A stretch of DNA of 64,000 bases from Candidatus Amulumruptor caecigallinarius (GTDB taxonomy: Bacteria; Bacteroidota; Bacteroidia; Bacteroidales; Muribaculaceae): positions 1 to 64,000 of the forward strand of contig JAMPDP010000002.1 in assembly GCA_023665605.1 (NCBI GenBank), read 5' to 3'. This document shows, in pieces, positions 1-64,000 of the stretch (the first letter of the stretch is position 1; each line of letters starts with the position of its first letter). The notes beneath the pieces were generated by a model. The model had not been told where the DNA came from. It searched no databases and saw only the letters and a program-made list of their open reading frames with translations. The position numbers and the translations under genes were made by a program.

Positions 1-56
1 GCAATAGGATCAGCCCTTATTTATCGTCTGTCTAATTTTTTAGCGGACAGTAATAG

Positions 57-353
57 TTAAGAATATAGCTCGAGGCCGCATTCTTTGACCTCACCAACCT
101 TCGGTTCTGATACCTTTGACTCAGACATGTTTTTGAGAGCCTCAATCTCCCGCTCCATGATACGCTTCCTGGACTCCTTGAATCCGCCCTCTTCCGTTAT
201 AGAACCCAGATATTTGCCCGTAATCTTACGAGCCCTCTTCTTGGTCTTGTCATACACACTGCTGCACTCGTACAACTTGTACAACGCATCGTTCACTCGT
301 CTCAACTCAGTTCCGGGGCGACGGAATTTTACAGCCCAATCAGGTGGTGTCAT
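57..353 (-). pseudogene. Truncated IS transposase N-terminus
   Basis: The 98-residue product resembles the start of Bacteroidetes IS transposases: an opening MTPPDW, then a basic stretch with KKRARKITGKYLGSITEEG near residues 37-55. Full-length relatives are several hundred residues long. Here the frame meets a TAA at 57-59, and all three frames are closed within the 56 bases left before the window edge, so the gene looks truncated or decayed. ATG at 351-353 lies 11 nt from a perfect 9+9 bp palindrome (365-384) that could be an IS end or an operator. It sits downstream of ureC on the same strand. The family assignment is by recall of the motif only. Confidence 0.5.
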
Positions 354-436
354 AGTCTTTACAATATTACGCCAAGGCGTAATACATAATTACAACAAAA
401 ATTTGACTTGGCAAAATTATTTGCCTAAAAATCAAA

Positions 437-465
437 GCCGATGGTCAGAAAAACTGACCATCGGC
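437..465 (-). terminator. Hairpin with T-rich 3' side on the minus strand
   Basis: A perfect 12-bp stem (GCCGATGGTCAG at 437-448, CTGACCATCGGC at 454-465) with a five-base loop. Read on the minus strand it is followed by TTTGATTTTT, as in an intrinsic terminator. It would stop transcripts arriving from the ureC side before they enter the transposase remnant. Confidence 0.6.
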
Positions 466-661
466 ACATATATTACGTATTTCGGTGGGGTTTTATAGAT
501 TAAATGTCTATGTGGAGCGGAATGTTGCGCCGAAATGTGACCCATGTAAAGCAAAACAAAGTGATAATTGGTATGCAAAGTAAGTGAAAAACATATGAAT
601 TGCCAAATCAATTGTGATGAAGTTGTTTGATACGGAGGCTTGTGGGGTGGGTAGATGTGGG

Positions 662-693
662 CAGGGCCGGCGCTTGGTGTGGCGCCGGCCCTG
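662..693 (-). terminator. GC-rich hairpin after ureC
   Basis: A perfect 12-bp stem (CAGGGCCGGCGC at 662-673 with GCGCCGGCCCTG at 682-693) and an 8-nt loop, placed 23 bases beyond the ureC stop. There is no clear T-run after it on the minus strand, so it may act as a 3' stabiliser or a factor-assisted terminator. Confidence 0.6.
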
Positions 694-716
694 TCGTAGG
701 GTGTGTGGAGCTTGGG

Positions 717-2435
717 TTAGCTGAACCAGTAGAGCTGGCCGAGTGGGAGCTCCTTGGCAGGAGGAACGGTGGCGAGGATGCCGTCGACGTATACCTCGAA
801 AGTTTCGGGATTGACCTCAATGTGAGGAGTGGCGGTGTTGCGTACCATGTCCGCTTTGCTCAGCTGGCGTGTGCCGTGGACAGCGTAGATGTTGCTCTGC
901 AGGCCGAGCTTCTTCTCGATGCCGGCATCTACTGATGCCTGGCTTACGAAGGTGAAGCGGGTCTTGGCGAGCTCCTGGCCGTAGGCACCGAACATTGGTC
1001 GCATGATGCAGGGCTGCGGGGTGGGGAGCGATGCATTGGGATCGCCCATGTTAGCCCAGTTGATCAGGCCGTTCTTGATGACGAGCTTGGGCTTGGTGCC
1101 GAAGAATGCGGGCTCCCAGAGCACGAGGTCAGCCATCTTGCCTACCTCGATAGAACCGAGGATGTCGCTGATACCATAGGTGATGGCGGGGTTGAGGGTG
1201 ATCTGTGCCAGGTAGCGGAGCACGCGGAAGTTATCGTTCGAATCAGAGTCCTCTGGTAGCTTGCCGCGGGCGCTCTTCATGTAGCTTGCCATCTGGAATG
1301 TTCGCATGAATGACTCGCCTACACGACCCATGGCCTGTGAGTCAGATGACACCATGGAGATGATGCCGAGGTCATGGAAGACGTTCTCTGCGGCTTGAGT
1401 CTCGGGGCGTACACGGCTCTCGGCAAATGCCACGTCGGAGGGGATGAGCGGGTTCAGATTGTGGCAAACCATAATCATGTCGAAGAGCTCAGCCTCGGAG
1501 TTGATGCCGTAGGGGAGGGTGGGGTTGGTCGAAGAGGGGAGAACGTTGGCCATAGACGCGACCTTCAGAAGGTCAGGTGCGTGACCGCCACCTGCGCCCT
1601 CGGTATGGTATGTGTGGATGGTACGACCGTCGATGGCGGCGATGGAGTCCTCCACGTAGCCGCCCTCGTTGAGGGTGTCTGTATGAATGGCTACCTGAAC
1701 GTCATACTTATCGGCCGAGGTCATGCATGCGCGGATGGCTGCTGGGGTTGAGCCCCAGTCCTCGTGAATCTTGAAACCGCAGGCACCTGCCTCGATCTGC
1801 TCGTCGAGCGTCTCGGCTACTGAGGAATTGCCTTTGGCAAGGAATCCGAGGTTGACGGGCACACCATCGGCAGCGCGGAGCATCTGTTCGATGTTCCAGC
1901 GACCGGCTGTAATGGTGGTGCCGTTGGTACCGTCCGTCGGGCCTATGCCACCCCCCACAAGGGTAGTGATACCGTTAGACAGACAGTTGTAGGCCTGCTG
2001 GGGTGAGATGAAGTGCACGTGTCCGTCGATACCGGCAGCGGTCAGAATCATGTGCTCCCCGGAGATGGCATCTGTGGAGGGTCCGGTGCAGAGGGTGGGG
2101 GTTACGCCCTCCATCACGTTGGGGTTACCGGCTTTGCCGATACCTGCAATCTTGCCATCCTTGACACCGACGTCAGCCTTTACGACGCCGAGCACCGGGT
2201 CTATGATGGTGACGTTGGTGATGACGAGATCAACAGAGCCGCCGTCGGAGGTGATGGTGTTGGCCGTGCCCATGCCGTCACGGAGAGTCTTGCCACCGCC
2301 ATAGACGGTCTCGTCGCCGTAGACGCGCAGGTCTTTCTCTATCTCTACGTAGAGGTCAGTGTTGGCCAGACGAATCTTATCGCCTACAGTCGGGCCGAAC
2401 AACTGATTATTCTGTACTCTTGATATTGTTGCCAT
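717..2435 (-). CDS. ureC: Urease alpha subunit
   Basis: Catalytic subunit of urease, which hydrolyses urea to ammonia and carbamate at a cytoplasmic di-nickel centre; 572 residues, normal for the family. Visible ligands: H139 and H141 (GHVHF), the lysine to be carbamylated K222 with H224 (FKIHEDWG), H251, H277 ([12 protein letters not shown]) and D365 (SSDSQAMG). The flap has C324-H325 but continues N326 where most ureases read CHHLD; in Klebsiella numbering this is position 321, after the catalytic H320. It is last in ureA-ureB-ureC, 30 nt after ureB. No nickel-insertion genes (ureE, F, G, D/H) follow in the window, so maturation must depend on genes elsewhere. Confidence 0.97.
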
Positions 2436-2465
2436 GATGAGTCTTAGCTGTGATGAGGGGTGGGA

Positions 2466-3050
2466 TTATGACTGCTTGTTGGCATCGGTGGATGCTGCGG
2501 GGGCAGCCTTTGCGGCGGCCTTGGCCTCTTCGGCCTCGGTGTAACCGGCATCGGCCTCGTCCTCGCTGACAGCCTTGAAGCCAAACTCGTTCATACGCTT
2601 GATGGCGCGCATACGGTTGGGGTAATAAGTAGGGGAGTCCTCCAGTCCGGTGAAGCCGTCCACCAGTCCGTTGAAGCCGATCACGCGGGTCTTGCCGGCA
2701 TACTGAACAATCTCAACCTCCTTCTCCTCACCGGGCTCAAAGCGGATAGCTGTGGTGGCGGGTATGTTGAGGTGGTAGCCGTAGGCTGCGGGGCGGTCAA
2801 ACTCCATGTAGCGGTTAACCTCGAAGAAGTGGAAGTGTGAGCCCACCTGAATGGGGCGGTCGCCAGTGTTGCGAACCACAATCTTCTTGGTGCGTCGGTT
2901 AGCGTTATACTCGAGGTCGCCGTCGGCGAGGATTACGCCTCCGACGGGGACGTATGTTGCGGGCTTGTACCCCGGGGTTTCGGGATAAGCTATCGCGGGC
3001 TTGCCGGGATAGATGCCCGAGGGAGTGGTGTATGAATCTTGAGTTGCCAT
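2466..3050 (-). CDS. ureB: Urease beta subunit with N- and C-terminal extensions
   Basis: Structural beta subunit of urease. Residues about 34-132 match the usual ~100-residue protein ([60 protein letters not shown]). The protein is 194 residues, nearly twice normal: about 33 extra residues come first (rich in Pro and Tyr) and about 60 follow, ending in an Ala/Glu/Lys-rich tail with [15 protein letters not shown]. The extension is in frame and is not UreA or UreC sequence, so this is not one of the known subunit fusions. Start ATG at 3050, 17 nt after the ureA stop. Confidence 0.95.
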
Positions 3051-3067
3051 GATGTCAGTGCGTTAGA

Positions 3068-3370
3068 TCATTTGATAGGATGATGTATGCTGACCAGACG
3101 GGAGCCGTCGGTAAATACGGCCTCCACCTGCAGCAGATTAATCATGTCAGGCACTCCGGGCATCACCTGATCTTTGGTGAGCCTCTGGGCAGCGTCATGC
3201 ATGACTTCCTCTACGGTCTTGCCTTCACGGGCACCCTCAAGCGCGCATGAAGTGATGTAAGCCACAGCCTCGGGATAGTTGAGCTTGAGGCCCTTGTTGA
3301 GGCGACGCTCTGCGATGAGGCCGAGCGTGAGCAGCTTCAGCTTGTCTTCTTCTTTCGGGGTTAAATGCAT
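3068..3370 (-). CDS. ureA: Urease gamma subunit
   Basis: Small structural subunit of urease; 100 residues, exactly the usual size. Typical signatures are LTPKEEDKL at the start, [20 protein letters not shown] in the middle, VMPGVPDM and a C-terminal VSIHHPI. First gene of ureABC. The 96 bases between ATG 3370 and the terminator of the preceding operon (3467-3493) must hold the promoter, but no good TAnnTTTG box was found there. A small inverted repeat (AGATAA 3398-3403, TTATCT 3409-3414) lies in that leader and could be a regulator site, though this is weak. Confidence 0.96.
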
Positions 3371-3457
3371 GGTGTGTGATATTATATAGGTGGTGGTAGA
3401 TAAGGTTTTTATCTGCTATAAATAACACGCGCCGTGCCATTTGGTTGCACTGCCGGC

Positions 3458-3493
3458 AAAAAAAGACGCTCCCCGGAGCGGTTCCGGGGAGCG
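3458..3493 (-). terminator. Intrinsic terminator of the tilS-dnaB-lipoprotein run
   Basis: A perfect 11-bp stem (CGCTCCCCGGA 3467-3477, TCCGGGGAGCG 3483-3493) with a 5-nt loop. On the minus strand it is followed by TC and seven T. It lies 67 nt after the stop of the lipoprotein gene and separates that run from ureABC. Confidence 0.9.
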
Positions 3494-3560
3494 GGATGAT
3501 GTAATCCGGCCAAATAAACAGACCAATTAGACGAATCAGTCTGATGAGAGAATGGGCCGT

Positions 3561-5252
3561 TTACTTGAGGATGGAGCTGAGGTCAAATGCTGAGAACTCC
3601 AGGTCAGAGGCGGCGCGCTTGGCCAGGGAGTTGTCGAGCTTGATGGCTTTGGCGAGGTTAGCGGCCACTTCGTTGGCATTGTTGGTGCGAGCGCCTACGA
3701 TTGCCTTCAGATAATAGGTAGTGGCATCAGGAGTGACATCGTTGAGGATGCGCTGAGCCTGGCTGTAATTCTTGTTGAGAATCTGTGCGAGGGCTGCGTT
3801 GTTGCTCTTGTCATTGCCGAAGGCGTTGAGTGCCTTGGTGTTGTCGCCGTGGAGCAGATAATATGTGCCGAGGGCGGCACCGGCTTCGGGCACGTTGCCG
3901 GCAGCGCCGAGCTTCTGCTCAGCCGCGCCGAGGTCGGAGCCTATCATGTCAAGGAGAGCCTCGTTGAGGCTTACCTCACCGGCTGAGGGGTTGATGGAGC
4001 GGGCCTGAGTGAAGTATGCCTTGGCGTTTGAGTAGTCGCCCTGTGAATAGTAGAGCTTGCCCAGATTGTTGAAGGGACGGTAGTCAGAAGGGTTCTGACG
4101 TGCTGCGGCTTCAAGGATGGCGCGCTTGCGTGCGGTATCGTTGGTGAGGTTGGCGGCATAGAGCAACTCGTCGGCAGAAAGCACGGTGGGATCCTTGTCA
4201 AACTGGGCGTTGATCTGGTCATCGCTGCGGCCTATGACGTTGACGGAAGCCGTCAGGCGTGAGCGGCGGAGCTGCGGCAGGATTGTCTCGGCAAGCTGGT
4301 CGAAGATGCTGCTCATGTTGCGGATCTCCTGCTCACGCTGCGCGGGATCCTTGTACATGGAGAGCACGGAGAGGATGAGCTGTTTGTCCTGAATGTCGCT
4401 GGCAGCCACAAGTTCCTGAAATCCCTCCCAATCCTCGGGTGTGAACTGTGCGGTAAGCTCGCCGAAAGAGGCTACACCATCCTTGCGGAGCTCGCCGGTA
4501 AGATAGCTCTTGGTGTTCTCTTCACGCTTCTGGGCAAGCTGGTTATTGAACTCATAAGTGCCTTCAGGAGAAGCGTAGCTGGAGATGTTGATTTCCTCGA
4601 TGACGCGAGTGGAGTCTGCGCTTGCGTTGCGCAGGTCGCTGCGGAAGCCCTTCACTCCCTCGGAAGATGTCTCCGAGCCGCGTACATTGGCCTGGTTCAC
4701 AAGGAAGTGAATGTCAGCCTTGTACTTCTCGTTGACAATGCGCTGATACTTGTCGGCAGCATTGGCGGGATTAACGGTGGCGGCACTTGCCAGAGCTGCA
4801 GTGGCTATGATTCCGTCGGCCACCTTGACTGAGGGGAGCACATATTTCTTGCCATTCTGGTCCACGCTGAAGGCCAGAGACAACTCAGAGCGTTGCATCT
4901 CAGGCTGGTATACGAAGTTGACAGGCACGGTCATGGTGCCACCGTTCTTGTAGCCGATCACGGGGTTGTTGCCGCGCACATCCTCACCCTGATAGGTGAC
5001 GGGGGTACCGGCAAGCTGGTCGCCGTTGAAGCTGAGAGTGGGGGTAACGGTGAGCTTGGCATTCTTGACGAAGTACTTGGCGGGGATGCGTCCGGTGACA
5101 GTAGCGGGCACGTTCTGTCCCACGAGCTCCAGCGGCGAGGGGTTGCAGCTGAAGTAGTTAGCCTCAAGGTTCTTGAGCTTTGAGGAGCAGCCGCTCAGAG
5201 TGACGGCAGCGATGGCTGCCAGTGCGATGTGGCACTTGTTGAGGGTTCTCAT
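3561..5252 (-). CDS. OmpA-like / TPR lipoprotein
   Basis: A 563-residue envelope protein. The N-terminus is a lipoprotein signal with lipobox LSGC (Cys22). Residues about 45-150 form a beta-rich segment; about 178-260 look OmpA-like (ISSYASPEGTYEFNNQLAQKR, the type of segment that binds peptidoglycan in DUF3868/OmpA relatives); about 370-560 are TPR-like helices (SDYRPFNNLGKLYYSQGDY, AKAYFTQARSINPSAGE). It probably sits on the inner face of the outer membrane and scaffolds other proteins; the exact role is unknown. It is the last gene of the minus-strand run with dnaB 70 nt upstream, and an intrinsic terminator follows. Confidence 0.75.
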   Translation of the reverse strand: MRTLNKCHIALAAIAAVTLSGCSSKLKNLEANYFSCNPSPLELVGQNVPATVTGRIPAKYFVKNAKLTVTPTLSFNGDQLAGTPVTYQGEDVRGNNPVIGYKNGGTMTVPVNFVYQPEMQRSELSLAFSVDQNGKKYVLPSVKVADGIIATAALASAATVNPANAADKYQRIVNEKYKADIHFLVNQANVRGSETSSEGVKGFRSDLRNASADSTRVIEEINISSYASPEGTYEFNNQLAQKREENTKSYLTGELRKDGVASFGELTAQFTPEDWEGFQELVAASDIQDKQLILSVLSMYKDPAQREQEIRNMSSIFDQLAETILPQLRRSRLTASVNVIGRSDDQINAQFDKDPTVLSADELLYAANLTNDTARKRAILEAAARQNPSDYRPFNNLGKLYYSQGDYSNAKAYFTQARSINPSAGEVSLNEALLDMIGSDLGAAEQKLGAAGNVPEAGAALGTYYLLHGDNTKALNAFGNDKSNNAALAQILNKNYSQAQRILNDVTPDATTYYLKAIVGARTNNANEVAANLAKAIKLDNSLAKRAASDLEFSAFDLSSILK

Positions 5253-5322
5253 AAATGGTTGGTGTTATGTGGTGGTTGGTTGAATTGCGTGTGAGTGGTG
5301 ACAGGGGAGCAGCGTCCATGTG

Positions 5323-6924
5323 TCAGAAAGGCGCTTCGCCGCTGGCGGAGGGTGAGAGGAAGTCGGCAGTGCCGCCGGAGAGAGGTGTGGAGAGCGGGTT
5401 TGGGGCAGGCTCGGGCAACGCTGCCATCGGGCCGTCGTCGGCATCGTTCATGCGCGAGGGGCGGGTGGTGCTCTCGTGATCTTCGGAGCCGTTCCAGTTC
5501 TCAAAGCGGGCGTATTTGGCGCGGAAACGCATCTTCACATCGTCCACAGAGCCCGAGCGGTGCTTGGCCACAATGAACTCGGCGAGGCCGCGGATGTCAT
5601 GTCCCTCGCCATCCACTCCCGAGCGGTTGTAATACTCCGGACGGTGGATGAAGCAGACTATGTCGGCATCCTGTTCGATGGCTCCGCTCTCACGGAGGTC
5701 GCTTAGCTGCGGGCGCTTTCCGGCAGCTCCCGTGTCGCCGCGGCTCTCCACAGAGCGGTTGAGCTGCGATAGAGCCACTATGGGGATGTTGAGCTCCTTG
5801 GCGAGCTGCTTGAGGCTTCGGGAGATCATACTCACCTCCTGCTCACGTGAGCCGAACTTCATGCCCGATGCGTTCATCAGCTGGAGGTAGTCGATGATGA
5901 TGAACTGCACATTGTGCTCCCTGACGAGTCGACGCGCCTTGGTGCGAAGCTCGAAGATGGATAGCGAGGCTGTGTCATCAATGTAGAGAGGTGCACCCTG
6001 CAGACGGCGCACTCTGGCCATGAGTTGCTGCCACTCCAGATTGGAGAGGTGGCCGCTCTTGATTTTTTCGCCCTCAAGTTCCGTAACGTTGGAAATCAGA
6101 CGGTTGACGAGCTGCACCTTCGACATCTCAAGCGAGAAAACTGCGACGGGTGTGTTATAATCCATGGCCATGTTTTTGGCCATGGAGAGCACGAAAGCCG
6201 TCTTGCCCATGGCCGGGCGGGCGGCGATGATTATGAGGTCAGAGTTCTGCCAACCGGAGGTGAGCTTGTCAAGGTCAGTGTAGCCTGAAGCGAGACCCGA
6301 AAGTCCGCTCTCGCGCTTTGAAGCCGCTTCAATCTGCTTGAGGGCCTCCTCGATAACCGGGTCTATCTGCACAACATCCTTCTTGACGTTGCGCTGTGAG
6401 ATCTCGAAGAGCTTGCCCTCAGCCTCCTGGAGGAGGTCTTCCACGTCGTTGCTCTCGTCAAACGCCATTGACTCGATGCGGGTGGCAAAGGAGATCAGCT
6501 CGCGGGCCAGATATTTCTGTGCGATGATGCGCGAATGGAATTCCACATGGGCAGCGGAGGTGACGCGCGTGGTAAGCTCGGTAATGCGCACCATGCCGCC
6601 GGCCTTGTCAAGGGTGCCGTTGAGACGCAGCTGCTCGGTGACAGTGAGCATATCAATGGGCTTCTGCTGAGCACCGAGAGCTTGAATGGCTTCGTAAATC
6701 ACCTTGTTCTCAGGCTCATAGAAGCTATCAGGTTTGAGCAGGTCGCACACAATGGTATAAGCGTCTCGTTCCAGCATCAGTGCACCGAGCACGGCTTCTT
6801 CGAGCTCCTTGTCGCGGGGAGCTTTGCGTCCGGCTATTTCGGCGATGGCCTGGGTCTCCGGATTGGCGGGACCACGCTTGGCGTAGGCCGAGGCGTTGCG
6901 GTTGGATGTGTATTCTGAGGGCAT
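5323..6924 (-). CDS. dnaB: Replicative DNA helicase DnaB
   Basis: Hexameric helicase that unwinds DNA at the replication fork. The N-terminal primase-interaction domain spans about residues 38-140 and the RecA-like motor follows, with Walker A ARPAMGKT (235-242), a DYLQL Walker B segment and the downstream RESGAIEQDAD motif. No intein is present. At 533 residues it is somewhat longer than E. coli DnaB (471), with a charged Gly/Pro/Ser-rich C-terminal tail. It lies 35 nt after the dipeptide epimerase gene and is likely co-transcribed with it. Confidence 0.96.
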   Translation of the reverse strand: MPSEYTSNRNASAYAKRGPANPETQAIAEIAGRKAPRDKELEEAVLGALMLERDAYTIVCDLLKPDSFYEPENKVIYEAIQALGAQQKPIDMLTVTEQLRLNGTLDKAGGMVRITELTTRVTSAAHVEFHSRIIAQKYLARELISFATRIESMAFDESNDVEDLLQEAEGKLFEISQRNVKKDVVQIDPVIEEALKQIEAASKRESGLSGLASGYTDLDKLTSGWQNSDLIIIAARPAMGKTAFVLSMAKNMAMDYNTPVAVFSLEMSKVQLVNRLISNVTELEGEKIKSGHLSNLEWQQLMARVRRLQGAPLYIDDTASLSIFELRTKARRLVREHNVQFIIIDYLQLMNASGMKFGSREQEVSMISRSLKQLAKELNIPIVALSQLNRSVESRGDTGAAGKRPQLSDLRESGAIEQDADIVCFIHRPEYYNRSGVDGEGHDIRGLAEFIVAKHRSGSVDDVKMRFRAKYARFENWNGSEDHESTTRPSRMNDADDGPMAALPEPAPNPLSTPLSGGTADFLSPSASGEAPF

Positions 6925-6959
6925 TTAGCTGTGGGTCAGGGAAAGTTCAGTAGGGGGAC

Positions 6960-8048
6960 TTACTGCTTGGCAGGATTGCGTGGTGTGATGCCCACTCCGG
7001 GAGTGGATGTGAGGGTAACACGGCCATCGACAATCTTCATGCCGTCAAAAATATCATTGGATATCAGCAGGTTGCCGTCAAGGTCAACCCAATCGGCCAG
7101 CGGGGCAAGCTGGGCGGCGGCACTTATAGCACATGATGTTTCGGTCATGCAGCCGATCATCACCTTCATGTCGAGACCGCGGGCCAGAATGGCCATCTTG
7201 TAGGCATCAGTAAGGCCACCGCTCTTCATCAGCTTGATGTTGATGCCGTCATACGCGCCGGACAAAGCGGGTACATCAGCGGAGGTCTGCACCGCCTCGT
7301 CGGCAATGATAGGGAGCGGGGAGCGTTCGCGGAGCCAAGCGTGGCTGTCGAGGTCGTTCTTGTCCATTGGTTGCTCGACGAAAAGCACGCCGCGGTCGGC
7401 GAGCCACAAGATATTTTCAAGTGCCTCCTCGCGGGTCTTCCACCCCTGATTGACATCCACGCAGAGTGGCCGGTCAGTGTGGCGGCGAATCGTCTCGATG
7501 AGTTCACGATCCCCCGGCACGCCCATCTTTACCTTCCAGATGCTGTAAGGTTCAGCTTCCGCCATCTTGCGGGCAAGCTCCTCGGGAGAGTCGTTGGTGA
7601 TGGTGTAAGATGTCGCCGGAGCCTTGGCCGGATCAAGACCATAAATCTCATACCATGCACGGCCCATCATCTTGCCCGAGAGGTCATGCAGGGCAATGTC
7701 GACGGCGGCCTTTGCGGCTCGGTTGCCGGGTGCTACGGAGTCGAGATAGGCATGAATATCTTCGAGCGCAAAGGGGTTGGCCAGCCTTTCTGGGGCTATC
7801 TTGCCGAGAAAAGCGGTGACAGACTCCACGCTCTCGCCCAGATATGGGGGCATGGAGGCTTCCCCGTAGCCTGTGATGGAGTCTATGGTAATCTCAACCT
7901 GCACCCCGGGGGTGGTGGTGCGGGACATTGACGCCAGGTTGAATGAGTGGGTAAGTTGAAGCTCGTAGGGGTAGTATTTGAACTCCACCCCGGCTGCGGG
8001 GGCCATGCCGGCCATCAGTGTGCAGAGGAGGGCTAATGCTATTTTCAT
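6960..8048 (-). CDS. Exported dipeptide epimerase (L-Ala-D/L-Glu type)
   Basis: An enolase-superfamily enzyme of the muconate-lactonising branch, probably interconverting L-Ala-D-Glu and L-Ala-L-Glu during murein peptide recycling. Visible: the KVK motif (172-174), metal ligands D198 (DVNQGW), E225 (EQPM) and D250 (ADEA), and IKLMKSGG (271-278) with the second catalytic Lys. ATG at 8048 was chosen because it opens a classical signal peptide (MKIALALLCTLMAGMAPAAG); the longer frame would need a TTG at 8060. Export is unusual compared with the cytoplasmic E. coli enzyme and suggests action on periplasmic muropeptides. It follows tilS by 14 nt. Substrate specificity within the family is inferred. 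Confidence 0.85.
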   Translation of the reverse strand: MKIALALLCTLMAGMAPAAGVEFKYYPYELQLTHSFNLASMSRTTTPGVQVEITIDSITGYGEASMPPYLGESVESVTAFLGKIAPERLANPFALEDIHAYLDSVAPGNRAAKAAVDIALHDLSGKMMGRAWYEIYGLDPAKAPATSYTITNDSPEELARKMAEAEPYSIWKVKMGVPGDRELIETIRRHTDRPLCVDVNQGWKTREEALENILWLADRGVLFVEQPMDKNDLDSHAWLRERSPLPIIADEAVQTSADVPALSGAYDGINIKLMKSGGLTDAYKMAILARGLDMKVMIGCMTETSCAISAAAQLAPLADWVDLDGNLLISNDIFDGMKIVDGRVTLTSTPGVGITPRNPAKQ

Positions 8049-8062
8049 ATGTTCCGACAAAA

Positions 8063-9454
8063 TTAAGAAAAACTTGCCGGATTTCCACCGCTATATTCCA
8101 GACGTAGAATGTGACGAGTGGACGGAGTGACGGGAGCGAACTGGGCGTTGGCAAGGCCTGGAAGCCACGTTATAACACCATTGCAGGTCAGCACAGGCTG
8201 CGAGATGCGTTGCGCGGGGGTGAGTTTTGCTCCGGCATAGATGTCACTGAGTAGGCGAGTGCCGCGCATACCAAAGGGGCGCATGCGGTCGCCGTTGCGT
8301 CGCGTGCGGAGTTCCCAAACGGCAGCATCGGGTAGGGCATCGGCATCAAACCATGCTATACGTGCGTCACGCCCCGGGGCAAACTCCTCGGGTTCAAGTT
8401 CGGTCACTGTCCACGGGCCGTCGGACAATGAGGTGAGTATGCGAGGCTCCGGAACCTCATTGCACCTGAGGGTGAGGAGACCGAGGGTGAGTGTAAAGCC
8501 GCTGAACGTGGCTGAAGGGCGCATCGGGTCGGCGGCAATCTCGGCGGCCATCTCGCGTGTCAGTCCCGTACCGCGCATCATCTTGTATATCAGTGATGCC
8601 GCCACTTCGGGGTGTCGGCGGCAGATTTCCGCCACATCCAAGGCTCCATCATCGGTGGTGACGGCACGACGCTCGTTGTCAATGAGATGGAGCAGCAGAC
8701 GTTCATCGTCGGCGAGATGCTCCATGGTGTGAGCTATGCGTTCCGGTGCGTCCTCGCCAAATGCTTGACGGATTGTCGGCATCAGCATAAGGCGCACGCG
8801 GTTACGCTTCACGTCGGCCACAGCATTGCTGGAGTCTGTGCGCCAGTCTATCCCCCGGCCAGAAAGGAATACCTCAATGTCAGCCCTTGACAGCCCCAAC
8901 ATCGGACGGACTATTCCGGGAGAACGGCGTGGCTCCATCCCTCGCAGCCCTGCAATGCCGGTGCCTCGCAAGGCGTTAAGCATGAATGTCTCCACATTGT
9001 CATCACGGTGGTGAGCCACGGCTACCACTGCACCCTCCGAGGCTGTGCGGAGGGCCTCGAACCATTCATAGCGTATATCACGGCAGGCCATTTCGAGCGA
9101 TATGCCGTCACGCTTTATGCGTGCGGGCACGTCGGCGTGAAGCACCTTCAGCGGTATACCGAGGCACCGGCAGAGGTCGCGCACGTATTGCTCGTCGGCA
9201 TCGCTCTCGGCACCGCGGAGCCCGTAGTTCACGTGAGCCGCTGTAAGTGGACAGCCGATGTCACGCAGCGCCACCAAGAGAGCCACAGAGTCGGCACCTC
9301 CGCTGAGTGCCACTATCACGGGCTGTCCGGCAGTTACTCCACATGGGCCATGAAGAGAATGTCGAATCGTGGCCACAAAATCGCGTTCCCCGCAGCCGGG
9401 GGCGGCGGGGGAGGCGGTAGGTTGCGAATATTGGCGTGGCTTGGAGCCCTGCAT
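8063..9454 (-). CDS. tilS: tRNA(Ile)-lysidine synthase
   Basis: TilS converts C34 of the CAU anticodon of an isoleucine tRNA to lysidine, so that it reads AUA and is charged with Ile. The PP-loop ATPase motif SGGADS is near residues 51-56, followed by HVNYGLRG and HHRDDNVETFMLN, then the C-terminal substrate-binding domains; 463 residues is normal. ATG at 9454 overlaps the upstream stop (TGATG), indicating translational coupling to the large AlbA_2 gene; the frame also has a GTG one codon earlier. Essential in most bacteria. Confidence 0.95.
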   Translation of the reverse strand: MQGSKPRQYSQPTASPAAPGCGERDFVATIRHSLHGPCGVTAGQPVIVALSGGADSVALLVALRDIGCPLTAAHVNYGLRGAESDADEQYVRDLCRCLGIPLKVLHADVPARIKRDGISLEMACRDIRYEWFEALRTASEGAVVAVAHHRDDNVETFMLNALRGTGIAGLRGMEPRRSPGIVRPMLGLSRADIEVFLSGRGIDWRTDSSNAVADVKRNRVRLMLMPTIRQAFGEDAPERIAHTMEHLADDERLLLHLIDNERRAVTTDDGALDVAEICRRHPEVAASLIYKMMRGTGLTREMAAEIAADPMRPSATFSGFTLTLGLLTLRCNEVPEPRILTSLSDGPWTVTELEPEEFAPGRDARIAWFDADALPDAAVWELRTRRNGDRMRPFGMRGTRLLSDIYAGAKLTPAQRISQPVLTCNGVITWLPGLANAQFAPVTPSTRHILRLEYSGGNPASFS

Positions 9455-12400
9455 CACTTCTTTGCGCGGACGGTGCGGAACTTATCCTGATTATCTTCGC
9501 CTACAATGGGGCGCGTGGATGTGCCCTGACGCACGAACATCAGTCCGTCAGTCATGGTCACAGCCTCTGCGGCAGGCTTGACGCGCACCACATAGACGGT
9601 GTGTTTGCCATACTGCTCAAAGGAGGTCTCCACGTTGTCAGCCGACAGATTATAGCCACCCTGAGTGACTCCAAAGTGGTCATAGAAGCCGTTGCGGAAC
9701 AGCAGTTCGAACTTGTCCTTGACGAGCTGCATGTCATAGTCATGTCGGCCGCCGCTCAGGTAAGCGAAGTCACGCTCCAGCCCAACCGGCTGACCGAAGT
9801 TGTCGGCACCGATGTAGAGAGTGCCGCCGAGGCGTGAGTTTAGGAATCCGCACACAATCTGCATGATTTCCTTTACCTGCTTCTTCTCGTCGGCTTTCAT
9901 CTTGTTGTCGGCAGGGTAGATGAGCGAGCTCTTGAATTCGGTGGTCTGGTCCTCGCCGTCGGCCACGGTGACGGCATCCGTCTGGCCTCGGTTGGTGTAT
10001 TCCAGGCCGGCCAGGGTGTAGAGACCGCTGCGGAGCTGGAACTGCTCGTCGCCGAATTCCAATCCTCCGAGGGCGTTATAGGCAATGGCGAGGCGAGCCA
10101 TCTTGTTGAGGCGTCCATCGTCGATGGAGGCGGCGGGGATGTGGATTGACTCGGTGATGGGTCGGTCAAGGCTGCTCAGGATGGTGAGCACTGAGAGCTT
10201 GATATTGAGGTCCTGATCGCGGTCACGCAGTTTTCGACACTGTTCGAGCAGCGGGGCAATTACCGAGATGTCCGGGCGTCCGTTGTTGCTGAACTGATCA
10301 ATGGCGCGGATCAGCTCCATACGAAGGTTTATGATGTCCGCCTCTTCGGCTTCGCCGGCCATTAGGGCTATGATACGAGTGAAAGCGAGAAGGTTGAAGG
10401 CTGTGAAATAGTCGGTGTAGGCGGCGGCGCGGCTGCTCAGTGTGGCTATAAGCTCATGCAGAGTGTCATGCGAGAGATACTCCACGGGACGTTCGTTGGC
10501 ATCGGCGGTTGGGTCCTCATCGTCAGGGATATACAGACGGTCACGGGAGGCCTCCTCTACCAGGTGGCTGAAGTATCGAGACACCTCGACGGCGATGGCA
10601 TCAGGGGCCAATGGTACCTCGTCAACGAAGTCGCGCACGTCGGCCTTGACATAGAGCTTTTCTTCGTCCTCCTTATAGTCAACGTAGTGTATTCGGCATG
10701 ACACGAGGTCGCCTTTGGCGAGCGTATCGGTCATATCTTTCTTGTCAATGCTCAGTGCGAAGCCAAATTCGCTCACACAGAGGTAACGGGCGTTGAAGAT
10801 CTCGTCGCCACCGGTGACGATGGCCACAATATCAGCATCATCGCTGATCCAGTTGCGGTCTTCGGCGTTGCGCTGACGGTACTCTTCGGCCATACGTGCG
10901 CCGGTGCTCTGGAGGGTGTGGCGGAGACTGAACTCCACTGAGTCGCCCTGGATATTAAGCACCTGAGCATCAAGCAGACGCTGCACACCCTCCTCATTGC
11001 GGAAGAGCGAGGCATCAATCTTGGCGGGGTAAGTGACAAGGTTCTCACGGCGTATGAAGCCGGCACCGGTGTAGTCGGGGCTGACCACCTGACAACCGTA
11101 TATCTGTTCCTTTTTCTCGCCGTTCATTACCCACTGCATATCGGTGATGCGAACCGTCACGGTCTGGCCGACAGGGGGAAGCGGCTTGCGACGCTTTACA
11201 GTCTTGACGGGAGCTACGGTGGTGAAGAGCGATGCCTCCAGATCTGTCCACAGGCGATGTGCCTTGGGGATGCTCCTGCCCACGCCACCCGGCTTCTCGG
11301 AAAGTCGCTCATTGAGGTCCACGCTGATGTCAAAGTCGGGCAACAAGTCGGCAGGTAGAGCGGTCACCCACTTGGTGGCGCTCTTAACGGTGGGACGCAA
11401 CCGCATGGTTGTACCGTCTATGCTCAGCTCTGCATTGCGCGCTTCGAAGGTGAACACCGAGGCAAAGCTCCGAGGCATGGAGCGACGCGTCATGGCAAGA
11501 GCCGTCAGCTGAATGTTGTCGAGGTCTTTCCAGTTGATGCTCTGCTCGCCATCTTCGGGCGAGAGCAGCAGGCAGTAGGCGTGCATCAGCAGGGTTGCCG
11601 CAGCATCACGCCCCACGAGCATCGAGGCGTAGCGGTAGAGCCGGGCCCGATAGATGTCCGGATCCACCGGAGCATCCTGCGACTCGGAGTGATCCTCGTC
11701 ACGCGTCTCGCGTGTTTCGCGAATGAGCCTCGGCAGTTCCTTGCGGTCTGACCGGTCCGAAAGCAGCAGCAGCCAAAGAGCCAGAGCCTCCATCATATCC
11801 TTGACCGATGACTTAGACTCGGCGTTGACGAACTTGCTGGAGTTGGAGATGTAGAGCTCAAGCATTTCGGAGAACGCCTTGTTCAGGCGATCCATGAATA
11901 TCTTGGTGTCATGCCGCTCCTTGATGATGGCGAAAATCTGGTGGATGCACCCTGACACGTAAGCCACCTTAATTGTGAAGATGGCCATCAGCACGTGCAT
12001 GCGGCGCTCCGGGCGGTAGATGTAAAATGCCTGACGGATCAGTTGCAGGGTGTCGTCAACATACTTCTGGTCAAGGCCGCGGTCCACCAGCTCGAATGCC
12101 TCGATATAGTCCTCGATAGAGAGGATGAAGTTCATCAGCCGCTTGCGGTATTCTTCGCGTTGCGACGGGCTGTAAGTGTCAAGGAAGTTGGAGGTCTGGA
12201 GCAGCGTCATGGCGATGGAGCGCACTCCGTTGAGCAACCGGAGGGCGTTCTTGGGCTTGAGAGTCACCCAGCGGGTCATAGCCACGCGAGTGGCATCCAC
12301 AGCGAGAAGCACCCACAGCGGATTGCCCTGGTCGTACTCAGCCATCGCCTCGGCAAAAGTGCGGTCACGGCGCAGACGGTGCTCGAGCAGCGGCGTGATG

Positions 12401-12897
12401 GGGTGGGGATTATCATCCATCACTCCCACATCAGCAATGGAGAGCACCGGAGCCTTGGTAACTTTATTTTCAGTGACCAGCTCCAGGTCGAGGTCCGTGC
12501 CTCGTATGCCAACCACCCGGCACTTGATCACAGAGTAGCGCATCAGCTTCTCGCGTTTCCGTTGTTCCAGCTTGAATGACCAGCCGTTGCTGTCCTGCAG
12601 ACGGTATCCACCGTTGGAAGGCGAGTCGCTCACCACCTTGAATTCATATTCCTTACCCGGTTCATAGAGCTGGGGGAGGAGTACCGCTCTGTCTTGCTCA
12701 AACTTCAGATTCTTAGGGTCGTCCGATGTGCATATCACTTGAAGCTCAGTGGGCTTGTTGTTGCGCTGAAACTCCATCGCCGGCACCCGCACCATGTTGC
12801 CGTTGGCCAACACATTAAAATAATATTTTCCCCAAAGGGGCTTGAGCATCACCTCACTCACCGGGAAGGTGTAAGACTTACCTTTAACGTAGTCCAT
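9454..12897 (-). CDS. Large S1/OB-like and AlbA_2 (Schlafen-type) protein
   Basis: 1147 residues with no signal peptide or membrane segment, so cytoplasmic. Regions judged by eye: a beta-rich OB-like N-terminus (1-145); a long helical part (about 160-560); two S1/OB-like beta modules (about 575-660 and 686-757); a second helical part (about 765-960); and a C-terminal AlbA_2 domain (about 984-1130) with the hallmarks TEFKSSL (986-992) and LGGTLYIGADNFGQPVGL (1023-1040). AlbA_2 domains occur in Schlafen-like nucleases and nucleic-acid-binding regulators. It heads the run with a good promoter upstream and its stop overlaps the tilS start, so a role in RNA or tRNA metabolism is an attractive inference. 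No catalytic residues can be assigned. Confidence 0.7.
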   Translation of the reverse strand: MDYVKGKSYTFPVSEVMLKPLWGKYYFNVLANGNMVRVPAMEFQRNNKPTELQVICTSDDPKNLKFEQDRAVLLPQLYEPGKEYEFKVVSDSPSNGGYRLQDSNGWSFKLEQRKREKLMRYSVIKCRVVGIRGTDLDLELVTENKVTKAPVLSIADVGVMDDNPHPITPLLEHRLRRDRTFAEAMAEYDQGNPLWVLLAVDATRVAMTRWVTLKPKNALRLLNGVRSIAMTLLQTSNFLDTYSPSQREEYRKRLMNFILSIEDYIEAFELVDRGLDQKYVDDTLQLIRQAFYIYRPERRMHVLMAIFTIKVAYVSGCIHQIFAIIKERHDTKIFMDRLNKAFSEMLELYISNSSKFVNAESKSSVKDMMEALALWLLLLSDRSDRKELPRLIRETRETRDEDHSESQDAPVDPDIYRARLYRYASMLVGRDAAATLLMHAYCLLLSPEDGEQSINWKDLDNIQLTALAMTRRSMPRSFASVFTFEARNAELSIDGTTMRLRPTVKSATKWVTALPADLLPDFDISVDLNERLSEKPGGVGRSIPKAHRLWTDLEASLFTTVAPVKTVKRRKPLPPVGQTVTVRITDMQWVMNGEKKEQIYGCQVVSPDYTGAGFIRRENLVTYPAKIDASLFRNEEGVQRLLDAQVLNIQGDSVEFSLRHTLQSTGARMAEEYRQRNAEDRNWISDDADIVAIVTGGDEIFNARYLCVSEFGFALSIDKKDMTDTLAKGDLVSCRIHYVDYKEDEEKLYVKADVRDFVDEVPLAPDAIAVEVSRYFSHLVEEASRDRLYIPDDEDPTADANERPVEYLSHDTLHELIATLSSRAAAYTDYFTAFNLLAFTRIIALMAGEAEEADIINLRMELIRAIDQFSNNGRPDISVIAPLLEQCRKLRDRDQDLNIKLSVLTILSSLDRPITESIHIPAASIDDGRLNKMARLAIAYNALGGLEFGDEQFQLRSGLYTLAGLEYTNRGQTDAVTVADGEDQTTEFKSSLIYPADNKMKADEKKQVKEIMQIVCGFLNSRLGGTLYIGADNFGQPVGLERDFAYLSGGRHDYDMQLVKDKFELLFRNGFYDHFGVTQGGYNLSADNVETSFEQYGKHTVYVVRVKPAAEAVTMTDGLMFVRQGTSTRPIVGEDNQDKFRTVRAKK

Positions 12898-13215
12898 ATC
12901 TGTGTTACGATTAAAAAATGAAACAATAAAAATTACAAAAACAACCGCTTCACCCGGACGTGGAATTGCGCATATATCCGCAACGCTCCCATCCGGCCAA
13001 AGCGATGCAAATTTACAAAATTAACACCCGCTTGTCAACCCCCATCCACCCATACCAACAAAACCGTGCTGAACCCAACGGGAGGGCAGCCCGCTGCACC
13101 GCAAGTGACTCACTGCGCGCAAACGCCGGCATCCACCCGGAAAATCCCTTTCGCTTTAAGCAACAGTGTCCGCCCGAGGTATCCGAGAGGAGCGAGCAAT
13201 AGGGTAGAGGTGTCG
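12898..13215. other. Intergenic region holding the promoter of the AlbA_2-tilS run
   Basis: No gene is supported here; the one plus-strand frame (12960-13202) has no recognisable content. The region contains the 5' leader and promoter of the large minus-strand gene and the 3' side of the OMP gene. No tRNA-like fold or terminator hairpin was found in it. Confidence 0.6.
13008..13038 (-). promoter_or_regulatory. Bacteroides-type promoter for the AlbA_2-tilS-dnaB run
   Basis: Read on the minus strand: TTG at 13038-13036, a 20-nt spacer, then TAAATTTG at 13015-13008. This fits the Bacteroidetes primary sigma consensus (TTG, 19-21 nt, TAnnTTTG). Transcription would start near 13001-13004, giving a leader of roughly 105 nt before ATG 12897. 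Confidence 0.8.
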
Positions 13216-15306
13216 TTATTTCAAAATGGCAGACTCTGATGTTCCACTACCCGAAATCTCATTGCCGCGTTGCACTTTCTTACCATAGCCGATAGTATAA
13301 GTAACGGACACTGAATAGCGGGCATGTTGTTGGGTGCCGAAGGTTGTGCGGTCAAAGCTATAATATTCGCTTGACAGGGATTCTTTGTAAGCCTCCCATG
13401 AGGTATGGGCGAAGTTGTATGCTGAGGCGTTAATGTTCCATGACCCCTTTCCCCAGCCAATCTGTAACTGGTATTGGGATGGAGTGCGTCTGATAACTCC
13501 GCTGTGAGTTTCCTGATATTTGCTTGGTGTCATATACCAGCCCCACACATAGAAGTTGCCGAAATAATAAGTAAGCTGGACGGTGCAGGTAAGTTCATTG
13601 CTCTTCCAAGCATAATCGCCGGATGTGTTACGAATCCAAAATTGAGGACGAAGTTTTGCAACGAGCTTACCTCCGAACAATTTGGAAGTAGCAGATGCTC
13701 CAAAGAAGCCCGAGCGATAGTCTCCGCCATTGAAGTACTGGCGAAGCATGGTGCCGTCGGGACCGGTTGGTGAATATAGAGTGACACATCTATCCTTGGT
13801 AATTCCGATGTATCCGTCAGCAGACAGCTGCCACTTGTTGTTCGGAAGCCATGTGTAGGTAATGCCGCCGTTTGTATAGGTATAGTCTTTCAATCCCGGT
13901 GTACCTCTGTACCACATCAACTCATCCTGCTGGAGCATATTGGGGCTTTTCTGTGAGGCCTCAGGCACGTCTTGTCCATAATTGCCGAATAAATACAACT
14001 GGTGCATATCGTTGGGCGACCATGTGACGTTGATGTTTGCTTGCGGAAAATTATTATCCATCTTGTTGCCGGATATTCGGTTGGTTTCCCATATCCATGC
14101 GAGTTCACCACCGACTTCCCACTTGTCAAAGATATGTGTATACACCGCTCCTGTGTAATACGCCCCCAGGTAATATTTCTGCTTTGAGGGAGAATTGCCG
14201 AAATAGTTTATGATGTTACTATTGTGGACCACTCCGGCCGAAAACATAAATTTATTGGTCTTGTTGGGATTCCAATTCAGCCGAGGATAAACCTCCACTC
14301 TGTGCACATCCTCCTTGGCATCGTTTGTAATAGACAGCGATTGAGGAATTGTATATAAAGAGTTAGAGGTATTGTGGCCATATGAATACCCCAAGCGAGT
14401 GTTTAAAGCTGCGTGCTCTGAAAGATAGAAATAGTAGATGCCGCTATAGCTCAACGACCAGTCACGTTGCGATGCGAGTGTTGATGAATTAGCCGGAGCA
14501 ATGATGGCGGGGGTGTAGGCAAGTGAGGTGCTGAGATCATTATGTGGTATATTGGCAAGACTCCAGCCCACACGGTTTGAAATTTGTATTTTATCGGTAT
14601 TATACAGGGCTCGGAAACTGATGTCATTGCTGTTGTTTCGATACAACGATGAGTTGGTGTCGGAATTACGAATGACAGTTTGCGCCCCATTGCCATATAA
14701 ATCAGTGAAATTGAATGTCTCGACAGAATTTTGTCCCGTATGGCGGTTTGTCAGAAAAATTTCATCAGCAAACAAATCAAATGTCATACGCTTGTATGCC
14801 ATTTTGGAATAGACAGACCCCTCGGTGCGGTTAACCCCAAACCATTTGTCAGCGCTAATTTTTGTATATCCTCCCCACTCATATTTATGCATCACGAAAT
14901 TTATAGCGTATTTAGCTCCTTGAAAACGTGCATCAGCAGGGTGTAGATAATACTCAACTTTCTTTACATCCTGCGTCCTCATTCCCTGTAAATCCTCTTT
15001 GGTGGCAGGAAGGTAATCAATGAAAAGAGACACATCCTGTCCTTGCGCGTTCTTTACGGCAAGACTGACCGGGTCAACTTCAATCTGCGGAATCGACATC
15101 TGGGCTAATAGTGACACAGCATTCTGTGCGGCGTTCTTTTGTCGCGAAGCAGGGATGTAAGTCGACACGTCGGCATTGATGCGTTGGTTTCGGGCCTCCA
15201 CAACAACTTCGTTCAGTTCCTGTGCCTCGATTGTATCGTTCGTCACTTGGGCAAAAGCCGGTGCAGTGATCAGGATTAGTGCAGTTGAAACAAAGTATTT
15301 GAACAT
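13216..15306 (-). CDS. Outer-membrane beta-barrel, TonB-receptor-like
   Basis: A 696-residue outer-membrane protein with a signal peptide (cleavage near AFAQ, residue 20). A TonB-box/plug start (QELNEVVVEARNQRI) leads into a plug-like domain to about residue 150, then a long run of alternating aromatic strands typical of a barrel. It lacks the N-terminal carboxypeptidase-like domain common in Bacteroidetes TonB receptors and has no SusD partner beside it, so it fits the smaller 'outer membrane beta-barrel protein' group; the ligand is unknown. It is divergent from the protease gene and AT-richer than most neighbours. A TAATTTTG box lies at 15336-15343 on its strand, without a well-spaced TTG. 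Confidence 0.75.
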   Translation of the reverse strand: MFKYFVSTALILITAPAFAQVTNDTIEAQELNEVVVEARNQRINADVSTYIPASRQKNAAQNAVSLLAQMSIPQIEVDPVSLAVKNAQGQDVSLFIDYLPATKEDLQGMRTQDVKKVEYYLHPADARFQGAKYAINFVMHKYEWGGYTKISADKWFGVNRTEGSVYSKMAYKRMTFDLFADEIFLTNRHTGQNSVETFNFTDLYGNGAQTVIRNSDTNSSLYRNNSNDISFRALYNTDKIQISNRVGWSLANIPHNDLSTSLAYTPAIIAPANSSTLASQRDWSLSYSGIYYFYLSEHAALNTRLGYSYGHNTSNSLYTIPQSLSITNDAKEDVHRVEVYPRLNWNPNKTNKFMFSAGVVHNSNIINYFGNSPSKQKYYLGAYYTGAVYTHIFDKWEVGGELAWIWETNRISGNKMDNNFPQANINVTWSPNDMHQLYLFGNYGQDVPEASQKSPNMLQQDELMWYRGTPGLKDYTYTNGGITYTWLPNNKWQLSADGYIGITKDRCVTLYSPTGPDGTMLRQYFNGGDYRSGFFGASATSKLFGGKLVAKLRPQFWIRNTSGDYAWKSNELTCTVQLTYYFGNFYVWGWYMTPSKYQETHSGVIRRTPSQYQLQIGWGKGSWNINASAYNFAHTSWEAYKESLSSEYYSFDRTTFGTQQHARYSVSVTYTIGYGKKVQRGNEISGSGTSESAILK

Positions 15307-15566
15307 ATTGAAAACCGTTGTTTATGAGTATGACGCAAAATTAACGATTTTGTGACACATAACCCTCAACATTTGTTGACGTTTCACCCCCCGTTAAAAA
15401 TAGTTAATCTGCTAATTTACAGGTATAAAGAAGCTCTCGACTACACCAGACCCACCGACACAATTGGCTCTATGTGTGGACTTGAATAACAAAGAGCGTA
15501 TTACGCCGTGGAATAATGTGCAACGAAAGCAAAAAGAGAGCGAAGATTTGGAAGTGTTCATTTGAT

Positions 15567-15597
15567 TTGCGTCTCCCACTGGAAGTACGTAAATTTG
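15567..15597 (+). promoter_or_regulatory. Bacteroides-type promoter for the aspartyl protease
   Basis: TTG at 15567-15569, a 20-nt spacer and TAAATTTG at 15590-15597 match the Bacteroidetes consensus. It lies inside the upstream part of the longest reading frame and therefore supports the start at 15622; transcription would begin near 15603. Confidence 0.8.
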
Positions 15598-15621
15598 CGA
15601 AATAATAAACCACGTCAATAC

Positions 15622-16983
15622 ATGATGTTCAAAAAATTAATGCTCCCGCTCTTGGCGATTCTTTCAACTCTTGAAGCGTCTGCTCAATCATATGATGAAC
15701 AGATAGCTAACGCCATGAACAACTCTGATTGGTTCGCCCTTGACTCAATCTATTCAGTCGCACCAAAAGATTCAATCCATCCGTTCCTTGAAATATACTC
15801 TCGTTGTTTACTTGGCAACCGTCTGAATCGCCCTGATGTGTCTATCCCTGCATTTCGGGAGTTGTTTAATACCCAATCAAGCAACCTTGATTTGAGCAAT
15901 TTGATTTCATCAACCTTTATGTTCGGCATGGACTTAAGCCGGGTAGGGCAGAACGAAGCTGCTGCTTCGATGACCAATTCTGTATTGGAGGCGACAAGGC
16001 AATATCTTGATTCGGTAATGGTTTCAAATTTCGCATCACAAGCTAACAGGTATTCAGCTCTTGCCGCCTATAACCCTTATCAAATACAGTTTAACGGAGA
16101 TAGCACAGGCAAAGTCCCATTTGCCATTGTTCCTGTCGGACCAATTGAGAAAGGCTCCGTTCTGATGCACCTTAAAGAAAGTACAATCAATGGTATCTCG
16201 GCTGATATTACTTTTGATACGGGTGCGGGAACAAATTTGATTTCGCCAGAGATGGCAGAGAAATATAACCTTATACCATTGGAAACAACTCGTGTTACCG
16301 TAAATGGTATGGCTCAAACTGAGGGTTACATTGCTATGGCCAATGAATTGAGTATAGGAAACATTACAATAAAAGATGTACCTTTTACCGTTGTTTCATT
16401 ATCATCTCACAATAGCGAGGCTGACCAATATATTGACGCTTTTAGCATAATTTTAGGTAGCGATTTGATGTTACACCTTAAAGAGGTTAACATCAACTTC
16501 TCAACCAATACGATAACAGTACCTTCAAAAGCTCCATTCATTCCTGTCAAAACCGATGCGAAACCAAATCTCTGTTTTTCGCCCTCGATGAATCTGCTTT
16601 GCAGTGGATCAATTCACAACGAATCAATGCTTATGTGTATTGACTCCGGCAACTCATCGTATGGAAGTATAGGTAACGCTTTCTTTGAGAAAAATAAACA
16701 GTTCGTATTGGATAACGGCACTAAAGATACCGTTAGAATGGCCGGAATAGGTGGGGTAGATTTCATTGACGGATACAAGCTGCCCAATCTGAAAATATCA
16801 TTAGGAAAACACACCGTTGAAATTCCTGAAATTATAGTCAAAACAAAACAAGAGGCAGGAGCCGGTGGACAATATGAATGTAATATAGGACTTAAAACCT
16901 TGATGTTATACACTTTTGTCCGATTTAATCTCGTTGATTTTGTACTTACAACCGGAAACTCAACTGATTATACTATTCGATAA
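15622..16983 (+). CDS. Secreted retropepsin-like aspartyl protease
   Basis: 453 residues from ATG 15622. The promoter at 15567-15597 rules out the earlier start at 15562, and the chosen start opens a signal peptide (MMFKKLMLPLLAILSTLEAS). After a helical N-terminal third come two retropepsin-like halves: FDTGAGTNLI (catalytic-type DTG at 199-201) with the closing segment IILGSDLM, and CIDSGNSSYGSI (DSG at 341-343) with NIGLKTLM. The two-lobed arrangement suggests an intramolecular version of the retroviral dimer. Substrate unknown. The gene is AT-rich with many AAT, ATT and AAA codons, unlike the surrounding housekeeping genes, which may mark acquisition by transfer. Confidence 0.75.
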   Translation: MMFKKLMLPLLAILSTLEASAQSYDEQIANAMNNSDWFALDSIYSVAPKDSIHPFLEIYSRCLLGNRLNRPDVSIPAFRELFNTQSSNLDLSNLISSTFMFGMDLSRVGQNEAAASMTNSVLEATRQYLDSVMVSNFASQANRYSALAAYNPYQIQFNGDSTGKVPFAIVPVGPIEKGSVLMHLKESTINGISADITFDTGAGTNLISPEMAEKYNLIPLETTRVTVNGMAQTEGYIAMANELSIGNITIKDVPFTVVSLSSHNSEADQYIDAFSIILGSDLMLHLKEVNINFSTNTITVPSKAPFIPVKTDAKPNLCFSPSMNLLCSGSIHNESMLMCIDSGNSSYGSIGNAFFEKNKQFVLDNGTKDTVRMAGIGGVDFIDGYKLPNLKISLGKHTVEIPEIIVKTKQEAGAGGQYECNIGLKTLMLYTFVRFNLVDFVLTTGNSTDYTIR

Positions 16984-17012
16984 CGCTGTCTTTGACACTG
17001 CATATTGAGGCC

Positions 17013-17043
17013 ATAACATTGTGGCAGATAAACCACAAGTTAT
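17013..17043. terminator. Hairpin between convergent protease and nrdG genes
   Basis: ATAAC-A-TTGTGG (17013-17024) pairs with CCACAA-GTTAT (17033-17043), leaving one bulged A and an 8-nt loop. It lies 30 nt after the protease stop. No T-run follows, so its terminator function is tentative. Confidence 0.4.
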
Positions 17044-17224
17044 AGACTCACAAATGCAAGCCTCGCTCTATTTATCATAATATGTATTATGGGAGATTTG
17101 AGCAGAGGAATTATGGCTCCTCACAAGAGGGAGGAAATTGTTTGCGCATGGTGCCAATCCGACGCTTCTCTGTTAGGCAGTGTCACGCAGTCTTTCCGTC
17201 ATTGAAATTTGCCGCTTCTTCTAA

Positions 17225-17743
17225 TCAACGGAATATGCACGTTGCATCCTCTCTGTCGAACCGGTCGGTAATATCGTGGCCGTGGCTAATGATGCGCTGG
17301 TTAGAACTGCCTCGAAAATGAAGCGATGTGTCGCGAAGGTTTAGCTCGAAGCGGCCTTCGACTACAGCATCCGCGAACTTTAAAATTCTGCTCAATGACT
17401 GCGATTGTTCTATCAGCGAATATGTATAGCCGGTATACACCCAAAGGCCGAGACCACTGTTCTTGATGGACTCAGCAAGCGGGAGTATGGCATCTATCTG
17501 CATCAACGGGTCTCCTCCTGAGAATGTGACATCGAACCCGTTGTCAGTAATCACGTCCATCAGCTCTGCGACACTGACCAACTGGCCGGTGTCAGGATCC
17601 CATGATTCCGGGTTGTGGCACCCGGGACAATGATGTGAGCAGCCGGCAAAATATATGGATGTGCGTAGCCCGGGGCCATCAACAATAGTGCCCTCCTTGA
17701 TATCGAGCACGCGCAGGGTCTTACTTGTGGACCACTCGGTCAT
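17225..17743 (-). CDS. nrdG: Anaerobic ribonucleotide reductase activase
   Basis: Radical-SAM activase that installs the glycyl radical on NrdD. The 4Fe-4S motif is C35-x3-C39-x2-C42 (AGCSHHCPGC), preceded by DGPGLRTSIYFAGC and followed by TFSGGDPL. Length 172 residues, normal. ATG 17743 was chosen; it overlaps the nrdD end by 23 nt. The longer reading would need a TTG at 17788 and adds residues not typical of the family. Coupled to nrdD in one transcript. Confidence 0.93.
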   Translation of the reverse strand: MTEWSTSKTLRVLDIKEGTIVDGPGLRTSIYFAGCSHHCPGCHNPESWDPDTGQLVSVAELMDVITDNGFDVTFSGGDPLMQIDAILPLAESIKNSGLGLWVYTGYTYSLIEQSQSLSRILKFADAVVEGRFELNLRDTSLHFRGSSNQRIISHGHDITDRFDREDATCIFR

Positions 17744-19928
17744 GGAGCTCCGCCAATTTGCCGTGATTCCATCGGTCTGTGGTTCCAACGAGATAACCGG
17801 TGATTCGCTGCAGTCGGTCTATATTATGACCGTGGCACTGCGGGCACTCTTCAAGGCCGTCAGCCGCATCCTCATAACCACAGTCCATGCATCGGTTACG
17901 GTTATGGTTTACAGAGCAATAGCCCATATTATACTTATCCATCAGGTCTACTATATTACTGATAGCCTGTGGGTTATGCGTAGCGTCTCCGTCAATCTCC
18001 ACGTAAAAAATATGGCCACCGCCGGTCAACTCGTGATATGGTGCCTCGACCTCAGCCTTATGCTTCGGCGAGCAGTGGTAATATACGGGCACGTGATTGG
18101 AGTTGGTGTAGTAGTCGCGGTCAGTGACACCGGGAATCACGCCAAAGCTCTTGCGATCCTTGATGGTAAACTTTCCGGCAAGTCCTTCTGCGGGCGTGGC
18201 AAGCACGGAATAGTTGTGCTGATACTGCTCGCAGTAGTCATTGATGCGGCTACGCATATGCTTGACAATACGCAAGCCGAGTGCCTGTGACTCACCGCTC
18301 TCACCGTGGTGCTTGCCCGTGAGTGCCACCAGACACTCGGCAAGGCCTATGAAACCTATACCAAGAGTTCCTTGATTGATAACCTTCTCAATGGTATCAC
18401 CCGGCTTGAGTTCCTCGGCACCTACCCACAGACGTGACATAAGCAGCGGGAATTGCTTGGCAAGGGCAGTCTTCTGGAAATCGAAGCGATCATTCAGCTG
18501 ACGGGCGGCTATATCGAGAACGTTATCAAGTTTGACGAAGAATAATGCGATGCGCTCCTCACGGTCTACTATGTTCATGCACTCAATGGCGAGTCGCACT
18601 ATGTTGACAGTGGTGAAGCTCAGATTGCCACGTCCGACGGATGTCTTCTCACCGAAGCGGTTTTCAAATACGCGCGTGCGGCAACCCATCGTAGCCACCT
18701 CATACATATACCGCTTGGGGTCTTCCGGGGTCCATTTCTCGTGCCGGTTAAAAGTAGCGTCAAGGTTCACAAAGTTGGGAAAGAACCGACGAGCAGTTAC
18801 CTTGCATGCAAGTTGATAGAGGTCATAGTTACGGTCGGTGGGCAGATAGCTTACTCCCCTCTTCTTCTTCCATATCTGGATTGGGAAGATGGCTGTGGCG
18901 CCGTTGCCCACACCACGATAAGTGGATTTGAGAAGCTCTCGGATTATGCAACGCCCTTCTGCCGAAGTGTCAGTGCCATAATTGATGGAGCTGAACACCA
19001 CTTGATTACCACCTCGCGAGTGGATGGTATTCATGTTGTGGATAAAGGCTTCCATGGCTTGATGCACGCGCGCCGTGGTTTGATTTATGGCGTGTTGGAG
19101 CAGACGCCCCTCCCCTTCCAGACCGTCAAGACTCTTGTGCTCAAAATCTTCAAGCTCTACATCATACAGGTGCTTGAGATCGGAGCCTGTGAGGGCCTCC
19201 AGCTTCTTGAGTTCCTCGTTGAACGAGCTTCGCACGAAGGGAGCAAGATAGAAATCGAAGGCCGGAATTGCCTGACCACCATGCATCTCATTCTGAGCGG
19301 TTTCGAGGGATATGCACCCAATAATTGATGCCGTCTCAATGCGCTTAGCAGGACGGGACTCGCCATGTCCTGCCGTGAAGCCGTGTTGAAGAATCTTGTC
19401 CAGCGGATGTTGCACACAAGTGAGACTCTTGGTTGGATAGTAATCCTTGTCGTGAATATGGATATAGCCATGCTTCACGGCTTCACGGGCTTCCGGCGTG
19501 AGCAGATAGTCATCTACAAACGGTTTCGTGGTCTCGCTGGCAAACTTCATCATCATGCCTGCCGGCGAGTCTGTGTTCATGTTGGCGTTCTCGCGGGTAA
19601 TCTCGTTGTTCTTCGCTTCGATGATTTCGAGGAACATATCACGCGTCTTTGCGCGCCGTGCAATGCTGCGCTGGTCACGATATGCTATGTATCGCTTGGC
19701 TACCTCCTTACGGGGGCTCTTCATCAGTTCCAGCTCTACCCTATCCTGGATTTCCTCCACAGTCATCCTCTCGGCACCGGTCACGCCGATACGATCAGAT
19801 ATTTTCTGGATGAGAGCTTCATCCTCGCCGAGGTCGGTCTGGAGCATGGCTTTACGGATGGCGGCCTTGATTTTCTCTTCGTTATAGCCGACAACGCGAC
19901 CGTCTCGCTTGATGACTGTCTGTATCAT
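17721..19928 (-). CDS. nrdD: Anaerobic ribonucleoside-triphosphate reductase
   Basis: Oxygen-sensitive class III reductase making dNTPs from NTPs. An ATP-cone occupies the first ~90 residues (VIKRDGRVVGYNEEKIKAAIRKA). The catalytic barrel follows, then the C-terminal zinc site (RCMDCGYEDAADGLEECPQC) and the glycyl-radical motif RITGY with Gly at about 711. Total 735 residues, as expected. First gene of nrdDG, with a well-formed promoter upstream (19997-20028). It marks an organism that replicates without oxygen. Confidence 0.97.
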   Translation of the reverse strand: MIQTVIKRDGRVVGYNEEKIKAAIRKAMLQTDLGEDEALIQKISDRIGVTGAERMTVEEIQDRVELELMKSPRKEVAKRYIAYRDQRSIARRAKTRDMFLEIIEAKNNEITRENANMNTDSPAGMMMKFASETTKPFVDDYLLTPEAREAVKHGYIHIHDKDYYPTKSLTCVQHPLDKILQHGFTAGHGESRPAKRIETASIIGCISLETAQNEMHGGQAIPAFDFYLAPFVRSSFNEELKKLEALTGSDLKHLYDVELEDFEHKSLDGLEGEGRLLQHAINQTTARVHQAMEAFIHNMNTIHSRGGNQVVFSSINYGTDTSAEGRCIIRELLKSTYRGVGNGATAIFPIQIWKKKRGVSYLPTDRNYDLYQLACKVTARRFFPNFVNLDATFNRHEKWTPEDPKRYMYEVATMGCRTRVFENRFGEKTSVGRGNLSFTTVNIVRLAIECMNIVDREERIALFFVKLDNVLDIAARQLNDRFDFQKTALAKQFPLLMSRLWVGAEELKPGDTIEKVINQGTLGIGFIGLAECLVALTGKHHGESGESQALGLRIVKHMRSRINDYCEQYQHNYSVLATPAEGLAGKFTIKDRKSFGVIPGVTDRDYYTNSNHVPVYYHCSPKHKAEVEAPYHELTGGGHIFYVEIDGDATHNPQAISNIVDLMDKYNMGYCSVNHNRNRCMDCGYEDAADGLEECPQCHGHNIDRLQRITGYLVGTTDRWNHGKLAELHDRVVHK

Positions 19929-19996
19929 TATACTGTGATGGGGATAAGAGTGCAGAGATGATTAGATAAGGTGACGCCTCTCTTGAAGACGCGATG

Positions 19997-20028
19997 CAAA
20001 AGTAGCTATTTGTAGTGCCTACTTCCAA
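19997..20028 (-). promoter_or_regulatory. Bacteroides-type promoter for nrdDG
   Basis: On the minus strand, TTG at 20028-20026, a 21-nt spacer and TACTTTTG at 20004-19997. The inferred start of transcription is near 19990-19993, about 65 nt before the nrdD ATG. Confidence 0.75.
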
Positions 20029-20160
20029 AAATATTCTGTTAAAAATTCAGTTGCAATTTTCGTTTTGGAAAACTTTCAATAACCGTGAAATTCACAATCC
20101 ATTGATATTCAGCATATATGCTAATGCTTTTGGATAACTTCGTCGTATAATGTATACAGA

Positions 20161-20193
20161 AGAGTGGCGCAGTCCGGATAACTGCGCCACTCT
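20161..20193 (-). terminator. Hairpin after serA
   Basis: A perfect 13-bp stem (AGAGTGGCGCAGT 20161-20173, ACTGCGCCACTCT 20181-20193) with a 7-nt loop, 30 nt beyond the serA stop. The following minus-strand sequence is AT-rich but has no solid T-run. Confidence 0.75.
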
Positions 20194-20222
20194 CAATGAT
20201 GTATGTGTAATCCTCTTGTGGA

Positions 20223-21143
20223 TTACTTGTTGACCTGATACTTGTTGATGCCTTCCTTGAAATATGCCACCGTCTGATTGGCTGCGGCGATGCCGGCATT
20301 GATGTTTGCCTCGGCGGTCTGCGCCCCCATCTTCTTAGGTGTGAAGAACACACGGTCACCAAACTCAGCCTTTAACGCCTCGGCATTGTCAGGCTTGATG
20401 TCGGCAAAATACTTCAAGTCGGCACGGTCACGCAGAGCCTTGGCCAGACCATCTTCATCAATCACCTCCTTACGGGCTGTGTTGATAACGACTGCGCCCT
20501 TGGGCATTGACATCAGCAGTTCATAGCCGATGGACTTCTTAGTCTCAGCGGTTGCGGGGATGTGGATGCTGACAAACTGGTTCTCCTTATAGAGATCCTG
20601 CACATTGGGGAGAGCCTTGACACCGGCACCTTCTATCACTTCAACCGGGCAATAGGGGTCAACAGCGCTCACTTCCATGCCAAAGCCCTTGGCAATGCGT
20701 GCCACGTTGCGACCTACCTGACCGAAAGCCTGGATGCCGAGCTTCTTTCCTTTAAGCTCTGAGCCTGCTGTACCGTTGTAGCTGTTGCGTACTGCCATCA
20801 CCATCATGCCGAATACGAGCTCAGCAACGGCATTGGAGTTCTGGCCGGGTGTGTTCTCTACCACTACCCCGTGAGCTGTGGCCTCTGCGAGGTCAACGTT
20901 GTCATAACCGGCCCCTGCGCGAACCACAATCTTGAGCTCCTTGGCGGCATCAAGCACTGCCTTATCCACAATGTCACTGCGGATGATAAGGCCATCGGCA
21001 TCTGCCACTGCAGCCAGCAGGTCTTTCTTGTCCTGATACTTCTCAAGAAGCTCCAGCTCATAGCCGGCATCTTCGATCACCTTGCGGATGCCGTCGACAG
21101 CCACTGCCGCGAAGGGCTTCTCGGTAGCTACCAATACTTTCAT
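20223..21143 (-). CDS. serA: D-3-phosphoglycerate dehydrogenase, Lys variant
   Basis: First step of serine synthesis: oxidation of 3-phosphoglycerate with NAD. 306 residues with no C-terminal ACT domain, so it lacks the usual serine-feedback module. The nucleotide-binding loop reads GIQAFGQVG (136-144). The active-site Arg is in NTARKE, and the segment that normally reads TPH-GAQT here reads TPKKMGAQT, with Lys270 where most members have the catalytic His. This Lys type is known from Bacteroides-like sequences and Entamoeba, so it is a lineage trait rather than damage. It lies 59 nt after serC and ends at a hairpin. Confidence 0.94.
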   Translation of the reverse strand: MKVLVATEKPFAAVAVDGIRKVIEDAGYELELLEKYQDKKDLLAAVADADGLIIRSDIVDKAVLDAAKELKIVVRAGAGYDNVDLAEATAHGVVVENTPGQNSNAVAELVFGMMVMAVRNSYNGTAGSELKGKKLGIQAFGQVGRNVARIAKGFGMEVSAVDPYCPVEVIEGAGVKALPNVQDLYKENQFVSIHIPATAETKKSIGYELLMSMPKGAVVINTARKEVIDEDGLAKALRDRADLKYFADIKPDNAEALKAEFGDRVFFTPKKMGAQTAEANINAGIAAANQTVAYFKEGINKYQVNK

Positions 21144-21202
21144 GCTATATATAATATAGGTGTAAGTTCTTGTTAAGAGTGAATTGTGTGAGTTTTAGCA
21201 AA

Positions 21203-22273
21203 TCAGTGCTTAGCCTCAAATTCCTTCATCGTGTCAATGAGCACGTTGACACTCTCCATGGGGAGGGCGTTGTAGAGTGAAGCGCGGAAGCCCCCTACTG
21301 AGCGATGGCCCTTGATGCCGACGATGCCGCGTGAGGAGGCAAAGTCCACGAAGTCCTTCTCAAGCTCCTTATACTCGGGAGTCATCACAAAGCAAACATT
21401 CATGATTGAGCGGTCTGCGGGGTCAGTGACGGTGCCTGTGAACATCTTGCTGGAGTCGATGGCCTCATAGAGAGCACCTGCCTTTGCCAGGTCGAGCTTC
21501 TCCATCTCCTTGATGCCTCCGATCTGCTTGTAGTAGCGGAGCGTCTGGAGTGCCGAGAAGATGGGGAGAACCGGTGGTGTGTTGAACATCGAACCCTTCT
21601 TGATGTGAGTACGATAGTCAAGCATCGTCGGGATGGCGCGGCTGACCTTCCCAAGTGCATCCTCTTTGACGATGACGATGGTTACGCCGGCGGGAGCAAG
21701 GTTCTTCTGGGCACCGGCATAGATGCAGTCATATTTGGCCACATCCACGGGGCGTGAGAAGATGTCAGACGACATATCGCTCACCAGAGGCACCTTTACA
21801 TCAGGGTCAAAGCGCATCTCGGTGCCGTAGATAGTGTTGTTGGAGGTGTAATGGAAGTAGTCAGCGTCATCAGGCACCGTGTAGCCCTTGGGGATGTAGC
21901 TGAAGTTGGCATCTTCTGATGAAGCCACCACATCAACTTCGCCGAAGAGCTTGGCTTCCTTGATGGCGTTGGTGGCCCAGGTGCCGGTCTGGAGATATGC
22001 AGCCTTGGTCTTGAGCAGATTGAAAGGCACCATGCAGAACTGCATGCTGGCACCACCGCCCAGGAAGAGCACGTGGTAGCCTTCGGGAACCTCAAGGAGC
22101 TCCTTGACAAGAGCCACAGCCTCGTCAATCACAGCCTGAAACTCCTTGCTGCGGTGTGACACCTCAAGGATGCTGAGGCCGGTGTTGGCGAAGTCAAGGA
22201 TGGCATCAGCGGTGTTCTTGATGGTGTAGGGGCTCAGGATAGAGGGCCCTGCATAAAAGTTATGCTTCTTCAT
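21203..22273 (-). CDS. serC: Phosphoserine aminotransferase
   Basis: PLP enzyme that converts 3-phosphohydroxypyruvate to phosphoserine, the step after SerA. ATG 22273 gives the standard N-terminus ([17 protein letters not shown]) and 356 residues; the longer frame to 22357 overlaps the phosphatase gene and adds no family sequence. The PLP lysine is K190 in [11 protein letters not shown]. Co-directional with the phosphatase 25 nt upstream and serA 59 nt downstream. No phosphoserine phosphatase of the SerB type is in the window. Confidence 0.95.
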
Positions 22274-22298
22274 AACGTCTGTTGGTGATATGTTGGGG

Positions 22299-23615
22299 TT
22301 ATCTGGTTGTTGTGTTGTCAGTCTTGGTAGCACCGAGAGTCTCAAACGGGGTGTCAATCATCTTCTGCAGATGAGCACGGGCATCGCTCCAACGGTAATA
22401 GGGATAGATATCAGTCTTCACCGGTATGCCAATCTCGTTCTCGTTGAGCAGAAACTTCACAAGCACATCCTTCGGGTTGGCCTTGGAGCGGTAGAAGATC
22501 ATCTGAATGTTGGCTGCCATGGGCGATACTTTCCAGTTTGCCCACACTCCGGGGAGCTCCTCGGGCGATGTGGCAGGCTGCCAGCAACTGTCAAGCTGCA
22601 TCTTTGCAGCGAGCGGTATCAAGTTGCCGTCATGTGCAAACCTCAGTGTGGCACCATGCTTACCGTCGGCTATGTAGCTGTCAGCTTTGGTAACCATATC
22701 GTTGAGCAGTCGTGCGGCATTGTCAACATGCAGGCCGCCGGCACGTGTGTAGTTGGCGTTGTGCACAAAGAAGTCAAAGTTGTATATCTGCCACAAGTCA
22801 TAGAGCTCGTCGGCAGTGAAAACATCGTAGAGCGACGTTCCCCGCTCGGAGTTGGGCAGGTCCACGGCTATCCAGTATAATCCGTGCATCAGTGCCGGGG
22901 CATCAATGTTGCGGGCAGCATACAGGCTGTCGGCAAACAGAGTCGAAATCAGCCGTTCAGGGTGAGTGAGCCGTGTTTTCAGAGCCTCGATGGGGGCGTT
23001 GATGGAGTCTGCCTTGTTGAGCGCGTCACTCTCCCGTGAGTGGTAGTTAAGATAGCGTCTGTGCCTCTCGCTGGACTCGCGGGGTATTTCAAGTTGTGGG
23101 TTCGCCTCTTTCAGCCCGTCGGTAAAAGCCATCATTGAGTATGCGCAGCGCATCACAGGAGTGGATACGGCTGTCACTTCTGCTCCCTTGGCAAAAGCAC
23201 CGGGTGCGGTTGCTGCCATGCGACGAGCGATTCCCTTGTGCTGCCTTTCGCCGAGCGGTGTAAGCTCCCCGCCCCTGCCGTCCATCTCTTGAGCGAAGGC
23301 GCGGAGAGTGGCGAGCACCTGCTGCCCCTTCGGGGTTAGAGCTCCTGCCTTGTCAGCCTGAGTCATCACGTCAACCCATCGGGTGAGGTCGCGGTCACCG
23401 ATGAGATAGCGGGAACCGTGGCGCCCGAGATGACTTACATAGAAAGGCTCATAACCTCGCGGCGCGGCGGTAAGCTGCGCTTCAGGCGCAGGGTAAGGCA
23501 GATAGACCCCTCCGCAGCGGTTGAGGTCAGCAATGGTTTCCTCACGGGTAGTCTGCCCGGACATACCGAGAGCAGCAATGACCCAGAGGGCGGTGAGCGT
23601 TGTTTTGAGCTTCAC
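22299..23615 (-). CDS. Exported histidine phosphatase (phytase/MINPP-like)
   Basis: A branch-2 histidine phosphatase with the catalytic motif RHGSR (65-69) and the distal AHDGNL motif. The start chosen is GTG 23615, because it directly precedes a signal peptide ([21 protein letters not shown]); the longer frame adds 16 residues upstream of it. Mature protein about 418 residues. Relatives in gut Bacteroides degrade inositol phosphates, so periplasmic or outer-membrane phosphate scavenging is likely. It leads a run with serC and serA, but being exported it is a poor candidate for the missing phosphoserine phosphatase. Confidence 0.8.
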
Positions 23616-23688
23616 GATGTTAGGTAGAAGTGGTGCGGATGCTCGGCTTTCCTGTGACGACACTGGTTTTGCGCGGGCTATTCATGTG

Positions 23689-23696
23689 CAAATGTA
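23689..23696 (-). promoter_or_regulatory. Candidate -7 box for phosphatase-serCA
   Basis: TACATTTG on the minus strand matches TAnnTTTG. At the expected distance only TTTC is found in place of TTTG, so this is a half-match. It is 73 nt upstream of the GTG start. Confidence 0.45.
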
Positions 23697-23777
23697 ACCA
23701 TTTTACTCCGCATTATGAAATTCTGCACGCATTTACACGAAAAACGCTGCGAATTATCGCATTTTCACGCAAAACTA

Positions 23778-23808
23778 TTGCATCCGGTGGAAAAATGTTG
23801 TATATTTG
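23778..23808 (+). promoter_or_regulatory. Bacteroides-type promoter of the trp operon
   Basis: TTG at 23778-23780, a 20-nt spacer and TATATTTG at 23801-23808, a full match to the Bacteroidetes consensus. Transcription should start near 23815, about 40 nt before the leader peptide. Confidence 0.85.
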
Positions 23809-23855
23809 CGCTGTTGAACGGCAATCAGTCGCCCGAACACATTATTTATATAGAC

Positions 23856-23921
23856 ATGAATATGCTCATCACAACCCGCAATCGTTGGTGGCGCATCGGT
23901 AAGATTTATCGATGGCTTTGA
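23856..23921 (+). CDS. trpL: trp leader peptide
   Basis: A 21-codon frame from ATG 23856 to TGA 23919-23921 with three Trp codons: a tandem pair at 23886-23891 inside NRWWRIG and a third at 23913-23915 in YRWL, the last residues. It lies between a perfect promoter (23778-23808) and a terminator hairpin (23980-24022) ahead of trpB. Tandem Trp in a tiny ORF in front of trp genes is the hallmark of ribosome-mediated attenuation: stalling at WW would cover 23894-23898 and free the downstream strand. A second ATG at 23862 is also possible. Too short for standard gene finders. Confidence 0.85.
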   Translation: MNMLITTRNRWWRIGKIYRWL

Positions 23922-23990
23922 CCGTGTGTCTATGTGACGGCATGACAACTGAGACGTATCAACCAAAGCGAAACCACAGGGAGCCATCGA
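23894..23990 (+). promoter_or_regulatory. trp attenuator: pause and antiterminator pairings
   Basis: Segment 1 (CATCG 23894-23898) can pair with segment 2 (CGATG 23910-23914). Alternatively segment 2 (TCGATGGCT 23909-23917) pairs over nine bases with segment 3 (AGCCATCGA 23982-23990). Segment 3 is also the left arm of the terminator, so the second pairing excludes termination. Segment 2 overlaps the last Trp codon of the leader, so a ribosome at the stop codon masks it while one stalled at the WW pair exposes it. Confidence 0.75.
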
Positions 23991-24022
23991 GTGAACACAT
24001 CACCGATGGCTCCGTTGCTTTT
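23980..24022 (+). terminator. trp attenuator terminator hairpin
   Basis: GGAGCCATCG (23980-23989) pairs perfectly with CGATGGCTCC (24004-24013); GTG/CAC inside the loop adds three more pairs beyond one bulged A. TTTT follows at 24019-24022. It lies between the leader stop and trpB ATG 24093, so it must be read through for the operon to be expressed. Confidence 0.85.
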
Positions 24023-24092
24023 AACCAACCCCCATCTTCACGTTCCCGTAATCAATCTAACTGACTATTACATCACAATAACCCGCATATAT

Positions 24093-25298
24093 ATGCTACC
24101 CTACTCTCATCTGCTGCCCGTTGACGATGAAGGCTTCTATGGTCGCTTCGGAGGGGCTTACATTCCTGAAATCCTTCACCGCAACGTCGAGGAACTCAGC
24201 AAGGCATTTGCCCGTTGGGTGAACGAACCGGAGTTCCGCAATTGCTTTGACCGACTGATGCGTGACTACGTCGGGCGCCCTTCTCCACTCTATCGAGCCG
24301 ACAGGTTAAGTGAGGCCTACGGCACCAACATCTATCTCAAACGCGAAGACCTCAATCACACCGGTGCACACAAGATTAACAATGCCATAGGTCAAGTGCT
24401 TCTTGCAATGCGCATGGGCAAGAAGCGCATCATAGCCGAAACAGGTGCCGGGCAACATGGGGTGGCCGTGGCTACGGCCTGCGCGCTGATGGGACTTGAA
24501 TGTGTGGTGTATCAGGGTAAGACCGACGTGGAGCGCCAGCAGCCTAACGTACAGCGTATGCGTATGCTTGGTGCTCGGGTCGAACCCGTCACCTCGGGCA
24601 ACATGACCCTTAAAGATGCCACCAACGAGGCCATCCGCGACTGGTGTTGCAATCCTGACAGCTACTATGTTATAGGCTCCACGGTGGGTCCTCATCCCTA
24701 CCCTGAGATTGTGGCATATTTCCAAAGTATCATATCGGAGGAGATACGCAAACAGTTGCTGGAGCATACAGGCTCAGAGCTGCCGGACTTTGTGGTAGCA
24801 TGCGTGGGTGGTGGCAGCAATGCCGCCGGAGCGTTCTACCATTTCATTAACGAAACCTCAGTGAAACTCATCGCTGCAGAAGCCGCCGGGCTCGGTGTCG
24901 ACACAGACATGACCGCAGCCACAATCCAAGCCGGCTCCGAAGGCATTTTGCACGGGTCACGTTCGCTTGTGATGCAGACAGACGACGGTCAGATTATCGA
25001 GCCTTACAGCATCTCTGCCGGCCTCGATTACCCGGGCATCGGGCCTCTGCATGCCTTTTTGGCAAACTCCGGACGCGCAGAAGTGCTTGCTGTCACCGAC
25101 CGTGGTGCTCTTGACGCTGCCCTGAAGCTTACCCGCCTGGAAGGCATCATACCGGCGCTGGAAAGTGCCCACGCCCTCGGCGTTCTTGACTTGAAGAAAT
25201 TCGGCAAGGATGACACCGTGGTAATTAACCTCTCAGGACGCGGTGACAAGGACCTTGACACATATATCAAAAACTATTCAGCCGACCACCTGCTATGA
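24093..25298 (+). CDS. trpB: Tryptophan synthase beta chain
   Basis: Joins indole and serine to make tryptophan, in complex with TrpA. ATG 24093 starts [21 protein letters not shown] and gives 401 residues; the longer frame to 23991 runs back through the terminator hairpin and is rejected. The PLP lysine is K94 ([13 protein letters not shown]), and the glycine-rich phosphate loop [10 protein letters not shown] is visible. First structural gene of trpBEGDCFA; its TGA overlaps the trpE ATG (ATGA). Placing trpB first is the usual Bacteroides arrangement. Confidence 0.97.
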
Positions 25299-26707
25299 GC
25301 TGCAACATCACCGTCAACAAGCGGGTGATTCCCGCCGACCTTGAGACTCCCGTGAGTCTCTACCTCAAGATTAGAGACCTTTTTCCCGTGTCGGCACTAT
25401 TGGAGAGCTCTGACTATCATACCTCCTCCAACGCCATGAGCTATATCGGTGTTAATCCCATAGGCGAGTTTACTCTGCGCGCCGACACCGTACACATGAC
25501 TTGGCCTGACGGCTCAGCTCGTAAGGACACTGTGGAGAGTGGAGTGAAAGTAACTGATGTCTTCAACAACTATCTGCGCAGCTACACCTTTACATCTTCT
25601 GACGGCACCCCGATTGCCGACAATGTGCTCTTCGGATTTACTGCCTATGATGCCGTGCGCTACTTTGAAAAGGTTGATATTCAGCCCCGTGAGGAACGTT
25701 TCCGCGACATTCCGGATATGCAGTATGTGTTCTTCCGTTACGTTATCTCCCTCAACCACTACAAGAACGAGCTTACCATTTATGAGCGCGTGCTTCCCGG
25801 CGAAGCATCGGGCATAGACGAGCTCATCAGTGTGATTCACAACAACAACATCGCGCAGTATCCGTTCAGCCTGGTGGGCGAGCCTTCATCTCCCATCACC
25901 GATGAGGAATATATGGACATGGTTCGCCGGGGCATTTCACACGCTCTGCGCGGCGATGTGTTCCAGATAGTGCTCTCACGGCGGCATGAGCAGAGCTTCC
26001 GAGGCGATGACTTCAACGTATATAGAGCTCTTCGTTGTGTCAATCCCTCTCCGTATCTGTTCTACTTTGATTTCAGCGACTTCCGTCTTTTCGGCTCATC
26101 GCCTGAAACTCACTTGCGTGTAAGTGGCAACACTGCCTATATTGACCCGATAGCCGGTACTTTCAAGCGTACAGGCAATGATGTTCGTGATCACGAACTG
26201 GCTCAGGCACTGCTCCTTGATGAGAAGGAAAATGCCGAGCACATCATGCTCGTTGACCTTGCCCGCAACGACCTTAGCCGCTCCGGTGGCACAGTGAGCA
26301 TAGACTTCCTGCGCCAGATTCAGTATTACAGTCATGTGATCCACATGGTTAGCCGCGTCAAGGCCACTTTGCCGCATGATGTGGACCGTTTGGGGCTTTT
26401 CGCCGCCACCTTCCCCGCAGGCACTCTCAGCGGAGCTCCCAAAGTGAGATCCATGCAGCTCATTAACGAGCTGGAGCCACATTCACGTGTGGTGTATGGC
26501 GGTTGCATCGGTGTGGTAGGCTTCAATGGCGACCTCAATCAGGCTATCACCATCCGCAGCTTCCTGAGCTACGACCACACTCTATACTCACAGGCCGGAG
26601 CCGGCATTGTAGCACGCTCCAACCCTGAGAGCGAGTTGATGGAGACTTCCAACAAGCTCGGTGCCCTCCGTTCATCACTCATCTATGCCGGTCAGTTCGG
26701 CAAGTGA
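25295..26707 (+). CDS. trpE: Anthranilate synthase component I
   Basis: Converts chorismate to anthranilate using ammonia from TrpG. 470 residues. The N-terminal LLES element (35-38), which forms part of the tryptophan feedback site in known TrpE proteins, is intact, so allosteric inhibition by Trp is likely in addition to attenuation. Chorismate-binding signatures follow: [28 protein letters not shown] and the C-terminal [13 protein letters not shown]. Overlaps trpB by 4 nt, indicating coupled translation. Confidence 0.97.
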
Positions 26708-26719
26708 CCATTCCAAACT

Positions 26720-27283
26720 ATGAAACTACTGATTATCGACAATTACGACTCGTTCACATACAACATAGTCCACGCCGTTCGTCAGCTCGGAGTGACACCC
26801 ACTGTCAAGCGTAATGACGAGCTTTCACTTGACGAGGTGGCCGGCTATGATAAAATCATAATATCTCCCGGCCCCGGCATCCCTTCCGAGGCGGGTCTGG
26901 TGCCGAAGATACTCGCGCGTTATGCCTCCGAAAAGCCCTTGCTTGGCATCTGCCTCGGCCATCAGGCTATCGGCGAACATTTCGGGGCGAAGCTCCGCAA
27001 CCTCACCCAAGTGTATCACGGCATCAAGTCGACAGTCACCGTTACTGCTCCCGACTACCTGTTTGACGGACTCGGCGAGAGCTTCGATGTCGGGCGCTAT
27101 CACTCATGGGTCGTTGATGGCAAGGAGCTTCCCGAATCTTTGGAGGTGACGGCCGTGAGTACCGATGGTGAAATCATGGCACTGCGTCACCGCATATTTG
27201 ATGTGCGGGGCGTTCAGTTTCATCCTGAGTCCATCCTTACACCTGACGGCATGCGTATCATAAGCAACTGGATCAATCACTGA
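26720..27283 (+). CDS. trpG: Anthranilate synthase glutamine amidotransferase
   Basis: Class I glutaminase delivering ammonia to TrpE. 187 residues with nucleophile C78 in LLGICLGHQAIG and catalytic H168/E170 in GVQFHPESIL; the oxyanion segment SPGPG is near 49-53. A separate gene rather than a TrpG-TrpD fusion as in enterics. 12 nt after trpE and 4 nt before trpD. The same subunit could in principle serve p-aminobenzoate synthase, but its place in the operon fixes the main role. Confidence 0.96.
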   Translation: MKLLIIDNYDSFTYNIVHAVRQLGVTPTVKRNDELSLDEVAGYDKIIISPGPGIPSEAGLVPKILARYASEKPLLGICLGHQAIGEHFGAKLRNLTQVYHGIKSTVTVTAPDYLFDGLGESFDVGRYHSWVVDGKELPESLEVTAVSTDGEIMALRHRIFDVRGVQFHPESILTPDGMRIISNWINH

Positions 27284-27287
27284 CACA

Positions 27288-28283
27288 ATGAAAGCATTAC
27301 TCAACAAGATGTTCGAGCATCGCTCGCTCTCACGCGAGGAGGCGAGGCAGGTGCTTCTCAATATAGCCGACGGCCTATATAACGACGCGCAGCTCTCTGC
27401 GTTCATGACGGTGTTCCTGATGCGCAGCATCACCCTTGACGAGCTCTCCGGATTCCGTGATGCCCTGCTTGAGCGGCGCCGTCCCGTGGATTTGGGAGGC
27501 GTTGATGCCATTGATATTGTCGGCACCGGCGGCGATGGCAAGAACACTTTCAACATATCCACAGCGACGTGCTTTGTGATAGCCGGCGCAGGACGCAAGG
27601 TGGTTAAGCATGGTAACTTTGGTGCCAGCTCGGTGTCGGGAGCCTCAAACGTACTTCTGGAGCATGGTGTAAAGTTCACGGACTCCAATGATGCTCTGAG
27701 GCGTTCTCTCGATGGCAGTGGCGTAGCTTACCTGCATGCCCCGCTGTTCAGCCCCGCATTGAAGAGCGTCGGACCGGTGCGCAAAGCCTTGGCAGTGCGT
27801 ACTTTCTTCAACATGCTGGGCCCGCTTGTCAACCCGATGGTACCACGCTATCAGTTGCTCGGTGTATACAACCTGAAGTTGCTCCGCCTCTACGACTACA
27901 TAGCACGTGGCGAAGGCACCAACTGCACCGTGGTGCATTCACTGGACGGCTACGATGAGATTTCGCTCACATCACCCTTCAAGGTGGCCTCCGCCAACGG
28001 TGAACGCCTGCTCACTCCGGAGATGATAGGTCTGTCCACCATCCGCCAGGATGACCTGTACGGTGGGGAGACAGTCGCTGATGCATCGAAGATATTTGAT
28101 GCCGTGCTACAAGGTACATCCACACGCGCCCAACAGGATTGCGTGGTGGCTAATGCCGCTTTTGCTCTGCGCACACTCGAACCGCAGCTTGCCATCGACG
28201 ATGCCATTGCCACAGCACGGGAGTCGATAGAGAGCGGAAGTGCACTTGAGGCATTCCGCAAGTTTGTTGAACTCAACAGCTGA
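27288..28283 (+). CDS. trpD: Anthranilate phosphoribosyltransferase
   Basis: Transfers phosphoribose from PRPP to anthranilate. 331 residues; the PRPP-binding GTGGDGKNTFNIST motif and KHGNFGASSVSGASNVLLEHG are clear, as is the helical N-terminal domain. It ends 7 nt before the trpC start at 28291, which keeps the operon tight. Confidence 0.97.
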   Translation: MKALLNKMFEHRSLSREEARQVLLNIADGLYNDAQLSAFMTVFLMRSITLDELSGFRDALLERRRPVDLGGVDAIDIVGTGGDGKNTFNISTATCFVIAGAGRKVVKHGNFGASSVSGASNVLLEHGVKFTDSNDALRRSLDGSGVAYLHAPLFSPALKSVGPVRKALAVRTFFNMLGPLVNPMVPRYQLLGVYNLKLLRLYDYIARGEGTNCTVVHSLDGYDEISLTSPFKVASANGERLLTPEMIGLSTIRQDDLYGGETVADASKIFDAVLQGTSTRAQQDCVVANAAFALRTLEPQLAIDDAIATARESIESGSALEAFRKFVELNS

Positions 28284-28290
28284 CACAGCC

Positions 28291-29064
28291 ATGACAGATA
28301 TACTCACACAGATTGCCGCTAACAAGCGGCGCGAGGTTGATGCCGAAGAGCGTATCGAGGGTCCTGTGACTTTTCCGGCAGACCTGCCGGATGTCACCTC
28401 TATGTCACGTGCTCTGCTAACCTCCCCCACCGGGATTATAGCAGAGTTCAAGCGCCGCAGCCCCTCCAAGGGTGAGATTCATGCCAAGGCTATCGCTGCC
28501 GATGTAATCCCGGCATATGAAGCCGCCGGCGCAGCCGCATGCTCAGTACTGACCGACACGCCCTTCTTCGGCGGAGCCCCATCTGACCTGATGGTCGCTG
28601 CGTCCTTGGTGAACATCCCTCTGCTTCGCAAGGATTTCGTGGTGAGTGAGAGGCAGATTCTCAAGGCTCGGATATATGGGGCCTCGGCAGTGCTCTTAAT
28701 TGCTTCCCTTCTGACGGCTGACGAAATCAGCAGATTCACCACAACTGCCCATGACTGTGGTCTGGAGGTTCTCGTGGAACTGCACTCGGAGCGTGAACTC
28801 GACAGACTCACCCCGGCTGCCGACATGGTGGGCATCAACAACCGTGACCTCACCACGTTTCACACGGACCCCTCGCTCTCGGAGCGACTTGCCGCAATGC
28901 TTCCCGCGGAGATGGTAAAGGTTGCCGAGAGCGGATTGACCAACTTCGGAGAAGTTCAACGACTGCGCAAACTTGGCTTCCGAGGCTTTCTGATAGGTGA
29001 GACATTTATGAAACATGACAATCCGGGCGAAGCCCTCAGCAAGTTCATCAATGGCACCCTTTAA
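28291..29064 (+). CDS. trpC: Indole-3-glycerol phosphate synthase
   Basis: Ring closure of the ribulose intermediate to indole-3-glycerol phosphate. 257 residues from ATG 28291 (MTDILTQIAANKRREV); the longer frame overlaps trpD without gain. Barrel motifs seen: IAEFKRRSPSKGEI, ACSVLTDTPFFGG, LLRKDFVV and AESGL. Separate from trpF, unlike the enteric TrpC-TrpF fusion. Confidence 0.96.
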   Translation: MTDILTQIAANKRREVDAEERIEGPVTFPADLPDVTSMSRALLTSPTGIIAEFKRRSPSKGEIHAKAIAADVIPAYEAAGAAACSVLTDTPFFGGAPSDLMVAASLVNIPLLRKDFVVSERQILKARIYGASAVLLIASLLTADEISRFTTTAHDCGLEVLVELHSERELDRLTPAADMVGINNRDLTTFHTDPSLSERLAAMLPAEMVKVAESGLTNFGEVQRLRKLGFRGFLIGETFMKHDNPGEALSKFINGTL

Positions 29065-29749
29065 TCCCTCCGGCCATGCCGACCGAATGATTAAAGTCTG
29101 CGGCATGGCTGACCCGCGAAGCATCCGTTCGGTCAGTGCCCTGGCTCCGATGCTCATGGGCTTTATCTTCTACCCGCCATCACCCCGCAATGCCTGCTCT
29201 CTTGACCCGCAAGCGGTGCAAGCACTCCCCTCTTTTGTCACTCCTGTGGGAGTGTTCGTCAACGAGGATGCCGATGTCATAGCGTCCACCTGCACCCGCT
29301 ATGGCATTGACACCGTACAGCTCCATGGTGAAGAGTCACCCGAACTTTGCGGCGAATTGCGCTCGCGAGGTCTGTACGTACTCAAGGCCTTCGGCATCTC
29401 GCAGGATTTTGATTGGGATAGACTCAAGCCCTATGAAGATGTAGTGGAGATGTTCATCTTTGACACCTCCACACCCTCTCATGGAGGCTCCGGGCAGAAG
29501 TTTGACTGGTCTCTGCTCGACAGTTATCCCCTATCCACGCCCTATCTGCTAAGTGGCGGTATCGGCCCTGACGATATAGACGCTGTCATTGCCGCAATGC
29601 GTCCAAGGATGGCCGGCGTAGATGTCAACAGCCGCTTTGAGACCTCTCCCGGTGTCAAGAATCCACTTTCTCTTGCTACTTTTATCGCTAAACTCCGTAA
29701 CTTCAACGAAAATGAACCGACTCCAATCCCTTTTTGGAAGAAAAAATAA
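29051..29749 (+). CDS. trpF: Phosphoribosylanthranilate isomerase
   Basis: Amadori isomerisation step between TrpD and TrpC. Family marks: MIKVCGM near the start, VGVFVNED, VQLHGEES and the C-terminal LSGGIGPDD with AGVDVNSRFE. Two starts are possible: ATG 29051 (232 residues, overlapping trpC by 14 nt) or ATG 29087 (220 residues, beginning exactly at the conserved MIKVCGM). The first is used because the overlap suits the style of the operon. The end overlaps trpA by 38 nt. Confidence 0.92.
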   Translation: MAPFNPSGHADRMIKVCGMADPRSIRSVSALAPMLMGFIFYPPSPRNACSLDPQAVQALPSFVTPVGVFVNEDADVIASTCTRYGIDTVQLHGEESPELCGELRSRGLYVLKAFGISQDFDWDRLKPYEDVVEMFIFDTSTPSHGGSGQKFDWSLLDSYPLSTPYLLSGGIGPDDIDAVIAAMRPRMAGVDVNSRFETSPGVKNPLSLATFIAKLRNFNENEPTPIPFWKKK

Positions 29750-30494
29750 CGACCTCCTCTCTGTATACTTCACCGCCGGATTTCCGCATCTCGACTCCAC
29801 CGAGAGCATCATCAAGGCACTTGCAGATGCCGGCGTGGACATGATTGAGGTGGGTGTACCGTTCAGCGACCCCATGGCCGATGGCAAGACTATTCAAGGA
29901 AGCTCCACAATAGCTCTGCGTAATGGCATAACGCTCGCCAAGATTCTTGATCAAGTTGAGCAAGCCCGCATATCAGCACCTGACATCCCCTTGGTGCTGA
30001 TGAGTTACCTCAACCCTATCATCAAGTTCGGCGTAAAGAATCTCTTTGAGCGTTGCGCTGCCATAGGCATTGATGCCATGATTATACCTGATCTCCCTTT
30101 CCGCGAATATCGAGAGCAGTATCAGGCCCTATGCCGTGAGTATGACATACCTATGATTATGCTCATCACACCCGAGACATCCGATGAGCGCATCCGTCTT
30201 ATTGACGAACATTGCGACGGGTTTATCTATATGGTATCGGCGGCGGCAACAACCGGCACACGTGACTCATTCGGTGACGAGCAGCGTGCATACTTCCGCC
30301 ATGTGGATGACATGAAGCTGAACCATCATCGTCTTATAGGCTTCGGCATCTCCAATCCGGGAACATTTGCCGATGCCTGCGCACATGCTTCGGGTGCTAT
30401 AATCGGGTCAAAGTTCATCAAGTGCCTCGAAGCTAACCCAGATTCGCCCGAGGCTGCCGTATCAGAGCTGATGAAAGCGATAGGGCGTGACTGA
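29712..30494 (+). CDS. trpA: Tryptophan synthase alpha chain
   Basis: Cleaves indole-3-glycerol phosphate and channels indole to TrpB. ATG 29712 (MNRLQSLFGRK) lies inside the trpF 3' end, a 38-nt overlap that implies coupled translation; 260 residues. The catalytic Glu is in MIEVGVPFSDPMADG, with YFTAGFP before it and the phosphate-binding GFGISNPG and AIIGSKFIK later. Last gene of the operon, converging on rluD with only 40 nt between. Confidence 0.96.
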   Translation: MNRLQSLFGRKNNDLLSVYFTAGFPHLDSTESIIKALADAGVDMIEVGVPFSDPMADGKTIQGSSTIALRNGITLAKILDQVEQARISAPDIPLVLMSYLNPIIKFGVKNLFERCAAIGIDAMIIPDLPFREYREQYQALCREYDIPMIMLITPETSDERIRLIDEHCDGFIYMVSAAATTGTRDSFGDEQRAYFRHVDDMKLNHHRLIGFGISNPGTFADACAHASGAIIGSKFIKCLEANPDSPEAAVSELMKAIGRD

Positions 30495-30534
30495 CTCATG
30501 GTGTCTGTTCTCAGGCTGTCTGAGTCAATCGGAT

Positions 30535-31629
30535 TCAGTCAACTGCACGACCGTCACGATAGTTGCGCCAGCGCTCTATCAACGCCTCCATGTCCGGCGG
30601 GAGGGGTGCGGAGAAATCCATCTCCTCCCCCGTGCGCGGATGGCGAAACCCAAGTGTGCGGGCATGTAGTGCCTGACGAGGACACACTTTGAAACAGTTG
30701 TCTATGAAGCGGTTGTAGCTGGCTGAACGAACGCCGCGCAGTGGCTTGTCTCCACCATAGCGGGCATCGGCAAACAGCGGATGACCGATGTGGCGCATAT
30801 GTACACGAATTTGATGTGTACGTCCTGTTTCAAGCACACACTTCACCATAGCCACATGGCCTAACGGCTCTATTACGGTGTAATTTGTGGCGGCCCACTT
30901 CCCTTGCTCCCCCCCTTCGGGAAATGTGGTCATGCGAAGTCTGTCCTTGGGGTCGCGTCCTATATTGGTAACTATACGTCCTTGTGACGGTTCGGGGACA
31001 CCCCAAGTCAGCGCTATATACTCCCGTCGGGTAGTTTTGTTGAAGAATTGCCACCCGAGATCGGTCTTCGCATCAGGGGTCTTAGCTATAACAAGCAGCC
31101 CGGATGTGTCCTTGTCTATGCGATGCACCAAGCCGAGCCGAGGGTCGGTTACGTCGTAGTCCGGGTTATCACGGAAATGCCATGCGAGAGCATTAACGAG
31201 TGTGCCAGAATAGTTTCCGTGACCCGGATGCACCACCAGACCGGCTGGCTTGTTGACCACAAGCACATCGGCATCCTCATATACTATGTCAAGCGGAATA
31301 TCCTCAGCGATTATCTCAAATTCATAGCGCGGCCTGTCCATCACCACGCTCACCACATCAAGCGGCTTCACGCGGTAATTACTCTTGACGGGCTTGCTGT
31401 TTACCAGAATGCACCCGGCCTCGGCTGCCTGCTGGATACGGTTACGGCTCGACTTCTGGAGCCTTTCGGTGAGAAACTTGTCTACACGGAGCAGCTGCTG
31501 ACCTTTGTCAGCCACAAACCGAAAGTGTTCATAGAGTCCACCTTCCTCGTCAGTAGCATCCTCATCGGCAATGGTTATTATGCGCAGACGCTCGTCGCGT
31601 CCTGCCCTGTCTTCTGCATCGGTACTCAT
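30535..31629 (-). CDS. rluD: 23S rRNA pseudouridine synthase, RluD family
   Basis: RluA-family enzyme isomerising uridines in rRNA. An S4-type RNA-binding domain covers about residues 45-105 (RVDKFLTERLQKSSRNRIQQ), followed by the catalytic domain with the hallmark HRIDKDTSGLL (catalytic Asp). 364 residues, with about 35 acidic residues before the S4 domain. The start overlaps the stop of the PASTA gene (ATGA), a pairing common in Bacteroidetes. RluD rather than RluA or RluC is inferred from the S4 domain and context. Confidence 0.88.
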   Translation of the reverse strand: MSTDAEDRAGRDERLRIITIADEDATDEEGGLYEHFRFVADKGQQLLRVDKFLTERLQKSSRNRIQQAAEAGCILVNSKPVKSNYRVKPLDVVSVVMDRPRYEFEIIAEDIPLDIVYEDADVLVVNKPAGLVVHPGHGNYSGTLVNALAWHFRDNPDYDVTDPRLGLVHRIDKDTSGLLVIAKTPDAKTDLGWQFFNKTTRREYIALTWGVPEPSQGRIVTNIGRDPKDRLRMTTFPEGGEQGKWAATNYTVIEPLGHVAMVKCVLETGRTHQIRVHMRHIGHPLFADARYGGDKPLRGVRSASYNRFIDNCFKVCPRQALHARTLGFRHPRTGEEMDFSAPLPPDMEALIERWRNYRDGRAVD

Positions 31630-32291
31630 TCGCCGGTAACGTCGTTGATGTCCTCCAGGCTCAGCGTGTCAAGAGCTTCATAGAGACCGTCACCTACTTT
31701 GAGCACAACGTGGGCAGTGACAGGTATGCGCATACCTGCACGCAGAGGCTTGCCGTTATATTCCGCCCCCAGCACAAGGTCTTTGTACTCCGACACCACC
31801 GGTATCTCCGTGATATTAACCACTCCCAGTCCTTCCAACGCGGAACGAGCCTGACGCAGCGACACGTCATTGAGAACCGGCACGGTAATCTTGCGGGGAT
31901 AAAACGCGTTGACGGTGAGATACACCGTGCGACCGGGCTTCACAGAGCTCCCGGCTCGCGGATTTTGCTCCATCACTTCGCCGGGACGTGCTTTACTCTC
32001 ATACACGGAGTCGCTCAACTCCACCTCCATACCCCGGGCTGCTATCTCGGCCACGGCATTGTCATACATCAAGCCTTTCACCGCGGGCACGGTGGCTGTC
32101 TCTCCGTGATGAGTCCACCACGAGAGCCACACCATAGTGAGCCAACCGAGCACACCGGCCACCAACACCATCAACAGCAGATTGAGAATTATCACTACCG
32201 CTGCCGGACGTTTTGGTGACGGGGTCTGGGGGCGCTTACCTCCGTTATTGTGTGATTCGGTAGGCCCGGAGTTTTCCACGTATATAGCCAT
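31626..32291 (-). CDS. Membrane-anchored PASTA domain protein
   Basis: 221 residues: a short cytoplasmic Pro/Lys-rich N-terminus, one membrane helix (about 30-57, VVIILNLLLMVLVAGVLGWL) and an extracytoplasmic part with PASTA repeats (TVPAVKGLMYDNAVAEIAARG..., ITVPVLNDVSLRQARSALEGLG...) and a third partial unit. PASTA modules bind muropeptides or beta-lactams in other bacteria, but this protein has no kinase or penicillin-binding domain. Coupled to rluD by a 4-nt overlap. Two overlapping TAnnTTTG boxes lie upstream (32305-32312 and 32319-32326). Confidence 0.85.
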   Translation of the reverse strand: MAIYVENSGPTESHNNGGKRPQTPSPKRPAAVVIILNLLLMVLVAGVLGWLTMVWLSWWTHHGETATVPAVKGLMYDNAVAEIAARGMEVELSDSVYESKARPGEVMEQNPRAGSSVKPGRTVYLTVNAFYPRKITVPVLNDVSLRQARSALEGLGVVNITEIPVVSEYKDLVLGAEYNGKPLRAGMRIPVTAHVVLKVGDGLYEALDTLSLEDINDVTGE

Positions 32292-32318
32292 ATAAAGGTG
32301 ATGTCAAAAGTATCGTTG

Positions 32319-32347
32319 CAAAGATACTGAAATTTTTGCTCATCCAA
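32319..32347 (-). promoter_or_regulatory. Candidate promoter for the PASTA-rluD pair
   Basis: On the minus strand, TTG at 32347-32345, an 18-nt spacer (one short of the usual 19-21) and TATCTTTG at 32326-32319. A second box, TACTTTTG, lies closer to the gene at 32312-32305. Confidence 0.55.
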
Positions 32348-32407
32348 GCGCACATTAGTGAACGTGCTTCAGATAATCATGTAATCGCGAAGCCCGCTGC
32401 ACGCTGT

Positions 32408-33289
32408 TCAGTTCTTTCCCTCCATGGTGGCAGCAGTCTTTGGACTTGTGCGCTGCATCATGGGAATGGACAGTTGTTTGCGGGAGAATGTATAACGTAT
32501 GGCTCCGTCATTACACACGTCAAGGCAATTGAAGCAGTTGATGCAGCGGGAACCGTCCACTATGTGATCCGTTAAGTCTATGCACTCAGCTTTGCAAGCC
32601 CACTCGCAGCGACGGCAATGGGTGCATAAGTCTGTGTCAATGTCAATGCGAAACAGTGAATGGCGGCTTACATAGCCCAAGGTTGTTCCTACGGGGCAGA
32701 CGGTGTTGCACCATAGTCGACCGCGCTTCCATGCCATAACCACTACGGCTATGAATGTGACTACAGCCACAGAACAGCCATACCAGAATGTGGGCTGTGA
32801 CCACATCTGCACCGGATGAAACAGGTAGTTGCAGAACCGTGCGTAAGTACCGTACGGATCAAGCAGCTTCGCAAGAATTACGATGCCGCCTATAAGAGTG
32901 ACGAATGTTGCTATAACCAGCAGGTTGCGCAAAGTGCTCATGGCCGGGTGGTAATGGAAGGTGACCCTCGTGTCAGAAACAGGACGGTTACGTCGTCGCA
33001 GCCTGTTAACCAAGTCCATCATGGTGCCGAGCGGGCACACAGAGGAGCAATATATGCGACCGAAGACGAGTGTAACCACGAGCCAACCTATGCAGGTCAG
33101 CAGTGAAAAGGTCATGGCTGCCGGGAGCCATTGCAATCTGCTTAATTCTGTCAGGTGAGCCGCGAGAGCCGAGGCCGGGAGCACAAGCAGCAACGTCACC
33201 CCGGCCATGCAGAGTGACGATACGATGATGCGCAGTGTGCGCAGGGTGGCTCCTTGGCCGTTGGTCGGCATGGTCGGCATGGTTCGCAT
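32408..33289 (-). CDS. Membrane 4Fe-4S ferredoxin-type protein (NapH/YccM-like)
   Basis: 293 residues with about four membrane helices. On the cytoplasmic side it has two CxxxCP motifs (CSSVCP 81-86 and CNTVCP 194-199), as in NapH, NosR and CcoG-like proteins, then two 4Fe-4S clusters: CTHCRRCEWAC (222-232) and CINCFNCLDVC (249-259). It probably passes electrons between a quinone or flavin donor and an envelope acceptor; the partner is unknown because no reductase gene is adjacent. It starts 5 nt after the ispF stop, in a run with porV and ispF. Confidence 0.8.
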   Translation of the reverse strand: MRTMPTMPTNGQGATLRTLRIIVSSLCMAGVTLLLVLPASALAAHLTELSRLQWLPAAMTFSLLTCIGWLVVTLVFGRIYCSSVCPLGTMMDLVNRLRRRNRPVSDTRVTFHYHPAMSTLRNLLVIATFVTLIGGIVILAKLLDPYGTYARFCNYLFHPVQMWSQPTFWYGCSVAVVTFIAVVVMAWKRGRLWCNTVCPVGTTLGYVSRHSLFRIDIDTDLCTHCRRCEWACKAECIDLTDHIVDGSRCINCFNCLDVCNDGAIRYTFSRKQLSIPMMQRTSPKTAATMEGKN

Positions 33290-33294
33290 ATCTC

Positions 33295-33798
33295 TTAGAG
33301 TGCTACGACTGTAACGGCTGCCAATGCAGCTATACCTTCTTTGCGACCGGTGAAGCCAAGATGTTCAGTGGTGGTGGCTTTCACCGACACGCAACCCCGG
33401 TCAATGCCTATATCCGAGGCTACCGTGGCAATCATGTCAGGAATATATGGGAGCAGCTTGGGTGCTTGAGCTATGATAGTGATGTCAACATTCCCGGGGG
33501 CATAGCCGGCCTCAGCGACTATCTCAACCACTCGTCTGAGGAGACAGCGACTGTCAGCACCTTTGTATGCAGGGTCGGTGTCGGGGAAATGATAGCCGAT
33601 GTCACGCTTTGCTACCGCACCAAGCAGTGCATCGCACAGTGCGTGCAAAGCTACATCGGCATCGCTGTGCCCGAGCAGACCTTGCGGAGCGGGCACTTTC
33701 ACGCCGCATAGCCATAGTTCGCAGTCAGGGGCAAAGGCATGGACATCAAACCCCTGCCCCACTCTGAGCGGTAATTTCACTGATGAGGGAGCACTCAT
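33295..33798 (-). CDS. ispF: 2-C-methyl-D-erythritol 2,4-cyclodiphosphate synthase
   Basis: Methylerythritol-phosphate (non-mevalonate) isoprenoid pathway enzyme. 167 residues; metal and substrate motifs GFDVHAF (15-21), GHSDADV and [19 protein letters not shown] are all present. The ATG overlaps the porV stop (ATGA), so translation is probably coupled to an outer-membrane secretion gene. Confidence 0.96.
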
Positions 33799-34991
33799 TT
33801 ACGGCCGAACATATTCTTGACCCCTTCCATGTCGAAGGTCAGCGAGAAGCGCAGAGTCTGGTCAAGGGGTGACGTGGAGGCGGTGGCGATGGTGTAGCAG
33901 GCATCGAGCTTGAGCACATTGAGTGCAAATCCCGCTCCGACGTTGAAGTACTGGCGGTTGCCCTTCTCGGGATGCTCATAGAAATAACCGGCGCGTACAA
34001 AGAACTGATCATTGTAGGCATATTCTGCACCTACGCTCCAGGTAATCTCCTTGAGCTCCTCGCTGAACCCGCCGGGAGCGTCGCTGAATGACTTGAAAAT
34101 ACCGGTGATAGGTGACATATCACGCCACTTCTGGTATGCCTCCTGATAAGCTATCTGGTCGCCGTCATAATCTTGCAGACGAGGCTTCAGGGGCACAAGC
34201 ATCTTGTTCAGGTCAAGACCGAATGTAAGATTGTGGTAGTCGGCCAGGGGGAAGGTGAAAGCGGTACCCAGACGGAGGTTGGTCGGTAGGAAGGAGGGAT
34301 CCATGTTGTCATACTTCAACTTGGAACCGATGTTGGAGATATTCCAGCCCCAGGACCACTGGCACTCGTTACGTCCGATGATAGGATATGTGGTGAAATA
34401 GCCGGCAATGTCGGCGGCAAAGGCTGACGCGCCGATGTTGGTGCTGTTTGCGGCACTGTCATCGAAGCCCATGGCAGAGTAGACGTAGCGGAACACTATA
34501 CCCATCGAGAACTTCGTGGAGAGCTTTCGTGAGTAACCGATGTCAAAGGCCAACTCGTAGGGATTGAGTGTGGTGGAGCCACCCTGACTTGACGAGATAA
34601 CCTCACCGAGTGAGAAGTAGCGGAACGATGCACTGATGGCTTGCAGGTCACTGCTACCGAGCTTCCAGTAGCCGCTCACATCGGCCAGAAAGATGTCGTT
34701 GACTATCTTACGCAACCAGGGCACATAGTTCACGGAAATTGCCCCCTGAGAATATGCGAAAGCGTATTTCGAGGGGTTCCAATATTGCGCGTTGGCATCA
34801 GGGTCGGTGGCGGCGCCGAGCTCACCCATAGATGCGCCGCGGGCGTCAGGTGATATGTTGAGGGAGGCAACGCCGGTGGTAACAGGGTTGAAGTCCTGCA
34901 CATCGCCGGCATCTTTGGCAGCAAGGGGCATCATGCTCCCCGCAGCTGCAGCAGCTGCGAGAGCGATAATGACGGGCCTGTTAAATATCAT
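33795..34991 (-). CDS. porV: Type IX secretion outer-membrane protein PorV
   Basis: Beta-barrel shuttle of the type IX secretion system, which receives CTD-tagged proteins from SprA and takes part in their surface attachment. ATG 34991 opens a signal peptide ([18 protein letters not shown]); the longer frame adds 14 residues without purpose. 398 residues. Family marks: [31 protein letters not shown] and repeated aromatic strands, with [22 protein letters not shown] near the end. Head of porV-ispF-ferredoxin; sprA is also in this window. Confidence 0.9.
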
Positions 34992-35073
34992 TGGCAAAGG
35001 GAGGATAATCGATGGTTGACTGAGAGACTGCATTTCAGCAACCTCTTACATATTAACTCCAATAAGCATGGTT

Positions 35074-36048
35074 TTATTGTGTCACACGTGGAAAAACCGC
35101 TTCCACCACAGCTTTGACGCTTGGCACTGAGTTGTGGCTGTAATAATGGATGTGGTTGAATCCTTGTTCAATCAGCTCACGGCTCTGTTGTATCATCCAC
35201 TCCACGCCTGCGGCCTTGACATAGGCACCATCGCTGTTTGAGGCCACTTTGTCAACCAGCACTTTGGGCATATCCACTTTGAATGTGGTGGGAATAACAC
35301 TTAGCTGGCCGCCACTGACGAGCGGTTTCAGCCCAGGCACGATGGGCACATCTATGCCTATTGCGCGGCATGAGTCCACAAAGCGATAGAACTTTTCGTT
35401 GTCAAAAAAGAGCTGTGTCACTATGTAGGATGCTCCGGCATCAACCTTATCTTTGAGTCGCATCAGGTCAGCTTCCATATTGGGACTCTCTTCATGCTTT
35501 TCGGGATAACCGGCCACACCATATGTGAAGCGCTCCTCAGCGGCGTGGTCAAAGCGGGTACCGTCGAGCAACAGACAGTCATTGAATCGGTTAATCTGTC
35601 CGGCAAGCTCAGATGCGTGGCTGTAACCACCCTCCTGAGGGGTGAATCTCGGTTCATGCTTGGCCTTGTCACCACGGAGCACCAGCAGATTCGTAATGCC
35701 GAGGAAGCTCAGATCAATAAGTGCATACTCAGTCTCCAAGGCTGTGTAGCCGCTGCATATCAGGTGAGGCACCGCAGGCAGGTCATAGCGGTTCTGAATA
35801 GCTGCCGCCACGGCCACAGTGCCGGGTCGCGACCGTTCGGACACACGTTGATACAGCCCGTCAGCCACGCTTTTATACACCAGCTCACTTCTGTGAGTGG
35901 TCACATTAATGTAGCGCGGGCCGTAAGGAAGTAGGGAGTCAACATTGGCAAACAGCCCGGCGATGCTTCGCCCTTTCAACGGCGGGAGCACCTCAAACGA
36001 AAATCCCGGCTCTCCGGCCATTATCAAATTTATGATGTTAGCTGACAT
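35074..36048 (-). CDS. metF: Methylenetetrahydrofolate reductase
   Basis: Makes 5-methyl-THF for methionine synthesis. ATG 36048 gives 324 residues beginning MSANIINLIMAGEPGFSFEVLPPLKG; the longer frame passes through repeated leader sequence and is rejected. The catalytic Glu is in FSFEVLPP and substrate segments are seen in VTTHRS and VTQLFFDNEKF. It lies 77 nt after the symporter gene; that gap holds alternative hairpins (36075-36103) and a possible TACCTTTG box. Confidence 0.95.
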   Translation of the reverse strand: MSANIINLIMAGEPGFSFEVLPPLKGRSIAGLFANVDSLLPYGPRYINVTTHRSELVYKSVADGLYQRVSERSRPGTVAVAAAIQNRYDLPAVPHLICSGYTALETEYALIDLSFLGITNLLVLRGDKAKHEPRFTPQEGGYSHASELAGQINRFNDCLLLDGTRFDHAAEERFTYGVAGYPEKHEESPNMEADLMRLKDKVDAGASYIVTQLFFDNEKFYRFVDSCRAIGIDVPIVPGLKPLVSGGQLSVIPTTFKVDMPKVLVDKVASNSDGAYVKAAGVEWMIQQSRELIEQGFNHIHYYSHNSVPSVKAVVEAVFPRVTQ

Positions 36049-36074
36049 TCTTCTGGAGGGTTGGTTGAATGGGA

Positions 36075-36110
36075 TTTGCTCCGAAAGGAGCAAATTTTGC
36101 TCCAAAGGTA
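36075..36110 (-). promoter_or_regulatory. Alternative hairpins in the metF leader
   Basis: TTTGCTCC (36075-36082), loop GAAA, GGAGCAAA (36087-36094) form a perfect 8-bp hairpin. The middle strand can instead pair with a second GCTCC at 36099-36103. The two pairings exclude each other. TACCTTTG (minus strand, 36110-36103) overlaps and fits the -7 consensus, but no TTG is correctly spaced. This may be a regulated leader or simply a terminator of the symporter gene. Confidence 0.4.
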
Positions 36111-36125
36111 GCAAAAATCTACGGC

Positions 36126-37532
36126 TTATTCGGGCCAACACTCCGTATGCGAGGCTATGGAGGGGATAGTGCGCCGGTGATATACCGGATCATAACCACG
36201 AAGTCGCTGGGATTCATAGTCATGAAGGCAGCGCAAGGCATATTTGCCAAGCACCGACAATGCGGCCAGATTGCAAAGGGTCATCAGTGTCATGGTGACA
36301 TCCGCAAACTGCCATACGAAGCCGAGAGGCTGAATCGCTCCGATAAACACTAACGCTCCCACCAACGCACGGTAGCAATATATGAGCCACTTGCTTTGTC
36401 GGATGAACAGAAGGTTTGTCTCGCCATAGTAGTAGTTCGCCACTATGCTTGTGAAGGCAAAGAAGAATATCGCTATTGCGACAAACGAACTGCCGAACCC
36501 CGCCAATCCTATTGTGGTGTCAAGAGCCTGCTGAGTGAGGACGATGCCCTGCTGAGAGCCGGTCCAGTGGCCGCTGCACAGGATTATGAAAGCCGTAGCG
36601 GAGCATATCAGAAGTGTGTCTGTGAACACGCCGAGGGTCTGAATCAACCCCTGCTTGACCGGGTGTGACACAGTTGCAGTGGCTGCGGCGTTAGGTGCCG
36701 ACCCTTCGCCGGCTTCATTGCTGAAAAGCCCTCGGCGGATGCCTATTGCCATAGCTCCTCCGATACTTCCTCCGGCCACTTGCGAGATGCCGAAGGCTTC
36801 GCCGAAGATAAGCCCGAAAATCTGTGGCAATTTGTCAAGGTTAATCACCATAACGAAGAGTGCCACCACTATATACAGCACAGCCATTACCGGAACAACA
36901 AGCTGACTGAAACGAGCTATACCTGTGATACCGCCGCAAATAATCGCTACAGACAGTGCCGTGAGTATCACAGCAGTTACCATCACAGGCACTCCGAAGG
37001 ATGACGACAGCGACATCGCCACCGTATTACTCTGCACGGAATTGAAAGCGAGTCCGAAAGTCACCGCAATCAGCACGGCGAAAGTCACTGCCCACCAACG
37101 CTTGCCGGTTCCCTTCAGGATATAGTATGCCGGGCCGCCCCGGTAAGAGTCCTTACCCTGCACTTTGAAGAGTTGTGCCAGTGTAGACTCAATGAATGCT
37201 GACGCTGCACCAAGCAGTGCTATGGCCCACATCCAGAAGATTGCTCCGGGACCGCCTAAGGTGATGGCGGTGGCCACCCCGGCGAGGTTACCGACACCTA
37301 CGCGACTGGCGATAGACACGGTGAACGCCTGAAATGAGCTCACATGACGATGATGTGTGGCCGGGGCTTTCGGGTCATTGTCTGACTTCAGGAGCAGCCG
37401 GCACATTTCTCCGAACATACGAAACTGCACGCCCCGTGTGGCAAAAGTGAACCACACCGCTGCTATCAGCAGCGCGATTACCAGGATGTAATCTGTGAGA
37501 ATGGATGAAGCGGTGATGAGAACGTCATTCAT
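36126..37532 (-). CDS. Sodium:alanine symporter family transporter
   Basis: AGCS-family inner-membrane carrier importing alanine or glycine with Na+. 468 residues with about 10-11 membrane helices. Family marks: FTVSIASRVGVGNLAGVATAI, GGPGAIFWMW, SYRGGPAYYI and GLFSNEAGEGSAPNAAATA. It is upstream of metF and downstream of bioD on the same strand. The exact amino acid is not resolvable from sequence. Confidence 0.93.
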   Translation of the reverse strand: MNDVLITASSILTDYILVIALLIAAVWFTFATRGVQFRMFGEMCRLLLKSDNDPKAPATHHRHVSSFQAFTVSIASRVGVGNLAGVATAITLGGPGAIFWMWAIALLGAASAFIESTLAQLFKVQGKDSYRGGPAYYILKGTGKRWWAVTFAVLIAVTFGLAFNSVQSNTVAMSLSSSFGVPVMVTAVILTALSVAIICGGITGIARFSQLVVPVMAVLYIVVALFVMVINLDKLPQIFGLIFGEAFGISQVAGGSIGGAMAIGIRRGLFSNEAGEGSAPNAAATATVSHPVKQGLIQTLGVFTDTLLICSATAFIILCSGHWTGSQQGIVLTQQALDTTIGLAGFGSSFVAIAIFFFAFTSIVANYYYGETNLLFIRQSKWLIYCYRALVGALVFIGAIQPLGFVWQFADVTMTLMTLCNLAALSVLGKYALRCLHDYESQRLRGYDPVYHRRTIPSIASHTECWPE

Positions 37533-37586
37533 AATATTCTTAAATGCCTCTGCACCCGTATTGGTTCACCCTGCGACAGGCTATAT

Positions 37587-38231
37587 TCAATCTCCCAATG
37601 TGATGACAGGACAGAGTTGCATCTCCACACCCGGGAACTCTCGCTTGAGGTACTCCCCTATCCATCTCTTTGTGTCTGTCGAGATTTCAGGGTCGGTGTC
37701 GTAATAAGTGTTATACATCACGCTATCCAGTATCAGCCTGCGGCTTTTGATGGCTTCAAGCGAGAGCACAGTGTGGTTGATACTGCCGAGGCGTCCGTTT
37801 GTCACGAGGATTACGGGCATCTCCCGTTGAGCCACGTAGTCAATGGTTAGCATGGTTGTCGTAAGCGGTACGGCCAAGCCTCCGGCACCCTCCACAAGAA
37901 CCACATCATAGCGCTCTGCGAGCCGGGCTATGGCAGTGTCAATAGCTTCGAAGTCTATCGGCCGGCCATCAATGCGGCTTGCAAGATCTGGAGAAGCCGG
38001 ATAACTGAAAATCTGCGGTGAGGTGAGCAGGTCCGAATCTTCGGGCAAATTATGACCCATTATTGCGCGATGCACCTCGATATCCTCGGAACGGCCAACA
38101 TTACCGGTCTGAATAAACTTGAGGGTGGCCACACGCTCTCCCTTGCGTTCAAGTTGCGCGGCAAGCCATCCGGTGACATAGCTCTTCCCGGCATCTGTAT
38201 CAATGCCGCTTATGAAAACTGTCTTTCCCAT
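37587..38231 (-). CDS. bioD: Dethiobiotin synthase
   Basis: Closes the ureido ring of biotin's precursor using CO2 and ATP. 214 residues with P-loop GIDTDAGKSYVTGW (9-22) and VEGAGGLAVPL. It follows the bioG-bioC gene by 21 nt. bioA and bioB are not in the window. Confidence 0.95.
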   Translation of the reverse strand: MGKTVFISGIDTDAGKSYVTGWLAAQLERKGERVATLKFIQTGNVGRSEDIEVHRAIMGHNLPEDSDLLTSPQIFSYPASPDLASRIDGRPIDFEAIDTAIARLAERYDVVLVEGAGGLAVPLTTTMLTIDYVAQREMPVILVTNGRLGSINHTVLSLEAIKSRRLILDSVMYNTYYDTDPEISTDTKRWIGEYLKREFPGVEMQLCPVITLGD

Positions 38232-38252
38232 TAGCGTGGTGATGAGATTGAA

Positions 38253-39593
38253 TTATGGTTTTTTAAATATCAGATAGATAGGACGATAAGTGAGTCTGGC
38301 AGGGCTGTCATCACTTAAGAATGTCCTTAGACCACGTCCCGAGCCGCCCAGTGCATTGACACCGGTGAGCCGCAGATGTTCCAGTAGATGCTTCGGTGAG
38401 GGGAAGTCAATGCTGATGGCATCCTCCTCCACGAGCAGCGGTTCGAGATTGGCTTGTACGGCCCAAGAAAGAGCTTCGGATGCCGTCGGCAGAGGGAGTG
38501 CGGTGGTTTGAAACGGTCTCAGTTCAGGGAAGTGGCCCTCGGAGAATGTGGACATCACCATCAACCCGCCGGAGCGCAGCTTGCCTGCTGCTCGCTTGAC
38601 GAATGCCTGTGGCGAATTGAACCATTGCAAAGCTGACGCACCGGCTACCACATCCAGTGACTCTCCCGGAAAGTCAATAATGGCTGTCTCTGCATCACAA
38701 ACTCTGATGTCAGGACTTACTGCAGCGATATCTGTCAGAAACAGTCGTGCCGGTGAAAAGATGTCTCTATATAACGATGTGAAGTAGCCGGTACCGACAC
38801 CGAACTCCAGAATATCAGTTCCTGTGCTGCTGTCAAAGGCACGCCATCGGTCCAGTAGCTTCTCGGCGATAACACGCTGAGGTGTCGCATTGCCTGAGTA
38901 TGTCTCGGCAGCCCTCTCAAAGCGGCTTTTCACCAATTCCTTGTTGCGGTATGTAACAGCCAGCAGCTTGTTGAAGTCAGGGAAATGGTCACCCGATAAC
39001 TCCCTCACTGCGGGATGGCTCTCCCAACAACTCTCCTGCGAGCGACCTGGAATAATCTTATCCTCCGGATTGATATAAACGCGGTCAAACAGGGTCAAGG
39101 GATAGTGACTGTCCGGGAAACAGCCGAAGGCTTCCAGCTCAGCCCGCAAACTGTCTGTCGACCGCTCGGGAAGCACGGTCTGAAACTGCCGGAACCTGTC
39201 AGCCGAGGCAAACATGCGGCGGTAGAACTTATACATGCTGCGCTCGCTTATATTGGCAAGTGTGCCTTCATAGAGAGCTCTCGGCATACCCACCACGTCA
39301 TCCACCGGCTTCATAACACCGTTCACGGCCACGCGGGCTGTGAGAGTAAGTGTTTCGGTGGTATTGACTATGAAACGAGCGGCAGCGGCTACACCATATG
39401 ACCACGCAACTATCCCGACCTCCTGATACTGCCGAAAGTGAGCCGGTTCGGGTATATCTCCGTCATACCCCCAGGCAACATAGAGGTCATATCCCGGCAA
39501 CGACAATTCGCGGAAAGGATTGGCATCCATCCCCCATCCGGCGAATATGATAAAGGCACGGCTGTTGCCGTGAGTAATCTGTTCTACTGTCAT
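38253..39593 (-). CDS. bioG-bioC: Fused pimeloyl-ACP methyl ester esterase and malonyl-ACP methyltransferase
   Basis: One 446-residue chain carries both enzymes that open and close the disguised fatty-acid route to pimelate. Residues 1-213 are BioG (DUF452): AGWGMD near the start, nucleophile S65 in VAWSYGV, likely His203 in GDHFPDF. Residues about 217-446 are BioC: KSRFERAAETYSGNATPQ, SAM motif ILEFGVGTGYF (261-271), then GASALQWF. In this order the esterase that ends the cycle precedes the methyltransferase that begins it. The start overlaps the bioF stop (ATGA). Confidence 0.9.
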   Translation of the reverse strand: MTVEQITHGNSRAFIIFAGWGMDANPFRELSLPGYDLYVAWGYDGDIPEPAHFRQYQEVGIVAWSYGVAAAARFIVNTTETLTLTARVAVNGVMKPVDDVVGMPRALYEGTLANISERSMYKFYRRMFASADRFRQFQTVLPERSTDSLRAELEAFGCFPDSHYPLTLFDRVYINPEDKIIPGRSQESCWESHPAVRELSGDHFPDFNKLLAVTYRNKELVKSRFERAAETYSGNATPQRVIAEKLLDRWRAFDSSTGTDILEFGVGTGYFTSLYRDIFSPARLFLTDIAAVSPDIRVCDAETAIIDFPGESLDVVAGASALQWFNSPQAFVKRAAGKLRSGGLMVMSTFSEGHFPELRPFQTTALPLPTASEALSWAVQANLEPLLVEEDAISIDFPSPKHLLEHLRLTGVNALGGSGRGLRTFLSDDSPARLTYRPIYLIFKKP

Positions 39594-40717
39594 CGGTCAC
39601 GGAGCGAAAGGATTGCACTTGCCACACGGTCTATCTCCTCAGTCGAGAGTGATGCACTTAGCGAAATGCGCAGTCGCTCCGTACCCGGTGGCACCGTAGG
39701 CGTCCGTATAGGCAATATCTTGATGGAATAATCATCAAGCAGCCTCTTCGACACCCTGACGGTTTCCGCGGCATCCCCAATGATATAGGGTATGATGTGC
39801 GAATGGAGCCCCGGCAAACCCAACTTCTCGGACAGGCGGACTCCAAGAGCCGCAAGACGGTCGCGCTGCTCATCACACAGCAAACTGTGTTGCAGCACGT
39901 GTTGTGTCCATGCCACACATATCGGAGGCAATGCCGTGGAGAAGATGAAGCTGCGCGCTCTGTTCACTGCCACATCCCGAATTAAACCATCCATTACGGC
40001 AAATGCACCCTGTGAAGCTAATGCTTTGCCAAATGTACCTACCACCACGTCAACTTCATGCGGTGACTTTGAGGCTGCCACCAACCCGAGCCCGCGAGGG
40101 CCTGTGGCGCCGACAGCATGCGCCTCATCAACATAGAGCATCACTTGCGGGTAACGTCGTTTCAAGTCAATGAGTGCATCTATGTCCGCCCGGTCGCCAT
40201 CCATACTGTAAACACTCTCCACAATCACCAACAGCCGCTCTGCTGATGAATGTTTCCGTATAAGCCGTTCCAGATGTGTCAGGTCGTTGTGGCGCCACCG
40301 CTCGAACGGTGCCCCGCTTAGCTTGATGCCGTCTATGATGCTGGCATGCACAAGCTTGTCTGCCAGAATCACTGTGTCGGAGTCAGCAAGGGCACTGACC
40401 AATCCCGTATTGGCATGATAACCGCTGTTGAACAGCAGGGCAGGTCGGCCGTATAGATCTTCAAGGCGTGCCTCCAGACGTTCAAACTCCCGACGGTCGG
40501 CGGCAAGAAGTCGGGCGGACGATGCTGTCATGGCAAGACCTTGATTTGCGGTGTCTGCGAAGAATGACTCACGCAGTTTTCGGTCAGCTGCGAAGCCCAT
40601 ATAGTCATTTAGAGAAAGGTCAAGGAGAGAGGCTTCATCGCCGGTGCTGTGGAGAGCCGCTGTGGAGCGGAAGTTGCCGTCAGCTTTCAACCGGTCTGTA
40701 TAAGCCTTATAGTTCAT
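39590..40717 (-). CDS. bioF: 8-amino-7-oxononanoate synthase
   Basis: PLP enzyme condensing pimeloyl-thioester with alanine, the first step of biotin ring assembly. 375 residues; marks are LDLSLNDYMGFAAD, the cofactor region DEAHAVGATGPRGLG and the PLP Lys in VGTFGKALASQG. ATG 40717 overlaps the sprA stop (ATGA), an unexpected coupling to a type IX secretion gene. The next gene is the bioG-bioC fusion, also with a 4-nt overlap. Confidence 0.95.
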   Translation of the reverse strand: MNYKAYTDRLKADGNFRSTAALHSTGDEASLLDLSLNDYMGFAADRKLRESFFADTANQGLAMTASSARLLAADRREFERLEARLEDLYGRPALLFNSGYHANTGLVSALADSDTVILADKLVHASIIDGIKLSGAPFERWRHNDLTHLERLIRKHSSAERLLVIVESVYSMDGDRADIDALIDLKRRYPQVMLYVDEAHAVGATGPRGLGLVAASKSPHEVDVVVGTFGKALASQGAFAVMDGLIRDVAVNRARSFIFSTALPPICVAWTQHVLQHSLLCDEQRDRLAALGVRLSEKLGLPGLHSHIIPYIIGDAAETVRVSKRLLDDYSIKILPIRTPTVPPGTERLRISLSASLSTEEIDRVASAILSLRDR

Positions 40718-43700
40718 TGTGCCAGAGTGACATTGAGTGACAGTCCGTATTGCGAGTTGGTTGTTGGGAAAGCGGAATTGGTTACGATGGGGGTGTTAAT
40801 CTGATGATCGAAGAATGCGCCGAGGGTGATACGGCGTGACATCACGTAGTTGGCCGTAAAGTTGATGCCTATGGTAGATGTGCCGTTGGTGGCTTGGGTA
40901 AAGCGATTGGCAATGTTGCGAATCAATGCTTGTGTCACCTGCCATGAGAAGTCTGCCTGAAGGGTGAGGTCATTGCTGACGCCGGTCTGGGAACCGCGCA
41001 TTTTCAGCACGGTGTTGAAGTTCTTTATGACATAACCCGCGCCAACGGTGAGCCCCTTGGAGGTTGCCTCCACCACCTGTCCGGCTGAGGTGTTGAGTGT
41101 GAGCGTGCGTTGGTCGCGCCACTCGGCATTGACGTTAATGTCGTTGTTCATGGTCACGCTCAGACCTATCAGCGGAGCGAACCTTTCAGTGATGGCCACG
41201 GATGATATGTTGTAGGCCGATGACGGAAGAGGACAACCGTTGATTTCGTCGTAGATGAAGCCGCGCTTGCTTCCGTCCATCCCGACGTAGGTGAGATGAC
41301 TTGTGTATGAACCCACCGAATAGGTGCACTGATAGGCATGTGTCAGGGTAAACGTCTTGAACCACTGACGCATGTTACCCAGGTTGACGAAACCGTCATA
41401 TGTCACGCGCCAGTTGGGGAGGATGGCTCCGAGACCCGGGAACACGTCGAGATACTGTTTCTCGGGATTGCGCCCGGTGTAAGCTGCAAGGAAGGCGGGA
41501 ATGAGGACATCGCTGCTGGTGGCACTTGCACCATGCTCAGGATTATAGGGCTGCCCGGCATAGGTAGTGGCCTCCTCGCCGAAGAAGCCGGTGACCGGGT
41601 ATGTCATGCCGGCAAACTGCGAGTCGAAGCGGCGCTTGATGATGGGGATATTATCGCAGAATGTCTCGAACGCATCGCTCCTGTAATTGTTCTTGTCGCT
41701 GAAGCTGCGAAGTGCTGTGGCTATGGCCACGTGGGTTTTTGTGTAAGATCCTGAATAGGTGGTAGGTTCCTGTGCATACATGAACTGCACCGAACTGGTG
41801 CGATTGTCTGTGCGGTTGCCGGTCAGCTGCACCTTGAAGCCTTTGAACAGTTCAAGATTAAGTTCCACGTTGAATTCATCCGTGGTGTTGAACACTGCCG
41901 GTGATGTCTGGCCTCCGTCTGTCATCAGCCAGCCGTTGCTCTTGGCTTTGTTCAAGTAACTCTGATCGGTGAAACCGAAGGCAAATGCCATACCCGGAGC
42001 CATCGGGCCGTAGCCGAGATTTTGTCCGAAGATGTCGCCGGCATTGGGGATAAACAGCGGGATGTTGCTGGTGTTGGTACGCCGCCACTTCACACTAATA
42101 TTGCGCGGACTCATCAGCAGACGTGTTGAGTAAGCAAGAGCCTCGGTCCAGAATGTCTTCTCGTCCTTGATAATCTCCGTAACCGTGAATTTTAGCGACT
42201 GGGTTCCGTGGGTAAGGACGTTGACGGTATTGGCATCCACAACTTTCGTGCGTATCTCAAACGGTTCCCCTTGTGGTGTTACAGCCACCACGTTAACCTT
42301 CTTGGTGCGCAGGTTGTGGCGGATGGTGAGCACTGTGTCGGGCTTCAGGGCGAAGGTGCGTTCATATTTGCGTGGCTTGCGCTCAGGCGCTTTGTTACGG
42401 CTGTTGGCAAAGCGCTGGTTAATCTGCTTGGTATATGCGAACTTATTGAAGATGGACTCCAGATTGATACGCCCGTTGGCACCCCATGCACCGCGGTTGG
42501 CTATATTGTTGCCCACGTTGATGCCGGCCACGGTGGCTCCGCGGTCCCATGTATAGTTTGACGCATAGTTCACATCTGCCGTGAGCCAGTCAAGCACGGG
42601 GATTCGTGAGAAGGGTGCCTTGTAGGTTGCGGTGAAGTTCTGGTTATAGTTCCACGGTGTGCCCATGTGCAGAAGGCTCTGCCAAACAGTGTCACGCCAC
42701 TCGCGGTACTTGTCCGGGAACAGCTTGCGGTTCACGGCTCCCATAGTCTCCTCGATGCGTGCCTTGGTGTTGGTGTCTATATTGAAGCTGAGTGACTTTG
42801 TGAGGTTCCACGACAGCTGGAACTGTCGATCCCAGTAAAACTCCTTGCGAGCAGACACGGGGAGCATCTGCGTCTGCATGGCATCGCCAAGTTCATAGTC
42901 AGCGCGGGCCTGGGTCTCGAAATAGTCACGCGTGATGGTGTTGAAGATCGAGATGTTGGACGGCAGATAGTTGAGCTCCCAGTCTTTGATGAACCGGAGG
43001 TTGCGGTTTTTGCTCTTTATGAAATTGAACGGCTTCCATCCTTTCACATAAGGGGTGTAACTGTAAAGGAGTGCCCCGGAGTAATGGTTGTCATACTCAT
43101 GGTCAGTGGTCGGGTCGCGGAAATCCTTCTTGCTGAATGAGAAATTGACCGTAAAGTTGGCCGGATCCCAAGGCTTGGGAGTCTGAGCCTGGCGCTCGAA
43201 GCGGAGCCCGGAGAGTGAGAAGTTCTGATTGACGGTGCGCGTGATCGAGTAATCCTTGATGTTCTGTTTCTCCTCCTCGGTCTGGGCATCGTCAATGGCA
43301 TCCGTCAGGAGCACATCGGGATCAAGCGGATTGTATTTCGGAGTGGTCTTCTCCGTGGCATATGAGTAATACACCGGAGCTTTGAGCTTGGCTTTCTCAG
43401 GCACGAAACGTCCGAGGTCGGCCTGAACGGCAACATTGTAATTCTCATACTTGTCCATGCGGCGGTTGTTAAGGCTCTGGTCCACGGAGCCGAACCCGTC
43501 GGTCTCTATGTGGCCGGCAAAGTTCACCTGAGCCACGTCACTGATGCCGAGATTGGCATTGACTTTGGCCGCCCAACCACCATCATTCTCAAAGTCGGTG
43601 ACGCGAAGCTCATTGAGCCACACGGTTGCCTCAAGATTGCGCTGTGTGTTGTTGCGCAGACCCACGAGCATGGTCTTCACATTGCTCAACGACGGGTTGC

Positions 43701-46700
43701 CGAGCACACGCATTATGGCACCCGGTTTCTCATCGTCCATCTTGTGATAGACCGTGTTATAGGCTACTCCGGGCTGCCCCGCAGTCTTCTCACGGTTACG
43801 TTCGCGTTTGAGGTCAATAAGCCTCTGGAGTTCGAGGTCAAGATAGTTGCTAAGCGGCCACACGCGCTCACGGTCGGTGCTGCTTTCATTGGAGTACACG
43901 CCCGGAGGTGTCACGCTCAGGGGTAGTTCATACTCATAATAGTTGTTTTTGGCATCCGTGCCGAGGCGGATGAAAAGCGACAGGTCGCCATTTCCGAGCT
44001 GGGCGTGGCTGTTCTCTATCGCTTCTTCATGCACCCACATCTGCAGCCGTTTATAGTTGCGCAGGTCAAGCGATGACGGACGGTAGATGGCTCGCTCGGC
44101 TCCGGCAGGGAGGTCGCGCACTGTCAGTGCAAGCGACTGCTCATTGAGCTGAGTGGCATTGTTTTGACCGGGGTCAACCTGGCGGGTCACACCGGGAGGC
44201 AGCACGTAGTTTACGGGGCGCTTGGTGGAATTCTCCTCAATGTTGACTACCGACGAGCTCATCTGACCCTCGGCTGGTACACTCCCGGGGGTATCGAGAC
44301 GGTACTTGTAAGGACGCCACTCTCCGCGCATCAGTTCAAGTTCGGCAAAACGCAGATGCGTGATGGCATCAAAGTTGGTGAGATACATCCTCATGAAGCG
44401 GATGCTCGAAAAGTTCTTGATTGTACCCTTCTGCGCGGTGTACTCACTCAGGGGGACCTTGAAGTGATACCATTTGACAGACTGCATCTCACCATTTTGG
44501 GTGAGCACCTGCGCCTCGTTGACCTCTGTGAGAAAGCCGTTGCAGTCACCCACTTCCATATTGCGCTTCCCCTCGGGGAACTGGATGGTGTATTCAAAGT
44601 AGTTGTCGCTCTCATTGAGCGTGTTATCCTGGTTGATGTCCTCCACATCAGGGGTGTTACGCGAAGACTGGTAACCGCTGTATGGCGCATCCTCGGGCGG
44701 CAGGGAGTTCCCCTCAAGACCATTGTACTTCTTGTAACGTTCAAGCACACCGAGGTTTTGCTCGTCATAATCTGCCCCGAGGAAGTAATGGTAGTCATCG
44801 GCAGCAGGGTCAATTAGAACATCCTGCGGCACTGTGCCGGTCTTGGTGCGCACCTTCTCCACAAATCCTGCATATGCGGGGAATGTGCGCTCCATCTCGT
44901 CATTGAGCCCGTCGATACCCACATCCTGAATGGTGCGGGCGGTGGTGTTGTTGTCAAAGGCATATGACAGCGAGGCGTTGGATGCAACACGGCCCCAGAC
45001 GGTGGAGTCCATCAGAGCGGCATTGTTGTCAACGGGCACGCCGTTCTCATAGCTCTTGCGACCGTCGCGCAGAATATCCTCGCTGATGTCGCCGAACTGT
45101 ATCACAATTTTGCCGCCTCCCGAGGGAATCTCTGAACCGTCTCCCTTCCAATCCATGTAAGGATCCATCAGCCAGAATTGCAAATACTCCACATTACTGG
45201 CCTCAAAGTCGGTGGTCTCCATCTTTCGCATGATGCCACCCCAGTTGCCTTGTTTGAAGGCCGGTGTCACTTCTTCGGGGGGATAGAAGTCCGGATTAAC
45301 ATTATAAGGGCCACGCTCGCCCGGATAATACGTAAGGTTTAGTGTCTGGATTACGTTGGACTCTCCATAGGTGAGCGTACGTCCGGGGAACACTTCCTCT
45401 ACCCTCACTTCTCGGATGTAAGGATTGGAGAGCATATCGCGATTGCCGCGCACGCCCGGAGGGGCACTGTTGGAGTTCTGGCTGGTGAACAGTTGGTCTA
45501 TATAATACCAGTTGAGCAGTGCCCTGCGCTTGCCACTCTCCAGGTCGCCGGTCAGCCCGTATGCACTACCCATGGGGTTGGTAAATGGCGAGGAGCTTAG
45601 CTGCCATGCCGAGGGAGAGCGCAGGTCTATGCCATAGAGCGTGCTCTCGAAGTCGTCGATATATGAACTCCCCTTGTTGGAGCCGGAGGCGGCGTTGTGT
45701 GGCAACAGCTGCGCGAACTCACCCTGCACGTTGAAACTCGACGGCTGGGTGGCATTGACGGTGGGTATCTTGTTGAGAAGGTTGGTCAGCCAGTTGAAAT
45801 TGGTGTTGTAAGCGAAGTTGAGACCCCAGATGGTGTTGTTGACCACCTCGTTGCCGATATTCACCTTCTCTGTCAGTGCCTTCTCGGAGTAGTGCATCAC
45901 CGTGGCTCCGATGCTGAAATCCTTGTTGAACTTGTAGTCAAGGTTAAGCCCGACAAGGGTTTTGCGCTGCATGGAGAATAGATTTTGATTCTCCAGGGTC
46001 ACGTTGACGCTTTGGCCGGAGTCTATGATGCTCTGGTTCGTGATGGTGACGATGCCCATAGAGTAGTCAACGGTATAGTCCGTGTTCTCAGTAAGCGTCT
46101 GGCCGCCGGCAGTGACAACCACTGACCCTCGGGGCACGTTGGCGGCATTGAGGCGGATAGTGGCTCCTGACGAGGCCTGATAGTGGCCGCTCATCGTGTA
46201 GAGGTTGGAGTTGCGGCTCTCGCTGCACTCCGAGGGCAAGCTCGTGTAGAGGTCGTAATAGCAATAATCATCGGGGTCTGTGCCCGGAGAAAGCGCTCGT
46301 ATGCGCTCTGCCAGGTATTCGCCGAAAGGCTCTGTTACGGGGAATATGATTTTACCCAGCTGCGAATTGACTGTATAGCCCTCTATGTAGTCGAAGAATC
46401 CGTCGGAACTCCCTTCAAGGTTGGTATCAAGACGGTCAAGACCGAGCACCTGAAGCAGGGTGCGGTCGGTCATGCCGGAAGCCGGCAGATAATTCTGAAA
46501 CACGTTCCCCTGCGAAGAGTTCAGATACTTGATGTCCAACTTGAAGTTGGTTCGCTCAAGTGAGTATGCGCCAAGCGAATAGACATTGCGCATCATCAGC
46601 TTCCAGTTCTTAAGCTCGGGTGTGATCTGGTTGGTCTTCAACAGCTTTATGACGAGCGGTCTCCCGGTCTCCGATACCTGACTGGAGAGCTGCCCCACGG

Positions 46701-48183
46701 TGTACACCTTACCTTGATAGGTGTATTGGAATGCTACGCCCAAAACCTCATCCCTCAGAGCTGTGCGCAGCGAGATGTAGCCGAGCTTGGAGTTGAGTGT
46801 GTATTCCGAGGAGCTCAGCAATCTGGCGTTCTCCACTTTGGCATAGTCAACTCCGCTTTCAAGCCCCATCGCGCTGAGGGTCGCTTCCACAGTGTTGATG
46901 CTCTCCATGCCGGGGAGTGTGCTTACGGTGCTGTAAAGGTCGTTGGAGCCATTGTTGGGTACAGGAGTCGACGCTGTGGCCCAACGACTGTTCTGGAGGT
47001 TCGCTGGGTCTCCCTCGGCCAAGTCCATGAATGCTATCACGTCTCGGCTCTGGTTGAAATTGGTGTTGGCGTTAGTCACCCACACCTCCACATTGCTGAT
47101 TTCTATGCCTGAGTTGATGTATGGCAACCGGGATGCGAATGTGTCGTAGTTGTCATAGAAATAGTGCCCCAAAAAGTAGTGACGGTTGGCATCATAGTCG
47201 TGCACATTGATGTCAAAGTCAGTGGTCTGCACACCACCCTTTGACGACACGCTCACCGACTGCGAATTTTGCTGCGAGACGAGGGCGGTAGCGGTCAGCT
47301 TGCCGAATTGCAGCTGGGTCTTCAGACCGAACAGGGCTGTGGCACCGCGTATAAGCGAGCTCCCGGTGGTCATGCTCACATTACCCGCCTCTATTGACTT
47401 GACGATATCATCCTCCTCACCCTCGTAGGCGAGCTTGAGGTTCTTGGAGTCAAATTCAAAGGTAGCATCCGTGTTGTATGTCATGTTGAACTTCAACCTG
47501 TTGCCCACCGATGCGTTTACGGTGGCCTGTATCTTCTGGTCGAAGTCAAATGAGGTACGCCGACGCGCTTCCTCGGAAAGTGCCGGATTGTTGGTGAAAT
47601 TACTGTTGATGCCGAGCTTCACCTGCATGGAGCCTTGCAGACGCAGGTTGACACCTCCGGGACCGAATATCTTCTCCAACGGCCCCAGAGCGAAGTTCAT
47701 GTCGAAAATGTTGAACGGCTCCTTGAGACTTTGTTCCAGAGACTCGGAGTTGCGACGGCGATAATAGTCAAGCATTGACTGGCGTGTCTGCCAGTCGTTG
47801 AACTGCCCCGGAGTGAGCAGGAAGGGGGTCATGATGTCAATCTCCCCCACTTTGGTGCGCACCACGTAGCATCCCGTCTCGGGGTCATACTCATAGTCCG
47901 TGGTGATGTTGGAGGGAGTGCGAAGGTCAACAGCCATCTGTTCACCTATCAGATAATCCACATCAGGAGGCACTGTGTAGCCCACAGGGAAGGGCATCAT
48001 GGCCGTGTCGGCGGCAGCCTCCAGCGGATTGACAGGTACAGGCGGTGGAGGCGGAGGGGCAAGCGTGCTCTGTCTGTATTGCGCATACATCGGTCTCACC
48101 AAGGCCACGCATATGGCGGCTATGATGCATGCTATTGTGATGAATCGCGCGGAAGCAGTGAGAGTCAGGCGGTTACGCTTCAT
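40714..48183 (-). CDS. sprA: Type IX secretion translocon SprA (Sov)
   Basis: A 2489-residue outer-membrane beta-barrel, the channel of the type IX secretion system in Bacteroidota; by far the largest gene here and close to the usual ~2400 residues. It has a signal region (about 1-34, then QYRQSTLAPPPPPPVPVNP), repeated SprA-type strand segments (FNMTYNTDATFEFDSKNLKLAYEGEEDD; later FEFDSKNLKL-like strands), and ends with aromatic strands and a C-terminal LNVTLAQ. It follows ruvA by 36 nt, a common Bacteroidetes pair, and its stop overlaps bioF. The frame is unbroken over 7.4 kb. Confidence 0.95.
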   Translation of the reverse strand: MKRNRLTLTASARFITIACIIAAICVALVRPMYAQYRQSTLAPPPPPPVPVNPLEAAADTAMMPFPVGYTVPPDVDYLIGEQMAVDLRTPSNITTDYEYDPETGCYVVRTKVGEIDIMTPFLLTPGQFNDWQTRQSMLDYYRRRNSESLEQSLKEPFNIFDMNFALGPLEKIFGPGGVNLRLQGSMQVKLGINSNFTNNPALSEEARRRTSFDFDQKIQATVNASVGNRLKFNMTYNTDATFEFDSKNLKLAYEGEEDDIVKSIEAGNVSMTTGSSLIRGATALFGLKTQLQFGKLTATALVSQQNSQSVSVSSKGGVQTTDFDINVHDYDANRHYFLGHYFYDNYDTFASRLPYINSGIEISNVEVWVTNANTNFNQSRDVIAFMDLAEGDPANLQNSRWATASTPVPNNGSNDLYSTVSTLPGMESINTVEATLSAMGLESGVDYAKVENARLLSSSEYTLNSKLGYISLRTALRDEVLGVAFQYTYQGKVYTVGQLSSQVSETGRPLVIKLLKTNQITPELKNWKLMMRNVYSLGAYSLERTNFKLDIKYLNSSQGNVFQNYLPASGMTDRTLLQVLGLDRLDTNLEGSSDGFFDYIEGYTVNSQLGKIIFPVTEPFGEYLAERIRALSPGTDPDDYCYYDLYTSLPSECSESRNSNLYTMSGHYQASSGATIRLNAANVPRGSVVVTAGGQTLTENTDYTVDYSMGIVTITNQSIIDSGQSVNVTLENQNLFSMQRKTLVGLNLDYKFNKDFSIGATVMHYSEKALTEKVNIGNEVVNNTIWGLNFAYNTNFNWLTNLLNKIPTVNATQPSSFNVQGEFAQLLPHNAASGSNKGSSYIDDFESTLYGIDLRSPSAWQLSSSPFTNPMGSAYGLTGDLESGKRRALLNWYYIDQLFTSQNSNSAPPGVRGNRDMLSNPYIREVRVEEVFPGRTLTYGESNVIQTLNLTYYPGERGPYNVNPDFYPPEEVTPAFKQGNWGGIMRKMETTDFEASNVEYLQFWLMDPYMDWKGDGSEIPSGGGKIVIQFGDISEDILRDGRKSYENGVPVDNNAALMDSTVWGRVASNASLSYAFDNNTTARTIQDVGIDGLNDEMERTFPAYAGFVEKVRTKTGTVPQDVLIDPAADDYHYFLGADYDEQNLGVLERYKKYNGLEGNSLPPEDAPYSGYQSSRNTPDVEDINQDNTLNESDNYFEYTIQFPEGKRNMEVGDCNGFLTEVNEAQVLTQNGEMQSVKWYHFKVPLSEYTAQKGTIKNFSSIRFMRMYLTNFDAITHLRFAELELMRGEWRPYKYRLDTPGSVPAEGQMSSSVVNIEENSTKRPVNYVLPPGVTRQVDPGQNNATQLNEQSLALTVRDLPAGAERAIYRPSSLDLRNYKRLQMWVHEEAIENSHAQLGNGDLSLFIRLGTDAKNNYYEYELPLSVTPPGVYSNESSTDRERVWPLSNYLDLELQRLIDLKRERNREKTAGQPGVAYNTVYHKMDDEKPGAIMRVLGNPSLSNVKTMLVGLRNNTQRNLEATVWLNELRVTDFENDGGWAAKVNANLGISDVAQVNFAGHIETDGFGSVDQSLNNRRMDKYENYNVAVQADLGRFVPEKAKLKAPVYYSYATEKTTPKYNPLDPDVLLTDAIDDAQTEEEKQNIKDYSITRTVNQNFSLSGLRFERQAQTPKPWDPANFTVNFSFSKKDFRDPTTDHEYDNHYSGALLYSYTPYVKGWKPFNFIKSKNRNLRFIKDWELNYLPSNISIFNTITRDYFETQARADYELGDAMQTQMLPVSARKEFYWDRQFQLSWNLTKSLSFNIDTNTKARIEETMGAVNRKLFPDKYREWRDTVWQSLLHMGTPWNYNQNFTATYKAPFSRIPVLDWLTADVNYASNYTWDRGATVAGINVGNNIANRGAWGANGRINLESIFNKFAYTKQINQRFANSRNKAPERKPRKYERTFALKPDTVLTIRHNLRTKKVNVVAVTPQGEPFEIRTKVVDANTVNVLTHGTQSLKFTVTEIIKDEKTFWTEALAYSTRLLMSPRNISVKWRRTNTSNIPLFIPNAGDIFGQNLGYGPMAPGMAFAFGFTDQSYLNKAKSNGWLMTDGGQTSPAVFNTTDEFNVELNLELFKGFKVQLTGNRTDNRTSSVQFMYAQEPTTYSGSYTKTHVAIATALRSFSDKNNYRSDAFETFCDNIPIIKRRFDSQFAGMTYPVTGFFGEEATTYAGQPYNPEHGASATSSDVLIPAFLAAYTGRNPEKQYLDVFPGLGAILPNWRVTYDGFVNLGNMRQWFKTFTLTHAYQCTYSVGSYTSHLTYVGMDGSKRGFIYDEINGCPLPSSAYNISSVAITERFAPLIGLSVTMNNDINVNAEWRDQRTLTLNTSAGQVVEATSKGLTVGAGYVIKNFNTVLKMRGSQTGVSNDLTLQADFSWQVTQALIRNIANRFTQATNGTSTIGINFTANYVMSRRITLGAFFDHQINTPIVTNSAFPTTNSQYGLSLNVTLAQ

Positions 48184-48219
48184 GCCCCGTTCAGGGTATC
48201 TTGGAGGCTCCCCGCCGCG

Positions 48220-48801
48220 TCACATCATGGAGAGTGCCTTCTTTATGGCTGCCTCAACCTTGACCGTCGGGTCGCTCTCAAATATCTTTTTGAGTGTCTT
48301 AAGTGAAGCCTGACGCTGGAATCCGAGCATGATGAGAGCTGACAGTGCCTCGTCAAGTGCCTCGTTGGTGTCAGGTGTCACATTAATTAACGTATCGTCT
48401 GTGGGTTTTATTTTATCGCGGAGGTCAACAATGATGCGTTCTGCTGTTTTTGCCCCTACTCCCTTGATGCTCTTCAGGGTTCGGATGTCACCCCCGGAGA
48501 TGGCTGCTTCAAGTGATGCCGGCGGAAGTGCCGAGATGATGGTGCGGGCTATGTTGGCACCCACGCCACTCACTCCTATGAGCAGACGGAACAGGCTCCG
48601 CTCCCGTTCGGCGGCAAAGCCGAACAGCAAGTGAGCATCCTCGCGTATCACCTCATGCACCAGCAAGCGTGTCTCGCGCTTGTCACGCAAGGTGTCGTAT
48701 GTGTTGAGTGAGATTTCGAGCAAATACCCCACACCGCCCGTGCCGATTACAGCCTGAGTGGGTGTTAGTGTATCCAGCCGGCCCTCAATATATTCTATCA
48801 T
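48220..48801 (-). CDS. ruvA: Holliday junction DNA helicase subunit RuvA
   Basis: Tetrameric junction-binding protein that loads RuvB for branch migration. ATG 48801 gives 193 residues starting MIEYIEGRLDTLTPTQAVI; the longer frame runs into the next gene. It has an OB-fold N-domain (about 1-63), two helix-hairpin-helix motifs (LIGVSGVGANIARTIIS, LKSIKGVGAKTAERIIVDL) and a C-terminal RuvB-binding domain (about 145-193). Confidence 0.95.
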   Translation of the reverse strand: MIEYIEGRLDTLTPTQAVIGTGGVGYLLEISLNTYDTLRDKRETRLLVHEVIREDAHLLFGFAAERERSLFRLLIGVSGVGANIARTIISALPPASLEAAISGGDIRTLKSIKGVGAKTAERIIVDLRDKIKPTDDTLINVTPDTNEALDEALSALIMLGFQRQASLKTLKKIFESDPTVKVEAAIKKALSMM

Positions 48802-48830
48802 TGGGAAATGTAGATGTGATGTGGATCCTC

Positions 48831-49706
48831 TCAGTCTATGAAGCGACGGGTAAGCGGTGAGAAAGATTCGATGCGTCGGTCGCGCAGGAAGGGCCACCAG
48901 CGGCGCACCTGCTCGGAGCGTTGCATGTCAATATTAACGATGGCTGTGTCCTCGGTATCTGAGGGGGAACGCATGAGAAGCTCTCCCTGGGGTCCGGCAA
49001 CAAAGCTGCTGCCCCAGAAATCAATACCTCCGGTAGTTCCTGACGGGTCCCGTTCATGCCCCACACGGTTAACGGTGACTACCGGCAGACCGTTGGCAAC
49101 GGCATGACCGCGTTGCACCGTGGTCCATGCCTCTCGCTGACGCTCCTTCTCTTCGGGAGTGTCACTGCTCTCCCACCCTATCGCAGTGGGATAAATCAGC
49201 ATATCGGCTCCGCGGAGAGCCATCAGGCGTGCTGCCTCGGGATACCACTGATCCCAGCACACCAGCACACCGAGACGCCCCACTGATGTATCAATTGGAA
49301 TGAAATCGAGGTCACCCGGCGTGAAGTAGAACTTTTCATAATACGCCGGGTCGTCGGGGATGTGCATCTTGCGATATTTCCCTGCCATAGAACCATCAGA
49401 GTCAAACACTACGGCAGTGTTATGGTACAGACCGGCAGCTCGTTTCTCGAACAGGCTTGTCACTATCACAACTCCGCACTCCTTGGCCAGTGAGGCATAA
49501 AAGTCGGTTATATCGGATGGAATCGTGACGGCAAGGTCAAAGGCACTAACATCCTCAGTCTGGCAGAAGTAGAGTGAATCATGTAGCTCCTGAAGAACAA
49601 TGAGCTCAGCACCCTGAGCCGCAAGTGTGCGAATCTTCTCGGAAAGTCGACGGCGATTATCTGCTACGTCGGCCGTGTTATGTTGCTGTATGATACCGGT
49701 TTTCAT
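48831..49706 (-). CDS. aguB: N-carbamoylputrescine amidase-like carbon-nitrogen hydrolase
   Basis: Nitrilase-superfamily amidase with the catalytic triad E40 (VLQEL), K113 (KYRKMHIPDD) and C150 (VCWDQWYPEAAR). 291 residues and segments such as YEKFYFTPGD and TAIGWESSD match the AguB group, which hydrolyses N-carbamoylputrescine in the agmatine route to putrescine. No aguA is adjacent, so the polyamine role is inferred from the family. Start overlaps the rlmB stop by 4 nt. Confidence 0.85.
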   Translation of the reverse strand: MKTGIIQQHNTADVADNRRRLSEKIRTLAAQGAELIVLQELHDSLYFCQTEDVSAFDLAVTIPSDITDFYASLAKECGVVIVTSLFEKRAAGLYHNTAVVFDSDGSMAGKYRKMHIPDDPAYYEKFYFTPGDLDFIPIDTSVGRLGVLVCWDQWYPEAARLMALRGADMLIYPTAIGWESSDTPEEKERQREAWTTVQRGHAVANGLPVVTVNRVGHERDPSGTTGGIDFWGSSFVAGPQGELLMRSPSDTEDTAIVNIDMQRSEQVRRWWPFLRDRRIESFSPLTRRFID

Positions 49707-50458
49707 ATCACTTCTTCATTAGCAATCAGGCGCTGACGCACCACTTCGTATATCATTATGCCGGCTGCTACCGAAACGTTTAGCGATGAGACCTTGCCAA
49801 GCATCGGTATGGCGGCGCGGGTATCGCACAGCCGCATTACTTCCGGCGATACACCCACATCCTCAGCACCCATCACTATGGCTACAGGGTCTGTATAGTT
49901 GCCCTCAGTGTAGTTAATGGAACTCTTTTCAGTGGCCGCCACAATCTGAAATCCCGCATCGCGCAGATACCTGACAGCATAAACTGTGTCGCGCTCACGA
50001 CACACGGGAATGTGCAGGAGTGCTCCGGCTGAGGTTTTGACTGCATCGCCGCCCACTCCCACGCTGCCATGCTCACTGATAACGATGGCATCGACAGCAG
50101 CACACTCGCATGTACGGGCTATCGCACCGAAATTGCGCACATCCGTCACACCGTCAAGCACCACTACGAACGGCACTCGCCCGGCTTCGTAAAGCTCCGG
50201 CACCAGGTGCTCGAGTTTGTGATAGGTCACTGCTGACAGGAGTGCCACCACGCCTTGATGGTTCTTGCGGGTGATTCGGTTGATCTTCTCCACAGGCACC
50301 CTCCGCATCACTACCTTGTCGCGGCGTATCAGCTCAATGAGTTGCTGTATGAGGTCGCCGTGAAGGTCTTTACTGACAAGCACCTTGTCAATGTCGCGTC
50401 CGGCCTCAATGGCCTCCATCACGGCGCGTATGCCATAGATATAGTCTGTAGATTCCAT
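49703..50458 (-). CDS. rlmB: 23S rRNA 2'-O-methyltransferase, RlmB/TrmH family
   Basis: SPOUT methyltransferase modifying a guanosine ribose in 23S rRNA (G2251 in E. coli). 251 residues: an N-terminal substrate-binding domain (about 1-75) and a C-terminal knot with NFGAIARTCECAAVDA, GAEDVGVSPEV and LGKVSSLNVSVAAGIMIYE. Target specificity is inferred. Confidence 0.9.
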   Translation of the reverse strand: MESTDYIYGIRAVMEAIEAGRDIDKVLVSKDLHGDLIQQLIELIRRDKVVMRRVPVEKINRITRKNHQGVVALLSAVTYHKLEHLVPELYEAGRVPFVVVLDGVTDVRNFGAIARTCECAAVDAIVISEHGSVGVGGDAVKTSAGALLHIPVCRERDTVYAVRYLRDAGFQIVAATEKSSINYTEGNYTDPVAIVMGAEDVGVSPEVMRLCDTRAAIPMLGKVSSLNVSVAAGIMIYEVVRQRLIANEEVI

Positions 50459-50520
50459 TATTGAGTATAATGAGCTGCCTCAGAGAAGCAGCATCGGTGT
50501 TAGGTTATGACAACGTGAGT

Positions 50521-52182
50521 TCACCGCTTGCCAAGAAGTGAGAGCGCGGCTGCCCGTGCGGTTTCGTCATCGCGGCTTCCGCTGAGCATCAACGCGAGCT
50601 CTCCTACACGGGAGTCATCGTCAAGACGGATTATGCGGGTGTGGGTAGCCACATCATCATCTTCTTTGTAAACCTTGAAGTGTGTAGCTCCGCGAGAAGC
50701 CACCTGTGGCAGATGGGTGATGGCGATTACCTGTATACGGTCGCCTATGGAACTCATCATGCGTCCCATGCGATCAGCAACGTCTCCGCTCACTCCGGTG
50801 TCTATCTCATCGAAAATGATTGCGGGTAGCTCTATGTGGCGGGCAATGATGCTTTTGAGTGAAAGCATCAGTCGTGAAATCTCGCCCCCGGAGGCTGTGG
50901 CGCTTACCGGCATCAGAGGCTGTGCCTTGTTGAACGCGAACAGATACTCCACATGGTCGGCTCCGGTGGCTCCTATGTCAGCCGGGCTCACCCTTATGTC
51001 AACTTGCAGGTTGGCCATGCCGAGCGGAGCGGCAGTGTCACGAAGCTGCGCTGCCAGGCCGGATGCAGCCTCGGTACGCGTGGCTGTGAGACGCGCTGCA
51101 CTCTCTTTAACAAGGCTCATGGCGCGGCGTGCTTCCTTTTCGAGGTCGGCTATGGTGTCATCACCGTCCGTTATGGCATCGAGCCTGTGTCGGAGAGTGT
51201 CACGAAGCTCTATCAATTCCTCAACGCTCCCCACATGGTGTCTGCTCTGGAGAGAATACAGCTCATCAAGACGTGCCTCAATGGCTTCAAGCTCCGCCGG
51301 GTCGGCATCGAGGTCGCTGTCAAGGTCGGCTACGGTGTCGGCAATGTCACGCAGTTCTATGGCCACACTGTCCAGCCGCTCGGCAAGATCTTTGCCCCCG
51401 GGCAACGTGTCACCAAGAGCTTCGATGGCACCGCTCGCTGCAGTTAGTAAAGAAAGGGCGTTGTGGTGGCCGGTGTCAAGTGACTCCGAGGCAGTAGTGA
51501 GGCGCGTCTTGACTTCCGTAAGATTGGCAAGCAGTTCTCTGCGCTGCTCCAGGTCTGCAAGCTCCCCGGGTATGAGGTTGGCCTTTTCCAGCAGGTCAAG
51601 CTGGTAGCGGGTGAATTCTTCCTCCTCACGAGCCTTGCGTAGCTCCTCACGGGCGGTCTTGAGCGAACGCACGGCCTGCCGGAGCTTACGGTAGCGCGTT
51701 GTGTACTCGGCCATGATTATCTGATTGCCGGCAATGTGGTCAAGCACTTGCAGCTGAAACTCCGGTGATGCCAGCAGAAGGTTCTGATGTTGCGAATGGA
51801 TATCGACCAGATGGATGGCAACCTCACGGAGCTGCGCCAACGTCACCGGTGTATCATTGATGAACGTTCGCGACCGTCCTGCAGGAGTAATTTCCCGTCG
51901 GAGTATTATCGTGGAGGGATCCCAGTCTATATCTGCATCCGTGCAAAATTTCTTGACTGCCTCATTACCCTCTACGCTGAATGTGGCCTCAATTACGCTC
52001 TTTGCCTCTCTACGACTCACGGCTCGTGAGTCTGCACGCGAGCCGAGAATCAGGCTGAGGGCCCCGAGCATGATGGATTTGCCGGCTCCGGTTTCGCCGG
52101 TGATGACGTTGAACCCCTCTCGAAACTCGATGTCGGCGTTGTCAATCAGGGCATAGTTGGTTATTTGAAGGCGTGAGAGCAA
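50521..52182 (-). CDS. recN: DNA repair protein RecN
   Basis: SMC-like ATPase acting in double-strand break repair. 553 residues: Walker A GETGAGKSIML (about 29-39), long coiled-coil arms (about 150-370) and C-terminal SGGEISRLMLSLK with IIFDEIDTGVSG. The start appears to be TTG at 52182, because MLSRLQITNYALI aligns with the normal N-terminus (M-L-x-x-L-x-I-x-NYALI) and no in-frame ATG or GTG fits. It lies 83 nt after the DUF4835 gene. Confidence 0.94.
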   Translation of the reverse strand: MLSRLQITNYALIDNADIEFREGFNVITGETGAGKSIMLGALSLILGSRADSRAVSRREAKSVIEATFSVEGNEAVKKFCTDADIDWDPSTIILRREITPAGRSRTFINDTPVTLAQLREVAIHLVDIHSQHQNLLLASPEFQLQVLDHIAGNQIIMAEYTTRYRKLRQAVRSLKTAREELRKAREEEEFTRYQLDLLEKANLIPGELADLEQRRELLANLTEVKTRLTTASESLDTGHHNALSLLTAASGAIEALGDTLPGGKDLAERLDSVAIELRDIADTVADLDSDLDADPAELEAIEARLDELYSLQSRHHVGSVEELIELRDTLRHRLDAITDGDDTIADLEKEARRAMSLVKESAARLTATRTEAASGLAAQLRDTAAPLGMANLQVDIRVSPADIGATGADHVEYLFAFNKAQPLMPVSATASGGEISRLMLSLKSIIARHIELPAIIFDEIDTGVSGDVADRMGRMMSSIGDRIQVIAITHLPQVASRGATHFKVYKEDDDVATHTRIIRLDDDSRVGELALMLSGSRDDETARAAALSLLGKR

Positions 52183-52265
52183 TGTGGTATTCTAATATTG
52201 TTGTTCTTAATTCTCAGGATGTTCTTGACAGGCGAGTTGGCTGAGGCAGAACTCTGTTGACTGCG

Positions 52266-53183
52266 TTACTGATTGGTGCCCTTGCGAAGCATCTCCAAGC
52301 GCGTCGTCTCTGTGGGATAGAGCCGTTGCATTATCTCATACACATTCTGCCGCTCGGTGGTGGAGGCCTTTGTGTAGATGTTGACAATCTCATCAAGTTT
52401 GGCATCACGCCACATCGACAGCCCCACGCTCATTGGTGAAGCTTTGTACACCTTGTCGAGATCTTCAAGCGACGTGGTAATCGCAGCACGTCCCTTGTCG
52501 GGACTCACTGTCATTTCATCAAGTCCTTTGCGGTGATACTGGTAAGCCATGTCGCGAAGCACGGCTGTGCTGGGTTGCGTAAACGCTGCATATACTGCTG
52601 CACGGTTTTTGTTATCCTCAAAAGCTCGCCAACCCACTTCGCCTGATGACTGTCCCATCTGAACTATATTTCCTATGCGATCCCACTGTGCCTGTCCGCC
52701 ACGGGGGGCGAAGGTGTCTGTGTCCATCGCTATGATGAGGTTTGCGTAGAAGTCAAGTATGGCAGTTAGCTGTGAATCCCACACATCCTCGGTGTGTGTG
52801 AGCACTTGCCCGTCAGTATAGCTGAAATCTATCTTGGTATCCTTGAAATTCAGTATCGGCGATGTGTAAGAAGAATTATATACAGGCCTTGAAGCCTGCA
52901 CCTGAATATCGCCTACCACCTGCTGGTTATCCTTGAACTCCGATATGGTGATGAGCATTTTGCACTGTATCTTCTCATTCGCGGCATACTGCATCTCGGA
53001 GAACTTGGTGTTGTTCATGTAGTCACTCACCGTTTGCTTGAGGTTCTCGAATACCGATGTATTAGTGCCCTGCACCTGCGAGAAGTTGACATCTACATCG
53101 CAACGAAGTTCCTGTGCGCAAGCCGAGGCGACCCCGAGTGCTCCCACTGTCAACAGAACGATGGTGCGCAAAGCGGTTTTCAT
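52266..53183 (-). CDS. DUF4835 envelope protein (PorD-like)
   Basis: 305 residues with a signal peptide (MKTALRTIVLLTVGALGVASACAQ). The family is found across Bacteroidota, nearly always beside coaBC and recN as here, and has been linked by name to type IX secretion (PorD); I recall that link without being able to check it. Mature start ELRCDVDVNFSQVQGTNTSVFENLKQ and the segment KIDFSYTDGQ...WDSQLTAILDFYANLIIAMD are the recognisable parts. Start overlaps the coaBC stop (ATGA). Confidence 0.8.
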   Translation of the reverse strand: MKTALRTIVLLTVGALGVASACAQELRCDVDVNFSQVQGTNTSVFENLKQTVSDYMNNTKFSEMQYAANEKIQCKMLITISEFKDNQQVVGDIQVQASRPVYNSSYTSPILNFKDTKIDFSYTDGQVLTHTEDVWDSQLTAILDFYANLIIAMDTDTFAPRGGQAQWDRIGNIVQMGQSSGEVGWRAFEDNKNRAAVYAAFTQPSTAVLRDMAYQYHRKGLDEMTVSPDKGRAAITTSLEDLDKVYKASPMSVGLSMWRDAKLDEIVNIYTKASTTERQNVYEIMQRLYPTETTRLEMLRKGTNQ

Positions 53184-54463
53184 AGGCGTGAAGTGGTGAC
53201 GTCAAGAATATCAGCGGCCACAGCCCGCTTGTCTTTGAGCGGGAAAGGTGTCACCTCACCTTCGGCACTGATTACCGTCACCTTGTTGGTTGTCGTACCG
53301 AAGCCGGCTCCGGCATCTTCTAATGTGTTGACCACTATGTAGTCCAGATTTTTGCGGCGAAGCTTGTCGGTGGCATGGGTTGCAGCATCGTTGGTCTCCA
53401 AAGCGAACCCAACCAGAATTTGCCCCGGCCGTTTCTCAGCTCCAAGGATGGCTGCAATGTCAGGATTCTTTACCAGTTCGATTACGGGAGCATCCGAGCC
53501 TTCACGCTTGATCTTAAGCTCTGCGGGATGTGCCGGCGCGTAGTCGGCAACAGCGGCACACATCACTGCCATATCAGCCTGCGGCCACTGCTGCTCACAC
53601 GCTTGAAGCATCTGGTGTGCACTCTCAACATCAATGCGTCGAATGTTACCCGCCGGCGTATCCAGACTCACCGGGCCTGCCACAAGTATCACTTCGGCTC
53701 CCCTTGCTGCTGCTTCGGCTGCGAGGGCAAAACCCATACGCCCCGTGCTGAAATTACCGATAAACCGCACCGGGTCAATCCTCTCATATGTGGGTCCGGC
53801 TGTGATGAGTACGCGTTTCCCTGCTAAGTGACGGATGTCCGTGTCACCCTGTGGATTACCACAACCTGATTGAGCTTCTGTAAAATAACGCTCAAGGACT
53901 TTGACAATCTCTTCCGGTTCCTCCATGCGCCCTTTGCCGCATAGGTGACTGGCAAGCTCACCCTCGGCGGGTTCAATAATCGTTACACCATCGGCTCTGA
54001 GTGTGGCAAGATTGCGGGAGGTGGAGGGATGGGCCATCATGTCAAGGTCCATCGCCGGTGCCACAAACACCGGGGCTTTTGCTGACAGATATGTGGTGAC
54101 AAGCATATTGTCTGCAACGCCGGTTGCCATTTTGGCTATGGTTGAGGCTGTGGCTGGAGCCACTACCATCGCATCGGCCCAAAGGCCGAGGTCTACGTGG
54201 GAATGCCACTCGCCGGTGTTGCGGGTGAAGAACTCACTGATCACCGGCTTACCGCTGAGCGTTGATAGCGTCAAGGGTGTGATAAACTCCTTGGCTGCCG
54301 GCGTCATCACCGGCTGCACTTCCACGCCTTTCTTCACCAGCAGACGAATGAGCATCGCAGCCTTGTAGGCCGCAATGCCTCCGGTCACTCCGAGCACAAT
54401 GTGTTTTCCCTTTAAAGGCGAGACATGCTCTGAGCCGGAATTGTGTCGGGTACTGTCAGTCAT
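53180..54463 (-). CDS. coaBC: Phosphopantothenoylcysteine decarboxylase/synthetase
   Basis: Bifunctional coenzyme A enzyme: an N-terminal FMN-dependent CoaC (VLGVTGGIAAYKA, SHVDLGLWADAMVVAPATASTIAKMA, APAMD) and a C-terminal CoaB synthetase (LITAGPTYERIDPVRFIGNFSTGRMG, KIKREG, NDAATHATDKLRRKNLDYIVVN). ATG 54463 (MTDSTRHNSG) overlaps the exonuclease stop by 8 nt and gives 427 residues; an ATG at 54493 would add ten residues. Confidence 0.95.
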   Translation of the reverse strand: MTDSTRHNSGSEHVSPLKGKHIVLGVTGGIAAYKAAMLIRLLVKKGVEVQPVMTPAAKEFITPLTLSTLSGKPVISEFFTRNTGEWHSHVDLGLWADAMVVAPATASTIAKMATGVADNMLVTTYLSAKAPVFVAPAMDLDMMAHPSTSRNLATLRADGVTIIEPAEGELASHLCGKGRMEEPEEIVKVLERYFTEAQSGCGNPQGDTDIRHLAGKRVLITAGPTYERIDPVRFIGNFSTGRMGFALAAEAAARGAEVILVAGPVSLDTPAGNIRRIDVESAHQMLQACEQQWPQADMAVMCAAVADYAPAHPAELKIKREGSDAPVIELVKNPDIAAILGAEKRPGQILVGFALETNDAATHATDKLRRKNLDYIVVNTLEDAGAGFGTTTNKVTVISAEGEVTPFPLKDKRAVAADILDVTTSRL

Positions 54464-55220
54464 TGAGTGATAACTTGATGCGTGTGAACGCATCCTTGGT
54501 GTTGTCCGGGAAGTCCCCTTGAAGTATCCAACTGTAATAGCCGGTATCCTTGCGCAGTATATCGGCGGCGGGCTTGCCCTTATACTTGCCGAAGTTGATC
54601 AGGACCCTGCCGGATTCATCGCGCACCAGACGCCCGGCCAGATCAACGTTGCGGTTATGACACGCATAGTCGCTCAGGGCCTCTACCTCCGTAGGCAGGT
54701 CGGGGTATTTGTCAAGCTGAGCCAACAGCACCTCGTAAGTAGCTCGGGTATCGGCGTTGGCTGAATGGGCATCCGTCAGGTCACGGTCACAGTAGAAGCG
54801 GTATGCTGCAACCAGATTGCGTGGCTCTCGTTTATGGAAGATTGCCTGTACATCAATGAAATGCGCTTTCGAGAAGTCAAACTTGATGCCTGCACGCCTC
54901 AACTCCTGGTCAAGCATCGGGATGTCAAACTTGTTGGAGTTGAAGCCCGCAATGTCGCAACCGGTAAAATGTGCCGCCAGATCTTTGGCAATCTGTCGGA
55001 ATGTGGGACAATCTGCCACATCAGCATCCGTAATGCCGTGGACGGCAGTAGACTCTTCCGGTATGTGCATCTCCGGATTGATTCGGCGGGTCTTGGAGAG
55101 TTCTTCACCGTTAGGCATCACCTTGATGAACGACACCTCAACGATGCGGTCTTGTGTTATATTGACGCCTGTGGTCTCCAGGTCAAAGAATATGATGGGG
55201 CGCTTGAGTTGCAGCTTCAT
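54456..55220 (-). CDS. DnaQ-like 3'-5' exonuclease
   Basis: DEDDh exonuclease of the DNA polymerase III epsilon type. Motif I FFDLETTGV (DxE), motif II GFNSNKFDIPML, motif III HSANADTRATYEVL. 254 residues; the last ~100 residues (ALSDYACHNRNVDLAGRLVRDESGRVLINFGKYKGK) resemble the domain seen in Bacteroidetes exonucleases rather than the E. coli DnaE-binding tail. Proofreading or a related repair role is likely. It follows dnaN and overlaps coaBC. Confidence 0.88.
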   Translation of the reverse strand: MKLQLKRPIIFFDLETTGVNITQDRIVEVSFIKVMPNGEELSKTRRINPEMHIPEESTAVHGITDADVADCPTFRQIAKDLAAHFTGCDIAGFNSNKFDIPMLDQELRRAGIKFDFSKAHFIDVQAIFHKREPRNLVAAYRFYCDRDLTDAHSANADTRATYEVLLAQLDKYPDLPTEVEALSDYACHNRNVDLAGRLVRDESGRVLINFGKYKGKPAADILRKDTGYYSWILQGDFPDNTKDAFTRIKLSLND

Positions 55221-55255
55221 TGCCTATATCTGTGGTTGTCTTAAAGCCATGGGAT

Positions 55256-55297
55256 AAGAGTGAACTCACTCTTAGAGGTTGTTTAAAAACAACCTCT
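55256..55297 (-). terminator. Two tandem hairpins after dnaN
   Basis: AGAGGTTGTTT (55274-55284) pairs with AAACAACCTCT (55287-55297), the stem beginning on the dnaN stop codon; right next to it AAGAGTGA (55256-55263) pairs with TCACTCTT (55266-55273). Both stems are perfect. They may terminate or attenuate transcription between dnaN and the exonuclease gene. Confidence 0.6.
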
Positions 55298-56436
55298 TAC
55301 TCCTGGAAGTCATTCACGGTCATCGGCATGAGAAGCATGGTCAGCTCGGTGTTTTCATCATTTTCCGAGGGGACGATGAGTCCTGCGCGGCTCGGGTCGG
55401 TCACTTTGAGGATACCCTCATCCGAGCGAATTACCCCGAACATATCGAGCAGGAACTTAAAGCTGAATCCTATCAGTAGCGACTGACCGGTAAAGGTGCA
55501 GGGCACACTCTCATCAGCGTTACCGCAGACACCGCTGTCGTCAGTGCGCATACGGATCATGTCGGGAGTAATCTTGAACTTCACAAGCCCCTGACCGCCA
55601 CTGAACACGCTCACACGCTTCAGCGCGCTGATAAACTCGCTGCGGTCTACGGTCACCGTATATGCACTCTCGCGCGGGATTACGCGGTTGTAGTCCGGAT
55701 ACTTGCCTTTCAGCAGTGAGCAGGTGAAGTTAAACTCCTCGTTCTCGAACACTATGCACTTCTGATAGATGGTGACATGCACATCACCCTCGCGTGAGAA
55801 CACATTCTTGAACACGGCACACGGCTTGGAGGGAAGTGTGAATCCGGTAGTCATCCCGCTCTTGACGCTCTTGTCCACGAACTTCACAAGCTGCTTGGTG
55901 TCAGTGGCCACAAATGTGATGTCATCCTCATGGATGTCCCAATACACTCCGTTCATCTGGGGGCGGAGCTCATCACGCGACGCGGCAAACGATGTGCTCT
56001 CGATGCCACGTAGAAGTGCTGATGTAGGAGCATCAAACTCTCCCTCCTTCTCCTCGGTTATCGCTGCGGTTGCCGGGTCATAGGGGTATTCAGCGCCGTT
56101 AACAGCCATCAGGTTAAATGAGCCGGCGGCATAGTCGATCTCCACGGCAAGGTTCTCGTCATCAATCTTGAAGGTGATGCCCTGATCGGGGAGTTCCTTG
56201 AGAAGCTCGATGATGCGCGAGGAGTCCAGGCAGAACTTGCCCGCTCCCTGGGCATCCATCACGTCGATACGTCCCACGAGCGTGTTTTCCATGTCGCAGG
56301 CCACCACCTGGAGCTTGTCGCCCTCAAGGCAAAACAGGAAGTTGTTGAGGATGGTCATCGCATTCTTGGAGTTGATGACCTTGCTTACTGCCGACACAAA
56401 CGCATAGAGTGCTCGGCTGGGAACGTTGAATTGCAT
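55297..56436 (-). CDS. dnaN: DNA polymerase III beta sliding clamp
   Basis: Ring-shaped processivity clamp. 379 residues in three repeated domains; marks are MQFNVPSRALYAFVSAVSKVINSKNAMTILNNFLF at the N-terminus and the C-terminal LLMPMTVNDF that shapes the protein-binding pocket. Upstream lies TATCTTTG (56463-56470) on its strand. Here dnaN is with dnaQ, coaBC and recN rather than with dnaA. Confidence 0.96.
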   Translation of the reverse strand: MQFNVPSRALYAFVSAVSKVINSKNAMTILNNFLFCLEGDKLQVVACDMENTLVGRIDVMDAQGAGKFCLDSSRIIELLKELPDQGITFKIDDENLAVEIDYAAGSFNLMAVNGAEYPYDPATAAITEEKEGEFDAPTSALLRGIESTSFAASRDELRPQMNGVYWDIHEDDITFVATDTKQLVKFVDKSVKSGMTTGFTLPSKPCAVFKNVFSREGDVHVTIYQKCIVFENEEFNFTCSLLKGKYPDYNRVIPRESAYTVTVDRSEFISALKRVSVFSGGQGLVKFKITPDMIRMRTDDSGVCGNADESVPCTFTGQSLLIGFSFKFLLDMFGVIRSDEGILKVTDPSRAGLIVPSENDENTELTMLLMPMTVNDFQE

Positions 56437-56462
56437 ATCTTAAGTTTGTGTGTTTCTAACCA

Positions 56463-56495
56463 CAAAGATAAAGAAATTTTCTCAATTTAATCCAA
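56463..56495 (-). promoter_or_regulatory. Candidate promoter for dnaN
   Basis: Minus strand TTG at 56495-56493, a 22-nt spacer (slightly long) and TATCTTTG at 56470-56463. It lies at the end of the small DUF4250 gene, so dnaN could also be read from upstream. Confidence 0.5.
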
Positions 56496-56503
56496 TCCCG
56501 CCC

Positions 56504-56683
56504 TCACCGAAATTGATTGACTGCCGGGATATACTCGTAATCAATCTGACGGAGTTTCTCACGAAGTTCACTTTCGTCAATGTCAAGGGCGCGGCACAAC
56601 TCTTCAAGGGATGGGTACTCATCGCGTAGCTTCATGTTGATGAAGCTCAGGAGCATCACGGGGTCAGACGGTATGGTTGTCAT
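56504..56683 (-). CDS. Small DUF4250 protein
   Basis: A 59-residue gene between folC and dnaN, short enough to escape length-filtered gene calls. The translation reads MTTIPSDPVMLLSFINMK at the start, then LRDEYPSLEELCRALDIDE, and ends IDYEYIPAVNQFR, matching the conserved plan of DUF4250 (PxDPxMLLSxxNxKLRDxYxSLxxLCxxLDID... YEYxxxxNQF). No signal or membrane segment. It starts 12 nt after the folC stop, so is likely translated from the same message. Function unknown; the helical SLxxLC segment suggests a small DNA- or protein-binding helix pair. Confidence 0.88.
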   Translation of the reverse strand: MTTIPSDPVMLLSFINMKLRDEYPSLEELCRALDIDESELREKLRQIDYEYIPAVNQFR

Positions 56684-56695
56684 AATATCAAGTAA

Positions 56696-58021
56696 TTATT
56701 CGATAAAATATGTTCCGTCAGCCTGCTGAGTGGCAAGGGCAAGGAGGTCGGCTACCACAAATGTGGATCCGCCCACAAAGATAGTACCGCTCTCCCCCGC
56801 CGACTTTCGGGCTGCTCTGTAAGCCTCTGCGACAGAAGCATACGCCTCACCTTTGAGGCCGGCTTTCCGTGCCTGATCAGCCAGATCTTCTGCGGGGAGT
56901 GCACGGCGCACCGATGCCTGCGTGAAGCAGTAACGGGCATCTCGGGGCATCATCTCAAGTATTCCGCTGACATCCTTGTCATTAACAAAGCCAATAACCA
57001 TCTGCAGGTTGCCATCTTTCGAGAGTTCGGCCAATTGGCGAGAAAGGTAATGCCAGCCGCCGGTATTATGACCGGTGTCGCATATGGTGAGCGGGTGTTC
57101 GGACAGACGCATCCAGCGTCCGGCAAGACCGCTGAGAGACCCCACCTCCTCGAAGCCACGTGCAGCGGCCTCGTCGGGGATGCGCACACCGCAATCATGG
57201 CGGAGTATCTGCAACGCCCTCATTGCGGTCGCGGCATTCTTCGGCTGGTACTCACCGGTTAGCGTACAGCGGAGGCTGTCTCCAAAGGGTGTCGGGAAAT
57301 AATCAATGAAATCTCCTGTGAAAGCTGCCGTGACATACGGCATCTCGTCCTGCACAAAACAGATAGGTGCATCCTGTCGCTCTGCTACTTCCTCAAACAC
57401 TTCCCGCACTTCGCCCTCGGCCTCCCCTATCACCACCGGCACATGTGGTTTTATGATGCCGGCTTTCTCGGCGGCTATCTCCCCTAATGTGTTGCCTAAC
57501 AGATTTGTGTGGTCAAAGGAAATGTTGGTAATTACGCTGACGAGCGGACTGATGATATTGGTGCTGTCAAGGCGTCCGCCGAGTCCCACCTCTATCACTG
57601 CATACTCTACCCCACTGCGTGCAAACCACTCGAAAGCCATGACGGTGGTGAGCTCGAAAAAGGATGGCGTGAGCGGCAACTGCATTGCCCGGTAACGCTT
57701 AACGAAGTCAACCACATCATCTTCGCTAATCATCTCGCCGTCAATACGCATCCGTTCTCGGAAGTCAAGCAGGTGAGGCGATGTGTATAGTGCCGTACGG
57801 TGACCCGCGGCTGTGAGAGTGGCAGCTATCAGACTTGAGGTTGAGCCCTTGCCATTGGTTCCGGCCACATGGATGCAGCGCAGTGACTTGTGCGGATTGC
57901 CAAACGCCTCGCTAAGTTTAAGTACACCTTCAAGCCCGGGCTTGTACGCTCCGGCACCGACATCCTGAAACATCGGCACACTGTTGTACAGGAAATCTAT
58001 TGCTTCTTGATATGCAGTCAT
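56696..58021 (-). CDS. folC: Bifunctional folylpolyglutamate/dihydrofolate synthase
   Basis: Adds glutamate to dihydropteroate and later to folates. 441 residues. ATP site HVAGTNGKGSTSSLIAATL (about 50-68), ligase motifs SPHLLDFRERMRIDGE and EVGLGGRLDSTNII, and the C-terminal ligase domain with ICDTGHNTGGW. It lies directly downstream of the chromate-transporter pair on the minus strand. Confidence 0.95.
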   Translation of the reverse strand: MTAYQEAIDFLYNSVPMFQDVGAGAYKPGLEGVLKLSEAFGNPHKSLRCIHVAGTNGKGSTSSLIAATLTAAGHRTALYTSPHLLDFRERMRIDGEMISEDDVVDFVKRYRAMQLPLTPSFFELTTVMAFEWFARSGVEYAVIEVGLGGRLDSTNIISPLVSVITNISFDHTNLLGNTLGEIAAEKAGIIKPHVPVVIGEAEGEVREVFEEVAERQDAPICFVQDEMPYVTAAFTGDFIDYFPTPFGDSLRCTLTGEYQPKNAATAMRALQILRHDCGVRIPDEAAARGFEEVGSLSGLAGRWMRLSEHPLTICDTGHNTGGWHYLSRQLAELSKDGNLQMVIGFVNDKDVSGILEMMPRDARYCFTQASVRRALPAEDLADQARKAGLKGEAYASVAEAYRAARKSAGESGTIFVGGSTFVVADLLALATQQADGTYFIE

Positions 58022-58030
58022 AACAATGTA

Positions 58031-58603
58031 TCAGAACAGGATATACCCGGCCAATCCGGCCAGGCAAATTACGAAAATGGGGTGCAGCTTGGCAAAATAC
58101 ACCAGTGCAAAGGCTCCGACGCACACGCCGATGCTCTTGATCACATCCGGCTCCGTGCTGCCGAAGTTCGCGCTGTTCATCAGCAGGAGGGCTGCCGACG
58201 CTATCAGGCCAACCACCACGGGACGTAAGCCCGTGAACACGCCCTTCACGGCAGGGCTGTCCTTGTGGCGCGTGATGAAATGACTCGTGTAAAGCACAAG
58301 CAGGAAGGAGGGAATAATCACCGTCAGCGTGCAGACAATGGAGCCAAGAATACCCCACAACGGGTTTCCGGCAAGTGCGGGGGTGGTGAGTCCCGGTGCC
58401 ACATAGCCAATATATGTGGCAGAATTGATGCCAATCGGGCCGGGAGTCATCTGTGAGATTGCCACGATGTCGGTAAACACTTTTTCGGTTATCCACCCGG
58501 GGCCCACTATCTCATTTTCGATAAGGGCAAGCATGGCATAGCCGCCGCCGAAACCGAAAAAACCGATTTTCAGATAGCTCAAGATCAGTCGTAGATATAT
58601 CAT
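58031..58603 (-). CDS. Chromate transporter, second half
   Basis: CHR-family membrane protein of 190 residues with about six helices. The signature LKIGFFGFGGGYAMLALIENEIV is near residue 11. Short CHR proteins occur as pairs that together equal one full-length ChrA, and this gene overlaps its partner by 4 nt (ATGA). In gut anaerobes the natural substrate is uncertain; chromate or sulfate-like anions are the family expectation. Confidence 0.88.
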   Translation of the reverse strand: MIYLRLILSYLKIGFFGFGGGYAMLALIENEIVGPGWITEKVFTDIVAISQMTPGPIGINSATYIGYVAPGLTTPALAGNPLWGILGSIVCTLTVIIPSFLLVLYTSHFITRHKDSPAVKGVFTGLRPVVVGLIASAALLLMNSANFGSTEPDVIKSIGVCVGAFALVYFAKLHPIFVICLAGLAGYILF

Positions 58604-59199
58604 TTGTCACCGGCCTCCTTCCCCGCTGCTTCATGCAATTGCTTGCGCTGATGCGTGAGCCACCAATAGCCACCGGCACCACCCAGCACAATGTAAATTA
58701 TCGGATTGCTCACCCAATCCCACTTGCTCCACACAAGCAACGCCACAACAACAGGTATCCAGATGGTCTTCCAATTGATTTTCGCAGCGCGAGCACTCGT
58801 TATCACGGGCGCTACAATCAGAGCCACCACAGCGGGGCGTATTCCCTTGAATATCGCACTCAACACAGGGTTGCTATTGATGGCCTCGGGTGTGAGAAAC
58901 ATCGCGATAGCCAGAATGATGACAAAGGAAGGCAATATCGTGCCGAGTGCGGCGCACACGCTCCCCTTCATGCCTCTGATTTTATCGCCTACGGCCACCG
59001 ATATGTTCACCGCGAGAATACCCGGCAACGATTGGGCCACAGCAAGAAGATTGAGAAACTCCTCCTTGTCAATCCAGCGGCGCGAGTCTACCACCTCTTT
59101 CTCGATAATGGAAATCATGGCCCACCCTCCGCCGAAGGTGAAAGCTCCGATTTTTAAGAATGACAAAAATAGCTGTAACAGCTGCTTTGACGGTTTCAT
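58600..59199 (-). CDS. Chromate transporter, first half
   Basis: 199-residue CHR-domain partner of the following gene. Signature LKIGAFTFGGGWAMISIIEKEVV is at about 16-38, then PGILAVNISVAVGDKIRGM. The two halves are similar but not identical, as expected for antiparallel subunits of a heterodimer. A TAACTTTG box lies only 6-13 nt before the ATG (59205-59212), which if used would give an almost leaderless message. Confidence 0.88.
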   Translation of the reverse strand: MKPSKQLLQLFLSFLKIGAFTFGGGWAMISIIEKEVVDSRRWIDKEEFLNLLAVAQSLPGILAVNISVAVGDKIRGMKGSVCAALGTILPSFVIILAIAMFLTPEAINSNPVLSAIFKGIRPAVVALIVAPVITSARAAKINWKTIWIPVVVALLVWSKWDWVSNPIIYIVLGGAGGYWWLTHQRKQLHEAAGKEAGDK

Positions 59200-59259
59200 G
59201 GCCCCAAAGTTAGTAACAGTTCGTCAAACAACCATCCCTCCCTTTAACGCCTCGTCAAA

Positions 59260-60573
59260 TCAGAAAGAGAATGAAGCGAGAGCTTCCACGCGCCGCGCCG
59301 CACGGTGACTGCCGTCAAAGTTATGACGCTGACCCCACGTGAACTGCCCGGCAACCTTGATGCGCGGCGTTACTGACCAATAGACATTGGCAGCGGCATA
59401 GAGCCCGTATTTGTAGGTGGACGGCTCGACAGGATGACCGGGAAGCAGCCGCGTCTGACTCGCCTGAACGCTGGCAAATACCGACTTGCTGAAATCATAC
59501 TGCGCACCCACATTCCATCCCCATGACTTCGGGGAATAGAGTGTGCCGGGCGCAGCAGCAGGGTCGGCCAACAGATCCATTTCACCCGCCCCGAGGTCCT
59601 GTGTCATTCCGGCCATACCAAGACCGTAATTTGCCTGCCCGTAGAGCGTAACGGAGCGCCCTAATGACCCGACTGCCGACAATTGAGTGCCCCAACCGGT
59701 TATGTGGTGATTGCGTCCGGCTACAAGGTCTCGGTAGCCCATGGTACGGATGATGCCTGACAGGCGTACGTGGCTCCCCTTCTCCCAGCTATATTGTGCA
59801 AACGCGGCGAAGTCTGGCACACTTGCGTCAAGTGCTTCGGCATCGGCTGTACTCTGTATCGTGACATCGGCAGGATATTCTGCTGATACGGCCACGGTGT
59901 ACTTGTCGGCGAAAGTGGGCATATATCTCACCAGCACCCTTGTCAAGTCAAACTGCGACGTAGCACCCTGCGCATCCACGTCAGGCGCGAGTGTCGACGG
60001 GTCGGAAAATGTTGACGATGCGTAGCCCACCGTGAAGTCACGCATAGTGGCATAAGCCTTTTTCAGCTTGAAGTCCCGGTTTTTGTAACCCGAAAAACCG
60101 GCCTCTATGTAAAGGGAGTAAAGCCCGACTTTGTTGTTGCGGCCTATCACGCGGAAAAACAACGCAGTGCCACCTATATCCGTGCCCAGGTGGGTTCTCG
60201 CCGCCGGATTCTCGGGAATGGGTATCAAGTAAGGCACCAGTCCCTTGTCCGGCACGGCTCCACCCCACTCATACCATCCGGTCAACTTTACTTTGCCTCC
60301 TATGCCCATCGAGAGCTTTGCATCCCGGCTCATAAACATGAAGTAAGGCGCATCTGGATCCTCAAAATGCCTGAACTGGTCATAGTAGAAGGTTGACATC
60401 ACTCTCCTCACCGAGTCATTTTCGGCCGCTGACAGTGGCAGTCCGTCGATGAACACAATCTTAGAGTCGGTGAGCTTATCGGCAATGCGCTCGTCCTTCA
60501 TGTTTTGAGCAGCAGAGCTGATACTGATTGAAGCGATACACAGGCATAAAGCAGAGGTGATAAATGGACGCAT
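59260..60573 (-). CDS. DcaP-like outer-membrane porin
   Basis: 437 residues with a signal peptide (MRPFITSALCLCIASISISSAAQ), a short helical/coiled start (ERIADKLTDSKIVF), then a barrel with FMSRDAKLSMGIGGKVKLTGWYEWGG and a C-terminal aromatic strand ending in Phe (LASFSF). This plan fits the DcaP-like trimeric porins seen in Bacteroidetes; general solute uptake is the likely role. A 153-bp MITE sits 17 nt upstream of its ATG, so its promoter region has been altered. Confidence 0.7.
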   Translation of the reverse strand: MRPFITSALCLCIASISISSAAQNMKDERIADKLTDSKIVFIDGLPLSAAENDSVRRVMSTFYYDQFRHFEDPDAPYFMFMSRDAKLSMGIGGKVKLTGWYEWGGAVPDKGLVPYLIPIPENPAARTHLGTDIGGTALFFRVIGRNNKVGLYSLYIEAGFSGYKNRDFKLKKAYATMRDFTVGYASSTFSDPSTLAPDVDAQGATSQFDLTRVLVRYMPTFADKYTVAVSAEYPADVTIQSTADAEALDASVPDFAAFAQYSWEKGSHVRLSGIIRTMGYRDLVAGRNHHITGWGTQLSAVGSLGRSVTLYGQANYGLGMAGMTQDLGAGEMDLLADPAAAPGTLYSPKSWGWNVGAQYDFSKSVFASVQASQTRLLPGHPVEPSTYKYGLYAAANVYWSVTPRIKVAGQFTWGQRHNFDGSHRAARRVEALASFSF

Positions 60574-60582
60574 ATCAGCGGT

Positions 60583-60751
60583 GATTTTTGGTAACTATTC
60601 AGCGAATACAACAGACTGATTTGTAGGGACGCACGGCTCGTGCGTCCGCCGGCCGAGGGGCTTTGTAATATCGAAGGCACGAGCCGCGCGTCCCTACTTT
60701 TGATTATCAGCTGATAATAAACCTGAATTGGCTGAATAGTTACGATTTTTG
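60583..60751. mobile_element. MITE with 8-bp target duplication and IS66-like ends
   Basis: A 153-bp element at 60591-60743. The ends are a perfect 13-bp inverted repeat (GTAACTATTCAGC / GCTGAATAGTTAC). Directly outside, GATTTTTG occurs on both sides in the same orientation (60583-60590 and 60744-60751), as a target-site duplication. Inside, 60623-60643 and 60677-60697 are inverted copies identical at 20 of 21 positions, and 60627-60647 alone folds into a perfect 9-bp hairpin with loop GCT. It has no coding capacity. GTAA ends and 8-bp duplications are features of IS66-family elements, which may have supplied the transposase in trans. Confidence 0.8.
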
Positions 60752-60811
60752 TGATGAATGGGAAGAAATGTTACAGCTAAGTAACCATTTTCTGCATCCG
60801 TTAGTTCACAT

Positions 60812-60860
60812 TGCGCCCCGGTGATGCGGGGATGTTCTCACCACGCATCGCCGGGGCGCA
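60812..60860 (-). terminator. Long GC-rich hairpin after the GH31 gene
   Basis: A 17-bp stem with a single G-T pair (60812-60828 with 60844-60860, cores TGCGCCCCGG and CCGGGGCGCA) and a 15-nt loop, 43 nt past the GH31 stop. No T-run follows on the minus strand. Confidence 0.7.
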
Positions 60861-60902
60861 GGTTATCAGTAGCCTTGACAGGCGTGTGTTCTTCTTGTCC
60901 TG

Positions 60903-63311
60903 TTACTTCAACTGCATATTGATAGAGAGCGGAGCCGTGCCGTCCCAATCGATGGTAAAGGTCGCCTTCTGTGCCTTCTTATCATAGTCTGCCTTGACTG
61001 CTACGGGAGCGGTACCACATTCGGCTGTCATCTTCTTGATGCCTTTCTGAATACCGTTCACCACAAAGTGCAGCTTCTTTGCCTCCACATTTTCAGGTGA
61101 ATCAGGAGATTTGCGAACGGTGATGTTGAGCGTGTTACCTTCGAGTCGGTCACTCATCTCTATCAGCGAATACTTCTTGTCCTTGATAGATGCGGGTGAT
61201 GTGCGGTCATCCTCAAAGAGTGTGAATTGACCTCCCTGCCCTTCCACGGCAAACACGTTGAGTGTGTATTCGTTGTCACGGTAACCGAGGGTGTTCTCCA
61301 TCGCGTAATCTGCTGTGGGTATGATGGCCCCGGCACGTACAAACAGCGGGAGCTTCTCCAGCGGAGCCGGATATGCCGTAACGGTCGTTCCACCATCATA
61401 TACCTTGGCGGGAGCATACCAGTCCACCCACTTACCTTGCGGGAAGGTGACTGACCGCTCTGTCGTACCCTGCGTGAGTACGGGTGCCACAAGAACATCC
61501 TTACCCCACAGATACTCGTCTGTTATATTATCATAGGCGTTGCTCCCCGCCTCATAGAAGTTCAGGGGGCGTACCAGCGGTGTTCCCTCGGTTGCGTTCT
61601 CGTAAGCGAGCGTGTAGTTATAGGGAAGCCAACGGTAACGCTCCTTGATCAGCGGAAGGATGATGCCTTGATGCTCGGGATAACGGTAAGGCTCGGCTGT
61701 GGCCTGCGCATGTGTGCGAAGTATCGGTGAGAATGTTCCTAACTGGAGCCAGCGAACGTACAGTTCCGGGTCATACGGGTGCTCAGGGTCAATGGCAAAT
61801 CCGCCTACGTCATGGCTCATATATCCAAGGCCACTGAGGCCGGAGTTGAGCATGATGATGACCTGCGGCTGAAGGCCGCCCCATGAACGGGACACGTCAG
61901 TTGACCAGGGATAGACGCTGTAACGCTGCAGGCCGGTGGTTCCACCACGCATCATTGTCATCAGTCGGGTATCGGGGAAGTCGGTCTTATACAGGTCATA
62001 GATAATCTCGCTCCAGTCGTTGCCATATTGGTTGTGATATTCGCGGGCTGTGAGACCGTTGGCGTGTAGCCCTCTCTCGGGGTGCACCTCCGGTTCGCCG
62101 AGGTCTCCCCACCAGCCCCCTACTCCGTCAAGGGTAAGCTCCTTATAACGCTGCGCGAGCCACTTGCGAGTGTCGGGGTTGCTGACATCCCACATACCTC
62201 CTTCGCCTACCCAGATTTTCACCTCCTGAGTGCCGCCGAGTGTGTCGCTGCCATTCTTGACGAACAAGCCAAGCGAGTCGCCCATGTTGTAGTTGTCTAT
62301 ACCGCGTCCGTTACGGAGCACATAAGGCTGCGAGATGGTAATCAGATTGACGCCCTTTGCCTTGAGGTCTGCAAGCATCTGCTTGTGGTTGGGCCACTGG
62401 ATAGAGTCCCAGGCCAGGCGTCCCATGTCTGTCTCCTGCCCGTACCAGTAGAGGTCAAGCACAATGCCGTCAAGCGGATAATGGTTCATCTTGAGTGTAT
62501 CAACCACGCCGCGGGTCTCCTCCTCGGTCTTGTAGCCATACTTGGAGGTGATGTAGCCCAGTGACCAGAATGGAGCGAGAGCCTGACGGCCGGTGAGTCG
62601 TGACAGCTCCTTGGTGACTCCCTTCAGTGAGCCACCGCCGTTCACGTAGTAGAAGCTCACGGGTGCTTTGCTCTCTGTGACATACTTGATGGGGTTGCCC
62701 ATTATCATCTCTGCTGCCGCGTAATCGTCAAACACAACGGCATAACCGTTGGATGACAGGAACAGCGGCATGGTGATGTTCATCTGGCGGATGCGGGGAT
62801 CTCCGGCTGTGTACCCATAGTTCTGCCGGTTGTACATCGGTAGAGAGTCACCGGCAAGATTGAGCTTGTGCCCGCGCTCCCCGGCACCGTAGAATGAGCC
62901 TGTCCCCTCGGTGCGGAGTTCAAGCACCCGCTTGCCGTCTGCCATGGTGCGCACGCCGCTGTCTGTCACCGTGCGTCCCGGGCCTGAGGTCACGCTCACT
63001 GCACCGGTGATGGTGTCGAGCTTGGCAACGACACCTGTTGGGGTGGCGATAACCTTCAGCGCCCCCTCGGTGTACTCGCGACCCTTAAAGGGTTGCTTGG
63101 GAAGCACGGTAGCGCGTGACTCTCGCAGGGTCTCGCCCGGTGCCATATTAGTCACTTTGATGACATCATCGCTGAGAGCCGTGACGGTGACTGTGGCCCC
63201 GCTGTGCAGCGTTGCCACTGCCTCGCCCTGAGCTGACGCACTTATGCTTAGCCACATGGCTGTGGCCATCAGCGCGCCCCCGGCCATCAGCCGTGTGTGG
63301 TGGTGGTTCAT
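60903..63311 (-). CDS. Exported GH31 glycoside hydrolase
   Basis: 802 residues with a signal peptide (through ASAQ, residue 28), so periplasmic or surface-located. Domains: N-terminal beta-sandwich (about 30-235), catalytic barrel (about 245-575) and C-terminal beta domains. The nucleophile is D403 in WWGDLGEPE and the acid/base D472 in PWSTDVSRSW; the substrate-side motif is VLDLYWYGQ. Family members are alpha-glucosidases, alpha-xylosidases and related enzymes; the GDLGEPE form is close to oligosaccharide 4-alpha-glucosyltransferase or alpha-glucosidase subgroups, but substrate cannot be fixed. It stands alone, with no SusCD pair beside it. Confidence 0.9.
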   Translation of the reverse strand: MNHHHTRLMAGGALMATAMWLSISASAQGEAVATLHSGATVTVTALSDDVIKVTNMAPGETLRESRATVLPKQPFKGREYTEGALKVIATPTGVVAKLDTITGAVSVTSGPGRTVTDSGVRTMADGKRVLELRTEGTGSFYGAGERGHKLNLAGDSLPMYNRQNYGYTAGDPRIRQMNITMPLFLSSNGYAVVFDDYAAAEMIMGNPIKYVTESKAPVSFYYVNGGGSLKGVTKELSRLTGRQALAPFWSLGYITSKYGYKTEEETRGVVDTLKMNHYPLDGIVLDLYWYGQETDMGRLAWDSIQWPNHKQMLADLKAKGVNLITISQPYVLRNGRGIDNYNMGDSLGLFVKNGSDTLGGTQEVKIWVGEGGMWDVSNPDTRKWLAQRYKELTLDGVGGWWGDLGEPEVHPERGLHANGLTAREYHNQYGNDWSEIIYDLYKTDFPDTRLMTMMRGGTTGLQRYSVYPWSTDVSRSWGGLQPQVIIMLNSGLSGLGYMSHDVGGFAIDPEHPYDPELYVRWLQLGTFSPILRTHAQATAEPYRYPEHQGIILPLIKERYRWLPYNYTLAYENATEGTPLVRPLNFYEAGSNAYDNITDEYLWGKDVLVAPVLTQGTTERSVTFPQGKWVDWYAPAKVYDGGTTVTAYPAPLEKLPLFVRAGAIIPTADYAMENTLGYRDNEYTLNVFAVEGQGGQFTLFEDDRTSPASIKDKKYSLIEMSDRLEGNTLNITVRKSPDSPENVEAKKLHFVVNGIQKGIKKMTAECGTAPVAVKADYDKKAQKATFTIDWDGTAPLSINMQLK

Positions 63312-63370
63312 GGTGTGGAATATAATGTTAGGAAATATCTGTATCTGAATCGGTAGTCACCTCTCCGAGG

Positions 63371-64000
63371 TCACTTTGTAAGCCCGCGTGCGCGAAGTAG
63401 AGCCGACGCATCGGGCTTGTGCCCGCGGAACTGCTCATAGAGCTTCATGGGGTCCTCTCTGCCACCCATCTCCAGAAGATGCTGGAACTTGGCGGCACTT
63501 ACAGGGTCAAAAACTCCCTTCTGCTCAAACATCTCGTAGCCGTCGCACTCCAGCACGGCAGCCCAGAGATAAGTATAGTAGCCGGAAGCATAACCCTCAT
63601 CACCGAAGATATGTTTAAAATAAGGTGAGCGGTAACGGAACGTTAGCTCTGCAGGCATCCCTAATTCGGTGGCTACCTGCTGTTCAAAGGCATCCACGTC
63701 AATGGCGGTACTGTCAGGCACAAGCTGACCCCACGACAGGTCAAGAAGAGCGGCACCGACAAGCTCGGTCATCATGAAGCCTTGGTTGTGTGTACGTGAG
63801 GCTACGATCTTCTCTACAAGCTCATCGGGAATCACTCGGCCCGTACGATAGTGGCGGGCATACTCCTTAAGCAACTCCGGCTCAAATGCCCAGTGCTCAT
63901 GTATCTGCGACGGAAACTCGACGAAATCGCGGTCTACCGATGTGCCAACCTGCGACGGCAGACCGGCGCGGGTGAGCATCCCGTGGAGCGCGTGGCCAAA
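63371..64000 (-). CDS. M3-family metallopeptidase (Dcp-like), C-terminal part
   Basis: The gene enters from beyond the window end. The visible 209 residues begin FGHALHG, the second half of the HEFGH zinc motif, followed by MLTRAGLPSQVGTSVDRDFVEFPSQIHEHWAFEP, the conserved segment holding the third zinc-ligand region in the M3 family, and later FGDEGYASGYYTYLWAAVLECDGYEMF. This matches peptidyl-dipeptidase Dcp or oligopeptidase A. An internal ATG at 63979 is not the real start. A signal peptide cannot be judged. Confidence 0.9.
   Translation of the reverse strand, partial: FGHALHGMLTRAGLPSQVGTSVDRDFVEFPSQIHEHWAFEPELLKEYARHYRTGRVIPDELVEKIVASRTHNQGFMMTELVGAALLDLSWGQLVPDSTAIDVDAFEQQVATELGMPAELTFRYRSPYFKHIFGDEGYASGYYTYLWAAVLECDGYEMFEQKGVFDPVSAAKFQHLLEMGGREDPMKLYEQFRGHKPDASALLRARGLTK

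Follow-up and report, generated by a model that had tools for sequence, protein, structure and literature searches.

The window, the 64 kb of DNA analysed here, carries a 153-bp non-coding element at 60591-60743, directly upstream of a porin gene and in the short gap that separates it from a glycosidase gene. An earlier note on this DNA had read the element as a MITE with perfect ends and an 8-bp target duplication, and this anatomy, including its position and length, is confirmed. The features of the locus are as follows.

59260-60573, minus strand: DcaP-like outer-membrane porin (17-sequence profile against 6EUS, E=6.4e-18)
60583-60590: target-site duplication, left copy, GATTTTTG (exact in the sequence)
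60591-60603, plus strand: left IS66-type end, GTAACTATTCAGC, the same as the ends of intact IS66 elements L085-L087
60623-60648, plus strand: first arm of a REP doublet, GTAG-GGACGCACGgctCGTGCGTCC-G, a palindrome also present without IS66 ends in G001, L047 and L048
60672-60697, minus strand: second arm of the REP doublet, inverted, ending CCCTAC (inverted-repeat analysis)
60700-60721: short AT-rich palindrome within the element, TTGATTATCAGCTGATAATAAA (inverted-repeat analysis)
60731-60743, minus strand: right IS66-type end, GTAACTATTCAGC on the minus strand (read from the sequence)
60744-60751: target-site duplication, right copy, GATTTTTG (exact in the sequence)
60812-60860: inverted repeat rich in G+C, just past the end of the GH31 gene (inverted-repeat analysis)
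60903-63311, minus strand: GH31 glycosidase gene, the upstream neighbour of the porin

The inverted ends pair at 13/13 bp, and at 18/20 when extended to 20 bp (the left end then reaching 60610). When the window was scanned for inverted ends (at least 12/13 matching, span 60-400 bp) immediately flanked by an exact 8-bp direct repeat, this site alone was returned, and 20 mononucleotide shuffles gave zero such structures. The element has what is expected of a MITE: terminal inverted repeats, a flanking target duplication, a size below 500 bp and no ORF of 100 aa or more. The 21-nt inverted repeat described previously exists but is better drawn as two 26-nt arms that are 88% complementary, each starting GTAG/CTAC. 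The first arm is by itself a palindrome with a perfect 9-bp stem, GGACGCACG-gct-CGTGCGTCC, and the second is weakened by two substitutions relative to another copy in the host genome (copy 2, below).

The element and the porin leader

Single-sequence Pfam scores of the downstream protein fall below cut-off, and it is the 17-sequence profile, matching the DcaP-like porin structure 6EUS, that bears out its reading as a porin. Only 17 nt separate its ATG from the edge of the element. The inverted repeat at 60812-60860 is a candidate 3'-end structure of the GH31 gene; it was not called as a terminator because it has no T-run. Given the end of the GH31 gene and this repeat upstream, the porin promoter should fall in the ~60 bp before the MITE. 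The element would then lie between the start codon and the presumed promoter, and is probably part of the 5' leader. Neither sigma-70 nor Bacteroidetes -7/-33 scans recognised a promoter upstream of the element or in it, which counts against this part of the explanation.

If transcribed, the element would by computation add a 153-nt hairpin to the leader, for which the predicted fold is -87.9 kcal/mol (z=-9.25). Rfam returned only chance-level matches to microRNA families, far below cut-off. An effect of the element on porin expression is plausible, and we suspect that such a hairpin changes mRNA stability or translation. A neutral insertion, with the promoter within the MITE itself or in the stretch from its edge to the ATG, or with a hairpin that has no effect, is a serious contender, if a somewhat less probable one than an insertion that matters. 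It agrees with the failure to find a promoter outside the element, and is harder to reconcile with the short distance to the ATG and with so exceptionally structured a would-be leader.

IS66 elements with the same ends

Three genomes of the same family, but from other genera, each yielded a complete element exactly 1626 bp long with one open frame of 499 codons (L085, L086 and L087). Both ends of each match the 13 bp of the MITE (13/13), and they are flanked by exact 8-bp duplications, TTTCTTTT, TTTATCGT and GGAATTTC, respectively. The L087 protein scores above the NCBIfam IS66 equivalog cut-off (231.5 versus 180 bits) and also passes Pfam DDE_Tnp_IS66. Given that the same 13-bp ends occur on transposase-bearing elements with 8-bp duplications, the earlier note guessed correctly in calling the GTAA termini IS66-like, and the autonomous element that it proposed to look for exists. 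The MITE thus combines GTAA tips, an 8-bp duplication and ends identical to those of elements encoding an IS66 transposase, as expected if IS66 mobilised it. Annotated plasmid IS66 elements of Segatella, Geobacillus (GTAACTATTCAGCC), Aeromonas (ISAs21), Solidesulfovibrio and E. coli likewise have GTAA-type ends and exact 8-bp duplications; at five other plasmid loci that were inspected, no pair of ends with a duplication could be made out.

No intact IS66 transposase is present in the host assembly (2.45 Mb on 19 contigs). A MITE does not require one, but its absence counts against our explanation. The only transposase trace is a C-terminal remnant (PF03050 positions 230-283), which terminates ~110 bp beyond the PF03050 tail in GTGTCCGCTGAATAGTTAC, the end of the MITE. 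When the right end of this remnant was searched in 397 genomes of the family, it was found in 21, in many cases at the edge of a contig, as multi-copy elements would be. Elsewhere in the host, a lone IS66 right end (L014, 4295-4307) is preceded by sequence that resembles the end of the remnant at 28/32 bases and holds no readable transposase; it is a second, older remnant. In another genome, two IS66 ends almost abut, GTAACTATTCAGCGGACACTTTGAATAGTTAC (L061, 1501; G049:C18).

Two further copies were found in the host genome, so that the element, as expected of a MITE, occurs more than once and at different sites, although in low number. Copy 2 is near-full (C18:20456-20609), identical at 150/154 aligned positions (97%), with three substitutions and one indel relative to the window copy. 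A copy with its own 8-bp duplication had been anticipated, and in this it falls short: its flanks do differ from those in the window, but its duplication is imperfect (read along the element, the left flank finishes with CCAAAAAT and the right one starts with CACAAAAAT), which also counts against our explanation. Copy 3 (L014, 12959) is truncated, keeping the left end and first palindrome (67 bp at 97%) and diverging beyond.

No further full MITE was found in the survey of 397 family genomes, the exact end pattern was confined to the host genome in a survey of 395 Bacteroidota genomes, and the MITE DNA matched neither plasmids nor phages. Viral contigs contained no match to the end pattern, the REP doublet or the IS66 end. 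A search of available genomes for porin orthologues yielded no empty site: the best orthologues, at ~50% identity, are too divergent, and all that the single sister species offers is a paralogue at 33%. The intact duplication in the window is the sole pointer to a recent insertion.

Judging by the anatomy of the element and the parent elements with the same ends, the insertion before the porin was probably the work of an IS66 transposase that acted in trans on the 13-bp ends and duplicated the 8-bp target. The source of the transposase would since have been lost from the assembled genome except for the remnant, and the element has therefore probably lost its mobility in this genome.

Origin of the interior

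Within the ends, 32 bp inside the element, lie two GTAG-tagged palindromes in inverted orientation, which constitute a REP doublet. Beyond the 13 bp, the interior has nothing recognisable in common with the 1626-bp elements. This bears on whether the MITE is simply an IS66 element with an internal deletion (a type I MITE), its interior inherited from the parent and its palindrome arising later, or a type II MITE, in which only the ends are common to the parent. An internally deleted element would share its ends with the parent, as this one does, and the host genome does contain a 41-bp pair of IS66-type ends with 15 bp between them. However, the bases next to the 13 bp are GAATACAAC or CAATTCAGG in the MITE versus GGACACG or GGACGCG in the three intact parents, no IS66 lineage with subterminal sequence like the MITE interior was found among the relatives searched, and free REP doublets that match the core are present in three other genomes. 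We consider a type I origin very unlikely. The 41-bp pair itself (GTAACTATGCAGC ... GCTGAATAGTTAC; L017, 4250-4290; G000:C11:1270249-1270289) has no clean duplication and is possibly an extreme deletion product.

In the sister species (G001), the palindrome of the MITE is present at ~25 loci, and no IS66 end was found within up to 1.5 kb in the 26 palindrome stretches checked. Two other genera have doublets that combine these arms with another spacer, again without IS66 ends (L047 and L048; the genomes with such doublets are G001, G345 and G266). In the host genome, strong palindrome matches are confined to the three MITE copies. The earlier note had suggested that MITEs of this kind could explain how such palindromes spread, but their occurrence without IS66 ends at the sister-species loci and in two other genera indicates that the MITE carries a host repeat and did not spread it. 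In the simplest reading, a host REP doublet came to lie between IS66 ends, and the doublets themselves would have spread by another route. The sister species also has other intergenic palindrome families (L020-L046), for example GTAGGGTCGCCACAGGTGGCGACCCTAC and GTAGGGATGCACC..GGTGCATCC; no IS66 ends were seen near the stretches read.

The usual suspect for the spread of REP doublets is RAYT, a single-strand, REP-associated transposase. The whole element could therefore be a REPIN, a palindrome doublet moved by RAYT, with the GTAA ends and the 8-bp repeat incidental. Its GTAG-tagged inverted doublet is arranged as in REPINs, and genes for Y1_Tnp proteins are present in both genomes of the genus. 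Yet at the four Y1_Tnp loci found, the palindrome of the MITE is absent from the flanks: three have no GTAG palindrome nearby and the fourth has a different one. The copies are bounded by IS66 ends rather than by GTAG, and 8-bp duplications are not known from RAYT insertion. The REPIN reading is further contradicted by elements in other taxa that are bounded at GTAACTATTCAGC, have unrelated interiors and are flanked by exact duplications (below), and we regard it as extremely improbable.

We conclude that the element is very probably a non-autonomous IS66-family transposon, a type II MITE in which a host REP doublet is boxed between IS66 ends, inserted in trans before the porin, now probably immobile, and with a hairpin that, if transcribed as part of the leader, probably affects the mRNA.

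IS66-ended MITEs in other phyla

GTDB genomes were scanned for two exact ends 102-132 bp apart. At least 118 stretches matched, and they hold a minimum of 124 elements that are 128-155 bp long and have precisely these ends; arithmetically, ~0.002 matches would be expected by chance. The matches listed come from Gamma- and 'Delta'-proteobacteria, Lachnospiraceae, Clostridia, a Spirochaete, Nitrospirota, an anammox planctomycete and Bacteroidota, and IS66-ended elements are thus found in at least seven bacterial phyla. Where both flanks were available among the matches listed, the 8-bp duplication is exact in 72 of 122 elements and one base off in 19 more. The window element belongs to a little-noticed kind of mini-transposon.

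Together with those of the two host copies, the interiors of the matches listed fall into 28 groups with no detectable mutual similarity at the threshold used. What they share in general is the formation of a hairpin: the interior fold has z < -3 in 21 of the 28 groups and z < -2 in 26, versus 7 and 18, respectively, of 103 control stretches of flanking DNA from the same loci. Capture of a REP was considered as a general rule and ruled out, as GTAG/GTGG-tagged doublets occur in only three of the 28 interiors (the window element, L204 from a gammaproteobacterium and L206 from Methylococcaceae) and YGTC-tagged doublets in two. In the Methylococcaceae genome there are many matches to the doublet core only, and the one doublet core read in the gammaproteobacterial genome (L284) lacks an IS66 end. 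The interior of a Nitrosomonas MITE was also tried as a free repeat and rejected: all five matches cover nearly the whole interior, and both IS66 ends were found for four of the five. A 46-member group (L118-L235) consists of 152-bp IS66-ended MITEs from many gammaproteobacterial MAGs; inside these lies a second end, degenerate in sequence (GTAACTGTTCAGA), which gives the impression of one MITE end nested within another.

Among six related IS66-ended elements of Faecalicatena faecalis (L273, L262, L257, L269, L278 and L283), nine pairs of the long stem have changed on both sides with pairing kept, a small sample in which gene conversion between the arms could yield the same pattern. These compensatory changes could point to selection on the hairpin itself, either for bringing the two ends together in transposition or for making insertions tolerable to the host. 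That IS66 ends define one bacterial MITE class present in many phyla, whose identical 13-bp ends have repeatedly come to enclose unrelated and selected hairpin inserts, some of them captured host REP doublets, is an idea that we put forward tentatively, at somewhat less than even confidence.

The window element joins in a single molecule IS66 elements, MITEs and REP palindromes, which are usually studied apart. It also offers a simple signature for mobile elements in many phyla: GTAACTATTCAGC, then ~100-130 bp, then its inverse. The recurrent hairpin interior raises the question of whether it is cargo needed for movement or what the host tolerates. We found no description of IS66-ended MITEs as a group, or of a class with GTAACTATTCAG, in the open-access literature, and an earlier one elsewhere is possible; IS66 goes unmentioned in a 2024 review of MITEs in prokaryotes.

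Among known systems, the closest in ends are the IS66 elements with a single transposase gene (as in the ISBst12 group), which have the same 13-bp ends, GTAA tip and 8-bp duplications. These intact relatives carry one transposase ORF, whereas the MITE is non-coding and has the ends alone in common with them. QMITE2 of Coxiella burnetii resembles the element in size (150-190 bp), in its 7-11 bp duplications, in having a GTAG REP inside and in its strong hairpin; however, IS66 is not mentioned for it, the REP there is described as a target of IS1111, and organism and sequence are different (PMC5896051). GTAG-tagged REPs and REPINs have an inverted pair of GTAG-tagged palindromes like the MITE interior, but are thought to move with RAYTs, whereas the doublet of the MITE lies within IS66 ends (PMC3733652, PMC3116915); Bacteroidetes are not among the GTAG-repeat listings of PMC3733652. 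MITEPsy1, MITEAba12 and Chunjie are likewise reported as IS-derived elements of small size that have inverted ends and duplications and are moved, or thought to be moved, in trans (PMC3189936, PMC6382973, PMC10969869), MITEPsy1 being linked to ISPsy2 and not to IS66 (PMC3189936). Stable hairpins are known for bacterial MITEs in general (PMC10969869). A hairpin alone is thus typical of MITEs, and what is distinctive here is that the same IS66 ends recur around unrelated hairpins.
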